This document shows positions 1 to 47,155 of a DNA stretch of 47,155 nucleotides, piece after piece; within the stretch, counting starts at the first letter, position 1; each line of letters begins with the position of its first letter. This DNA is from Lachnospiraceae bacterium (GTDB lineage Bacteria > Bacillota > Clostridia > Lachnospirales > Lachnospiraceae), in assembly GCA_017453065.1 (NCBI GenBank), contig JAFTKW010000023.1, forward strand, positions 1 through 47,155. Reading direction: 5' to 3'. The notes beneath the pieces are model-generated. The model had not been told where the DNA came from. It worked only from the letters and a program-made list of their open reading frames with translations, and ran no database searches. Made by a program: the position numbers and the translations under genes.

Positions 1-1053
1 ACAGGTTTCTTCATCTGGTATGGTGGATTACATAAAGGTAGCGCACTTGCACTTATCGGTATTTATGTATGTTATGGTCTTATCATGGGTATTGGTCTTG
101 GTACAGGTTACCTTTCCCCAGTTAAGACACTTATGCTTTGGTTTGCAGACCGTAAAGGTCTTGCAACAGGACTTGCAGTTGCAGGATTTGGTGCTGCAAA
201 GGCTATTGCTAGCCCAATTATGCAGGCTATGCTTTCCGGCCTTGGCGAAGGCGGTATCTACAAGATGTTCCTTATCTTGGCTGCAATCTACTTCGTAATG
301 ATGTTTGTTGGTCACCTTCTTCTTAAGAAACCAGAAGGTTGGCATGAGCCACAGGGCAGCGAAGCAAAACCTAGCCTTATGCAGGTACTTAAGACCAAAC
401 CTCTTACCAACTACATTGGTATCTGGTTGATGTTCTATATCAACATCACATGTGGTCTTGCACTTATTTCTCAGGAAAAAATGATTGTAAAATGTATCGG
501 TCTTGCTGGAGCAGTAGGTATCATTTCTACTGTATCTGCTATCTTCAACGCAGGCGGACGTCTTGGTTTCTCTGCATGGGCAGATACCATGAAGGATCGT
601 AACACAATCTACAAATTGATCTTTATCCTTTCTATCGCATTTACAGCGATCGTTTGTCTCACAGGCGGTGTTGCAAACGGAGAAGGAAATGTTGTACTTA
701 CAGCACTTGTACTTATCTTGATTTTCTTCGTAAATGCAGGATACGGCGGTGGTTTCTCCAACGTGCCAACACTTCTTTCTGACCACTATGGAATGGGAAG
801 TATCAGTGCTATTCATGGCATCACATTGTCTGCTTGGGCATTTGCAGGTCTTACAGGTAACCAGCTTGCAAACTGGATCGTAAGCACATTTGGTGAAGTG
901 GTAGAGCGTAACGGCAACATGGTGAACCCAACAGGTTACCAGTATGTAATGTATGTTACATTGGTGCTCTATATTGTAGCACTTCTTATCAGTATGTTCT
1001 TGGTGAAGAAGACAGAGAGAAATCCTGAAGCTTCTAATGCTGATTTGCATTAA
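1..1053 (+). CDS. OFA-family MFS transporter (5' end missing)
   Basis: The reading frame is open from base 1 with no start in view, so the gene begins upstream; about 350 residues are visible and family members usually have a little over 400, so roughly the first two helices are absent. The protein is a string of hydrophobic helices. The segment around GYLSPVKTLMLWFADRKG followed by LATGLAVAGFG is typical of the oxalate:formate antiporter (OFA) branch of the major facilitator superfamily, in the loop between helices 4 and 5. Members exchange or import small carboxylates such as oxalate, formate or lactate across the cytoplasmic membrane; the substrate here cannot be told. It ends in a short charged tail (VKKTERNPEASNADLH). 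A hairpin terminator follows, and the next gene is convergent. Codon choice is strongly biased (ctt, cca, ggt, aac), suggesting high expression. Confidence 0.85.
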   Translation, partial: TGFFIWYGGLHKGSALALIGIYVCYGLIMGIGLGTGYLSPVKTLMLWFADRKGLATGLAVAGFGAAKAIASPIMQAMLSGLGEGGIYKMFLILAAIYFVMMFVGHLLLKKPEGWHEPQGSEAKPSLMQVLKTKPLTNYIGIWLMFYINITCGLALISQEKMIVKCIGLAGAVGIISTVSAIFNAGGRLGFSAWADTMKDRNTIYKLIFILSIAFTAIVCLTGGVANGEGNVVLTALVLILIFFVNAGYGGGFSNVPTLLSDHYGMGSISAIHGITLSAWAFAGLTGNQLANWIVSTFGEVVERNGNMVNPTGYQYVMYVTLVLYIVALLISMFLVKKTERNPEASNADLH

Positions 1054-1077
1054 TTCTCATAAACATTTGAGCTAAAT

Positions 1078-1116
1078 AAAAGCAGTATTGCATGAAAGTG
1101 CAATGCTGCTTTTTTG
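1078..1116. terminator. Bidirectional intrinsic terminator
   Basis: An AAAGCAG-TATTGCA arm and a TGCAAT-GCTGCTTT arm form a long stem around a TGAAAG loop, with T runs on the right and A-rich sequence on the left. It can end the transporter transcript on the plus strand and the convergent AraC gene on the minus strand. Confidence 0.85.
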
Positions 1117-1120
1117 TTGA

Positions 1121-1942
1121 TTATTTTGGACGGGTAGAATCTGCATTGGGGGCGTGCCCAAAATGTTTTTTGTAGGCCCTATAAAAGGAGGAGTAGTCCT
1201 TGAATCCACATCTCTCGCAGGCATCCTGCGAGCTGGTTCCATGGAGTATCAGGTCTTTGGCTACAGTAAGTCTCTTTTTGGTGATGTAGTCCCAAGGGGC
1301 AGCTCCTGTAGCGTTTTTAAACAATCTGTTAAAGTGAGAGGAACTTAAGAAGAAATGTTCTGCTAGCATTGGAACAGATAATTCTTCAAATAGATGCTCG
1401 TTTACATATAAAACCACCTGTTCAGAAAGGCTATTCTGGGAATGCTCCTGATTTGCTTTATGTTCCAGCGCACGGTGAATCATATCCAGCATTGTCAATA
1501 AATGAGCTCTTGCAGTGAGCTTACGTCCATATTCGTCTTTTTCTGAAAAAATATGTATAAAGAATTCCTGTATCAGAGCAGTGTTGATTTCAGAGGAATG
1601 AAACATATTGTTCTTTCCCAAGGCACGTTCCTTGTATGCCTTCATAAGTCGTCCCTCAGGATCCCAAGAACTAGCGAATGACAGAGGGAAGTTGATGACG
1701 TATCTTTCGTATCGATTACTCCCAAGTATTTTGGGGCAATGGGATTCAGCAGGACTCATAATCATCAGACTATTTTGTGTTAGGGGATAGGCGGACCCTT
1801 CCACTAGATAGGTGACACTTCCGCTGATAAAAAGATAGATTTCGCATCGGTCGTGAATATGCATGTTGAAATTCGTAGGAGCAGGACAATCATCGATGGC
1901 GTGTCTAATATAGATATCCCCTAAATTGTATTCTTCAATCAT
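1121..1942 (-). CDS. AraC-family transcriptional regulator
   Basis: 273 residues. The N-terminal part (about 1-150) looks like a cupin-type AraC ligand-binding domain (MHIHDRCEIYLFISG, then a glycine/proline turn pattern). The C-terminal 100 residues are the double helix-turn-helix AraC domain, with LSVPMLAEHFFLSSSHFNRLFK as first helix-turn-helix and the conserved CGFKDYSSFYRAYKKHFGHAP signature in the second. The start ATG is preceded by a GAAAGGAA ribosome site. It is divergent from the isomerase/dehydrogenase operon at 2106-4049, with about 160 nt between them that hold paired direct repeats at the operon promoter. The likely role is sugar-responsive control of that operon; this comes from position, and the inducer is unknown. 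Confidence 0.92.
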   Translation of the reverse strand: MIEEYNLGDIYIRHAIDDCPAPTNFNMHIHDRCEIYLFISGSVTYLVEGSAYPLTQNSLMIMSPAESHCPKILGSNRYERYVINFPLSFASSWDPEGRLMKAYKERALGKNNMFHSSEINTALIQEFFIHIFSEKDEYGRKLTARAHLLTMLDMIHRALEHKANQEHSQNSLSEQVVLYVNEHLFEELSVPMLAEHFFLSSSHFNRLFKNATGAAPWDYITKKRLTVAKDLILHGTSSQDACERCGFKDYSSFYRAYKKHFGHAPNADSTRPK

Positions 1943-2010
1943 AATTGGTTCCTTTCAGTAATCTTTTTTGCATCTACAACGTCTTCTTGCTTTGATGTTA
2001 TCACAAATGA

Positions 2011-2048
2011 GCGAAAATGCAATGTATAAAGAGTAAAAGCGCAATGTA
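2011..2048 (+). promoter_or_regulatory. Candidate AraC-type direct-repeat operator
   Basis: Two copies of GCAATGTA begin at 2019 and 2041, 22 nt apart (about two helical turns) in the same orientation. The match extends upstream as an AAA-rich block, 12 of 16 positions agreeing between 2011-2026 and 2033-2048. Same-orientation half-sites two turns apart are the usual arrangement for AraC-family dimers. The downstream copy overlaps the -35 region of the operon promoter, as expected for an activator that touches RNA polymerase. Confidence 0.6.
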
Positions 2049-2073
2049 AATGCAAATTCTATCATGCTAGAAT
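2045..2073 (+). promoter_or_regulatory. Promoter of isomerase/dehydrogenase operon
   Basis: A TAGAAT -10 box (2068-2073) sits 17 nt after a poor -35 (TGTAAA, 2045-2050). A weak -35 overlapped by a repeat half-site suggests dependence on the divergent AraC protein. Confidence 0.5.
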
Positions 2074-2105
2074 ACAGGTAGAAATCATTTTTGGGAGGTG
2101 GAAGT

Positions 2106-2924
2106 ATGGGTTTTCAGTTAGCAGCATTTGCGGATGAGGCAGATGGTAAAATCTTAGGCCAGATTCAGGCCATGAAAGACAATGGTATAGGGTACTTGGA
2201 AATCAGAGGAGTGGACGGACAAAATATCTCCAATATTTCTGTGGACAAGGCGAAGGAAGTGCGCAAACAGTTAGACGACGCTGGTTTGGCAGTCTGGTCC
2301 CTAGGCTCTCCTTATGGAAAGATTGGCATTACAGATGATTTTGAGCCACATTTAGATTTGTTCAAGAGAGGTCTTGAATTGGCAGAGGTATTGGGGACAA
2401 AGCATATTCGTATGTTTAGCTTTTATATTCCTCAGGGAGAGGAAGAAAAATATGCGGATGAAGTAATGAAAAGACTAGATCGATTTGTATCCTGTGCAAA
2501 AGATAGCGGAATCATTCTTTGTCATGAAAATGAAAAAGGAATTTATGGTGATATGGCAGTTCGCTGCGCGGAAATTCACCGCAATTTCCCACAACTTAGA
2601 GCGGTATTTGATCCTGCGAACTTTATCCAGTGCGGGCAGGATACCGTTGAGGCGTGGAAACTGCTGGAGCCTTATGTGGAATATATGCATATCAAGGATG
2701 CACTGGCAGATGGAAGCGTAGTTCCAGCGGGGAAAGGAATCGGCAATCTTCCATACCTGCTTCAGAACTACAAGGGTAGTGTACTGACTTTGGAACCTCA
2801 TCTGTCAGTGTTTGATGGATTTGCTTCCCTGGAGGCAGAAGCAAAGACAAAGATGCAGTATGTATATCCATCATCTAGAGCCGCTTTTGACGCGGCAGTA
2901 AAAGCGCTTAAAGAACTGATTTAA
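2106..2924 (+). CDS. Sugar phosphate isomerase/epimerase family protein (xylose isomerase-like TIM barrel)
   Basis: 272 residues from ATG 2106, chosen because GGGAGGTG lies 6 nt upstream; an in-frame TTG at 2091 overlaps that ribosome site. The protein fits the AP_endonuc_2 / xylose isomerase-like TIM-barrel family. Acidic and His residues expected as metal ligands are in strand-end motifs: CHENEKGIYGD around residue 145, FDPANFIQCG around 170, MHIKDAL around 200 and LTLEPHL around 230. Such enzymes isomerise or epimerise sugars or inositol derivatives. It is followed 12 nt later by a Gfo/Idh/MocA dehydrogenase, a common pairing for oxidising and epimerising a sugar or cyclitol. The exact substrate cannot be read from sequence. 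Confidence 0.88.
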   Translation: MGFQLAAFADEADGKILGQIQAMKDNGIGYLEIRGVDGQNISNISVDKAKEVRKQLDDAGLAVWSLGSPYGKIGITDDFEPHLDLFKRGLELAEVLGTKHIRMFSFYIPQGEEEKYADEVMKRLDRFVSCAKDSGIILCHENEKGIYGDMAVRCAEIHRNFPQLRAVFDPANFIQCGQDTVEAWKLLEPYVEYMHIKDALADGSVVPAGKGIGNLPYLLQNYKGSVLTLEPHLSVFDGFASLEAEAKTKMQYVYPSSRAAFDAAVKALKELI

Positions 2925-2936
2925 GGAGGGGCAAAA

Positions 2937-4049
2937 ATGGAAAAGATCAGACTTGGTATCATTGGATATGGAAATATGGGTAGAGGTCATTTTGCCAATG
3001 TGATGGAAGGCAAGTGCCCATCTGTGGAAGTAACAGCGGTATGTGATCTTGTAGAGGAAAAGATGGACAAAGCAAAGGAATATCCAGGCGTAGCTACCTT
3101 CACAGATTACAAAGAAATGCTGGATAGTAAATTGGTGGATGCAGTACTGATTGCAACACCACATTATGATCATCCTACCATCGCAATCGAGTGTCTGAAT
3201 CGCAATATCCATGTGATTACAGATAAGCCTGCTGGAGTGTATGCTAGACAGGTAAGAGAGATGAATGAAGCGGCAGAAAAGTCAAATGCCAAATTTGGAA
3301 TTATGTTTAATCAGCGTACCAATCCTCTTTATGCAAAGGCGCGTGAAATTGTGCAGAGTGGAGAACTTGGTGAATTGAAACGCATGGTGTGGATTATCAC
3401 CAACTGGTACAGAACCCAGGCATATTATGACTCTGGCACTTGGAGGGCTACCTGGAATGGAGAGGGCGGTGGAGTACTGCTAAATCAGGCCCCTCACAAC
3501 CTTGACTTGTGGCAGTGGATATTTGGTATGCCAAAGAGAGTGAGAGCGTTCTGTGACTTTGGTAAGTATCATAAGATCGATGTAGAAGATGATGTAACTA
3601 TCTTTGCAGAATATGCAAATGGCGCTACTGCAACCTTTATCTCTACGACCGGAGAGGCGCCAGGAACCAACCGATTGGAGATTTCAGGCGACAAGGGCAA
3701 GATTGTCATTGAACATGGCAAACTTTGCTGGTGGAAATTAGAAACTCCTGAAAGAGAATTTTGTTTCACTGCAACAGAGGGCTTCATAACCCCTAACTGC
3801 ACATATGAAGAATTTTCAGCACCGGTTCCAGAAGGACACCCAGAAGTGCTGGAGGCCTTTGCACAGTCCATTTTGAATGGAACAGAGATGATAGCAGAAG
3901 GAAAAGAAGGTATCAATTCCCTTTCTATTTCCAATGCAGCGTACTTGTCTACATGGACCAATGATTGGGCGGAGATTCCAACAGATGAAGCTTTGTTTGA
4001 AAAATACTTAAATGATTTGTGCGCGAAAGAGCAAGCAAAAAATTCCTAA
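2937..4049 (+). CDS. Gfo/Idh/MocA family oxidoreductase
   Basis: 370 residues behind an AAGGAGGGG ribosome site. The N-terminal Rossmann fold begins with GIIGYGNMGRGHF (the dinucleotide loop), and the TDKPAG segment near residue 97 corresponds to the family's EKP motif with the catalytic Lys. The middle part (GEGGGVLLNQAPHNLDLWQWIFG, split by fold boundaries) carries the His of the usual HxxD motif. The C-terminal half is the alpha/beta dimerisation and substrate domain. Members oxidise hydroxyls of sugars, inositols or glycosides with NAD(P). Second gene of the operon led by the TIM-barrel protein, under likely AraC control. A terminator follows at 4122. Confidence 0.92.
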   Translation: MEKIRLGIIGYGNMGRGHFANVMEGKCPSVEVTAVCDLVEEKMDKAKEYPGVATFTDYKEMLDSKLVDAVLIATPHYDHPTIAIECLNRNIHVITDKPAGVYARQVREMNEAAEKSNAKFGIMFNQRTNPLYAKAREIVQSGELGELKRMVWIITNWYRTQAYYDSGTWRATWNGEGGGVLLNQAPHNLDLWQWIFGMPKRVRAFCDFGKYHKIDVEDDVTIFAEYANGATATFISTTGEAPGTNRLEISGDKGKIVIEHGKLCWWKLETPEREFCFTATEGFITPNCTYEEFSAPVPEGHPEVLEAFAQSILNGTEMIAEGKEGINSLSISNAAYLSTWTNDWAEIPTDEALFEKYLNDLCAKEQAKNS

Positions 4050-4087
4050 CCGCTCACTGTGAAAGATTAGAGGTGCTTCGTGAGCGG
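4050..4087 (+). repeat. Inverted repeat after the dehydrogenase gene
   Basis: CCGCTCAC directly after the stop codon is the exact reverse complement of GTGAGCGG at 4080-4087, with a 22-nt loop. It has no U-run and lies ahead of the true terminator, so it may only protect the 3' end of the transcript. Confidence 0.5.
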
Positions 4088-4121
4088 TGGAAGGTGAGAT
4101 GGTAAATTTTGGCACCTAGAC

Positions 4122-4149
4122 AAAAAGCCCCCTTTATAAAGGGGCTTTT
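4122..4149. terminator. Intrinsic terminator
   Basis: AAAAGCCCC and GGGGCTTTT pair across a short CTTTATAAA loop, with A and T tracts on both sides. It separates the dehydrogenase gene from the convergent DUF4317 gene and can serve both. Confidence 0.88.
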
Positions 4150-4177
4150 CTTATGCCAAAAAACTTATATCTAAATA

Positions 4178-5326
4178 TTAGTAATCCATCTCGTCCTCGG
4201 GGATGGCTGTGTGAACAGGAATTCCGTTTACTTCCACCTGATCGGTAATTGGGATGACAAGGCATCTACGTCCGTTTACCGTGGCAGTTTCAATGAGGTC
4301 TGCCCTTTCCGGATTGACCTTGATGACGATGTCAGGAGTTTTTACTTCGAAAGTACGCTGATTTGCCACATTGCTAACACAAAGAGAAGTTTTGGCACCA
4401 GCGGTCTGGTCATAGGTCTGTTCAAAACGCTCTAAATGCTCGTCTTTGACACCACTATTTGCAAGAAGTCTATGTACCTCATTTTTGTCCAGCATCAGAG
4501 GCTCTGGATTGTCCTTGTGTTCCTCAACCATTTCGTGGAGTCTGCTATGAATTCCAACCACAGTTTCCAAGTCGCAGTCGTCGCCCAAGGTTTCCTCGAT
4601 GATGGTCTGGAAGGTTTCTTTTTGGCTGATGGCTGGCATTGGGATAGGACAGCCTAGGAGTTGATCCATGAAACTGGTGTTAAACTCGTTCACATCCTTG
4701 GTGTAATATAGGGTAGAGTGGATATCTGCTGTGCGGTCGTTGAAGGCAGGGAACAAAAAGCCTGCTTCAGGCATATCTACCACCCAGTCGCGGATGCGGT
4801 TGCGGAAAGCACCAGAAAGATCATCATAGCTAAGGCCTGGCTTAGAAAGGTTTACAGGGCAGATGCAGCACATGATGTATTCATAGACTTCATCGGAAGC
4901 GTCCTCCATAGTGATGCCATCTGTGGTTTTGCCAGGTACATCGTACACGTCGTGAATGAGCAGAATCAAATAATTTCCTACATATTCATAGGCTTCAATG
5001 ACTTTGTCATAGAACTGGTCAAGCAAAGCATCATCCTTTAATTTACTTTCTCTAAGGCGATATAAGAATTCCTGTGCGCCGCCAGCTTCCTCACTGGAAA
5101 GAGGGAACTGAAGATTCAACAGATTTCGTCCAACCGCACCGGACAAATTCTTGCGCAGAATCTGAAAATATTTGTACATCTCTTCCTCGGGAAGACCTAA
5201 AAAGGCTTCCTTAAACTGAGATTTCTTTGTTTTTTCACCGTCCACATAGCAACCGCAGATACGAGTAATGGAGCAGTTCCTAGGTGTAAAAAGTTTTTTG
5301 ATTTCTGAAATTTCTTGCTTAGTCAT
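4178..5326 (-). CDS. DUF4317 family protein
   Basis: 382 residues from the ATG at 5326; the frame extends upstream to a TTG at 5386, but the conserved family start (MTKQEISEIKKLFTPRNCSI) and a GAGG site 12 nt upstream favour 5326. The protein has ICGCYVDGEK near the N-terminus, a mixed alpha/beta middle and a C-terminal part ending in VEVNGIPVHTAIPEDEMDY. I see no signal peptide, membrane helix or catalytic motif, so it is probably cytoplasmic. Function is unknown; the family is common in Lachnospiraceae and relatives. It is divergent from the Spo0A-like gene. Confidence 0.8.
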   Translation of the reverse strand: MTKQEISEIKKLFTPRNCSITRICGCYVDGEKTKKSQFKEAFLGLPEEEMYKYFQILRKNLSGAVGRNLLNLQFPLSSEEAGGAQEFLYRLRESKLKDDALLDQFYDKVIEAYEYVGNYLILLIHDVYDVPGKTTDGITMEDASDEVYEYIMCCICPVNLSKPGLSYDDLSGAFRNRIRDWVVDMPEAGFLFPAFNDRTADIHSTLYYTKDVNEFNTSFMDQLLGCPIPMPAISQKETFQTIIEETLGDDCDLETVVGIHSRLHEMVEEHKDNPEPLMLDKNEVHRLLANSGVKDEHLERFEQTYDQTAGAKTSLCVSNVANQRTFEVKTPDIVIKVNPERADLIETATVNGRRCLVIPITDQVEVNGIPVHTAIPEDEMDY

Positions 5327-5428
5327 AAGTCGATTTAACCTCTTCTTTTCCAAAATTCTTCTTAAGTATAGAACAATTTTCGCCAAACCTCAAGGAAGAA
5401 AAACGTCAGGAAATGCGGTCTGTTTCAG

Positions 5429-5458
5429 TTGAAGAAAAAAGAAGTCAAAACGTATAAT
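5429..5458 (+). promoter_or_regulatory. Sigma-A promoter of the Spo0A-like gene
   Basis: TTGAAG (5429-5434), 18 nt, TATAAT (5453-5458). An ATG at 5457 overlaps this -10 box, which argues for the downstream start at 5493. Confidence 0.7.
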
Positions 5459-5492
5459 GAAAAAGGATTTTTTTGTAAAAGGGAGGATATTC

Positions 5493-6035
5493 ATGGAACA
5501 AGTGAATTTGAATCTTACAAATGAGAGCGACAAAGTCTATCGGATTTTGGGAGACTTGATGCGTGCAGATAAAGAGTTTCAGATTATGATTACGGTGCCT
5601 TCTTCGGCATCCAAACCAGTAGCAATGCAAAACGTGACTTCGATGCGAGCAAAAGGGGAAGCTAGTGCGGTAGAAGAGATACACGATTTGGAAAAAGACG
5701 TGACAGACATGATCCACGATATTGGTGTTCCAGCACATATCAAAGGATACCAGTATCTACGAGAAGCAATTATGATTTCGGTGGAAGATACCTCTATGCT
5801 TGGAAGTATCACCAAGATTCTTTATCCAACCATTGCCAAGAAGTTTCAAACCACACCAAGTAGGGTAGAGCGTGCCATTCGTCATGCCATAGAGGTGGCA
5901 TGGTCTAGAGGAAGAATGGAAACATTAGACAATTTGTTTGGATATACCATCGATACAGGGAAAGGAAAACCCACAAATTCCGAATTTATCGCTCTGATTG
6001 CAGACAAAATTAGGCTTAGGTATCGAGTTTTATAG
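5493..6035 (+). CDS. Spo0A C-terminal-domain protein lacking a receiver domain
   Basis: 180 residues from ATG 5493 (GGGAGG ribosome site 7 nt upstream). Residues about 75-180 closely resemble the DNA-binding domain of Spo0[27 protein letters not shown], then the recognition region [19 protein letters not shown], then FGYT and [17 protein letters not shown]. The first 75 residues do not contain the DD, T/S and K residues of a response-regulator receiver and are too short to be one. It therefore cannot be controlled by phosphorylation in the usual way. It may bind 0A-box-like sites constitutively, compete with true Spo0A, or use another signal. It lies 70 nt upstream of glgA and has its own promoter. 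Confidence 0.85.
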
Positions 6036-6046
6036 ACAAAAACTAC

Positions 6047-6075
6047 TTTCAAATAGGCCCTCGGTGTTGTATAAT
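6047..6075 (+). promoter_or_regulatory. Possible glgA promoter
   Basis: A perfect TATAAT (6070-6075) lies 30 nt before the glgA start; the best -35 at 17-nt spacing is TTTCAA, which is weak. Read-through from the upstream gene is also possible, as no terminator is seen. Confidence 0.45.
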
Positions 6076-6105
6076 ATAGAAAAATGTTTTACAGGAGGGA
6101 TTACG

Positions 6106-7551
6106 ATGAAAAACATATTGTTCGTAGCATCCGAGGGCGTGCCTTTTATTAAGACTGGTGGACTCGCAGACGTAGTGGGTTCCTTACCGAAATGTATTGA
6201 CAAAGAATATTTTGATGTCAGAGTAATCATTCCTAGGTATACCTGCATGAAACCAGCTATGCAGGAGAAGTGCAGTTACTTCCATCATTTTTATATGGAT
6301 TTCAACTGGCATGAAGAATATGTAGGTATTTTGCAGGCGGAAGTAGAGGGAATCAAGTATTATCTCATTGACAATGAGAAATATTTTGGTGGCTTCAAAC
6401 CATACAGTGACAATGCGCTTTTTGAGATTGAAAAGTATGCTTATTTCTCAAAGGCTGCACTTGCAATTTTGCCTGTGATTGGATTTAGACCTGACGTAAT
6501 TCATTGCCATGACTGGCAGACGGGCCTGATTCCAGTATATTTGAAGGAGCGTTTTGCAGGGGATGAGTTCTTTAGAGGTATCAAGTCTGTTATGACCATC
6601 CACAACCTAAAATTCCAGGGTAAGTGGGATGTGAAGACGGTACAGAGCATTACAGGTCTTCCAGATTACTATTTTGCTCCAGACAAGCTAGAGGCGTACA
6701 AGGATGCCAACCTCTTAAAGGGTGGTTTGGTATTTGCAGATGCCATTACTACGGTAAGTAACACTTATGCAGAGGAAATCAAGACTTCCTTCTACGGCGA
6801 AGGTTTAGATGGGCTGATGAATGCCAGAAGTGGAGATTTAAGGGGTATTGTCAATGGTATTGACTACACAGACTTCAATCCAGAGACAGACCCATACATT
6901 GAAAAACAGTATGACGCTGTAAACTTCCGCAAGGAAAAAATTAAAAACAAGAGAGCACTTCAGAAGGAACTCGGTCTAAATCAGGATGACAAGGCCATGA
7001 TGATTGGAATCGTATCCAGACTTACAGATCAGAAGGGCTTGGATTTGATTGCCTATGTGATGGACGAGCTTTGTCAGGACAATGTACAGATTGTTGTGCT
7101 GGGTACTGGTGAGGAGCGTTATGAGAATATGTTCCGTCACTTTGCATGGAAATATAGCGGTAAAGTATCTGCTAATATTTACTACTCTGAGGAACTTTCT
7201 CACAAGATTTATGCGGCTTGTGATGCATTCCTGATGCCATCTCTGTTTGAGCCTTGTGGACTTAGCCAGCTCATGAGCTTGCGCTATGGTACCGTGCCTA
7301 TTGTTCGTGAGACCGGTGGTCTGAAAGATACCGTTGAACCATACAATGAGTATGAGAGCAAAGGTACAGGCTTTAGCTTTACCAATTACAATGCACACGA
7401 AATGTTGGATGCAATTCGCTATGCAGAAAAGATTTATTACGATAAGAAGAGAGAGTGGAATAAAATCATTGACCGTGCTATGGCAGTGGACTTCTCATGG
7501 CATGTGTCGGCCCTTAAATATCAGGAGATGTACGACTGGTTGATTGGCTAG
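6106..7551 (+). CDS. glgA: Glycogen synthase (ADP-glucose type, GT5)
   Basis: 481 residues from ATG 6106 (ACAGGAGGGA site upstream; an upstream in-frame extension overlaps the previous gene and lacks conservation). It transfers glucose from ADP-glucose to the non-reducing end of alpha-1,4-glucan in glycogen synthesis. The hallmark N-terminal KTGGL motif with Lys16 binds ADP-glucose. VIHCHDWQTGLIP, IHNLKFQG and the C-terminal PSLFEPCGLSQLMSLRYGTVPIVRETGGL segment, containing the conserved Glu and the GGL loop, are all present. Length is normal for a bacterial GlgA. No other glycogen gene lies in the window. Confidence 0.96.
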   Translation: MKNILFVASEGVPFIKTGGLADVVGSLPKCIDKEYFDVRVIIPRYTCMKPAMQEKCSYFHHFYMDFNWHEEYVGILQAEVEGIKYYLIDNEKYFGGFKPYSDNALFEIEKYAYFSKAALAILPVIGFRPDVIHCHDWQTGLIPVYLKERFAGDEFFRGIKSVMTIHNLKFQGKWDVKTVQSITGLPDYYFAPDKLEAYKDANLLKGGLVFADAITTVSNTYAEEIKTSFYGEGLDGLMNARSGDLRGIVNGIDYTDFNPETDPYIEKQYDAVNFRKEKIKNKRALQKELGLNQDDKAMMIGIVSRLTDQKGLDLIAYVMDELCQDNVQIVVLGTGEERYENMFRHFAWKYSGKVSANIYYSEELSHKIYAACDAFLMPSLFEPCGLSQLMSLRYGTVPIVRETGGLKDTVEPYNEYESKGTGFSFTNYNAHEMLDAIRYAEKIYYDKKREWNKIIDRAMAVDFSWHVSALKYQEMYDWLIG

Positions 7552-7572
7552 GTTTTATATTAGGATTTAACG

Positions 7573-9354
7573 ATGAGTAAAACGGGTAAAAAGGATGGTT
7601 TTATCCTCCAGGCCGGCATACTGGCTGTGGCGGGGATTATATGCAGAATCATAGGGCTCTTGTACAGGAGCCCTTTAACTGCGATTATAGGGGACAGAGG
7701 AAATGGGTATTATTCCTCTGCTTTTAACATCTATACAATCATCCTTTTAGTTTCCTCCTACAGCATTCCTTCTGCCATATCCAAGGTGATAGCGCAGAAA
7801 CTGTCTGACAAGGAATACCGCAATGCTCATCGTGTTTTTGTATGTGCTATGTGGTATGTGCTGGCAGTGGGCGGTGCTGCTGGTATTTTTTTGTTTTTTG
7901 GAGCAGGTCTTTTGTTAGAAGGCCCGGCGGCAACGGTGCTAAAGGTATTTGCGCCAACGATTTTCCTATATGGCATATTGGGTGTACTTAGAGGATATTT
8001 TCAGGCCCATCGTACCATGGCTCAGACCTCTGTTTCGCAGATTTTAGAGCAGATTATGAATGCGGCTGTCAGCATAGGCGCAGCTCTTTGGCTGATTTAT
8101 GCTCTGCTGGGCAGTGCAGATTATTATGTGCTGGACGCAGATGGTCAGGTGACCTTTGGTGGGGAAGTGGTAGTAGAGCAGGCACAGACTATGCTGGATG
8201 AAGACGGAAATGTGGTGCTGGACGAAGAAGGCAACACGGTCTATGTGCTAACCCTGGAACAAGAGGAATGGAATACCAAGCATGCCACCTATGGAGCCAT
8301 TGGTAGTGCCATGGGTACAGGAGCGGGTGTACTTACAGCCCTTCTGTTTATGTGGGCAATCTATCTGCTCAATAAAAAGACATTTGACAGAAGAATTCGA
8401 AGAGACAACTTAGGAGAAGTGGAGTCCTATGGACAAATCTTTAAGACTTTGACTTCAGTAGTGTTGCCATTTATATTGAGTACGGCAATCTATAACTTAA
8501 GTACTTCGATGAACCAGACCATATATACTAAGATTGTGATGCATATCAAGGGGGTAACTGAAAAGGAAACCTTTACAAACTATGGCATCTTTGCAGGGAA
8601 AGCAATTGTAATTCGAAATATTCCAATTGCACTTGCCTCTGCTATGTCTTCCGCAGTGCTGCCAAGTATTTCAACAGCATGGGCAAAAGGGGAATATCAG
8701 GACGCTAGAGACAAGGTACATAGAGCAGTGAAGGTAACCATGCTGATTTCCATCCCCTCAGGAGTGGGATTAACTGTACTTGCTAAGCCGGTGATGCAGT
8801 TTTTGTTCCCGCAAAGGGAGTCCCTGGATGCGGCAGCAGGCATTTTGATGGCACTGGGTATGTCGGTGCTCTTTTATGCCCTTTCCACAGTGACCAATTC
8901 TGTACTTCAGGGTATTGGAAAAGTCAATGTGCCAGTGAAAAACGCTGCAGTGGCATTGGTGTTGCAGGGACTTACTTTGACAGGACTTTTGGTATTTACC
9001 GAATTTGACTTGTATGCTTTGGTTATAGCTGAAGTATTGTATTCTGTAGTGATTAGTTTTTTAAATCAGAGAGCACTTCGCAAGTATATGGAGTACAGGC
9101 AGGAACTGTTCACTACCTTTGTGGTGCCACTTTTGGCATCTGCCTTTATGGGAGGTCTTAGCTGGGCGATTTATCAAGGAATGTATTTACTAGTTGAGTC
9201 CAATATTATTAGCCTTATTGTTGCTGTGATTTTTGCAGTGATTATCTATTTTGCATTTGTAATCTTGATGAAAGGAATGAACGAAGAAGAACTGCGAGCT
9301 ATTCCCAAAGGCTATCTGCTAGTAAAGGTAGCCCATAAATTAAAATTGATGTAA
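7573..9354 (+). CDS. MurJ/SpoVB-like polysaccharide or lipid II flippase
   Basis: 593 residues, about 14 predicted membrane helices, belonging to the MATE/MOP flippase family that includes YtgP/MurJ and SpoVB. The N-terminus (LAVAGIICRIIGLLYRSPLT, then IGDRGNGYYSSAFNIY) is typical of the Bacillota YtgP group, which moves lipid-linked cell-wall precursors across the membrane. Between two helices (about residues 180-237, bases 8110-8283) is an acidic hydrophilic insert with two DEDG/DEEG-type repeats (TMLDEDGNVVLDEEGNTV). It should face outside the cell. Ribosome site is weak (TTAGGATT). It starts 21 nt after glgA and may be co-transcribed. Confidence 0.87.
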   Translation: MSKTGKKDGFILQAGILAVAGIICRIIGLLYRSPLTAIIGDRGNGYYSSAFNIYTIILLVSSYSIPSAISKVIAQKLSDKEYRNAHRVFVCAMWYVLAVGGAAGIFLFFGAGLLLEGPAATVLKVFAPTIFLYGILGVLRGYFQAHRTMAQTSVSQILEQIMNAAVSIGAALWLIYALLGSADYYVLDADGQVTFGGEVVVEQAQTMLDEDGNVVLDEEGNTVYVLTLEQEEWNTKHATYGAIGSAMGTGAGVLTALLFMWAIYLLNKKTFDRRIRRDNLGEVESYGQIFKTLTSVVLPFILSTAIYNLSTSMNQTIYTKIVMHIKGVTEKETFTNYGIFAGKAIVIRNIPIALASAMSSAVLPSISTAWAKGEYQDARDKVHRAVKVTMLISIPSGVGLTVLAKPVMQFLFPQRESLDAAAGILMALGMSVLFYALSTVTNSVLQGIGKVNVPVKNAAVALVLQGLTLTGLLVFTEFDLYALVIAEVLYSVVISFLNQRALRKYMEYRQELFTTFVVPLLASAFMGGLSWAIYQGMYLLVESNIISLIVAVIFAVIIYFAFVILMKGMNEEELRAIPKGYLLVKVAHKLKLM

Positions 9355-9357
9355 AAC

Positions 9358-9390
9358 GTAGGTGGCTGATGAAAGTCACCTACATTTGTT
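9358..9390 (+). terminator. Weak hairpin terminator
   Basis: GTAGGTGGCT pairs with AGTCACCTAC (one G-T wobble) around GATGAA; the U-run (ATTTGTT) is poor. It may partly terminate or attenuate entry into rqcH. Confidence 0.5.
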
Positions 9391-9404
9391 AGAAAGGACT
9401 AGAT

Positions 9405-11144
9405 ATGGCATTTGACGGAATTACCATAGCCAGTTTGGTAAAGGAATTTGAATCAAAACTGGTAGGTGGAAGATTATACAAGATAGCACAGCCGGAGCCA
9501 GATGAACTGTTGATTACCATTAAAAGTGGGGGAGAACAGTATCGTTTGGTGTTGTCTGCAAGCCCTTCTTTGCCTTTGATTTATTTGACAGACAAAAACA
9601 AACCAAGCCCTATGACAGCACCGAACTTCTGTATGCTGCTTCGTAAACACTTGCAGAATGGTAGAATTGTATCGGTGACCCAGCCTGGGCTGGAACGTGC
9701 GGTGCATTTTCAGATTGAGCATTTTGATGAAATGGGTGACCTTTGTCAAAAGACTTTGATTGTAGAAGTGATGGGCAAACACAGTAATATCATTTTCTGC
9801 AATGCAGATGGGACTATTATCGACAGTATTAAGAGAGTTTCAGCGCTGGTCAGCAGTGTCAGAGAGGTTTTGCCAGGCAAGGCATATTTTATGCCTCAGA
9901 CAGTACAGAAGGCTCAGCCTCTTTCCCTGGGCGTGGAGCAGTTTGTGGCAGCGATTCAAAACAAGCCTATGCCTATCTACAAAGCGATTTACACCAGTTT
10001 GGTTGGTATTTCGCCCATTATGGCACAGGAGCTTTGCTATAGGGCTAAGGTGGATGGAGAAGTTCCAGTGGTGGCCCTTGACTCATTGCAGATGGCAAGG
10101 CTTGCGGAAACATTTGTGGATATGGTAAGCCAGATCAGAGATGGGCAGTTTGCGCCATGTGTAGCTTATCACAAGGAGGCTCCTGTAGAGTTTGGTGCAT
10201 TGACACTTTCTTTGTACGATCAGGGAGAGTATTCTTTAAAGAGTTTTGATTCTATGTCTGCTTTGGTAGAGCAGTACTATGCAGAAAAAGACAGCGTTAG
10301 CCGTATTCGTCAGAAGTCTGCAGACTTGCGCAAGATAGTGCAGACAGCTTTGGAACGAAATATCAAGAAATACGATTTGCAGCTTACCCAAATGAAGGAT
10401 ACAGAAAAAAGAGAACAGTTTCGTATTTATGGGGAACTGATTAATACCTATGGATATGGATTGCCAGAGGGAAGTAAGAGCCTGGAAGCACTGAATTACT
10501 ATACCAACGAGATGATTACTATTCCTTTGGATGAAACACTTTCTCCAAAGGAAAATGCACAGAAGTATTTTGATAAGTACGCCAAGATGAAGAGAACCTA
10601 TGAAGCACTGGTGACTTTGACTGAAGAGGTAAAGGGACAGATTGAACATTTGGAGTCCATTATGGCTTCTTTGGACATTGCCCAGGCAGAAGAAGACCTG
10701 GTGCAAATCAGGGAAGAACTGGTGGAAAGTGGATATGTGCGCAGGAAGGCTGGAAAGAAAGAAAAAGTAACTAGCAAGCCATTTCACTATATCAGCTCTG
10801 ATGGATTCGATATCTATGTGGGCAAAAACAATTATCAAAATGATGAATTGACGTTTAAATTTGCCACAGGCAACGACTGGTGGTTCCATGCCAAGGGTAT
10901 GGCAGGCTCCCATGTAATTGTCAAAACAGGTCCAGATGGAGAAATGCCAGATGCAACCTTTGAAGACGCAGCTAGGCTGGCAGCCTTTTATTCCAAAGGC
11001 AAAGGACAGGACAAGGTGGAAGTGGATTATATTCAGAAGAAGCATGTGAAAAAGCCTGCTGGAGCCAATCCTGGTTTTGTGGTGTATTATACCAATTACT
11101 CCATGATGATTGATACGGATATATCCGGTATTCGTCAGGCATAG
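9405..11144 (+). CDS. rqcH: RqcH (NFACT protein), ribosome quality control alanine-tailing factor
   Basis: 579 residues. RqcH binds stalled 50S subunits carrying nascent chain-tRNA and recruits Ala-tRNA to add C-terminal alanine tails as degradation tags; older names are FbpA or YloA because of fibronectin binding. The order is NFACT-N (about 1-200, starting MAFDGITIASLVKEF), helix-hairpin-helix, a long coiled coil (about 280-440, starting RQKSADLRKIVQ), then NFACT-R from about 455 (DGFDIYVGKNNYQNDELTF, then FHAKGMAGSHVI). The residue pair usually Asp97-Arg98, needed for tRNA recruitment, reads Glu97-Arg98 here (PGLERAV). The start follows AGAAAGGA. A terminator lies downstream. Confidence 0.94.
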   Translation: MAFDGITIASLVKEFESKLVGGRLYKIAQPEPDELLITIKSGGEQYRLVLSASPSLPLIYLTDKNKPSPMTAPNFCMLLRKHLQNGRIVSVTQPGLERAVHFQIEHFDEMGDLCQKTLIVEVMGKHSNIIFCNADGTIIDSIKRVSALVSSVREVLPGKAYFMPQTVQKAQPLSLGVEQFVAAIQNKPMPIYKAIYTSLVGISPIMAQELCYRAKVDGEVPVVALDSLQMARLAETFVDMVSQIRDGQFAPCVAYHKEAPVEFGALTLSLYDQGEYSLKSFDSMSALVEQYYAEKDSVSRIRQKSADLRKIVQTALERNIKKYDLQLTQMKDTEKREQFRIYGELINTYGYGLPEGSKSLEALNYYTNEMITIPLDETLSPKENAQKYFDKYAKMKRTYEALVTLTEEVKGQIEHLESIMASLDIAQAEEDLVQIREELVESGYVRRKAGKKEKVTSKPFHYISSDGFDIYVGKNNYQNDELTFKFATGNDWWFHAKGMAGSHVIVKTGPDGEMPDATFEDAARLAAFYSKGKGQDKVEVDYIQKKHVKKPAGANPGFVVYYTNYSMMIDTDISGIRQA

Positions 11145-11180
11145 AAGTCTAAGTGTTAAGTGAAATCATATAGAAACAAA

Positions 11181-11392
11181 TAAAATAGCAATAAAAGGTC
11201 TATGGAAACGGTCGCGGCTTTCTATAGACTTTTTTGCGTAATAGCGTGCAAAAACTAGTCATTTATTGCTATTTTATAATCGTATTATTTTTAAGGTGTG
11301 TCCGCGCACGCAATAAAAATTCACCCTTATTTCTTGTATAAAATGCACAAAAATGCACTTTGATTTTTGACAAGCTCCGTAAAAATAGCAAT
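11181..11392. repeat. AAAATAGCAAT motif repeated in the 339-nt region before the xylanase
   Basis: TAAAATAGCAATAAA (11181-11195) recurs as its exact reverse complement at 11262-11276, and AAAATAGCAAT occurs again in direct orientation at 11382-11392. The first pair brackets the terminator at 11198-11235. The rest of the 11145-11483 gap is AT-rich, with a TTGACA at 11367 that lacks a convincing -10, a cre site, and the xylanase ribosome site (AGAGAGGGTG). The repeats are candidates for a regulator binding site or an alternative RNA stem. Confidence 0.5.
11198..11235 (+). terminator. Intrinsic terminator after rqcH
   Basis: GTCTATGGAAA pairs with TTTCTATAGAC (one mismatch) around CGGTCGCGGC, followed by TTTTTT. 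Confidence 0.85.
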
Positions 11393-11424
11393 CCGTGAAA
11401 AAATTAGAGCAAAATTCAGCGAGT

Positions 11425-11438
11425 GGAAACCGCTTACA
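11425..11438 (+). promoter_or_regulatory. Candidate cre (CcpA) site before the xylanase
   Basis: GGAAACCGCTTACA agrees with the catabolite-responsive element TGAAARCGYTTACA at 12 of 14 positions. It lies 16 nt before a TATACT -10-like box (11454-11459), so it would overlap the -35 region. CcpA bound there would be expected to repress during growth on preferred sugars, a usual logic for a xylanase gene. The promoter itself is weak by inspection. Confidence 0.5.
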
Positions 11439-11483
11439 AAAAGATAAACTGATTATACTTTATAAACTAGAGAGGGTGTTTTT

Positions 11484-14400
11484 ATGAAAAAGGTATTTAG
11501 AAAGTTGTTAGCAGCCATGCTCTCTGTAGCATTGGTGGCAGGGGCAGTGAACTTGTTTCCTATGGAAGTAAGTGCTGAGGGCACAAATATTACTCCAGCC
11601 CTGACAGGAACAGAAGACTTTGCTTTCAAAGCTTCTGACCTGACTTATGAGTGGGGTACTTGCACTCAGGAGGCAACAGAAGCAAACCAGGTGAAACTTG
11701 GATTTGCAGAGCAGTACAATCAGGCAGTGTTTACACTGACCAACTATGCGAAAATTGATTTGAGCAAGTGTAAAACTGTAACCTTCTGCGTATCTGAGCA
11801 GAGCGGACCAGTTGCCTTCAAACTGATTGATGACAGTTATGCAGAGATTGGAAGTTTTACAAAGTATTCTCAGAATGGTCAGACTCTGTATACCTATGAT
11901 GTATCTGGAATGACCAATATCGTTACCCAGGTTGGTCTTATGTTAGATGTAGAAGCAACAGATCAGACCTTTGTGTTTGATGGTGTGTACTTCGACATGA
12001 TGAGTGAGGCAGAGCTGAATCCCGACCAAGGTAGTGACGGTAGTGAAAGCGGCGAAAGCGGTGAAGGCAGTGAAGGCGACGAAGGCAGTGAAGGTGGCGA
12101 AAGCGGTGAAGGTACTGTTACAGCAACCAATATCACACCAGCTCTGACGGGCACAGAAGATTATGCATTTAAGGCTTCCGACCTGACTTATGAATGGGGT
12201 ACATCTACACAGGAGACAACAGATGCGAATCAGGTGAAACTAGGATTTGCAGAGCAGTACAATCAGGCAGTATTTACACTGACAAACTATGCGAAAATTG
12301 ATTTGAGCAAGTGCAAGACTGTCACCTTCTGCGTATCTGAGCAGAGTGGACCAGTTGCTTTCAAACTGATTGATGACTCTTATGCTGAGATTTCTAGCTT
12401 TACCAAATATTCACAGAGTGGTCAGACTCTGTACACCTATGATGTATCTGGCATGACCAATATCGTTACTCAGGTTGGTCTTATGTTAGATGTAGATACA
12501 ACAGGTCAGACCTTTGTGTTTGATGGTGTGTACTTCGACATGATGAGTGAGGCAGAGCTGAACCCTGACCAGGGTGGTGATAGCGGCGAAGGCGGTACTG
12601 AAGGCGAAGGTGGCACTGAAGGTGGCGAAACAGCAACCAACATGACACCAGTGGCAACCAGTAGTGAAGATATCTCCTATACAGGTGATCAACTTGGCAA
12701 GTGGTGGGAAAACGCGTCCTCTACTTTAAATGGAACTCAGTGGGAGATGACTTTCAGCGGCGCTTATCAGCAGGCTAAGTTTGGACTTCCTAGTGAACTG
12801 GATTTGACCAATGCAAAGAGCGTAACTTTTGCTATTTCAGCTCAAAACTGTGTATTGGCATTTAAGGTGTATACGTCTGAAGATGGTGATGACGCACAGG
12901 TAGTTCAGTATAATTTTAGCGGAAAGAATTTATATACAATTGATTTGTCTGCATATAGTAGCGTTGCTTCTTGCGTAGGCGTTATGATGAATACAGCAAC
13001 CACAGAAGCAGGTGCAACTTCTACCTGTGTATTTGATGGTGTATTCTTTGATATGAAGAATGCAGAAGAAATCGAGGCAGACAAGCCTGTGGAAGATACC
13101 ACAGCAAATATGACTCCAGCAGCTGCTTCTGCAGAAGACAAGGTATTTAAAGGTGCGGATTTTGTTGAGTCCAGTGGCTCTGCTACAGGATCATTAGGCG
13201 GACCTAATTCAGATGAATATAAAATTACTTTTGGTGGTCAGTGGACAGAGAGACAGTTTAAACTGCCAGAAAGCATCGATCTTTCTATGTGTAACTCTGT
13301 TACCTTTGCTCTCTCAGAGCAGACAGGATCTGTAAGCTTTAAACTGTATGAGACAGTAGATGGAAAACTGTCAGAAATCGGCGTGACTACATACGGAAAT
13401 ACTGACAAGAATTTATATACAATAGACTTCTCTGGTAGAACAGAAGTTGTTACGCATATAGCTGTCATGTTAGACAAGGATTTGACAGGACAGAAGTGTT
13501 CTTTAGACGGCGTTGTCTTTGATATGATGACCGCAAAGAAAGAAACTTACACTGTTACCTACACAGCAGATCAGCTTACTGTTGGTTCTAGCAACGCACA
13601 GTCAGCACAAATTGTGGATGGCAAATTAGTTGTTCAGTACAGTGCATTGAATCAGCAGGTAAAATTTGTGCTTCCAGCGGCTGTAAACTTTGGAAAATGT
13701 CTTTCTATCACAGTGGCAGTTAGTGCACAGGATGGCCCAGTAAACTTCTATGCTTATAGCGATGGATCCAATGTAGATACTTTCAACTATAAGGTGGGTT
13801 CAAGTGAATATGTGCTTACCCCAACTGCAGACAAGAAAGTAGATATCTTAGGCGTTCAGACAGGTGGTAGTGAGTTTACAGAAGGTGCAAACATCACTAT
13901 CGACAGCATTACTTTCTTGATGGAAGGCAAAGAGCCACAGCCACTTCCAGAAGATACAGATGGAGATGGTCAGGTGACAGTTGATTCTACATTCTTTGCT
14001 AATGTGGAGACATCAACAGGTGTTACTGTAGAAGTAAAAGAGGTTGGTGGACAGACGGTCAGTGAAGTTGCGTTCACACAGGTGGGCGATTACGTAGATT
14101 TTGAAATTCCAGATACAGTAGATGTTGCACATTTGGCAAGTATTGCGTTGGATATGGAAGTGGTTTCCACGGCTTCTGTACAGAGTCTTGAAGGGGAAAC
14201 AATTGAAGGTATTGAAATTAGCCTTTTAGATGCAAATAAGAATGTGCTTGTAACTGGAAATGTGGATGTATTGCAAGCCAACGGCAATGAGAAAGCCAAA
14301 TATATTCGTATCACATCAACAGTGGCAAATCAGAATCTTCAGCTTACAACTATCACTTTCGAAATCGACATGACCATCGTGGGCGATATTGTTAAGAATG

Positions 14401-17400
14401 GCTTCTTTGAAGATGAAGATATGTCTATGTGGCCTTCCCACGTCACTAGAGTGGATAATGGAACAGCCTTTATTGCAGGACAAACCTTTACTACCTATGG
14501 TGAGATTGTAAGCAGAGAAAGCAACTACACTTGTTTCCAGCAGGATATTACATCCAGAGTGGAGCCAGGTAAATACTATGCAATTTCTTATTGGGTAAAA
14601 CTTTCTGAAGAATACGAAGGTTATACACAGGCATATAGAACAGTTTCTTTTGCACCATATTCTGTAGATTCTGCAGGAAATGCAAACTACAATGTGCCAG
14701 TTGCAGGAATTGGCAAAGCGGTTTGTGAGCCGGGAGTATGGACTCATGTAGTCGCTATGACTTATGTTCCTGAAAATGCAAAAGAGTTCCACTTGCGTAT
14801 TTTGGAGCAGGGACTGAAATGGGGCACTGTCCCTGGCGTGCTTGGTTCTTATGCAGTAGCTGGAATTCAGATGAGTGAAACCACACCATTTACGATTTAT
14901 GGACAGGGTGGTGGAAATGGTGGCGGTGCAGCGACTGTTAGCAACGTAGACAATCGCGAAATCACATTTACACAGAACTATTCTATGGATGAGTTCTCTA
15001 TCGATTGGGCATCTGCGACCTTTGAACAGTCTGCAGACAAAGTGACTGTTTCCTTTGAAGACAACTATGACGAAGTTCGCCTTAGTCTTCCAAGAGCGTA
15101 CGCCGCTTCAGACATTGTATCTGTAGTAGTAAATACAGGTGGACAGAACGTTCCTATTGCAATTAAACTTTACAACAAGGGCGTTGAAAAGAGAGTAGAA
15201 TATTTCAATGCGATTGGTGATACCTATACAGTATGTCCTAATATCAGAGGCTCCATTGATGCGATTGGTATTATGAGTTTGGCAACACCAAACCCAGATG
15301 GCGCTTATGTGGATGTTGTGGATGTTACTTTGAATTTTGCAAAAGAGCCAGATCCTGAGGCAGTAAGCGATACTATTCTGGTAAATGGTGATTTCGCAGA
15401 TACAGATTTGAGTGACTGGCAGGCAGCTTATTGGGGACAGAATGAAGGCGTAAGCATGTTCCACGAAGTGAGCAGCACACCTTTCGGTGATGGCGTAACC
15501 AATTATGCTAGTTACAATAAGCGTACATCTCCATATCAGTGCTTTGCGCAGGATATTACAGATTGCGTTGTTCAAAATGAAATTTACACCTTTTCCTTCT
15601 GGGCGAAGTTGTCTGATGATTACATCGGCGCTCCAGAAGAACAGAGAGTAGTGCAGTTTGCACCATATACAGTGGACAAAGAAGGTGTGGCAGACTACAA
15701 TCCTAAGCTTGAAGGTACCTATACTCAGGTCCTTGAGCCAGGTGTATGGACTAAGTTTGAAGGTACATACAAAGTAACCAATGCCAATGAAGTGGCACAG
15801 GTAATAATCCGTATTTTGGAGCAGGGAACTAACTATGGTCAGGGAGACTGTGTACTCGGCGGATATAGTATTGCAGATGTGAAGATGGATTTGTATGTTC
15901 CAGATCCACCATCAATCGATGAAGAAGTTCCTAATTTGGATGAAACCTTGATGAGTGTATTTGGAGATGACTTTATCGTAGGTAACTCCCTTACAGTCAA
16001 CAGCATTGATGACTTGGGAACCAGCATGCTTCTTAACAAGCACTTCAACGCAATTACCATTGGCAATGAATTGAAACCAGATGCATTGTTTGGATATAGT
16101 AACAGTGCACATACCAAACTTGAGACTATTTCTTTCAATGGGCAGGAATTGGTAGTTCCTACTTTGGATTACTCTAGAGCAGAAATGGTTCTTGACAAGA
16201 TTGTGAAGTGGAACAATGAAAATCCAGACCATCAATTCAAGGTAAGAGGTCATGTACTCGTATGGCACGCACAGACACCAGAGTGGTTCTTCCGTGAGAA
16301 CTATGTGGTAGGTCAGAATGCAGATGGCAGCGAAAACTATGTATCTGCTGAAGAAATGAATTTGCGTTTGGAATGGTATATCAAGACTGTTCTGGAACAC
16401 TTCACTGGCGAAGACAGTGAATACAAAGATTTGTTCTATGGCTGGGATGTAGTAAACGAAGCAGTAAGTGATGGTAGTGGAAGTTATCGTACTGACAAGA
16501 TTGCCAATGGCGAAAAACCAAGCGATCCAACACACGGCTCTAACTCCAGCTGGTGGGCAGTATATGGAAGCAATGAGTACATCATTAAGGCGTTCCAGTT
16601 TGCAAATAAATATGCACCAGCAGATTTGGAACTGTATTACAACGATTACAATGAGTGCAATAGCACCAAGGTAAAAGGTATTGTAAAACTTCTTACTGAT
16701 GTATTGGCAGCAGAAGGTACACGTATCGATGCAATGGGTATGCAGGCTCACTACAACCTGATGAACCCTTCTGTGAAGATGTTTGAAGATGCCATCCGTG
16801 CTTATGCCGCTGTAGTAGGCAATGTGCAGATTACAGAGTTTGATATGAAGGCTAGCAGAGATCTTTCTACAGAAAAGAACTTGCAGGAAGAATATCTTGA
16901 GCAGTCTCAGAAATATTTGGCACTTTATGAGAGTTTGAAGAAACTGGATGCAGAAGAGGGCATCAATATTACAGGTATCACCTTCTGGGGTGTTTCTGAC
17001 AAGGATTCTTGGCTTCAGAGTTCCTCCAATGTAGGCGGAGGTGCAGATGGCACTATGACTCAGTGTCCACTGCTCTTCGATGGAAACTACAAAGTAAAAC
17101 CAGCATTCTGGGCATTTGTAGATTATACAATGGTGGATCCTACCTATGGTCAGGAGCCAGAGGAAATCGTTGATGAAGAAACTCCAATGGGAGATATTGA
17201 TCCAGAAAAGGATGCTTCTTCTGAAAAAGAGGAGGAAGTAGAGCAGAGCACCAACAGCCAGGATGCAAATCAGGCTGGACAGAATCAGGATAGCACTGCT
17301 ACTTCTGGTGAGGCTGTGGAGACTCAGGCGAAGAAGCCTAGTGCAATGCCATTTGTGGCAGCAGGCGCTGTTGTAGTAATTGCAGGCGCGGGCGCAGCAG

Positions 17401-17426
17401 TTTGGTTTCTTAAAAAGAAAAAATAA
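11484..17426 (+). CDS. Multimodular secreted GH10 endo-beta-1,4-xylanase, membrane-anchored
   Basis: 1980 residues. Signal peptide 1-32 (cleavage after VSA). Two near-identical ~150-residue beta-rich modules (34-183, 215-364) are joined by Ser/Gly/Glu linkers. Diverged relatives follow at about 385-535 and 538-685, then shorter beta modules at about 687-825 and 826-960. Two CBM4/9/22-like carbohydrate-binding modules (about 962-1136 starting KNGFFEDEDMSMW; about 1297-1470 starting VNGDFADTDLSDW) flank another beta module (about 1156-1290). The GH10 domain spans about 1480-1885, with acid/base Glu1659 (WDVVNEA) and nucleophile Glu1785 (QITEFDM), plus HVLVWHAQTP and YYNDYN. An acidic tail and one C-terminal helix with a KKKK stop-transfer end anchor it; no LPXTG is seen. 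It should cut xylan at the cell surface. The N-terminal modules may be xylan-binding; the CBM86 family is one to compare. A cre site lies upstream. Confidence 0.95.
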   Translation: MKKVFRKLLAAMLSVALVAGAVNLFPMEVSAEGTNITPALTGTEDFAFKASDLTYEWGTCTQEATEANQVKLGFAEQYNQAVFTLTNYAKIDLSKCKTVTFCVSEQSGPVAFKLIDDSYAEIGSFTKYSQNGQTLYTYDVSGMTNIVTQVGLMLDVEATDQTFVFDGVYFDMMSEAELNPDQGSDGSESGESGEGSEGDEGSEGGESGEGTVTATNITPALTGTEDYAFKASDLTYEWGTSTQETTDANQVKLGFAEQYNQAVFTLTNYAKIDLSKCKTVTFCVSEQSGPVAFKLIDDSYAEISSFTKYSQSGQTLYTYDVSGMTNIVTQVGLMLDVDTTGQTFVFDGVYFDMMSEAELNPDQGGDSGEGGTEGEGGTEGGETATNMTPVATSSEDISYTGDQLGKWWENASSTLNGTQWEMTFSGAYQQAKFGLPSELDLTNAKSVTFAISAQNCVLAFKVYTSEDGDDAQVVQYNFSGKNLYTIDLSAYSSVASCVGVMMNTATTEAGATSTCVFDGVFFDMKNAEEIEADKPVEDTTANMTPAAASAEDKVFKGADFVESSGSATGSLGGPNSDEYKITFGGQWTERQFKLPESIDLSMCNSVTFALSEQTGSVSFKLYETVDGKLSEIGVTTYGNTDKNLYTIDFSGRTEVVTHIAVMLDKDLTGQKCSLDGVVFDMMTAKKETYTVTYTADQLTVGSSNAQSAQIVDGKLVVQYSALNQQVKFVLPAAVNFGKCLSITVAVSAQDGPVNFYAYSDGSNVDTFNYKVGSSEYVLTPTADKKVDILGVQTGGSEFTEGANITIDSITFLMEGKEPQPLPEDTDGDGQVTVDSTFFANVETSTGVTVEVKEVGGQTVSEVAFTQVGDYVDFEIPDTVDVAHLASIALDMEVVSTASVQSLEGETIEGIEISLLDANKNVLVTGNVDVLQANGNEKAKYIRITSTVANQNLQLTTITFEIDMTIVGDIVKNGFFEDEDMSMWPSHVTRVDNGTAFIAGQTFTTYGEIVSRESNYTCFQQDITSRVEPGKYYAISYWVKLSEEYEGYTQAYRTVSFAPYSVDSAGNANYNVPVAGIGKAVCEPGVWTHVVAMTYVPENAKEFHLRILEQGLKWGTVPGVLGSYAVAGIQMSETTPFTIYGQGGGNGGGAATVSNVDNREITFTQNYSMDEFSIDWASATFEQSADKVTVSFEDNYDEVRLSLPRAYAASDIVSVVVNTGGQNVPIAIKLYNKGVEKRVEYFNAIGDTYTVCPNIRGSIDAIGIMSLATPNPDGAYVDVVDVTLNFAKEPDPEAVSDTILVNGDFADTDLSDWQAAYWGQNEGVSMFHEVSSTPFGDGVTNYASYNKRTSPYQCFAQDITDCVVQNEIYTFSFWAKLSDDYIGAPEEQRVVQFAPYTVDKEGVADYNPKLEGTYTQVLEPGVWTKFEGTYKVTNANEVAQVIIRILEQGTNYGQGDCVLGGYSIADVKMDLYVPDPPSIDEEVPNLDETLMSVFGDDFIVGNSLTVNSIDDLGTSMLLNKHFNAITIGNELKPDALFGYSNSAHTKLETISFNGQELVVPTLDYSRAEMVLDKIVKWNNENPDHQFKVRGHVLVWHAQTPEWFFRENYVVGQNADGSENYVSAEEMNLRLEWYIKTVLEHFTGEDSEYKDLFYGWDVVNEAVSDGSGSYRTDKIANGEKPSDPTHGSNSSWWAVYGSNEYIIKAFQFANKYAPADLELYYNDYNECNSTKVKGIVKLLTDVLAAEGTRIDAMGMQAHYNLMNPSVKMFEDAIRAYAAVVGNVQITEFDMKASRDLSTEKNLQEEYLEQSQKYLALYESLKKLDAEEGINITGITFWGVSDKDSWLQSSSNVGGGADGTMTQCPLLFDGNYKVKPAFWAFVDYTMVDPTYGQEPEEIVDEETPMGDIDPEKDASSEKEEEVEQSTNSQDANQAGQNQDSTATSGEAVETQAKKPSAMPFVAAGAVVVIAGAGAAVWFLKKKK
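11583..12575 (+). repeat. Tandem duplicated module within the xylanase
   Basis: Codons 34-183 (11583-12032) and 215-364 (12126-12575) repeat with a period of 543 nt. The encoded 150-residue units differ at only 9 positions by my count (about 94% identity), including Cys60 against Ser. Synonymous differences are scattered, so the copies are recent but not identical. The linkers that follow are built from repeated Gly-Glu, Ser-Gly and Glu-Gly codons (about 12030-12116 and 12573-12630). Confidence 0.9.
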
Positions 17427-17442
17427 TTAATTCTCTTTTGTA

Positions 17443-17472
17443 GAGGGTCACCCTTCCAAGGGTGGCCCTTTA
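17443..17472 (+). terminator. Intrinsic terminator after the xylanase
   Basis: AGGGTCACCCTT pairs with AAGGGTGGCCCT around CC, followed by a short U-run. The yicC promoter begins immediately after. Confidence 0.8.
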
Positions 17473-17473
17473 C

Positions 17474-17502
17474 TTGACTTCAAATACTTTTTCTCCTATA
17501 AT
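17474..17502 (+). promoter_or_regulatory. Sigma-A promoter of the yicC-gmk-rpoZ operon
   Basis: TTGACT (17474-17479), 17 nt, TATAAT (17497-17502): near consensus and likely constitutive. Confidence 0.85.
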
Positions 17503-17563
17503 AAAGGGGTATTTGCGAACGAGAGACTACGGTATAGGTTCGCACGAAGAAAGGGATAAAATC

Positions 17564-18442
17564 ATGATTAAAAGTATGACAGGTTTTGGCAGATGCGAAG
17601 TCATGGAAGGTGAGCGCAAGTTTACCGTAGAGATGAAATCCGTGAATCATCGTTATCTGGATGTAAACATCAAGATGCCAAAGAAACTCAATTTCTTTGA
17701 AGCGGCAATCAGAGCAGAACTCAAAAACTTTATCCAGAGAGGTAAAGTAGATATTTTTATTACCTACGAAGATTTTTCCGAAGGCAATGTTAGCATCAAG
17801 TACAACAAGGAAACGGCAGCTGTTTATGTTCAGTACTTGAAACAGATGGCAGAAGACTTTGGACTTGACAATGACGTGAGAGTGTCTAGTTTGTCCCGTT
17901 ATCCTGAGGTCTTTTCTATGGAAGAGATGACAGAGGATGAGGACGAGCTTTGGAAGGCTCTTCAGAAGGCACTTACTGGTGCGGCAGAGGCCTTTGTAGA
18001 GACTCGTATTAAAGAGGGTGAGAACCTTAGAAGCGATTTGATATCCAAATTGGATGCCATGCTTGGCCACGTAGAATTTATTACAGAGCGTTCTCCTCAG
18101 ATTATTGATGAATACAAAAAGAAATTAATTGATAAAGTACAGGATTTGCTTGGCGATGCAAAAGTGGACGAGACCAGACTTTTGATGGAAGTAACTGTTT
18201 TTGCAGATAAGGTATGTGTAGACGAGGAGTTAGTAAGACTTCGCAGTCATATTGAAGCTACCAAGGCAGAACTTCTAAAGGGTGGAAGCGTAGGTCGTAA
18301 GTTAGACTTCATTGCGCAGGAGATGAACCGTGAAGCCAACACCATTTTGTCCAAGACTACAGACCTTGAAGTTTCCAACAGAGCTATTGAACTTAAGACT
18401 GAAATCGAAAAAGTAAGAGAACAGATTCAGAACATCGAGTAA
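17564..18442 (+). CDS. yicC: YicC/YloC family endoribonuclease
   Basis: 292 residues from ATG 17564; this gives the family's usual beginning MIKSMTGFGR and follows GAAAGGGA. Longer in-frame readings would start inside the promoter. The N-terminal YicC domain includes EMKSVNHRYLDVNIKMPKKL, and the C-terminal part (DUF1732) includes DEELVRLRSHIEATKAELLKG (split at helix ends), then GRKLDFIAQEMNREANTILSK. The family has endoribonuclease activity in other bacteria. The order yicC-gmk-rpoZ is conserved in many Bacillota, where the small Gmk-adjacent RemA-type gene is sometimes present; none is seen here. Confidence 0.93.
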   Translation: MIKSMTGFGRCEVMEGERKFTVEMKSVNHRYLDVNIKMPKKLNFFEAAIRAELKNFIQRGKVDIFITYEDFSEGNVSIKYNKETAAVYVQYLKQMAEDFGLDNDVRVSSLSRYPEVFSMEEMTEDEDELWKALQKALTGAAEAFVETRIKEGENLRSDLISKLDAMLGHVEFITERSPQIIDEYKKKLIDKVQDLLGDAKVDETRLLMEVTVFADKVCVDEELVRLRSHIEATKAELLKGGSVGRKLDFIAQEMNREANTILSKTTDLEVSNRAIELKTEIEKVREQIQNIE

Positions 18443-18459
18443 TTTAGCGAGGAACACAC

Positions 18460-19095
18460 ATGAAACACAAGGGAATTTTGATTGTTATTTCAGGGTTTTC
18501 TGGGGCTGGTAAAGGTACCTTGGTAAAGCAGCTTATGAAGACCTACAATAATTATGCGTTGTCCATCTCAATGACAACTAGATCTCCCAGACCAGGGGAA
18601 AGTGATGGAGTAGAATATTTCTTTTCTACACGCGAAAATTTTGAAAAAAAGATTGCAGAAGATGGCTTAATAGAGTATGCTCAGTATTGTGGCAATTATT
18701 ATGGCACGCCAAAATCTTATGTGGAACAGCAGCTTGAGGCGGGGAAAGATGTGATTTTGGAAATCGAAATCCAGGGTGCTCTCAAGGTAAAGGAAAAACT
18801 TCCAGAGACCTTGCTTTTGTTTGTTACACCTCCAAGCGCGAAGGTGCTTAGAGAAAGATTGGTGGGCAGAGGGACAGAGACCATGGAAGTGATTGAACAG
18901 CGCATGAGTCGAGCTGTGGAAGAGTCACAGGGCATCGAAGCCTACGATTATCTGGTAGTGAATGACGATTTACAGTCATGTACAGAAGAGATTCACCAGA
19001 TTGTACAGTCTGCGAAGTGTGCGTCTGTACGCAATGTGGAGTTTATAGACCAAATCAGAAATGAATTAGAGCAGTTATCGAAAGGAGATAAATAA
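18460..19095 (+). CDS. gmk: Guanylate kinase
   Basis: 211 residues. Phosphorylates GMP (and dGMP) to GDP with ATP in the cytoplasm. The P-loop reads SGFSGAGKGT (residues about 11-20). The GMP-binding segment has SMTTRSPRPGE and DGVEYFF, and GNYYGTPKSYVEQ and the EIEIQGALKVKE region are standard. Start follows GCGAGGAA. The stop codon shares one base with the rpoZ start, so translation of the two is coupled. Confidence 0.96.
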   Translation: MKHKGILIVISGFSGAGKGTLVKQLMKTYNNYALSISMTTRSPRPGESDGVEYFFSTRENFEKKIAEDGLIEYAQYCGNYYGTPKSYVEQQLEAGKDVILEIEIQGALKVKEKLPETLLLFVTPPSAKVLRERLVGRGTETMEVIEQRMSRAVEESQGIEAYDYLVVNDDLQSCTEEIHQIVQSAKCASVRNVEFIDQIRNELEQLSKGDK

Positions 19096-19328
19096 TGTTA
19101 CATCCATCTTATAGTGATTTGATGAAAGTAGTAAATAGCGAGGTTGAGCCAGGCGAGGAGCCAGTAGTAAGCAGCAGATATTCCATCGTAATGGCTACAT
19201 CCAAGAGAGCAAGACAGATTATTTCTGGTTCCGAAACTTTGGTAAATGCAGAAGGCAAGAAACCTTTGTCCGTAGCAGTTGAAGAGTTAAACGAAGGCCA
19301 GATCAAAATCTTAAGCGACGAAGAATAA
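19095..19328 (+). CDS. rpoZ: DNA-directed RNA polymerase omega subunit
   Basis: 77 residues. Omega helps assemble RNA polymerase by clamping beta-prime. The sequence MLHPSYSDLMKVVN, then SSRYSIVMATSKRARQI with the conserved R-Y-x-I-V-x-A-x-x-K/R-A-R-Q pattern, identifies it. The C-terminus (KPLSVAVEELNEGQI) is also typical. Overlaps gmk by one base, preceded by AAAGGAGATA. Confidence 0.93.
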   Translation: MLHPSYSDLMKVVNSEVEPGEEPVVSSRYSIVMATSKRARQIISGSETLVNAEGKKPLSVAVEELNEGQIKILSDEE

Positions 19329-19335
19329 TGCAACG

Positions 19336-19372
19336 AAAAGAGAAATACCTTTCCTGGGGATTTCTCTTTTTT
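19336..19372 (+). terminator. Intrinsic terminator after rpoZ
   Basis: AAAAGAGAAAT pairs with ATTTCTCTTTT around a CCTTTCCTGGGG-type loop, followed by TT. It lies only 32 nt before rimO, so partial read-through is likely. Confidence 0.75.
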
Positions 19373-19403
19373 ACAAAGAGGCAAAGAAAGGCGATAGTAT
19401 TTC

Positions 19404-20741
19404 ATGAGGATTATGTTTGTATCCTTAGGATGCGACAAGAACTTAGTGGATTCAGAGATGATGCTGAGTATTCTTCGCAGTAAGGGACATGAATTTACAG
19501 ACGATGAATATACCGCAGATGTGGTGGTAGTAAACACCTGCTGCTTTATAGGAGATGCCAAAGAAGAAAGTATCAATGTTTTACTTGAAATGGCAGATTT
19601 GAAAAACGAAGGAAACTTAAAGTTTCTGATTGCTACTGGGTGTTTGGCTCAGAGATACAAAGAAGAAATACAGACAGAGATTCCAGAGGTTGATGCAATC
19701 ATAGGAACCACCGCCATTGATGCCATAGCTAGCTGCATTGATGAATTGGTGGAAGGAAAGGCAGTCAATCACTACGCAGATATAGATGAAAAGCCTGTAA
19801 GTGGTGTGGGCCGTGTGCTGACCACAGGTGGACATTATGCATATTTAAAGATTGCAGAAGGCTGCGACAAGCATTGCACCTATTGTATTATTCCAAAGGT
19901 CAGAGGGCAGTTTCGTTCCGTTCCAATGGAAGTGCTGGAACAGGAAGCCAAACAGCTGGCGGATATGGGCGTAAAGGAGCTGATTTTGGTGGCTCAAGAG
20001 ACTACCCTTTATGGCAAAGATTTGTATGGCAAAAAGAGCCTTCCAGAGCTTTTGCATCGTTTGGCACAGATCAGTGGTATTTATTGGATTCGAATCCTGT
20101 ATTGCTATCCAGAAGAAATTGACGATGAATTGATAGCGGCAATCAAATCTGAAGAAAAGGTTTGTAACTATCTGGACATTCCAATACAGCATGGAAGCGA
20201 TGCGATATTGAAGCGTATGGGACGTAGAACCAGCAGACAGGATATCTGTGATATAGTGGCCAAACTGAGAAGAGAGATTCCGGATATATGCCTTCGAACA
20301 ACATTGATTACTGGTTTTCCAGGGGAGACAGAGGAAGATCATGAGAGTCTGATGGAATTCGTAGATGAAATGGAATTTGACCGCCTTGGAGTTTTTACTT
20401 ATTCTCAGGAAGAGGATACAGCAGCAGCCAAGATGGAAGGCCAGATTGACGAAGAAATCAAGCTCGCCAGACAGGCAGAAATTATGGAATTGCAGCAGGA
20501 GATTGCCTTCGAAAAAGCAGAAGACATGGTGGGAAAAGTGTTATACTGTATGGTGGAGGGCAAGGTTGCGGAGGATGACGTATATGTGGCTAGAACCTAC
20601 CGCGATGCTCCAAATGTAGATGGATATATTTTCATTAATACAACAGCGAACCTGATGACTGGCGATTTTGTGAAGGTTCAGGTTTTGGGCTGTAATGAAT
20701 ATGATTTGATAGGAGAGATATATCATGAATTTACCGAATAA
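19404..20741 (+). CDS. rimO: Ribosomal protein uS12 methylthiotransferase RimO
   Basis: 445 residues. Radical-SAM enzyme that adds a methylthio group to a conserved Asp of ribosomal protein S12. The N-terminal MTTase domain has the three cluster cysteines Cys10, Cys46 and Cys80 (SLGCDKN, NTCCFIGDA, ATGCLAQR). The radical-SAM motif is Cys154-x3-Cys158-x2-Cys161 (EGCDKHCTYCIIP). A C-terminal TRAM domain ends the protein. The SLGCDKNLVDSE start separates RimO from MiaB, whose tRNA enzyme differs there. It overlaps pgsA by 17 nt. Confidence 0.95.
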   Translation: MRIMFVSLGCDKNLVDSEMMLSILRSKGHEFTDDEYTADVVVVNTCCFIGDAKEESINVLLEMADLKNEGNLKFLIATGCLAQRYKEEIQTEIPEVDAIIGTTAIDAIASCIDELVEGKAVNHYADIDEKPVSGVGRVLTTGGHYAYLKIAEGCDKHCTYCIIPKVRGQFRSVPMEVLEQEAKQLADMGVKELILVAQETTLYGKDLYGKKSLPELLHRLAQISGIYWIRILYCYPEEIDDELIAAIKSEEKVCNYLDIPIQHGSDAILKRMGRRTSRQDICDIVAKLRREIPDICLRTTLITGFPGETEEDHESLMEFVDEMEFDRLGVFTYSQEEDTAAAKMEGQIDEEIKLARQAEIMELQQEIAFEKAEDMVGKVLYCMVEGKVAEDDVYVARTYRDAPNVDGYIFINTTANLMTGDFVKVQVLGCNEYDLIGEIYHEFTE

Positions 20742-21309
20742 ACTTACAATCGTTAGAATGATTCTTATAGTCCCTTTTGTAGTGCTTTTGTTAGGTGGCT
20801 TTTATAACTGGGCTTGGCTTTCTGGAATCATCGAATATGTGGATTATATTGCGTTGGCTATCTTTATCATTGCCAGTCTGACAGATATGTTGGATGGAAA
20901 GATCGCCAGAAAGTACAACCTGGTAACCAACTTTGGTAAATTTATGGACCCACTGGCAGACAAACTGCTTGTTTGCTCAGCTATGATTTGTCTGGTTGAA
21001 ATGGGACGTATTCCAGCTTGGGTGGTAATCATCATTATTAGTAGAGAGTTCATTATCAGTGGATTTCGATTGGTTGCATCTGACAATGGTGTTGTGATTG
21101 CAGCAAGCTATTGGGGTAAATTCAAAACTGTATTTCAGATGGTTATGATTTGCCTGATGATGGTGGACAATGCATATTTCCCATTGGCAGGAACTGTAGT
21201 ATGGGATGCATTGGTTGCTGTTACCATGTGGATTGCATTGGCACTTACAGTCATTTCGCTTCTTGATTATGTAATCAAAAATCGCAGTGTTATGTCTGAT
21301 GTGAAATAA
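20725..21309 (+). CDS. pgsA: CDP-diacylglycerol--glycerol-3-phosphate 3-phosphatidyltransferase
   Basis: 194 residues, integral membrane protein. Makes phosphatidylglycerol phosphate, the committed step to phosphatidylglycerol and cardiolipin. The CDP-alcohol phosphatidyltransferase motif is complete: Asp57-Gly58, Ala61-Arg62, Gly71, Asp75 and Asp79 (MLDGKIARKY, then FGKFMDPLADK). The MNLPNKLTIVRM start and four to five further hydrophobic segments are usual. It starts inside the end of rimO, so the two are translationally coupled. Confidence 0.94.
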   Translation: MNLPNKLTIVRMILIVPFVVLLLGGFYNWAWLSGIIEYVDYIALAIFIIASLTDMLDGKIARKYNLVTNFGKFMDPLADKLLVCSAMICLVEMGRIPAWVVIIIISREFIISGFRLVASDNGVVIAASYWGKFKTVFQMVMICLMMVDNAYFPLAGTVVWDALVAVTMWIALALTVISLLDYVIKNRSVMSDVK

Positions 21310-21339
21310 GAGTTTTGCTTCGCGATTTGCGTGTGCGCA

Positions 21340-21360
21340 GAGAGTCCGCTGCGGACTCTC
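21340..21360 (+). repeat. Perfect hairpin between pgsA and the zinc-ribbon gene
   Basis: GAGAGTCCG and CGGACTCTC pair perfectly over a CTG loop. No U-run follows (AATTACAAAAG), so it is not an ordinary terminator. The right arm could alternatively pair with GAGAGT at 21388-21393 in the next gene's ribosome site. Confidence 0.6.
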
Positions 21361-21397
21361 AATTACAAAAGATAAAGTTCTTTGAGGGAGAGTTTAA

Positions 21398-22654
21398 ATG
21401 TCTAGTTTAAGTAAATTTGATTTTTGTCCTAAATGTGGGGCACTGGCAAGAGACGGGGTTTGCCAGAGTTGCGGATATGTAAATCCAGCAAGTGTGCCAA
21501 AGCAGCCAGTGCAGCAACCACAGCCGCAGCAGGGCTGGCAAGCGCAGCAGCCACAGCAGAGCTGGCAAGGCCAGCAGCAGAATGTATCTGCATTCCAGAA
21601 CAATGGAAATGCAGGCTTTGTGGCACCGCCACAGGATAGTTATAATCAGTACCAGTATCAAGCTTACAACAATCCAGCTTTGCAAAAACCGCAGAAGAAC
21701 AACAATGCATTGGTCATCATTTTGGTGATGGTGGTTATTATTTTAGGATTGTTGTTTACCTGTTGCGCTGGAAGTTTGGGCATGTATATGTTGGACATAG
21801 ATGTGGACAGCTTATTGAGTGAGGAATCCAAATCAATTTATCCATGGGAAGAGGATGACGAAGAGGAGGAAGTTTCCAAGTCATACGAAGGCTCAGACAA
21901 GAAATATGCGGAGCCTTCTAAAGAAGTGGAAGAGGAAAAAGAGAGTTCTACTGCAACTTCTTCTAGTGAGGAAGAGGAGATGACAAAGCCTACTCAAGAT
22001 TTGGAAGGGTTAGCAGAAGGAAAGTATTACGAAGCTCCTTACAATGCACTTAGAGATGACCTGATTTATGGCATTGATTTTGAAACGGGACAGCATATAC
22101 CAGAACAGTATGATGGAAGAGTTACCATACAGGTAGAATATCCACAACTGACAGGTGCGGCTCCTAATTTGGATATCATTAATGCATATTTGGAAAGAGA
22201 GTATTCTTATTTTTATGATTATTTCGTGGAAACCTATGAGCCATACATAACAGAGGAAAGCATTTTCTATGTGGTGGCACAGGGATATGTAACTTACATG
22301 GATGAAGAAGTACTCAGTGTCGTTTTCCATGAGGAACTGTATATTGATGGAGAAAGTATGATTCAGTATTACTGTCTCAATTTCGATATGACAGATGGGG
22401 TAATATTAAACAATGTTGATATTCTAAATCTGGATCTGGATTTCGCAATTGAATTTCGCAGAAGAGAAATCATCGAAAATGGAGATGAGTGGCTGACTGA
22501 CTATACTGACCAAGAAATCCTAGAAATGCTTAAAGATATAGACCACTTGGTTATCTTCTACACCCCTATGGGCATGGAGGTAGGCTTAAATCTCTACGAC
22601 GTAGTCCTGTACATGACCTACTCAGACTATGAGAAGTTCTTGAAATTATATTAG
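21398..22654 (+). CDS. Zinc-ribbon membrane protein with extracellular DUF3298/RsiV-like domain
   Basis: 418 residues. A small zinc ribbon lies at the start (FCPKCG, Cys10/Cys13, then CQSCGYV, Cys22/Cys25). A Gln/Pro-rich stretch about 30-90 follows, then one membrane helix (about 104-130, ALVIILVMVVIILGLLF). An acidic Ser/Glu linker and a C-terminal domain of about 200 residues complete it. The last part (RVTIQVEYPQLTG, then a Tyr-rich region and VVFHEELYIDG) resembles the DUF3298/RsiV-type domain, but the match is by eye. The topology would place the ribbon in the cytoplasm and the big domain outside. A sensor or cell-envelope role is possible; function is unknown. Ribosome site GAGGGAGAG. 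Confidence 0.75.
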   Translation: MSSLSKFDFCPKCGALARDGVCQSCGYVNPASVPKQPVQQPQPQQGWQAQQPQQSWQGQQQNVSAFQNNGNAGFVAPPQDSYNQYQYQAYNNPALQKPQKNNNALVIILVMVVIILGLLFTCCAGSLGMYMLDIDVDSLLSEESKSIYPWEEDDEEEEVSKSYEGSDKKYAEPSKEVEEEKESSTATSSSEEEEMTKPTQDLEGLAEGKYYEAPYNALRDDLIYGIDFETGQHIPEQYDGRVTIQVEYPQLTGAAPNLDIINAYLEREYSYFYDYFVETYEPYITEESIFYVVAQGYVTYMDEEVLSVVFHEELYIDGESMIQYYCLNFDMTDGVILNNVDILNLDLDFAIEFRRREIIENGDEWLTDYTDQEILEMLKDIDHLVIFYTPMGMEVGLNLYDVVLYMTYSDYEKFLKLY

Positions 22655-22664
22655 TTGAGAAACG

Positions 22665-22815
22665 AAAAGAGGCTGATTTATATTCCTCTAAAGGGTACTT
22701 ATGAAACGTCGGTCCTTAGTGAGCGGAGCACGGAAGTGCATACGCGAACTTAGTACCGTTACGTTTCATAAGTAGCGAAAGCGGACCCGTAGAGGAATAT
22801 AAACAGCCTTTTTAT
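22665..22815 (+). ncRNA. Large nested hairpin element (candidate structured RNA with terminator outer stem)
   Basis: The outer stem pairs GGCTG(A)TTTATATTCCTCTA (22671-22690) with TAGAGGAATATAAACAGCC (22790-22808), 19 pairs with one bulged A. A-rich sequence to the left and TTTTTATTTTT to the right extend it as in a terminator. Inside, GGGT/ACCC (22693-22696, 22785-22788) and the perfect 13-bp ACTTATGAAACGT/ACGTTTCATAAGT (22697-22709, 22761-22773) follow. A mini-hairpin GC-GAAA-GC occurs in the right side (22775-22782). Next are a 9-of-11 helix CGGTCCTTAGT/ACTTAGTACCG (22710-22720, 22748-22758) and a terminal GCAC-GGAA-GTGC (22728-22739). Both small loops are GNRA tetraloops. I cannot name an RNA family for it. 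It may act as the terminator of the upstream gene, a stable small RNA, or a palindromic repeat element. Confidence 0.6.
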
Positions 22816-22839
22816 TTTTAGTTTTACAATTTACTATCC

Positions 22840-22933
22840 CTTGCCATTGCTTTGTAGATATGATACATTTTCTATAGGCAAGAGATTTATCCGCAACTTG
22901 CCAACACATTCTTTTGCTCCCAAGGGAGCCAAA
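22840..22933 (+). other. Hairpins with mutually exclusive pairing upstream of recA
   Basis: CTTGCC at 22840-22845 and again at 22897-22902 can each pair with the single GGCAAG at 22877-22882. A separate hairpin follows: GCTCCC/GGGAGC over AA (22916-22929), lengthened by TTT/AAA. The remaining bases of the 22655-23166 gap are AT-rich; no ORF with convincing support is seen there. The structure could be chance or an unrecognised leader. Confidence 0.35.
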
Positions 22934-23051
22934 TCACACTTATTCTTGGTCTTTCCGGCAATTCGCCAATAATCCAATAAGTGGAAAATGTTTACAAATT
23001 TATATGGCGAAGGAGGGATGCCTTTGAGGGAAGTTTATGGGACATTCAAAA

Positions 23052-23068
23052 TGTTTATAATATAAACA
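23052..23068. promoter_or_regulatory. Perfect 17-bp palindrome upstream of recA
   Basis: TGTTTATA-A-TATAAACA is an exact inverted repeat about 30 nt upstream of the recA -35. It looks like an operator; the cognate protein is not evident. It also contains a TATAAT without a good -35. Confidence 0.45.
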
Positions 23069-23099
23069 TAAAAAATGCTAGATAAATTGTAGAAAAGCA

Positions 23100-23128
23100 T
23101 TGACAAAATCGAACATTTGTTTTATTCT
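23100..23128 (+). promoter_or_regulatory. recA promoter
   Basis: TTGACA (23100-23105), 17 nt, TATTCT (23123-23128). A LexA-like box occupies the spacer. Confidence 0.8.
23110..23123. promoter_or_regulatory. LexA (SOS) box 1
   Basis: CGAACATTTGTTTT matches the Bacillota consensus CGAACRNRYGTTYC at 12 of 14 positions. It lies between the -35 and -10 of the recA promoter, so LexA would block polymerase. Confidence 0.75.
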
Positions 23129-23134
23129 AATTCT

Positions 23135-23148
23135 AGAACAAATGTTCC
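23135..23148. promoter_or_regulatory. LexA (SOS) box 2
   Basis: AGAACAAATGTTCC matches the same consensus at 13 of 14 positions. It lies 25 nt downstream of the first, around the transcription start. Confidence 0.8.
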
Positions 23149-23166
23149 TTATGAAGGAGATTAATT

Positions 23167-24228
23167 ATGAATAAAGAAGAAAAACTGAAAGCATTAGACG
23201 CCGCTTTGGTGCAGATTGAGAAACAGTATGGTAAGGGAGCAGTTATGAAACTGGGAGACCCTATGAGCCAGATGAGCGTAGAGACTATTCCAACCGGTTC
23301 CTTGAGTCTTGATATTGCACTGGGTCTTGGTGGAATTCCTAAGGGACGTATTATTGAAATCTATGGTCCTGAATCCAGTGGTAAGACTACAGTTACCTTA
23401 CATATGATTGCCGAAGTGCAGAAGCGTGGAGGTATCGCAGGCTTCATTGATGCAGAACATGCACTGGATCCTGTTTATGCTAAGAATATCGGTGTTGATA
23501 TTGACAACTTGTATATTTCACAGCCTGACAACGGTGAGCAGGCATTGGAGATAGCAGAGACGATGGTTCGTTCTGGTGCCCTTGATATCGTTATCGTTGA
23601 CTCTGTAGCTGCATTGGTTCCAAAGGCGGAAATCGATGGTGAGATGGGAGATTCCCATGTGGGCTTACAGGCAAGATTGATGTCTCAGGCGCTTCGTAAA
23701 CTGACTAGTGTGGTTAGCAAGACCAACTGTACTATCGTATTTATCAACCAGCTTCGTGAGAAGATTGGTATTATGTTCGGTAACCCAGAGACAACCACTG
23801 GTGGTAGAGCGTTGAAGTTCTATGCATCTGTGCGTATGGATGTAAGACGTATAGAGTCTTTGAAGCAGGGCGGAGAAGTAATTGGTAACCGTACCAGAGT
23901 CAAAGTGGTAAAGAACAAAGTTGCTCCTCCTTTTAAAGAGGCAGAGTTCGATATTATGTTTGGTGAAGGTATTTCTTCTGTAGGAGATATCTTAGATTTA
24001 GCAGCGGAAAACGGCATTATTGTAAAATCAGGTGCTTGGTATGCATACCAGGGAGAGAAGATTGGACAGGGTCGCGAGAATGCGAAGCAGTATTTGAAAG
24101 ACAATCCAGCAATTTGTGCAGAAGTAGAACTTAAGATTAGAGAACTCTTCGGTTTGGACACAGACTGTATGGAAGGCTCGGAAGAGGATTCTAAATCTAA
24201 GAAAGCTAAGTCTGGGAAAGCAGAGTAA
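23167..24228 (+). CDS. recA: Recombinase RecA
   Basis: 353 residues. Forms ATP-dependent filaments on single-stranded DNA, drives strand exchange and triggers LexA self-cleavage. The Walker A motif is GPESSGKTT (residues 67-75). The Walker B region is [12 protein letters not shown]; the MAW-like [15 protein letters not shown] and loop L2 region with [14 protein letters not shown] are normal. The acidic/lysine-rich tail ([16 protein letters not shown]) is typical. Ribosome site GAAGGAGA. The stop shares a base with recX, and two LexA boxes control the promoter. Confidence 0.98.
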
Positions 24229-24875
24229 TGATTATTTCTAAAATCGAAGAATTTACGAAAAATAGAAGTAAAGTATATATTGACCAAGAGTTCGCCTTTG
24301 TTTTATACAAAGGCGAACTGCGTTTATTTGGCATAAAAGAAGACGCAGAACTCTCGGATGAGAATTATCATAAGATTTTAACAGAGATTTTGCCTAAGCG
24401 AGCAAAGATGCGAGCTATGAATCTTTTACAATCCAGAGACTATACTAGGAGTGGTCTGGCGGACAAATTAAGGCAGGGGCTTTATCCAGAAACGGTGATT
24501 GAGGAAGCGCTAGATTATGTGGCATCCTATCGCTACATAGATGACGTGCGGTATGCTAAAAGCTATATACATTACAACCACGAACGCAAGAGTCGTAGAA
24601 TCATTGAACAGGATTTACAGCGCAAGGGAGTCTCAAAGCTGGATGTGGAGCGCGCATGGTGCGAGTGGAAAGAAGAGGGCAATGGACAGGATGAAGAGGA
24701 ACTAATCCTTCGACTGTTGGAAAAAAAGAAGTATTCTCAGGTTTGTGGGGATGCTAAGGAAAGGCAGAAAGTATACGCATTTTTAATGAGAAAAGGTTTT
24801 TCTGGTGATACGGTGAATAGGGCGATGAAAAGATATGAGAATGGCCAGTATACAGATGACTTCTACTTGACATAA
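24228..24875 (+). CDS. recX: RecA regulator RecX
   Basis: 215 residues of the RecX helical-repeat fold. RecX modulates RecA filaments. Recognisable repeats include RAKMRAMNLLQSRDYTRSGLADKLRQG (split at helix ends) and YRYIDDVRYAKSYIHYN with the usual D-D-x-x-Y/F-A pattern, then RRIIEQDLQRKGV. It overlaps the recA stop by one base, so it is co-translated and probably SOS-induced with recA. The N-terminal segment is the extra beta-rich part often found in Bacillota RecX. Confidence 0.93.
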   Translation: MIISKIEEFTKNRSKVYIDQEFAFVLYKGELRLFGIKEDAELSDENYHKILTEILPKRAKMRAMNLLQSRDYTRSGLADKLRQGLYPETVIEEALDYVASYRYIDDVRYAKSYIHYNHERKSRRIIEQDLQRKGVSKLDVERAWCEWKEEGNGQDEEELILRLLEKKKYSQVCGDAKERQKVYAFLMRKGFSGDTVNRAMKRYENGQYTDDFYLT

Positions 24876-24885
24876 GTATCATTTT

Positions 24886-24911
24886 ATTTTACAATTTATT
24901 TGTTGTAAAAT
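24886..24911. repeat. AT-rich inverted repeat after recX
   Basis: ATTTTACAA and TTGTAAAAT are exact complements across an 8-nt loop. It lacks a U-run and may be a weak terminator or the start of the rny regulatory region. A TATAAT at 24960-24965 further on is a probable -10 for rny, with a poor -35. Confidence 0.4.
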
Positions 24912-24994
24912 GCTTGTTAGAATGTGCTCATTGTAAATTCTTGAGCGATACATACATTCTATAATAGATAGTTGTACAATAAACAAACTTAATA

Positions 24995-25007
24995 AGGAGG
25001 TGCTCCT
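24995..25007 (+). promoter_or_regulatory. Hairpin covering the rny ribosome site
   Basis: AGGAG-GTG-CTCCT can fold so that the Shine-Dalgarno of rny (AAGGAGG, ending 12 nt before the ATG) is paired. The stem is only five pairs, but it includes the whole site. Confidence 0.4.
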
Positions 25008-25011
25008 GTAA

Positions 25012-26562
25012 ATGCTTTGGTATATTCTAGGAGCGGTAGCGGTTACTCTTTTAATCTCTATTCCTGTTACAGCTGTTGTAGCAACCAATCGCCGTAAGAA
25101 ATTCGTAGAAGGCAAGCTTGGTGATGCTGAAACAAAGGCAAGAGAGATTATCGATGAAGCTTTAAAGACTGCAGAGGCTAAGAAGCGCGAATCCTTACTT
25201 GAAGTCAAAGAAGAGTCCATTCGAACAAAGAATGAACTTGACAAAGAAATCAAGGAGCGCAGAGCAGAGGCACAGCGTTATGAGAGACGTGTGCAGCAGA
25301 AAGAAGAAGCCATCGACAAAAAGACGGAGGCTATCGAGCGCAAAGAACAGAGTTTGGCAGCGAAAGAAGAAAACCTTAATCGAATGAAGGAAGAGGTTGC
25401 TAAACTGAACGAGCAAAGAGTACAGGAACTGGAAAGAATTTCCGGATTGACCTCTGAACAAGCAAAAGAATACTTATTGAAAATTGTTGAAGACGAAGTG
25501 AAACATGAAACGGCTGTGATGATCAAGGAACTTGAGAGTCGCGCCAAGGAAGAAGCAGACAAGAAAGCGAAGGAGTATGTGGTAAATGCCATCCAGAGAT
25601 GCGCAGCAGACCATGTTTCTGAAACTACTATTTCTGTTGTACAGCTTCCAAATGATGAGATGAAAGGACGTATCATCGGTAGAGAGGGTCGAAACATTCG
25701 TACTCTTGAAACCATGACAGGAGTTGATTTGATTATCGACGATACTCCAGAAGCAGTTATCCTTTCTGGATTTGATCCAATCCGTCGTGAGGTTGCTAGA
25801 ATTGCCCTTGAGAAATTAATCGTAGATGGACGTATCCATCCTGCCAGAATTGAAGAAATGGTAGAAAAGGCGCAAAAAGAAGTTGAAGTAATGATTAAAG
25901 AGGAAGGTGAAGCAGCTACACTTGAAGTTGGTGTACATGGTATTCATCCTGAACTCGTAAGATTACTTGGTAAGATGAAATTTAGAACCAGTTATGGTCA
26001 GAATGCTTTGAAACATTCCATTGAAGTAGCTCAGTTGTCAGGTCTTTTAGCATCTGAAATGGGCCTTGATGTGAGACTTGCAAAGCGTGCAGGTTTGTTG
26101 CATGATATTGGTAAGTCTGTTGACCATGAAATGGAAGGCTCCCATATTCAGTTGGGATCCGAACTTTGTAGAAAATACAAAGAGAATGCTACTGTCATTA
26201 ACTCAGTAGAATCTCACCATGGCGACGTAGAGCCAACATCCCTGATTGCATGCATTGTACAAGCTGCTGATACAATTTCTGCTGCAAGACCAGGAGCTAG
26301 AAGGGAAACATTGGAAACCTATACTAGCAGACTTAAACAGTTAGAAGAAATCACAAACAATTTCAAAGGTGTTGAAAAATCTTTTGCTATTCAGGCGGGA
26401 CGTGAAGTTCGTGTAATGGTAGTTCCTGAACAGATTTCGGATGCAGACATGGTATTGATGGCTAGAGAGATTTCTAAGCAGATTGAAGCTGAATTAGAAT
26501 ATCCTGGACAGATCAAAGTCAATGTTATTCGAGAGAGTCGTGTAATCGACTATGCAAAATAA
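25012..26562 (+). CDS. rny: Ribonuclease Y
   Basis: 516 residues. Endoribonuclease that starts mRNA decay at the membrane in Bacillota. An N-terminal membrane helix (about 2-25, [20 protein letters not shown]) is followed by a long charged coiled coil (about 35-200). The KH RNA-binding domain has [15 protein letters not shown] and [11 protein letters not shown]. The HD phosphohydrolase domain has KHSIEVAQ and [12 protein letters not shown], then SVESHHGD. Length and domain order are standard. A possible hairpin hides its ribosome site. Confidence 0.97.
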
Positions 26563-26577
26563 AATCAAATAAGTATT

Positions 26578-26613
26578 AAAGTGGAAATCAAGAAATTGAT
26601 TTCCACTTTTTTT
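26578..26613 (+). terminator. Intrinsic terminator after rny
   Basis: AAAGTGGAAATCA pairs exactly with TGATTTCCACTTT over AGAAAT, followed by a T run. Confidence 0.92.
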
Positions 26614-26623
26614 ATTTTGGGTA

Positions 26624-26652
26624 TTGTCTAAAGCACAACAATATAGTAGAAT
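26624..26652 (+). promoter_or_regulatory. Promoter of aminotransferase gene
   Basis: TTGTCT (26624-26629), 17 nt, TAGAAT (26647-26652). The expected start point near 26659 makes the upstream ATG at 26662 unlikely as the translation start. Confidence 0.7.
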
Positions 26653-26715
26653 AGATGAAACGTGTATGATTGTATACGATTATCCAATACAAATAATAAG
26701 GACGGTGCATCAAGG

Positions 26716-28002
26716 ATGAAATCGTACAAAGAAATGAGCAAAGAAGAATTACTGGCGTTAAAGGCGGATTTAGAAAACGCTTATTTGGATGCGAAGGGAA
26801 AGGGCCTTAAATTAGATATGTCCAGAGGTAAACCAGGTTTAAGTCAACTTGACGTTTCCATGCCTATGTTGGATGTGATTAACAGTTCATCAGATATGAA
26901 GACTCAGTTGGGAAACGATACTCGTAATTATGGTGATTTGGATGGTATCGGTGAATGTAGAAGACTTATGGCAGCAATGATGTCTGTTAAGAAGGACAAC
27001 GTTCTGATTTGTGGTAACTCCAGTTTAAATATTATGTATGATACTGTATCTCGTTCCATGATGAAGGGGGTCAATGGCTCCACACCTTGGTGTAAATTAG
27101 ACAAAGTGAAATTCTTGTGCCCAGTACCTGGTTATGATCGTCACTTTAAGATAACCGAGTATTTCGGCATTGAAATGGTCAATATTCCATTATATGATGA
27201 TGGCCCGGATATGGATATGGTAGAGGAATATGTAAATAATGACCCTACTGTGAAAGGTATCTGGTGTGTACCAATGTATTCCAATCCTACTGGCATTTCT
27301 TATTCTGATGAAGTGGTAAGACGCTTTGCGAATTTGCAGCCAGCAGCAGCGGATTTTAGAATTTTTTGGGATAATGCGTACTGTGTTCATCATTTATATG
27401 AGGACAGACAGGACAAAATCTTAAATATTTTGGAGGAATGCGAAAAAGCTGGAAATCCAAATATGGTATACATTTTTGCCTCAACCTCTAAAGTTACTTT
27501 CTCTGGTTCGGGTGTGTCTGCTGTGGCGTCTTCCTTGGAGAATATTGAATTCATTATGAGCCAGATGACTGTTCAGACCATTGGCCATGACAAGATTAAT
27601 CAGCTTCGACATGCTCGTTATTTCAAAGACATTAATGGAATGACAGAGCATATGAAAAAGCATGCAAACTTAATGCGTCCTAAGTTTCAGGCGGTATTAC
27701 AAGTGTTTGAACGAGGACTTTCAGGCTTGGAAATTGGCACATGGACCAATCCTAATGGTGGATATTTTATCTCCTTCGATGCAATGGAGGGATGCGCTAA
27801 GGCCATTGTAGCTAAATGTAAAGAGGCAGGTGTAGTGCTCACTGGAGCAGGAGCAACCTTCCCTTATGGACTAGATCCTAAGGATAGCAATATTCGTATT
27901 GCTCCTTCATTCCCTACACCAGAAGAGATGGCAGCTGCCGCAGAGTTGTTCGTGCTTTGTGTGAAACTGGTAAGTATAGAAAAATTGCTTGAAAAGTGTT
28001 AG
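26716..28002 (+). CDS. Aspartate aminotransferase, type Ic (PLP-dependent)
   Basis: 428 residues from ATG 26716, which gives the usual family start MKSYKEMSKEELLALK; the longer reading from 26662 would begin at the predicted transcription start. The ribosome site is weak (AAGGACGG, about 10 nt upstream). The protein fits the fold-type-I class Ic aspartate aminotransferases (Asp_aminotransf family), which move an amino group between aspartate and 2-oxoglutarate. DMSRGKP opens the catalytic domain, YSNPTG binds the cofactor, and Lys259 in STSKVTFSGSG is the Schiff-base lysine. A substrate other than aspartate cannot be excluded. Stands alone between terminators. Confidence 0.88.
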   Translation: MKSYKEMSKEELLALKADLENAYLDAKGKGLKLDMSRGKPGLSQLDVSMPMLDVINSSSDMKTQLGNDTRNYGDLDGIGECRRLMAAMMSVKKDNVLICGNSSLNIMYDTVSRSMMKGVNGSTPWCKLDKVKFLCPVPGYDRHFKITEYFGIEMVNIPLYDDGPDMDMVEEYVNNDPTVKGIWCVPMYSNPTGISYSDEVVRRFANLQPAAADFRIFWDNAYCVHHLYEDRQDKILNILEECEKAGNPNMVYIFASTSKVTFSGSGVSAVASSLENIEFIMSQMTVQTIGHDKINQLRHARYFKDINGMTEHMKKHANLMRPKFQAVLQVFERGLSGLEIGTWTNPNGGYFISFDAMEGCAKAIVAKCKEAGVVLTGAGATFPYGLDPKDSNIRIAPSFPTPEEMAAAAELFVLCVKLVSIEKLLEKC

Positions 28003-28018
28003 TAGCTTTTTATATAAT
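27989..28018 (+). promoter_or_regulatory. Promoter of the Nudix gene
   Basis: TTGAAA (27989-27994), 18 nt, TATAAT (28013-28018). It overlaps the end of the aminotransferase gene. Confidence 0.65.
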
Positions 28019-28029
28019 GATTGACAGAG

Positions 28030-28058
28030 GGTTCGCAACATTGCTTGCGGACCTTTTT
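28030..28058 (+). terminator. Terminator-like hairpin at the start of the Nudix leader
   Basis: GGTTCGCAA pairs with TTGCGGACC (one G-T) over CATTGC, then TTTTT. It ends the aminotransferase transcript, but it lies just after the Nudix promoter, so it may also attenuate that gene or cap its 5' end. Confidence 0.7.
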
Positions 28059-28077
28059 AGTAAAGGAGAAATGAGTT

Positions 28078-28605
28078 ATGGCAGAGGAGTTTAAGAGATT
28101 AAGTAGAGACTTAGTCTATGAAGGTTCTATCATAGACTATTACAAGGATACTGTGCAGGTGCCAAATGGAAATGTGGTAAAATGGGATTTTATAGGTCAC
28201 AAGGGGGCCGCTGCTATTGTTCCTGTGACAAAGGATGGGAAAATACTGATGGTCAGACAGTATAGAAATGCTTTGGACCGATATACATTGGAAATTCCAG
28301 CGGGTGGACTGAATCCAGGAGAACCAACTTATGATGCGGCCAAGAGAGAACTAGAAGAAGAAACAGGATATAAGAGTGACGATATTTCCTTTTTGGTGAG
28401 TATTTATACCACAGTTGCATTTTGCAATGAAAAAATTGATATTTATGTGGCAAAAAATCTTATACCAAGCAGACAAAATCTGGATGAAGATGAGTTTATC
28501 GATGTGCAAAGCTACACAGTGGAAGAACTTCTTCAGAAGATTTATGCCGGAGAAATTATGGATTCCAAAACAATCTGTGGAATTATGGCCTACAAGTTAA
28601 AATAA
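28078..28605 (+). CDS. Nudix hydrolase, ADP-ribose pyrophosphatase-like
   Basis: 175 residues. The Nudix box is complete at 76-98: Gly76, Glu82, Arg90-Glu91, Glu94, Glu95 and Gly97 in GGLNPGEPTYDAAK then RELEEETGY. The preceding VRQYRNALDRYTLEIPAG stretch is the hallmark of the ADP-ribose pyrophosphatase (NudF/YqkG) branch, which splits ADP-ribose into AMP and ribose-5-phosphate. Start follows AAAGGAGA. Its own promoter lies upstream, and xerD follows after 99 nt with a separate promoter. Confidence 0.92.
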   Translation: MAEEFKRLSRDLVYEGSIIDYYKDTVQVPNGNVVKWDFIGHKGAAAIVPVTKDGKILMVRQYRNALDRYTLEIPAGGLNPGEPTYDAAKRELEEETGYKSDDISFLVSIYTTVAFCNEKIDIYVAKNLIPSRQNLDEDEFIDVQSYTVEELLQKIYAGEIMDSKTICGIMAYKLK

Positions 28606-28608
28606 AGA

Positions 28609-28637
28609 TTGCTTTTCGGCTCTGTAATTATTATAAT
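28609..28637 (+). promoter_or_regulatory. Promoter of xerD
   Basis: TTGCTT (28609-28614), 17 nt, TATAAT (28632-28637). Confidence 0.72.
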
Positions 28638-28704
28638 GAAATTCGACGACTTTTGATGAAAAGGGCATCTATGAGGGATACGGAGTTAGAAAGGGTAAGA
28701 GTTC

Positions 28705-29589
28705 ATGGAGAGGGACATACAGGCGTTTGTTACATATCTTAAAACGGTTAAAAAATCATCTGCCAATACCGTTATGTCTTACGGAAGAGACCTTGGCAAG
28801 TTCAAGGCTTTTTTTGCAGAACAAGGGATTACCCAGGTGCGCCAGATTACCCAGACTGGACTCAACTCTTATGTTTTGTATCTTGAGAAGATGAAATTTA
28901 CTCCAGCTACAGTTTCCCGCAACATTGCTTCTATCAAAGCATTTTATCATTTTTTGTTTAAACAGCACTTGATTGAGGATGATATTTCTGACATGCTCAA
29001 AGCACCAAAGATTGAGAAGAAGATGCCGGGAATTATGTCTATGAAGCAGATTACAGATTTGCTCGAGCAGCCATCAGCAGACACTCCAAAGCAATTGCGT
29101 GATAGGGCGATGTTAGAACTGATGTATGCTACTGGAATTCGAGTTTCAGAATTGATTGGGCTTAAACTTTCGGATATCAATTTGCAGATGGGATTTTTGG
29201 TCTGCAGAGATGGCAGTAAAGAGAGAGTCATTCCCTTTGGCAACAAGGCAAGGACGGCACTTCTTGATTACATCGAAAAAGGCAGAGAGGCGCTTATGGT
29301 GGACCGTAACTGCGAAATTCTGTTCCTTAACTGTTATGGACAAGAGATGAGCCGTCAAGGCTTTTGGAAATTGATTAAGTCTTATGCCAAACAGGCAGGA
29401 ATAGAAGCGGAAATTACGCCACATACATTGAGACATTCTTTCGCGGCTCATTTGGTTGAAAATGGAGCGGATTTAAAGAGTGTTCAGGAGATGATGGGAC
29501 ATTCCGATTTGGCATCAACACAGATTTATGCCAATATGAATCAAAATAGAATTAGAGACGTATATGCAAAGGCTCATCCAAGAGGATGA
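28705..29589 (+). CDS. xerD: Site-specific tyrosine recombinase XerD
   Basis: 294 residues, the usual length. XerD with XerC resolves chromosome dimers at dif. The N-terminal SAM-like core-binding domain (about 1-90) includes ANTVMSYGRDLGKFKAFF. The catalytic domain has all six expected residues: Arg146 (ATGIRVSELIGL), Lys172 (KERVIP), His240 and Arg243 (HTLRHSFAAHL), His266 (GHSDLAST) and nucleophile Tyr275. No phage or integron features are nearby, which supports a housekeeping role rather than an integrase. A terminator overlaps its last codons. Confidence 0.93.
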   Translation: MERDIQAFVTYLKTVKKSSANTVMSYGRDLGKFKAFFAEQGITQVRQITQTGLNSYVLYLEKMKFTPATVSRNIASIKAFYHFLFKQHLIEDDISDMLKAPKIEKKMPGIMSMKQITDLLEQPSADTPKQLRDRAMLELMYATGIRVSELIGLKLSDINLQMGFLVCRDGSKERVIPFGNKARTALLDYIEKGREALMVDRNCEILFLNCYGQEMSRQGFWKLIKSYAKQAGIEAEITPHTLRHSFAAHLVENGADLKSVQEMMGHSDLASTQIYANMNQNRIRDVYAKAHPRG

Positions 29590-29597
29590 GCCTTTTT
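29568..29597 (+). terminator. Intrinsic terminator overlapping the end of xerD
   Basis: AAAGGCTCATCC and GGATGAGCCTTTTT pair over AAGA. The stem contains the last codons and the TGA stop of xerD. Confidence 0.9.
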
Positions 29598-29649
29598 GTA
29601 TCATTGAATATGAATAAATACTGTTTTTGGTACTTTTGACTCAGAAACT

Positions 29650-29736
29650 TATACACTAAATCGGCCTGTGGTATACACTATGATTTTTGACATAAAAAAC
29701 GGAAGATGATAGATTTCTAAGTGTATAAAGTGTATA
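29650..29736. promoter_or_regulatory. Four AGTGTATA operator-like octamers before the PTS operon
   Basis: TATACACT occurs at 29650-29657 and 29672-29679; its reverse complement AGTGTATA occurs at 29720-29727 and 29729-29736. The two reverse copies lie upstream and the two forward copies downstream of the promoter at 29687-29715. Spacings are 22 nt and 9 nt. This symmetry looks like a regulatory operator for the regulator encoded next door, with looping or repression possible. Confidence 0.6.
29687..29715 (+). promoter_or_regulatory. Sigma-A-type promoter of the PTS operon
   Basis: TTGACA (29687-29692), 17 nt, TAGATT (29710-29715). I found no sigma-54 -24/-12 (TGGCAC/TTGC) pattern in this region. 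Confidence 0.65.
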
Positions 29737-29780
29737 ATTTGATTGGTTGATTTAAACATCTTGATTACAGGAGGAAAATC

Positions 29781-32330
29781 ATGAAATCAAATAAAGACAA
29801 AATATACGATTTTATTAAACTTTCCACAAGCGGAGAAATGGAAGATGGCGTGTCTACTATATATATTGCAGAAGCGCTCAATCTACAGAGAACCAATGTG
29901 AGTAGTGACCTCAACCAACTTGTAAAAGAAGGCAAGGTAGAAAAAAGAAATGGACGCCCTGTGAAATATTATGTAGTCAAAGAGACAAAGAAGACGGATT
30001 GCTTTGCGAAATTGATAGGGGCACAGGGAAGTTTGAGGCAAGCAGTGCAGCTAGCCAAGGCGGCTGTACTTTATCCAAATAGATGTTTAAATACGATGCT
30101 AATAGGAGCAAAAGGAACCGGAAAGAGTTATTTTGCAAAACAGATGTACCGACTCGCCTTAGAGAGGGGAATTAAGCAGGATGTAGCTAAGTTTGTACAA
30201 ATGAATTGTCAAGATTATGCTCAAGATGGTGAGGGCGCAATGAAGGCGCTTTTAGACTTTTTTGCTGAAGCTAAAGATGGAGTTCTTTATCTGGACAATA
30301 TACAGTTCTTGCCAGGAAGCGCCAAAAGATATCTGCTAGATAGGGCGAAAGAGTCAAGTGGTTGTATGCTGGTGGTCAGTTGCACTAGCCAGGATCAGCT
30401 GCAGGATGAGGATTTCGTGGTGGCTTTTCCAATGCGAATAGAACTTCCGATACTATCACAGCGTCCTTTGTCGGAACGCCTTGCACTGATCAAGAAGCAT
30501 TTTCAAAAAGAAGCAGCAAGAATAAAGCGAAAATTGATTGTCAAAGGCGACTTGATGAGAGCGTTGCTTTCTTATGAATGTGAAGCAAATTATCATCAAC
30601 TGAAAGGTGACATCAAGATTGGATGTGCGAATGCCTATGTCAGAGAGTACAAAACGCAAGATGATATTCAACTTTTTTTGAGCGATTTCCCGCAACATGT
30701 GCGAAAAGGATTGCTCAAAAGCAGAATGTTAAAAAAAGAGATAGATGAGTTGGTACCTGTTGGAAGCACCTTTGTTTTTAGTGAAGATGCGATGAACATT
30801 CAGGAAACCAAAGGACTTAACTTCTATGAAAGAATCAACCAGAAGGCAGAGCAGCTTAAGGGTATAGGACTGGAGCAGGAAGAAGTAGATGCTATTTTGG
30901 TCGGTGAGGTAGAAAGGTCTTTTGCCAAATACAGAGTGAATTTGGTCGGTGAGGTTGCAGACAAAAGTCAGTTGGCAATCCTGGTAGAAGAACCTTTAAT
31001 GGAGCTGGTGGAAAACTTTTTAAAACGTGCAGAGCAAAGTTTAAACACACGGTTTCCTAGTTCTGTTTTTTATGGTTTATGCCTACATATCCATGCAGTT
31101 ATCCATCGCTTGGCAGAGAGGGCGGCAATTGATATGGCGCGCATTGCCGATGTGCTGAGCAAGCACCAAAAAGAATACCTGCTGATGGTGGAATTGGCAG
31201 AGGAAATCAAGAAAGTATATCCTGTGGAACTGTCTACGGAAGAAATTGCACTGATGACCATGTTCCTTACTTGTGGGCAGGAGGAAAAAAGAAAGGCACC
31301 GAAGCCAGTTATACTGTTTGCTTTCTACGGGGAAGGCGTTGCAACAGCTATTGCCAAGACAGTGACAAGTCTTGTAAAACTTGACAATATATATGCATTT
31401 GAACTGGCGTACGATAGAGGAACGCCAGAGACCTATGCGCAGCTTCGCGATTTCGTCTCGGATATCCATCAGGGAAAAGGAGTTCTGGTAGTGTATGACA
31501 GTAGTTTTCTGCCAGAGATGCTTTCCGAGATAGAAGAAGAATTGGGGGTTTTCATTAGGCAGTTCCCAGCACCAATTGCCACTATGGGTATTGAATTGGC
31601 ACGCAGGACAACCACAGAGTCCAATCCTGAAGAAGTATATAAACAGGCAATAGGACGATTGGGAGAACTGATGGATTATGGAAAGAATTATATCGTTACT
31701 CTTTGTACCACTGGAATGGGAGGGGCAAGGGAATTAAAACGATATATCGAACAATACGGCAAATTGTCCAACACAGAGGTTGTTCCATTGGCCATTGAAG
31801 ATAGAGAAGCTTTGAAAGAAACCTTCCGCAAGTTGATGCGTCAAGGATATATCTCTTGTGTGGTGGGGACTTTTGATCCAGAACTATTTTCTATTCCGTT
31901 TATTCCAATCAGTGATGTGTTTGGAACAAAAAAGGAGAATCTACCAAAGCTTCTTAGCTTTGAAAAGGAAGCAAAGTTAAAGATAGATTACGAATCCATG
32001 TTTGATTATTTAAATGAACAGCTGGAGTACACAAATATTTCGAAGCTTAGAAAGGTACTTCCAAGTGTACTAAAGAATATCAACGAAGAGATTGCAGAAC
32101 TATCTTTGGATGCAGAGGCTGGATTGCTTATCCATTTGGCATGTCTGGTGGATCGAATGATTGGCAAACAAAAAGGGGCAACAAACCCAAGAAAGACCAT
32201 GATATTGACCAAATATGAAGCAGAGTTCAAGAAACTGCTTAAGATTTTGAAAGAGTTGGAAAAGGCTTTTCGCATTATTATTACAGACGATGAAATAGCA
32301 AATATTTTAACTATCATATATCAATTATAG
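29781..32330 (+). CDS. LevR/ManR-like PRD transcriptional regulator with degenerate AAA+ domain
   Basis: 849 residues. N-terminal winged helix-turn-helix (about 1-65). An AAA+ domain (about 75-290) has Walker A GAKGTGKS (109-116) but Walker B reads VLYLDN (Asn for the usual Glu). The stretch that normally holds GAFTGA is shortened to DGEGAMKALLDFF, and the usual Arg-finger FTRR-type segment is lost. PRD1 is about 400-500 (His436, His438, His442). A mannose-IIA-like domain (about 508-635) has AFYG where the phospho-His AHG is expected. A IIB-Gat-like segment keeps Cys642 (LCTTGMGG), and PRD2 is about 740-849 (His785). Such proteins switch PTS operons through HPr and EIIB phosphorylation. The losses suggest it no longer works as a sigma-54 activator. 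Leads the operon, 12 nt before IIA. Confidence 0.87.
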   Translation: MKSNKDKIYDFIKLSTSGEMEDGVSTIYIAEALNLQRTNVSSDLNQLVKEGKVEKRNGRPVKYYVVKETKKTDCFAKLIGAQGSLRQAVQLAKAAVLYPNRCLNTMLIGAKGTGKSYFAKQMYRLALERGIKQDVAKFVQMNCQDYAQDGEGAMKALLDFFAEAKDGVLYLDNIQFLPGSAKRYLLDRAKESSGCMLVVSCTSQDQLQDEDFVVAFPMRIELPILSQRPLSERLALIKKHFQKEAARIKRKLIVKGDLMRALLSYECEANYHQLKGDIKIGCANAYVREYKTQDDIQLFLSDFPQHVRKGLLKSRMLKKEIDELVPVGSTFVFSEDAMNIQETKGLNFYERINQKAEQLKGIGLEQEEVDAILVGEVERSFAKYRVNLVGEVADKSQLAILVEEPLMELVENFLKRAEQSLNTRFPSSVFYGLCLHIHAVIHRLAERAAIDMARIADVLSKHQKEYLLMVELAEEIKKVYPVELSTEEIALMTMFLTCGQEEKRKAPKPVILFAFYGEGVATAIAKTVTSLVKLDNIYAFELAYDRGTPETYAQLRDFVSDIHQGKGVLVVYDSSFLPEMLSEIEEELGVFIRQFPAPIATMGIELARRTTTESNPEEVYKQAIGRLGELMDYGKNYIVTLCTTGMGGARELKRYIEQYGKLSNTEVVPLAIEDREALKETFRKLMRQGYISCVVGTFDPELFSIPFIPISDVFGTKKENLPKLLSFEKEAKLKIDYESMFDYLNEQLEYTNISKLRKVLPSVLKNINEEIAELSLDAEAGLLIHLACLVDRMIGKQKGATNPRKTMILTKYEAEFKKLLKILKELEKAFRIIITDDEIANILTIIYQL

Positions 32331-32341
32331 GGGGAAAACAC

Positions 32342-32662
32342 ATGAGTGAAGAAATGATGGAAAAACTAGAAGAGATTTCGATGATGATTATTGCAAATTC
32401 TGGCGCAGCCCGTTCCAGTGCCTTTGCAGCTTTGGCAGAAGCGAAAAAAGGAAACTTTGAAGGGGCGGAAGAGATGTTAAAGGCGGCCGAGGAAAGTCTG
32501 CAGATCGCCCACGAATCTCACAGAGAATTGCTTAAACTGGACGCTACAGGACAGGTTGACAAGGTGGGTATTTTACTTTGCCATGCACAGGACCATTTGA
32601 TGGGCAGTGCGTTAGCTGGGGATCTAATTAAAGAGATAATTGCTCTTTATCAGAATAAATAG
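32342..32662 (+). CDS. PTS lactose/cellobiose-family EIIA
   Basis: 106 residues. The three-helix EIIA of the lactose/cellobiose family passes phosphate from HPr to EIIB. The phosphorylated residue should be His81 in LLCHAQDHLMGSA, the family's conserved signature. NSGAARSSAFAALAEAKKGNFEGA is the usual first helix pair. Ribosome site GGGGGAAAA. It lies in the operon between the regulator and EIIB. Confidence 0.94.
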   Translation: MSEEMMEKLEEISMMIIANSGAARSSAFAALAEAKKGNFEGAEEMLKAAEESLQIAHESHRELLKLDATGQVDKVGILLCHAQDHLMGSALAGDLIKEIIALYQNK

Positions 32663-32683
32663 GAAAGGAGAGGGAGGTCACAT

Positions 32684-32986
32684 ATGAAAAAGGTATTGTT
32701 GATATGCGCTGGGGGTATGTCAACGGGGATTCTGATGAAAAAGCTGATTAAATTCGCACAGGAACAAGGTACGGAGTTGCAGATTGATGCAGTTGGCCTT
32801 AGCTCTTATGAGGAAGTTTGTGAAGGTTATGAGGTTATTCTCTTAGGACCACAGGTTTCTTATAAGAAGGACGAAATAAGCCAAATTGTAAAAAAACCAA
32901 TCGCTGTAATCGCACCTTACGACTATGCGATTGGCAATGCTGATAACATCATGAAACAGATTGACGAATTATATTCAAACATTTAA
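32684..32986 (+). CDS. PTS lactose/cellobiose-family EIIB
   Basis: 100 residues. EIIB carries phosphate from EIIA to the sugar during transport. The active cysteine is Cys8 in LLICAGGMSTGILM, the usual phosphocysteine loop. VILLGPQVSYKKDEI is typical of cellobiose/chitobiose IIB. A strong AGGAAAGGAGAGGGAGG region lies upstream. Co-transcribed with IIA and IIC. Confidence 0.95.
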   Translation: MKKVLLICAGGMSTGILMKKLIKFAQEQGTELQIDAVGLSSYEEVCEGYEVILLGPQVSYKKDEISQIVKKPIAVIAPYDYAIGNADNIMKQIDELYSNI

Positions 32987-33003
32987 CATTGGAGGAGAAG
33001 GTA

Positions 33004-35762
<2,759 letters not shown>

Positions 35763-35771
35763 GGTTAAAAT

Positions 35772-36038
35772 ATGATTAAACGACAGCTTGAGATAATCAA
35801 CAAAACAGGACTACATGCTCGTCCAGCTTCTGAGTTTGTTCTTCTGGCCAAAAAGTTCGAAAGTAAGGTAACCATCGCCAAAGAGGGCGGAGAGGCAGTC
35901 AATGCAAAATCGATGGTTAGACTTTTGGCGGAAAGTATTGGCCAAGGCTGTAAAGTGGATTTGGTTGTAGATGGCGCAGATGAAGAACAGGCCATGGAAG
36001 AACTGGCTAAATTGATCGAGTCTGGTTTTGGTGAATAA
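35772..36038 (+). CDS. ptsH: Phosphocarrier protein HPr
   Basis: 88 residues. HPr takes phosphate from enzyme I and hands it to EIIA. His15 lies in KTGLHARPASEFV and the regulatory serine at Ser47 in NAKSMVRLLAESIGQG. The presence of Ser47 means HPr kinase could phosphorylate it for CcpA-type catabolite control. Ribosome site GAGGTT. Unusually, it sits inside a sugar-specific operon, 9 nt after the hydrolase and 14 nt before enzyme I. Confidence 0.95.
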   Translation: MIKRQLEIINKTGLHARPASEFVLLAKKFESKVTIAKEGGEAVNAKSMVRLLAESIGQGCKVDLVVDGADEEQAMEELAKLIESGFGE

Positions 36039-36052
36039 AGGAGGGTTGTATC

Positions 36053-37690
36053 ATGGAAGGAAGTAAAAAGCTACTTACAGGAATTCCTGTATCCGAAGGA
36101 TGGGCGCTGGCAAAGGTCTATCTTTATGAACAGGAAACATTGAGCGTAAGGGAAGATTGCACTACAGAAGGTATGCAAGAAAAGCAGATGGCTTTGTTCC
36201 ATGATGCGCTTGCCAAAGCAAAAAAGGAACTGAATGACTTATATGCAAGCCTTTCTGTGGAGGATGAGGATAAGGCGAAGATTTTTCTGGCCCATGCCCA
36301 ACTTTTGGAAGATGAAGAAATCTTGGAAGAGATTCAGATGGCAATAGAAGAGGAGCATAAATACGCAGAAACGGCTATAGAACAGGTCTATAACTTGTAT
36401 GCTGAAATGCTGACGAAGTTGGATGATCCGTTGATTGCAGGAAGAGCAGCTGACCTTTTAGATGTCAAAAGGCGTTTGCTTTCTATCTGCCAAAACAAAG
36501 AGGTAAAGAGTTTGGCCCATCTGACTGAGGACGTGATTGTGGTGGCACATGATTTACTGCCAAGTGATACTGCGACTATGGATCGAAAGCACATTAAAGG
36601 TATTGTTACAGAGGTGGGTGGATACAATTCTCATTCCGCTATTTTGGCAAGAAGTTTTTGTATACCGGCAGTGCTTGGTGTGGCAAATGCCTGCAGAGAA
36701 ATTCCAGCAGATGAGAAGGCTATGCTCAATGCGGTAGTAGGTGAAGTTACGGTTGCACCAGATAAGGAAGATGAACTACACTTCGCTAAAATGCAAGAAG
36801 TGATGCGAGTGCTTAAAGAGGCGAGAGAGCAGTATCGTAACAAGGCTTGTACACTACAGGATGGAAGAAAGATAGACATAGGAATCAACGTGGGTTCTAC
36901 AGAGTTTGAGGCAGAGGATGGCCTGTTTGACTTTGTTGGATTATTCCGCACCGAGTTCTTATACATGGAAAATACACATTTGCCAAGTGAAGAAGAACAG
37001 TTTCAGGCCTACAAAGCTGTGGTGGACAGGGCAAGTGGGCGCATGGTTACTCTGCGTACTCTAGATATCGGTGGAGACAAAACACTGCCTTATATGGAAT
37101 TACCTAAGGAGGACAACCCATTTCTTGGCAAGAGAGCGATTAGACTCTGCTTTGCGCAGGAAGAAATCTTCTTAACACAACTGCGTGCAGCCCTTAGAGC
37201 CTCTGTATTTGGCCCCTTGCAATTGATGTTTCCGATGGTAGGCAGTTTGGAGGATATTGCCAAGGCGAAAACTTTTGTAGAGAAGGCAAAAAAACAGCTT
37301 AGAGAAGAAGGAGAGGCTTTCGACGAATCCATACAGATAGGAATCATGATAGAGATTCCTTCCATAGCTTTGATAGCAGATTTGGCTGCCAAAGAGGTGG
37401 ATTTTGCAAGTGTGGGAACCAATGATTTGACACAATATTTGTGTGCAGCTGATCGCATGAATGAGGCGGTGACGGAGTATTATCAAACAGATTGCACAGC
37501 AATCTACCGACTGCTTCAGTTTGTGTTTGAAGCATTTGATAGAGAAGGAAAACCCGTATCCGTCTGTGGAGAGATGGCGGGTAAACCAGAGAGCGCGGTG
37601 AAATTGGTGCAGATAGGTGCAAAGAAACTTAGTATGAGTAGTGCTTGTATCCCTGCAGTCAAGGAAGCACTTGCAAAGGTACAGTTTTAA
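36053..37690 (+). CDS. ptsI: PTS enzyme I (phosphoenolpyruvate-protein phosphotransferase)
   Basis: 545 residues, slightly shorter than the usual 570. Takes phosphate from PEP to start the PTS cascade. The N-terminal helical HPr-binding domain is followed by the phospho-His domain with His194 in GGYNSHSAILARSF. The C-terminal PEP-binding barrel has GLFRTEFLYM, RTLDIGGDKTLPY and the catalytic VSVCGEMAGKPESA cysteine. Ribosome site AAGGAGGG. Last gene of the seven-gene operon, followed by a terminator. Confidence 0.96.
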   Translation: MEGSKKLLTGIPVSEGWALAKVYLYEQETLSVREDCTTEGMQEKQMALFHDALAKAKKELNDLYASLSVEDEDKAKIFLAHAQLLEDEEILEEIQMAIEEEHKYAETAIEQVYNLYAEMLTKLDDPLIAGRAADLLDVKRRLLSICQNKEVKSLAHLTEDVIVVAHDLLPSDTATMDRKHIKGIVTEVGGYNSHSAILARSFCIPAVLGVANACREIPADEKAMLNAVVGEVTVAPDKEDELHFAKMQEVMRVLKEAREQYRNKACTLQDGRKIDIGINVGSTEFEAEDGLFDFVGLFRTEFLYMENTHLPSEEEQFQAYKAVVDRASGRMVTLRTLDIGGDKTLPYMELPKEDNPFLGKRAIRLCFAQEEIFLTQLRAALRASVFGPLQLMFPMVGSLEDIAKAKTFVEKAKKQLREEGEAFDESIQIGIMIEIPSIALIADLAAKEVDFASVGTNDLTQYLCAADRMNEAVTEYYQTDCTAIYRLLQFVFEAFDREGKPVSVCGEMAGKPESAVKLVQIGAKKLSMSSACIPAVKEALAKVQF

Positions 37691-37720
37691 AATAATGAAG
37701 GTATAGCAAAAAGATGAAAT

Positions 37721-37754
37721 AAAAGGCTCACCGATGAGGTGAGCCTTTACTTTT
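37721..37754. terminator. Bidirectional intrinsic terminator
   Basis: AAAAGGCTCACC and GGTGAGCCTTT pair over GATGA, with T-rich sequence after and an A-rich side for the convergent gene. It separates ptsI from the convergent small gene and aroF. Confidence 0.88.
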
Positions 37755-37775
37755 GAACATGTTTGGGCTAAATTC

Positions 37776-37952
37776 TTAGCCTTCCCAGATGCTATATTGC
37801 ATCCATTCGTATATTAACTTGGTTCCTTCCATGATTTCGGCTGGAAGGAGAGCTCTGGCAACTAACTTCAGAGGTTCTTCTGGAGCATCCAGACGCATCA
37901 GATATGCGTAGTCGCCATCAATTTGTTTCACTTCGTAATAAAATGTATTCAT
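37776..37952 (-). CDS. Small uncharacterised protein (58 aa)
   Basis: 58 residues from ATG 37952, chosen over a GTG at 37961 because AGGTGATAGG makes a ribosome site for it. The sequence starts MNTFYYEVKQIDGDYAYLMR and ends YEWMQYSIWEG. It is acidic and aromatic-rich, without a signal peptide or helix-turn-helix. It reads like a compact beta-strand domain followed by a helix. I do not recognise a family. It lies 25 nt after the DAHP synthase stop and is probably co-transcribed with it. Confidence 0.75.
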   Translation of the reverse strand: MNTFYYEVKQIDGDYAYLMRLDAPEEPLKLVARALLPAEIMEGTKLIYEWMQYSIWEG

Positions 37953-37977
37953 ACCTATCACCTATGAAAGAAAAAAC

Positions 37978-39006
37978 TTATTCGTATTCGGCAATGTCGA
38001 AGATCAATCTTTCAGTATCGGCCCATCCAAGACAAGGGTCTGTGATGGATTTGCCATAAATACCGTCGCCAATCTTCTGAGCCCCTTCCTCAATGTAGCT
38101 TTCGATCATGAGACCTTTGACAAGTCCATGAATGTCAGGATTTAATTTGCGACTGTGCATAACTTCTTTGGCGATACGAATCTGCTGTTTGAACTGCTTG
38201 TTAGAGTTGTTGTGATTCGTGTCGATGATGCATGCTGGATTGTGAAGTTCTCTTTCGTTGTAAAGAGTAAGCAAAGTATTCAAATCTTCATAGTGGTAGT
38301 TAGGAATGGAGCGACCATATTTGTTTACTGCACCACGAAGTACGGTATGGGACAGTGGATTTCCATCTGTGTTTACTTCCCAGCCTCTATAAATAAAAGA
38401 GTGAGCCTGTTGTGCTGCATACACAGAGTTGAGCATTACGGAGAAGTCTCCACTGGTAGGGTTTTTCATGCCGGCTGGCACATCAAAACCGCTGACAGTC
38501 AGACGATGTTGTTGGTCTTCTACAGAACGTGCACCAATGGCTACATAGGAGAGAATATCATCTACATACTGCCAGTTCTCAGGATAAAGCATTTCGTCAG
38601 CAGCAGTTAAGCCGCTTGCCTCCATAGCATGAATTTGCATTTTGCGCATTGCAATGAGTCCTGCAAGGAAGTCGGGCTTCTTTTCTGGGTCTGGCTGAGA
38701 AGCGATGCCTTTGTAACCTTCACCTGTGGTACGAGGCTTGTTGGTATAAATACGAGGAATCAAAACCAATTTGTCCTCTACTTTTTCGCTGAGTTTGCCC
38801 AAGCGTTCTACATAGTCACATACTGCTGTTTCATTGTCAGCGGAGCAAGGTCCTACGATTACAAGGAACTTGTTGCTTGCACCTGTGATTACATCTCTGA
38901 TTTCTTTATCTCTTTTTGCTTTCAAAGCTGCCAAGGAAGCAGGAAGAGGATATTCGTCCTGTATTTCAGCAGGTGTTGGAAGCTTCTTAATAAATTCGAA
39001 ACTCAT
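37978..39006 (-). CDS. aroF: 3-deoxy-7-phosphoheptulonate synthase (DAHP synthase, class I alpha)
   Basis: 342 residues. Joins PEP and erythrose-4-phosphate in the first step of the shikimate pathway. The class I alpha signatures are clear: VGPCSADN, IPRIYTNKPRTTGEGYKG, MKNPTSGDF and CIIDTNHNNSNKQF. The fold is the family's TIM barrel, with no ACT or chorismate mutase domain fused. Ribosome site AAGAAGG. It has a good promoter (39048-39076) and shares its intergenic region with divergent cysK. Confidence 0.95.
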   Translation of the reverse strand: MSFEFIKKLPTPAEIQDEYPLPASLAALKAKRDKEIRDVITGASNKFLVIVGPCSADNETAVCDYVERLGKLSEKVEDKLVLIPRIYTNKPRTTGEGYKGIASQPDPEKKPDFLAGLIAMRKMQIHAMEASGLTAADEMLYPENWQYVDDILSYVAIGARSVEDQQHRLTVSGFDVPAGMKNPTSGDFSVMLNSVYAAQQAHSFIYRGWEVNTDGNPLSHTVLRGAVNKYGRSIPNYHYEDLNTLLTLYNERELHNPACIIDTNHNNSNKQFKQQIRIAKEVMHSRKLNPDIHGLVKGLMIESYIEEGAQKIGDGIYGKSITDPCLGWADTERLIFDIAEYE

Positions 39007-39047
39007 ATCAAAACCTTCTTTCTTTGGAAAAATTCAATTTTCACTAC

Positions 39048-39076
39048 ATTATAGCCCTACTTTTTAATATGCGCAA
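39048..39076 (-). promoter_or_regulatory. Promoter of aroF (minus strand)
   Basis: On the minus strand, TTGCGC (39071-39076), 17 nt, TATAAT (39048-39053). Confidence 0.72.
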
Positions 39077-39086
39077 GCACTTTTTT

Positions 39087-39148
39087 GATTAAAAGCGTTA
39101 AAGTGATAAAGCAAAGGCTCAAAAAGGCGCGAAAGTGATTAAAATGCG
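39087..39148. repeat. Direct repeats between the aroF and cysK promoters
   Basis: AAAGTGAT occurs at 39100-39107 and 39132-39139, 32 nt apart. GATTAAAA with a following GCG occurs at 39087 and at 39137. Their place between two divergent promoters makes them candidate binding sites. Confidence 0.4.
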
Positions 39149-39152
39149 TATA

Positions 39153-39181
39153 TTGACAAAAAGAGAATTTGAAATTAACAT
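39153..39181 (+). promoter_or_regulatory. Promoter of cysK
   Basis: TTGACA (39153-39158), 17 nt, TAACAT (39176-39181). Confidence 0.65.
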
Positions 39182-39216
39182 TTTTTCCATAATAGTATAT
39201 TTAGGGGAGAAGAAAT

Positions 39217-40170
39217 ATGAATGTGAAAAAAAGTGTATTAGAATTGGTTGGCAACACACCCATACTGGAGATTGGGAGATTTGTTCAAAACTGGGAGACT
39301 TCGCAAGGTGGAGCGGAGATTCACGGAAAGGTGTTTGCTAAATTAGAATATTTAAATCCAGCGGGATCCATTAAGGATAGAGTGGCGCTGGAGATGATTT
39401 TGGATGCAGAGGAAAAAGGAATCTTACAACCAGGCGCAACCATTATTGAGCCCACTTCTGGAAATACCGGTATAGGTCTTGCAATCGTGGCGGCAGCCAG
39501 AGGATATGAAGTGATTTTGACCTTGCCAGATACGATGAGTGTGGAAAGACGTACTCTCCTTTCCGCTTATGGTGCAAAACTGGAACTTACAGAAGGCAAA
39601 CTTGGCATGTCTGGAGCTATCGCAAAAGCGGAGGAGCTAAAGGAGAGTATTCCAGGCGCAGTTATTTTGGGACAGTTTGACAATGAAGCAAACCCAAAAG
39701 CCCATCAAAAGACTACAGGACCAGAAATCTGGGGGCAGATGGACGGAAAAGTGGATGTATTGGTTGCTGGCGTAGGCACTGGTGGCACCCTTACAGGAAT
39801 AGGAAGTTATCTAAAGTCCAAGAATCCAGATTTAAAGGTGATAGCAATTGAGCCTGCCAAGAGTCCTGTCCTATCCAAAGGAGAAAGCGGAGCCCATGGC
39901 TTGCAGGGGATTGGCGCAGGATTTGTGCCTTCTATCCTGGACGTGGATTTGATTGATGAGGTTATAACCGTCACCGAGGAAGATGCCTATGTGGAGGCTA
40001 GACGTTTGGCTAAGGCGGAGGGCGTGCTGGTAGGAATCTCCTCAGGAGCTGCTTTGGCAGGTGCCATGCAAATCGCTTCTAGAGCACAGTATCAGGGCAA
40101 AAATGTGGTGGTGATTTTGCCCGATAGTGGGGATAGATATCTTTCTACCGCTCTTTTCCAGATGTCTTAA
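39217..40170 (+). CDS. cysK: Cysteine synthase (O-acetylserine sulfhydrylase)
   Basis: 317 residues. Makes cysteine from O-acetylserine and sulfide. The PLP lysine is in NPAGSIKDRVA. The substrate loop is PTSGNTGIGLA, the phosphate-binding loop is GVGTGGTLTGIG, and GISSGAALAGA is conserved. It has the typical CysK length and no regulatory domain (so not cystathionine beta-synthase). Ribosome site GGGGAGAAG. Confidence 0.95.
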   Translation: MNVKKSVLELVGNTPILEIGRFVQNWETSQGGAEIHGKVFAKLEYLNPAGSIKDRVALEMILDAEEKGILQPGATIIEPTSGNTGIGLAIVAAARGYEVILTLPDTMSVERRTLLSAYGAKLELTEGKLGMSGAIAKAEELKESIPGAVILGQFDNEANPKAHQKTTGPEIWGQMDGKVDVLVAGVGTGGTLTGIGSYLKSKNPDLKVIAIEPAKSPVLSKGESGAHGLQGIGAGFVPSILDVDLIDEVITVTEEDAYVEARRLAKAEGVLVGISSGAALAGAMQIASRAQYQGKNVVVILPDSGDRYLSTALFQMS

Positions 40171-40172
40171 GA

Positions 40173-40201
40173 TTGACAAGATATCCTCTAAACAATAAAA
40201 T
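40173..40201 (+). promoter_or_regulatory. Promoter of tcdA
   Basis: TTGACA (40173-40178), 17 nt, TAAAAT (40196-40201). It begins 3 nt after the cysK stop codon, so the longer reading frame beginning there is not the real protein start. Confidence 0.75.
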
Positions 40202-40286
40202 TTACTTATGTACTGGAGAGAAAGGTTACAGGATGGTTACAGAAAAGGCGATATGCCATGGAACAGGAGCTGTTAGGAGGAGTATT

Positions 40287-40994
40287 ATGCAGGAAGCGTT
40301 TTCTAGAACGGAACTGTTACTGGGAGAAGAGGCCATGTCCAAACTGGCCAGCAAAAGAGTTGCTGTGTTTGGCATTGGGGGAGTTGGCGGGCATGTAGTA
40401 GAAGCTTTGGTTAGAAGTGGAATCGGCGCTGTAGATTTAATAGACAGTGACAAGGTTGCAATGAGCAACCTAAACAGACAGTTGATTGCTACATTGGATA
40501 CGATCGGCATGGACAAAACTACGGCCATGGCCAAGCGTATCGCACAGATCAATCCACAGTGCAAGGTTACAACACACAATTGTTTTTACCTTCCTGAAAA
40601 TAGAAACGAATTTGACTTTACTAAGTATGACTATATCGTAGATGCGGTAGACACTGTTACCGCCAAAATAGATTTGGTGATGCACGCCAATGAGGTGGCT
40701 AGACCAATCATCAGTAGCATGGGAGCAGGGAACAAATTGGACCCAACGGCCTTTGAAGTTGCAGATATCTATGATACATCCGTTTGCCCACTGGCAAAGG
40801 TTATGCGTAGAGAACTGAAAAAGCGAGGCATTGGCAAACTGAAGGTGGTGTATTCCAGAGAGGAGCCACTAAAACCTTTGGAGACTACAGAAGAGACTGG
40901 TCGCAGGGCGACACCAGGCTCCACTGCATTTGTTCCATCGGTGGTTGGACTGATTATTGCATCAGAGGTTGTGAAGGATTTGGCGCTTGGCTGA
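40287..40994 (+). CDS. tcdA: tRNA threonylcarbamoyladenosine dehydratase (TcdA/CsdL)
   Basis: 235 residues from ATG 40287 (TTAGGAGGAG upstream). E1-like enzyme that cyclises t6A37 of tRNA with ATP. The dinucleotide loop is VFGIGGVGGHVVEALVRSG; SNLNRQL, DAVDTVTAKIDL, SSMGAGNKLDPT and the CPLAKVMRRELKKRG region are TcdA signatures. Its 3' end overlaps the convergent flippase gene by 33 nt. In other bacteria, cysteine desulfurase-type proteins help TcdA. Confidence 0.92.
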   Translation: MQEAFSRTELLLGEEAMSKLASKRVAVFGIGGVGGHVVEALVRSGIGAVDLIDSDKVAMSNLNRQLIATLDTIGMDKTTAMAKRIAQINPQCKVTTHNCFYLPENRNEFDFTKYDYIVDAVDTVTAKIDLVMHANEVARPIISSMGAGNKLDPTAFEVADIYDTSVCPLAKVMRRELKKRGIGKLKVVYSREEPLKPLETTEETGRRATPGSTAFVPSVVGLIIASEVVKDLALG

Positions 40995-42305
40995 CCAGAC
41001 CTCCAGCAGGGTGGTGGACAGGTGACTGACCAACAATCCCCAAAGATAACCTTGAATACCATAGCGTGGGACTAAGGTAAATACAAACACCAGACGGATG
41101 GACAGTGCCATCACGTTTAAAAGGAAAGTAATGCCTGTTTTTCCAAGGCCATGCAATATGCTGGACATGGTGGAGGACAGATACAAGAAGGGACAAATAA
41201 AGCTTAGTGTAGCAATAAAGCCAGAGGCCAAAGGGCTGTCAAACATGTGAGTCCCTGCAAAATTACTGATACACAAAAAGAAAATCGTACAGAGGATACC
41301 AAAGAGGGAACTAAAAAGGATTGCCGTGTGGGTGATTCTTTTTAGTTTTTCTGTATCTTTCTCTTCTTGTGCTCTTGCAACCAAAGGGAGTAGAAGTACG
41401 CTTAAAGAGTTGGTCAGGGCAGAGGGGAAAAAGATAAGTGGCATAGCCATGCCTGTAAGAACACCATAGATGCTCAATGCCTCACTGCTGGTGTGACCAT
41501 AGGATTGTAAGCGGTTTGGAATATAGACGGCTTCCACGCTCTGTAGTAGATTGACGACGATACGAGAAGTAGAAAGAGGTAGCGCCATTTTAGCTAGCAA
41601 AAAGGCAGGTCTTTCTTGCAATCTCAGGGCATGTTTTATAGAATAGGACTTAGTGAGAGCACATTCTTTTACGACGATGGAGAGAGACACCATAGTGGCG
41701 AATGCTTCCCCTAGTACCAGTCCCACTACTGCTACATTGATATGTAGATCCAAGCCCAGCTTGTTGGCGACAAGACTAGCGACAAAGACGCATCCAAAGC
41801 GACCAAATTGTTCAATCAGCTGAGTGGTGGAGGGGATGGAGGTTTTGGATATCCCATAGAAGTATCCGTTGCCACAGGCATGGAGTGCGCTGAAAGGAAT
41901 GGAAAGTGCAATAATGCGAAGCATAGATGCACAGCGCGGCTCCAATAGAAAATGGGTGGCAATCCATTCTGAATTGGTGTAGAGAAGGAAACTGCAGAGG
42001 GCGGAAAGTGCACTTGCCTGCAAAATTCCGGCAAACAAAAACACCAGAGCGTCTCGTTTGCCTTGGGGATTGTGATTTAAGATATCACATTTTCCAGCAA
42101 CGTATTTTGAGATTGAGGTCTGAATTCCCGCTCCACAGAGAGAGAAGCTAAGGGCAAGGATAGGACCTAGCAATTGATACAGCCCCATGCCTTCTTCGCC
42201 AAATGTGCGAGAGAGATAGATGCGATAAAAGAAACCGATTAAACGGCTAAACATACCAGTCAGGGTAAGCATGATGGTTCCCTTGATTAACGGATGAGCT
42301 TTCAT
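40962..42305 (-). CDS. SpoVB-like polysaccharide/lipid flippase
   Basis: 447 residues, about 12 membrane helices, MATE/MOP superfamily. The N-terminus (LTGMFSRLIGFFYRIYLSRTFGEEGMGLYQL, with conserved F-x-R-x-x-G-F-x-Y-R spacing) is typical of SpoVB, the flippase used for spore cortex or wall precursors. It is shorter than the 593-residue flippase at 7573, which has about 14 helices and an acidic loop. Ribosome site AAAGGAG. Convergent overlap with tcdA. A vegetative role is equally possible since no other sporulation gene lies nearby. Confidence 0.87.
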   Translation of the reverse strand: MKAHPLIKGTIMLTLTGMFSRLIGFFYRIYLSRTFGEEGMGLYQLLGPILALSFSLCGAGIQTSISKYVAGKCDILNHNPQGKRDALVFLFAGILQASALSALCSFLLYTNSEWIATHFLLEPRCASMLRIIALSIPFSALHACGNGYFYGISKTSIPSTTQLIEQFGRFGCVFVASLVANKLGLDLHINVAVVGLVLGEAFATMVSLSIVVKECALTKSYSIKHALRLQERPAFLLAKMALPLSTSRIVVNLLQSVEAVYIPNRLQSYGHTSSEALSIYGVLTGMAMPLIFFPSALTNSLSVLLLPLVARAQEEKDTEKLKRITHTAILFSSLFGILCTIFFLCISNFAGTHMFDSPLASGFIATLSFICPFLYLSSTMSSILHGLGKTGITFLLNVMALSIRLVFVFTLVPRYGIQGYLWGLLVSHLSTTLLEVWSAKRQILHNL

Positions 42306-42340
42306 ATATTGGCTCCTTTAGAAAGGAATTATTAGAGTAT

Positions 42341-42988
42341 ATGCAAAAGAATGCGAAGCAAAAACTTGCCTTAGAAATTATTGAAAGATTGAAAAAAGCG
42401 TATCCAGACAGTGGCTGTAGTTTGACTTATGACCAGGCATGGAAATTGCTAGTCAGTGTGAGACTGGCAGCGCAGTGTACCGATGCAAGGGTAAATGTGG
42501 TGGTTGAAAAACTATATGAGAAGTTTCCGACGATGGAGGCATTGGCTTACGCTACTGCAGACGAAGTTGAAGAAATCGTCAGACCCTGTGGATTAGGTCG
42601 TAGCAAGGCCAGAGATATTGTGGCATGCATGAAGGAATTGGTGGAAAAGTACGATGGCAAAGTGCCAGAGGATATGGACACACTTTTGGCTCTTCCCGGT
42701 GTGGGACGCAAGAGTGCCAATCTCATCATGGGTGATGTATATGGAAAGCCCGCCATTGTGACGGACACTCATTGCATACGACTTGTCAATCGCATGGGAT
42801 TGGTGGATGGAATTACAGAACCTGCCAAGGTAGAAAAGGAGCTGTGGAAAATTATTCCACCAGAGGAGGGCAATGAGTTTTGCCACAGACTGGTAGACCA
42901 TGGAAGAGCCGTTTGCACAGCCAGAACCAAGCCATATTGCGACCAGTGTGTGTTAAGTGATATTTGTAAGAAGCAGAATTTAAAGTGA
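42341..42988 (+). CDS. nth: Endonuclease III
   Basis: 215 residues. Bifunctional DNA glycosylase/AP lyase for oxidised pyrimidines. The helix-hairpin-helix has LPGVGRKSANLIMG with catalytic Lys124, and Asp142 is in VTDTHCIRLVNR. The C-terminal iron-sulfur cysteines are Cys192, Cys200, Cys203 and Cys209. The first spacing is seven residues against six in the well-known enzymes. Only 35 nt separate it from the divergent flippase gene, and its ribosome site is weak (AAAGGA, 13 nt). Confidence 0.94.
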   Translation: MQKNAKQKLALEIIERLKKAYPDSGCSLTYDQAWKLLVSVRLAAQCTDARVNVVVEKLYEKFPTMEALAYATADEVEEIVRPCGLGRSKARDIVACMKELVEKYDGKVPEDMDTLLALPGVGRKSANLIMGDVYGKPAIVTDTHCIRLVNRMGLVDGITEPAKVEKELWKIIPPEEGNEFCHRLVDHGRAVCTARTKPYCDQCVLSDICKKQNLK

Positions 42989-43047
42989 CTTGAGAATATG
43001 TAGAAAATAGAAAGTGTATGCCAAATACATTAGGTGAGGATGAGACA

Positions 43048-44193
43048 ATGATTTACCTGGACAATGCGGCGACCACACAGCTATCGGAAGGTGCGTGGGA
43101 AGCGATGCAGCCATATTTTACAGAATATTACGGAAATCCAAGTAGCATATATAGGCTTTCCGCAGCGAGTAAAAAAGCAATCAACCGCAGCCGAGAGACC
43201 ATCGCAGAAAGCCTTGGGGCTGATATTCGAGAAATCTTTTTTACTTCTGGAGGAACAGAGGCCGACAACTGGGCTCTGATTTCGGTTGCGGAGCAGTACG
43301 AGAGTAAAGGAAAGCATATCATTACCAGCCAGATTGAGCATCCAGCCATCCTAAATACCTGTGCTTATCTTGAAAAAAGAGGCTTTGAGGTTACTTATTT
43401 GAAGGTCAATGAGCAGGGGCTCGTGGAGGAAGAAGCGCTTCAAAAGGCACTTAGAAAGGATACCATTTTGGTATCTATCATGATGGCAAACAATGAGGTT
43501 GGAACCATTCAAAACATAGCCGCTCTTGCAGCAATTGCCAAAGAGCAAGGGGCTTTTTTTCATACCGATGCCGTACAGGTTTACGGTCATTTGCCCATCA
43601 ACGTCAAAGAATTGGGGGTTGATTTGCTCTCTGCCAGTGGCCACAAATTTAACGGTCCAAAGGGTATAGGCTTTTTATATGTAGACTCAAAAGTGAAGCT
43701 GCCAGGGTTTGTCCATGGCGGCATGCAGGAAAAAGGACGCAGAGCCGGAACGGAAAATGTACCAGCTATTGTAGGTATGGCGCAGGCGGCAAAGGAAGCT
43801 CTGGAGCATATGCAGGAGAGGGCAGAAGTAGTGGCAAGGCTTTCTAGTCATCTAAAAAAGCGTATCCAGGAAGAAATCAAGGATTGTCATTTTCATGGGC
43901 ACGAGACGCAGAGACTTCCAGGCCATGTCAATGTGACTTTTTCAAGGGTGCAGGGAGAGTCTGCACTGATTATGTTGGATCAAAAGGGAATCTGTGTCTC
44001 CAGTGGTTCAGCTTGCACCACAGGGGCGCTGGAAGGATCTCACGTAATCTTGGCGCTGGGCTGTAGCGAAGAGGAAGCACAGGGAGCTCTTCGGTTTACG
44101 GTAAGCCATCTGAATACCATGGAAGAGATGGAGCAGACGGTACAGGCTCTAAAGGAAATAGTAGGAAAACTACGAGGATTTAGATATGAATAA
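43048..44193 (+). CDS. Cysteine desulfurase (NifS/IscS family)
   Basis: 381 residues from ATG 43048 (GGTGAGGA upstream, gives the family start MIYLDNAATT). An upstream ATG at 43018 adds ten unconserved residues. It takes sulfur from cysteine and forms a persulfide. The PLP lysine is Lys200 (SASGHKFNGPKGIGF) and the active cysteine is Cys323 (VSSGSACTTG). It overlaps mnmA by 8 nt and so most likely supplies sulfur to MnmA for tRNA thiolation; Fe-S work is also possible. Confidence 0.94.
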   Translation: MIYLDNAATTQLSEGAWEAMQPYFTEYYGNPSSIYRLSAASKKAINRSRETIAESLGADIREIFFTSGGTEADNWALISVAEQYESKGKHIITSQIEHPAILNTCAYLEKRGFEVTYLKVNEQGLVEEEALQKALRKDTILVSIMMANNEVGTIQNIAALAAIAKEQGAFFHTDAVQVYGHLPINVKELGVDLLSASGHKFNGPKGIGFLYVDSKVKLPGFVHGGMQEKGRRAGTENVPAIVGMAQAAKEALEHMQERAEVVARLSSHLKKRIQEEIKDCHFHGHETQRLPGHVNVTFSRVQGESALIMLDQKGICVSSGSACTTGALEGSHVILALGCSEEEAQGALRFTVSHLNTMEEMEQTVQALKEIVGKLRGFRYE

Positions 44194-45271
44194 CAAAAAG
44201 ACAGTTGTAGTAGGTATGTCAGGAGGGGTGGATTCCTCTGTGGCAGCTTACCTATTAAAAGAGCAGGGTTATCATGTCATAGGTGTGACCATGCAGATAT
44301 GGCAGGAGGAAGACCCTTGCCAGATAGAAGAAAATGGAGGCTGTTGTGGCAATTCAGCGGTGGAAGATGCCAGAAGAGTGGCAGAGATGTTGGACATCCC
44401 CCACTATGTGATGAATTTCCGCAAGGAGTTTCAGGAAAAAGTCATCGACTATTTTGTGGAGGAATACCTAAATGGTCGCACTCCAAACCCTTGCAATGTA
44501 TGCAATCGCAAGATTAAGTGGGAAGCATTACTTTCCAGAAGTATGGAGATAGGTGCAGACTATATTGCTACGGGACATTATGCAAGAATTGATCAGCTAC
44601 CCAATGGAAGATATGCCGTTCGCAACTCCGTGACGGCTACTAAAGATCAGACATATGCCCTCTACAATTTGACGCAGGATCAGCTTTCTAGGACACTGAT
44701 GCCAATTGGGGAATATACCAAAGAAGAAATCCGAACCATCGCAGAGAAGATAGGTCTTCCGGTGGCGGGCAAAAAGGATAGCCAGGATATTTGCTTTATC
44801 CCAGATGGGGACTATGGTGCATTCCTAGAAAAAGAAGCCAAAGACAGAATGCCAGGGCCAGGCAACTTTGTGACAGTGGATGGAAAGGTAATTGGAACTC
44901 ACCAAGGGGTAACCCATTATACCATCGGCCAGCGCAAAGGACTTGGTATCGCTATGGGGCATCCGGTATTCGTGACTGAGTTAAGACCCGAGACCAATGA
45001 AGTGGTAATTGGCGAACATGAAGACTTGTTCACCACTAAGATTTGGTGCGACCAAGTGAACTATATGGGCATGGAGGAACTGACAGAGCCAAGAAGGGTG
45101 ACTGCCAAGATTAGATATAGCCATGCAGGAAGCTCTTGCACCATCTCTAAAGAAGCGGACGGCACCGTGCTTTGCACCTTTGATGAACCAGTCAGAGCAT
45201 CCACACCAGGACAGGCAGTGGTGTTCTACGAGGGCGAATATGTGCTAGGCGGAGGAACTATCTTGCGCTAG
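44186..45271 (+). CDS. mnmA: tRNA-specific 2-thiouridylase MnmA
   Basis: 361 residues. Puts sulfur at position 2 of wobble uridine 34 in Lys, Glu and Gln tRNAs. The PP-loop is SGGVDSSV (residues 12-19). Catalytic Cys106 is in NPCNVCNRKIKW, and the second active Cys203 in DSQDICFIPDG. YTIGQRKGLGI is also typical. Starts inside the end of the cysteine desulfurase gene, forming a coupled sulfur-transfer pair. Confidence 0.97.
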   Translation: MNNKKTVVVGMSGGVDSSVAAYLLKEQGYHVIGVTMQIWQEEDPCQIEENGGCCGNSAVEDARRVAEMLDIPHYVMNFRKEFQEKVIDYFVEEYLNGRTPNPCNVCNRKIKWEALLSRSMEIGADYIATGHYARIDQLPNGRYAVRNSVTATKDQTYALYNLTQDQLSRTLMPIGEYTKEEIRTIAEKIGLPVAGKKDSQDICFIPDGDYGAFLEKEAKDRMPGPGNFVTVDGKVIGTHQGVTHYTIGQRKGLGIAMGHPVFVTELRPETNEVVIGEHEDLFTTKIWCDQVNYMGMEELTEPRRVTAKIRYSHAGSSCTISKEADGTVLCTFDEPVRASTPGQAVVFYEGEYVLGGGTILR

Positions 45272-45323
45272 GCGTCTGCATAGTGAAAACTTGTTGTGGC
45301 AGCAGTATTGAAGATAGAATTAA

Positions 45324-45366
45324 AAAAGGGAGTCTTCCCGAGACGGAAAGACTCCCTTGTGTTTTG
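45324..45366. terminator. Intrinsic terminator
   Basis: AAGGGAGTCTT and AAGACTCCCTT pair exactly over CCCGAGACGGA, followed by TGTGTTTTGCTTT and preceded by A-rich sequence. It can serve mnmA and the convergent phosphatase gene. Confidence 0.87.
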
Positions 45367-45389
45367 CTTTGAAAGCAATCAGCGGAAAC

Positions 45390-46208
45390 CTAGATTCTCT
45401 TGAATTCTGGCAGGCGGTGTTGGAATACAGTGTAATATTTAAAACCGCACTCTGTGAGCACTTCTGCGGCTCTTTGCAAATCGCTACCTACATGCTCTGG
45501 CTTGTGAGCGTCGGAGCCGATGGTAATGATTTCGCCTCCAAGTTCGCGATATCTGCGGAGCACATCCATGCATGGGTGCATGTCTTTAAGACCGGAGCGA
45601 AGGCCAGAAGTGTTAAGCTCAATGCCCTTTTCTTTTTCCAGAAGAAGGGTTAAGAGTTCGTCGTAGATGTCCTTGTACTTGTCGTAACTGTAGTTGGTAT
45701 CTCTGTTTGGGCCATAGCGAACTACGTAGTCTAAGTGGCCGTAGACATCGAAGTTAGAAATCTTCTTAAGGTTTTCGATGATGGAAGCGAAGTACTCGCG
45801 GTACGCTTCTTCTTCACTGCGACCTTCGTAGTAGGCTGGGAAGTATGGGTCGGTTTTGTTTACGATATGAGAGGACCCAATGATGAAGTCGAAATCGAAG
45901 GACTTGGCATACACGGCAAGCTGTCTTGCAAGGTGTGGCTGTAGTCCAAGTTCGATGCCAAAGCCAATTTGAATGTCTTTTGCATAGTTTTCTCTGAGTT
46001 TAATCAGGTCATAAAGATAAGAATCTGTGTTGACTTCAAAATATCCTTCTGGTGAAGCATCGGATACAGGGAAGTCAAAATCCATGTGCTCTGTAAAACA
46101 GATGTGGGTAAGTCCTTTGGAAATGGCACTTTGGACCATTTGCTCCATAGGAGCCTGACTGTCTCCGGAGTGAAGAGAGTGCATGTGATAGTCTGCGGTA
46201 ATAGCCAT
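45390..46208 (-). CDS. PHP-domain histidinol-phosphatase family protein
   Basis: 272 residues. The PHP fold metal ligands are seen as HMHSLHSGDS near the start, FTEHMDFDFP, FGIELGLQ, GSSHIV, GHLDYVVRYG and GSDAH. The family includes the HisK/HisJ histidinol-phosphatase of Bacillota, which makes histidinol in histidine synthesis. No other his gene is in the window, so another phosphate ester is possible. Ribosome site AAGGAGAA. A TATAAT at 46262-46267 (minus strand) is its probable -10, with a weak -35. Confidence 0.88.
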   Translation of the reverse strand: MAITADYHMHSLHSGDSQAPMEQMVQSAISKGLTHICFTEHMDFDFPVSDASPEGYFEVNTDSYLYDLIKLRENYAKDIQIGFGIELGLQPHLARQLAVYAKSFDFDFIIGSSHIVNKTDPYFPAYYEGRSEEEAYREYFASIIENLKKISNFDVYGHLDYVVRYGPNRDTNYSYDKYKDIYDELLTLLLEKEKGIELNTSGLRSGLKDMHPCMDVLRRYRELGGEIITIGSDAHKPEHVGSDLQRAAEVLTECGFKYYTVFQHRLPEFKRI

Positions 46209-46340
46209 GTTATTCTCCTTTTCTTTGTGGATAGAAAGTATTTTTACTCATATTTTTGATTATTATAACAAAGGAAGAGGAAGAAAGCATAGGCTTTTCC
46301 GTAAAAAGAGAGAAAAAGTTATTTATTTTAGATTTATATC

Positions 46341-46369
46341 TTGAATTATCGTGGGGAATTAGGTAAAAT
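46341..46369 (+). promoter_or_regulatory. Promoter of gapA
   Basis: TTGAAT (46341-46346), 17 nt, TAAAAT (46364-46369). A second TTGACA at 46388 has no good -10 downstream. Confidence 0.65.
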
Positions 46370-46397
46370 GTATGTGCTGACAAAATTTTGACAATCC

Positions 46398-46409
46398 GCC
46401 TTGCAAGGC
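46398..46409. promoter_or_regulatory. 12-bp perfect palindrome in the gapA leader
   Basis: GCCTTGCAAGGC is self-complementary and lies about 30 nt after the predicted start point, as an operator or a small hairpin. Confidence 0.4.
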
Positions 46410-46456
46410 ACAAACAGTGGGGTGGAAGTCGAAAAATTATAAATTTTAAATTTTAG

Positions 46457-47155
<699 letters not shown>

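Follow-up and report, generated by a model that had tools for sequence, protein, structure and literature searches.

An intergenic hairpin in a Lachnospiraceae genome is one copy of a dispersed, mobile-looking family of folded repeats

Between the stop codon of a protein-coding gene (21398-22654) and a gene that we take to be recA (23167-24228), the stretch of Lachnospiraceae DNA analyzed here (the window; all 47,155 nucleotides of contig JAFTKW010000023.1) carries a sequence that appeared to an initial annotation to fold from end to end, and for which it proposed a stable small RNA, a terminator of very great size, or a mobile repeat of palindromic form. The hairpin occupies 22666-22813 (+), and the fold is real: that of 22650-22830 (+) was predicted at -79.3 kcal/mol, compared with a mean of -37.4 (sd 3.7) for shuffled sequences (z = -11.26; none of 200 shuffles was as stable), and the opposite strand of the same interval gave a z of -10.18. 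The predicted fold contains all of the inner parts that had been described, namely, a GGGT/ACCC helix (22693-22696 with 22785-22788), an exact 13-pair helix (P2), a GCAC/GTGC tip closed by a GGAA loop, and a GC-GAAA-GC mini-hairpin branching from one side. The outer stem (P1) has the single bulge ascribed to it (22676) but comprises 24 pairs rather than 19. Inward of P2, the prediction places CGGT/ACCG and then a stretch interrupted by U.U and G.A mismatches. The parts are listed in Table 1; the candidate left terminal repeat and the upstream gene's stop codon overlap.

Table 1. Parts of the hairpin and its putative ends in the window
Feature	Coordinates	Strand	Basis and remarks
Left terminal inverted repeat, degenerate, TATTAGTTGAGAAACG	22649-22664	+	By-eye comparison with the G017 repeat TAGGTAATTGCGAAAC; tentative
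Outer stem P1, 5' arm, bulge at 22676	22666-22690	+	Predicted fold; sequence copy-specific
Conserved core	22691-22790	+	Match to covariance model R1, 99.8 bits
Inner helix P2, 5' arm (13 exact pairs with 22761-22773)	22697-22709	+	Predicted fold
Conserved CTTAGYGAG	22715-22723	+	Alignments of copies
Tip hairpin GCAC-GGAA-GTGC (22728-22731/22736-22739, loop GGAA)	22728-22739	+	Fold; varies among copies
Conserved CGARCTTAGT, opposite 22715-22723	22745-22754	+	Alignments of copies
Inner helix P2, 3' arm	22761-22773	+	Predicted fold
Side mini-hairpin GC-GAAA-GC, GNRA loop	22775-22782	+	Fold; GNRA in 108/113 aligned rows
Outer stem P1, 3' arm	22790-22813	+	Predicted fold
T-tract CTTTTTATTTTT	22808-22819	+	Window copy only, among copies compared by eye
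Right terminal inverted repeat, degenerate, TAGTAAATTGTAAAACT	22821-22837	-	By-eye comparison with the G017 repeat; tentative

The initial annotation could match the hairpin to no known family, in agreement with Rfam, which yielded no match at gathering score in the window and nothing up to an E value of 1 at 22600-22900; for nine other loci, the single match was to a plant microRNA family, below gathering (27.8 bits versus 76). Nor did we find a description of the element in the open-access literature. By DNA search, two further copies (77-79% identity) were detected in the same genome and weak matches in 3 of 60 relatives. We then employed a covariance model, R1, of 98 core positions, for which six copies were aligned and the structure set by hand from the same six copies. 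R1 returned 11 matches at E ≤ 0.001 in the window's own genome, the window copy included (the weakest of the 10 others at 9.3e-4), as well as one at E 2.5 that is probably due to chance, so the hairpin is not a single-copy sequence, a point that the annotation had left to be checked. Five matches in this genome lie within 8.3 kb (G000:C7:128412-136671, in locus L071), one of them on the other strand. Within the genus, 43 of 61 genomes (own genome included) had matches, copy number ranging from 0 to at least 66 per genome (the latter from 67 scored candidates); genome G085 gave at least 140, with 150 of its 277 candidates scored. Searches of the order (61 of 392 genomes and 31 of 173 genera with matches, all 61 genomes in the family Lachnospiraceae) and of the class (10 of 391 genomes, every one already among those 61) undercount, because their filters were strict and just 10 candidates were scored per genome. 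A pattern scan of named genomes found at least 118 stretches, and the 80 matches listed include Lachnospiraceae, Butyrivibrio, Acetatifactor, Agathobacter, unplaced Clostridiales, and one Bacteroides. Thus, the window hairpin is one copy of a dispersed, mobile-looking folded repeat family of Lachnospiraceae, termed here the A element.

Core and stem together measure about 90-220 bp. The core reads GGTAC-N7-ACGTC-N4-CTTAGYGAG-[tip]-CGARCTTAGT-N4-...-ACG-N7/8-GTAGC-GNRA-GCGTACC, with a fixed fold and a variable tip; some copies (loci L244, L307, L053, and L072) have a small hairpin, CAAAGTCATGCNNGCATGACTTG, inserted in the tip, which is present in L244 and absent from its counterpart L263. Compensatory changes, which the annotation had proposed looking for, proved abundant. 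In an alignment of 117 matches from 95 sources (A2; 113 distinct rows), which was fitted to R1 and so leans towards the model, 88.9% of cells pair and 29 of 31 pairs show double changes; double-changed cells numbered 630, whereas shuffles gave 183 (sd 13) and sliding the partners no more than 130. A MAFFT alignment of the six copies (A1), from which the structure itself was drawn, gave 23 such cells versus 7.6 in shuffles, above all shuffles. Outside the compensated pairs, positions of CTTAGYGAG and CGARCTTAGT are at least 92% conserved in A2, a figure biased upward because both motifs were part of the pattern by which many of the A2 loci had been retrieved. The side loop was absent from that pattern, and 108 of 113 rows have a GNRA sequence there (GAGA 39, GAAA 31, GCAA 16, GGAA 12, GGGA 6, GCGA 4); two of the five remaining rows are empty. 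RNA tetraloops of this kind have a purine at the third position, and the third-position purine of the side loop points to RNA, without proving it. Together with the G.A and U.U mismatches, the loop suggests recognition of the core in the form of a folded single strand, which may be RNA.

The outer stem behaves differently, in that its arms vary far more than the core within one genome, yet remain complementary. More specifically, the six copies in genome JAJQAC differ by a median of 6 of 75 core bases versus 7 of 24 arm bases, and of the positions compared, 97 have changed in both arms and 9 in one; in genome G017 (14 of 16 copies taken in), the corresponding counts were 228 and 68, although counts of this type are not independent, as copy pairs share history. 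Across genomes, G017 and G085 share 17 locus pairs that are 88-95% identical, in which 16 element instances were scored: of 392 P1 pairs, 21 had changed on both sides and still paired, 1 had changed on both sides and was broken, and 18 had changed on one side, with the double changes clustering in a few loci. Old copies also decay, as seen from 17 single changes that broke a core pair in the same comparison (11 others gave G-U). Between L278 and L075, a stretch comprising the outer arms and the 3' end has been swapped for that of another subfamily with the flanks conserved, as gene conversion between copies would do. Mismatch counts, which in P1, P2, and the core alike are limited by folding noise and shared ancestry, differ among the helices. 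In the P1 region of 163 copies, we counted 5500 Watson-Crick pairs, 90 G-T, 70 A-C, and 109 other mismatches, giving no clear excess of G-T over A-C (p = 0.13); 26 distinct tRNAs of G085, used as a control, gave G-U in 26 of 311 paired cells and no A-C, making G-U rarer in P1 than in tRNA stems (90/70 versus 26/0, p = 1.6e-6). For P2, we obtained 23 G-T and 5 A-C, an excess that points to selection on P2 at the RNA level, and for the core and P2 columns of A2 together, 69 G-T and 52 A-C, with a single column contributing 29 of the A-C.

The arrangement of copies bears on how they spread. Among 133 copies with genes on both sides, 116 had no open frame across them and 17 had a frame of at least 70 codons, according to simple gene calls. 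Among the 129 single copies, those between co-directional genes are almost evenly split (47 sense, 46 antisense); convergent genes flank 23 others and divergent genes 13 (p = 0.13 for the last two). A role as a cis-regulator was rejected on the absence of an orientation preference. Neighbors within 600 bp in G085 stand head to head in 24 of 25 pairs and tail to tail in none (gaps of 61-413 bp in the head-to-head pairs), and further loci supplied 15 head-to-head pairs within 600 bp and again none tail to tail, with same-strand neighbors in L025, L182, and L043. Members of head-to-head pairs (L131, L158, L183, and others) often have different stems and unlike spacers; at L025 (999-1585), there is a tandem of three copies on the same strand, spaced by 251 bp. 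In G017, the units are about 205 bp long and end in inverted repeats of about 16 bases, the pattern for which hits 66 sites versus 2 for a control. Such repeats exceed the control in G017 and G027 and are at control level in G000 (the window's genome), G032, G077, and G082. Direct repeats of about 10-12 bp flank, by eye, a few G017 copies (e.g., L242, L258), and by eye the window copy has no clear target duplication. Many copies, both orientations, a mostly intergenic location, and terminal inverted repeats in some lineages support the annotation's option of a palindromic mobile repeat.

A second structured element, B, forms a long hairpin of about 142 bp and has terminal inverted repeats in common with A in G017. 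It has the core CCGAAGC[A]GTGGCAAGTCGCC (e.g., L056 785-926), and the exact pattern hits 37 sites in G017, 11 in G085, and 6 in G027, and none in 15 of 18 genomes. In 10 of 20 G017 loci with A, B lies 5' of it on the same strand.

Searches for a mover were negative within their scope. Full-length PF01797 (Y1_Tnp/RAYT) was found in none of 10 element-bearing genomes, with fragments in G079 and G085, and in 5 of 11 genomes without an R1 match, several genomes in this comparison being incomplete; mobilization by RAYT/IS200 is ruled against by its absence from all 10. An autonomous partner did not emerge from 266 flanking open reading frames, in which the largest group of similar proteins had 5 members and looked like an ABC-type ATPase, and the pattern sites of G017 included no inverted-repeat pair 1-3 kb apart. 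The genes enclosed by the two wide pairs at L144 and L185 (presumably those for thiamine pyrophosphokinase and pantothenate synthetase) look metabolic. Carriage by phage or plasmid was likewise dismissed: blastn gave no match and viral contigs no exact pattern match, a search by which relatives could be missed. All 17 G017/G085 locus pairs carry A in both members with no insertion difference, the loci having been chosen for bearing A.

Taken together, we consider it probable that the A element is a non-autonomous dispersed repeat of the MITE/REPIN-like kind, the folded core of which is recognized by a putative factor. Such a factor would recognize the core as a single strand, be it RNA or single-stranded DNA/cruciform, during spread, and P1 would need self-complementarity only. 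Arm-to-arm correction by template switching, a process described between the arms of inverted repeats in the accessible text of PMC8604942, together with gene conversion between copies, could maintain perfect Watson-Crick pairing in P1 despite the drift of its sequence.

An ordinary MITE, moved through its terminal inverted repeats by a DDE-type transposase, with an inner fold idle in movement and arms kept alike by template switching only, appears unlikely. Inverted repeats common to A and the unrelated B in G017, in units of different length, would fit it, as would the strand symmetry of the P1 mismatches; against it, the core occurs in 31 of 173 genera and the repeats exceed the control only in two of six genomes, the head-to-head order would go unexplained, and the asymmetries of the U.U and G.A mismatches and of the side loop persist, although template switching by itself would remove them. 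Rather unlikely, too, is a functional structured host RNA present many times over, be it a small RNA or an mRNA-stability element, with each copy selected as RNA at its site: the covariation, the GNRA side loop, the conserved U.U and G.A mismatches, and the G-T excess in P2 all speak for it, yet it sits poorly with equal numbers of sense and antisense copies, a nearly strand-symmetric P1 in which G-U is rare relative to tRNAs, and copy numbers that run from zero upward within one genus. We regard as doubtful a further scheme in which the element multiplies via a folded single strand (RNA and reverse transcription, or single-stranded DNA) and snap-back copying remakes one outer arm, such that each copy lineage would have its own drifting, exactly complementary arm; there, the GNRA loop and the G.A/U.U core would be the recognition site of a putative protein and the head-to-head pairs the replicating unit. 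That the hairpin evolved where it stands, as an outsized intrinsic terminator for the upstream gene, is highly improbable, as its position directly after the stop codon and its T-tract (22808-22819) are set against other copies that by eye have no T-tract 3' of the outer stem and occur in both orientations, and against a consensus terminator scan of 22400-23300 that, allowing only loops of 3-8 bases, found nothing.

The poly-T to which the initial annotation had drawn attention is thus present in the window but is not a trait of the family, and with this tract the window copy may act to end transcription arriving from upstream. To place this copy, we compared recA loci: 57 relatives had a recA match, 29 of the loci were fetched, and in 1 of these 29 (L103) R1 matched upstream of recA, but weakly; this match is oppositely oriented and adjoins another gene. 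G081, the nearest relative by RecA (91% identical), shows the end of the same upstream gene followed directly by terminator-like sequence, with no element, and comes closest to an empty site, although the junction is not readable base by base. The idea that the element inserted into an ancestral terminator ahead of recA was considered and found weak. Of the 29 relatives, 13 have the right arm of this terminator with the left arm nearby (one poor) and 6 have the right arm alone in a similar place; the window has the right arm alone, and its missing left arm is therefore not special. The recA promoter region (23111-23150) contains a long inverted repeat with GAACAAATGTTC, which we take to be like a LexA box and which is also found in many of the relatives compared at this locus.

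Among known systems, REPs are described in the accessible text of PMC3116915 and PMC3733652 as dispersed intergenic palindromes of 20-40 bp, mostly head-to-head dimers with compensatory arm changes (for REP/REPIN elements with RAYT transposases, see also what is accessible of PMC2817692); the word Firmicutes is absent from the accessible text of PMC3733652. Like these, A is dispersed, stands head to head, and has compensatory arms; unlike them as so described, it is about 90-220 bp long and contains internal loops as well as a side hairpin with a GNRA loop, and no full-length Y1/RAYT accompanies it in the 10 element-bearing genomes. Size, internal core, and missing RAYT keep the A element, as tested, out of the REP family. 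In size, intergenic placement, and foldability, it resembles bcr1 of Bacillus cereus, ERIC, and YPAL, which available descriptions give as 100-200 bp, intergenic, foldable, and sometimes transcribed in UTRs (PMC3446304, PMC2267715, PMC2229807); the hosts differ, and by those descriptions A is set apart, with covariation of its pairing measured. It is also a hairpin-forming repeat like the mitochondrial double hairpin or repetitive hairpin-forming elements, which are organellar and have been proposed in the accessible part of PMC2800124 to result from multiple invasions. Because of the variable tip, an integron attC site, i.e., a folded recombination site that an integron integrase uses, was considered as well. 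We infer that the A element works like REPIN, bcr1, and ERIC elements; it behaves in a REPIN-like manner in genomes that yielded no full-length RAYT.

The A element is thus an abundant repeat, without a gathering-score Rfam match, in a major family of gut bacteria. As much of the covariation in P1 is Watson-Crick only and nearly strand-symmetric, it is a natural case in which to ask to what extent covariation by itself demonstrates selection on RNA.
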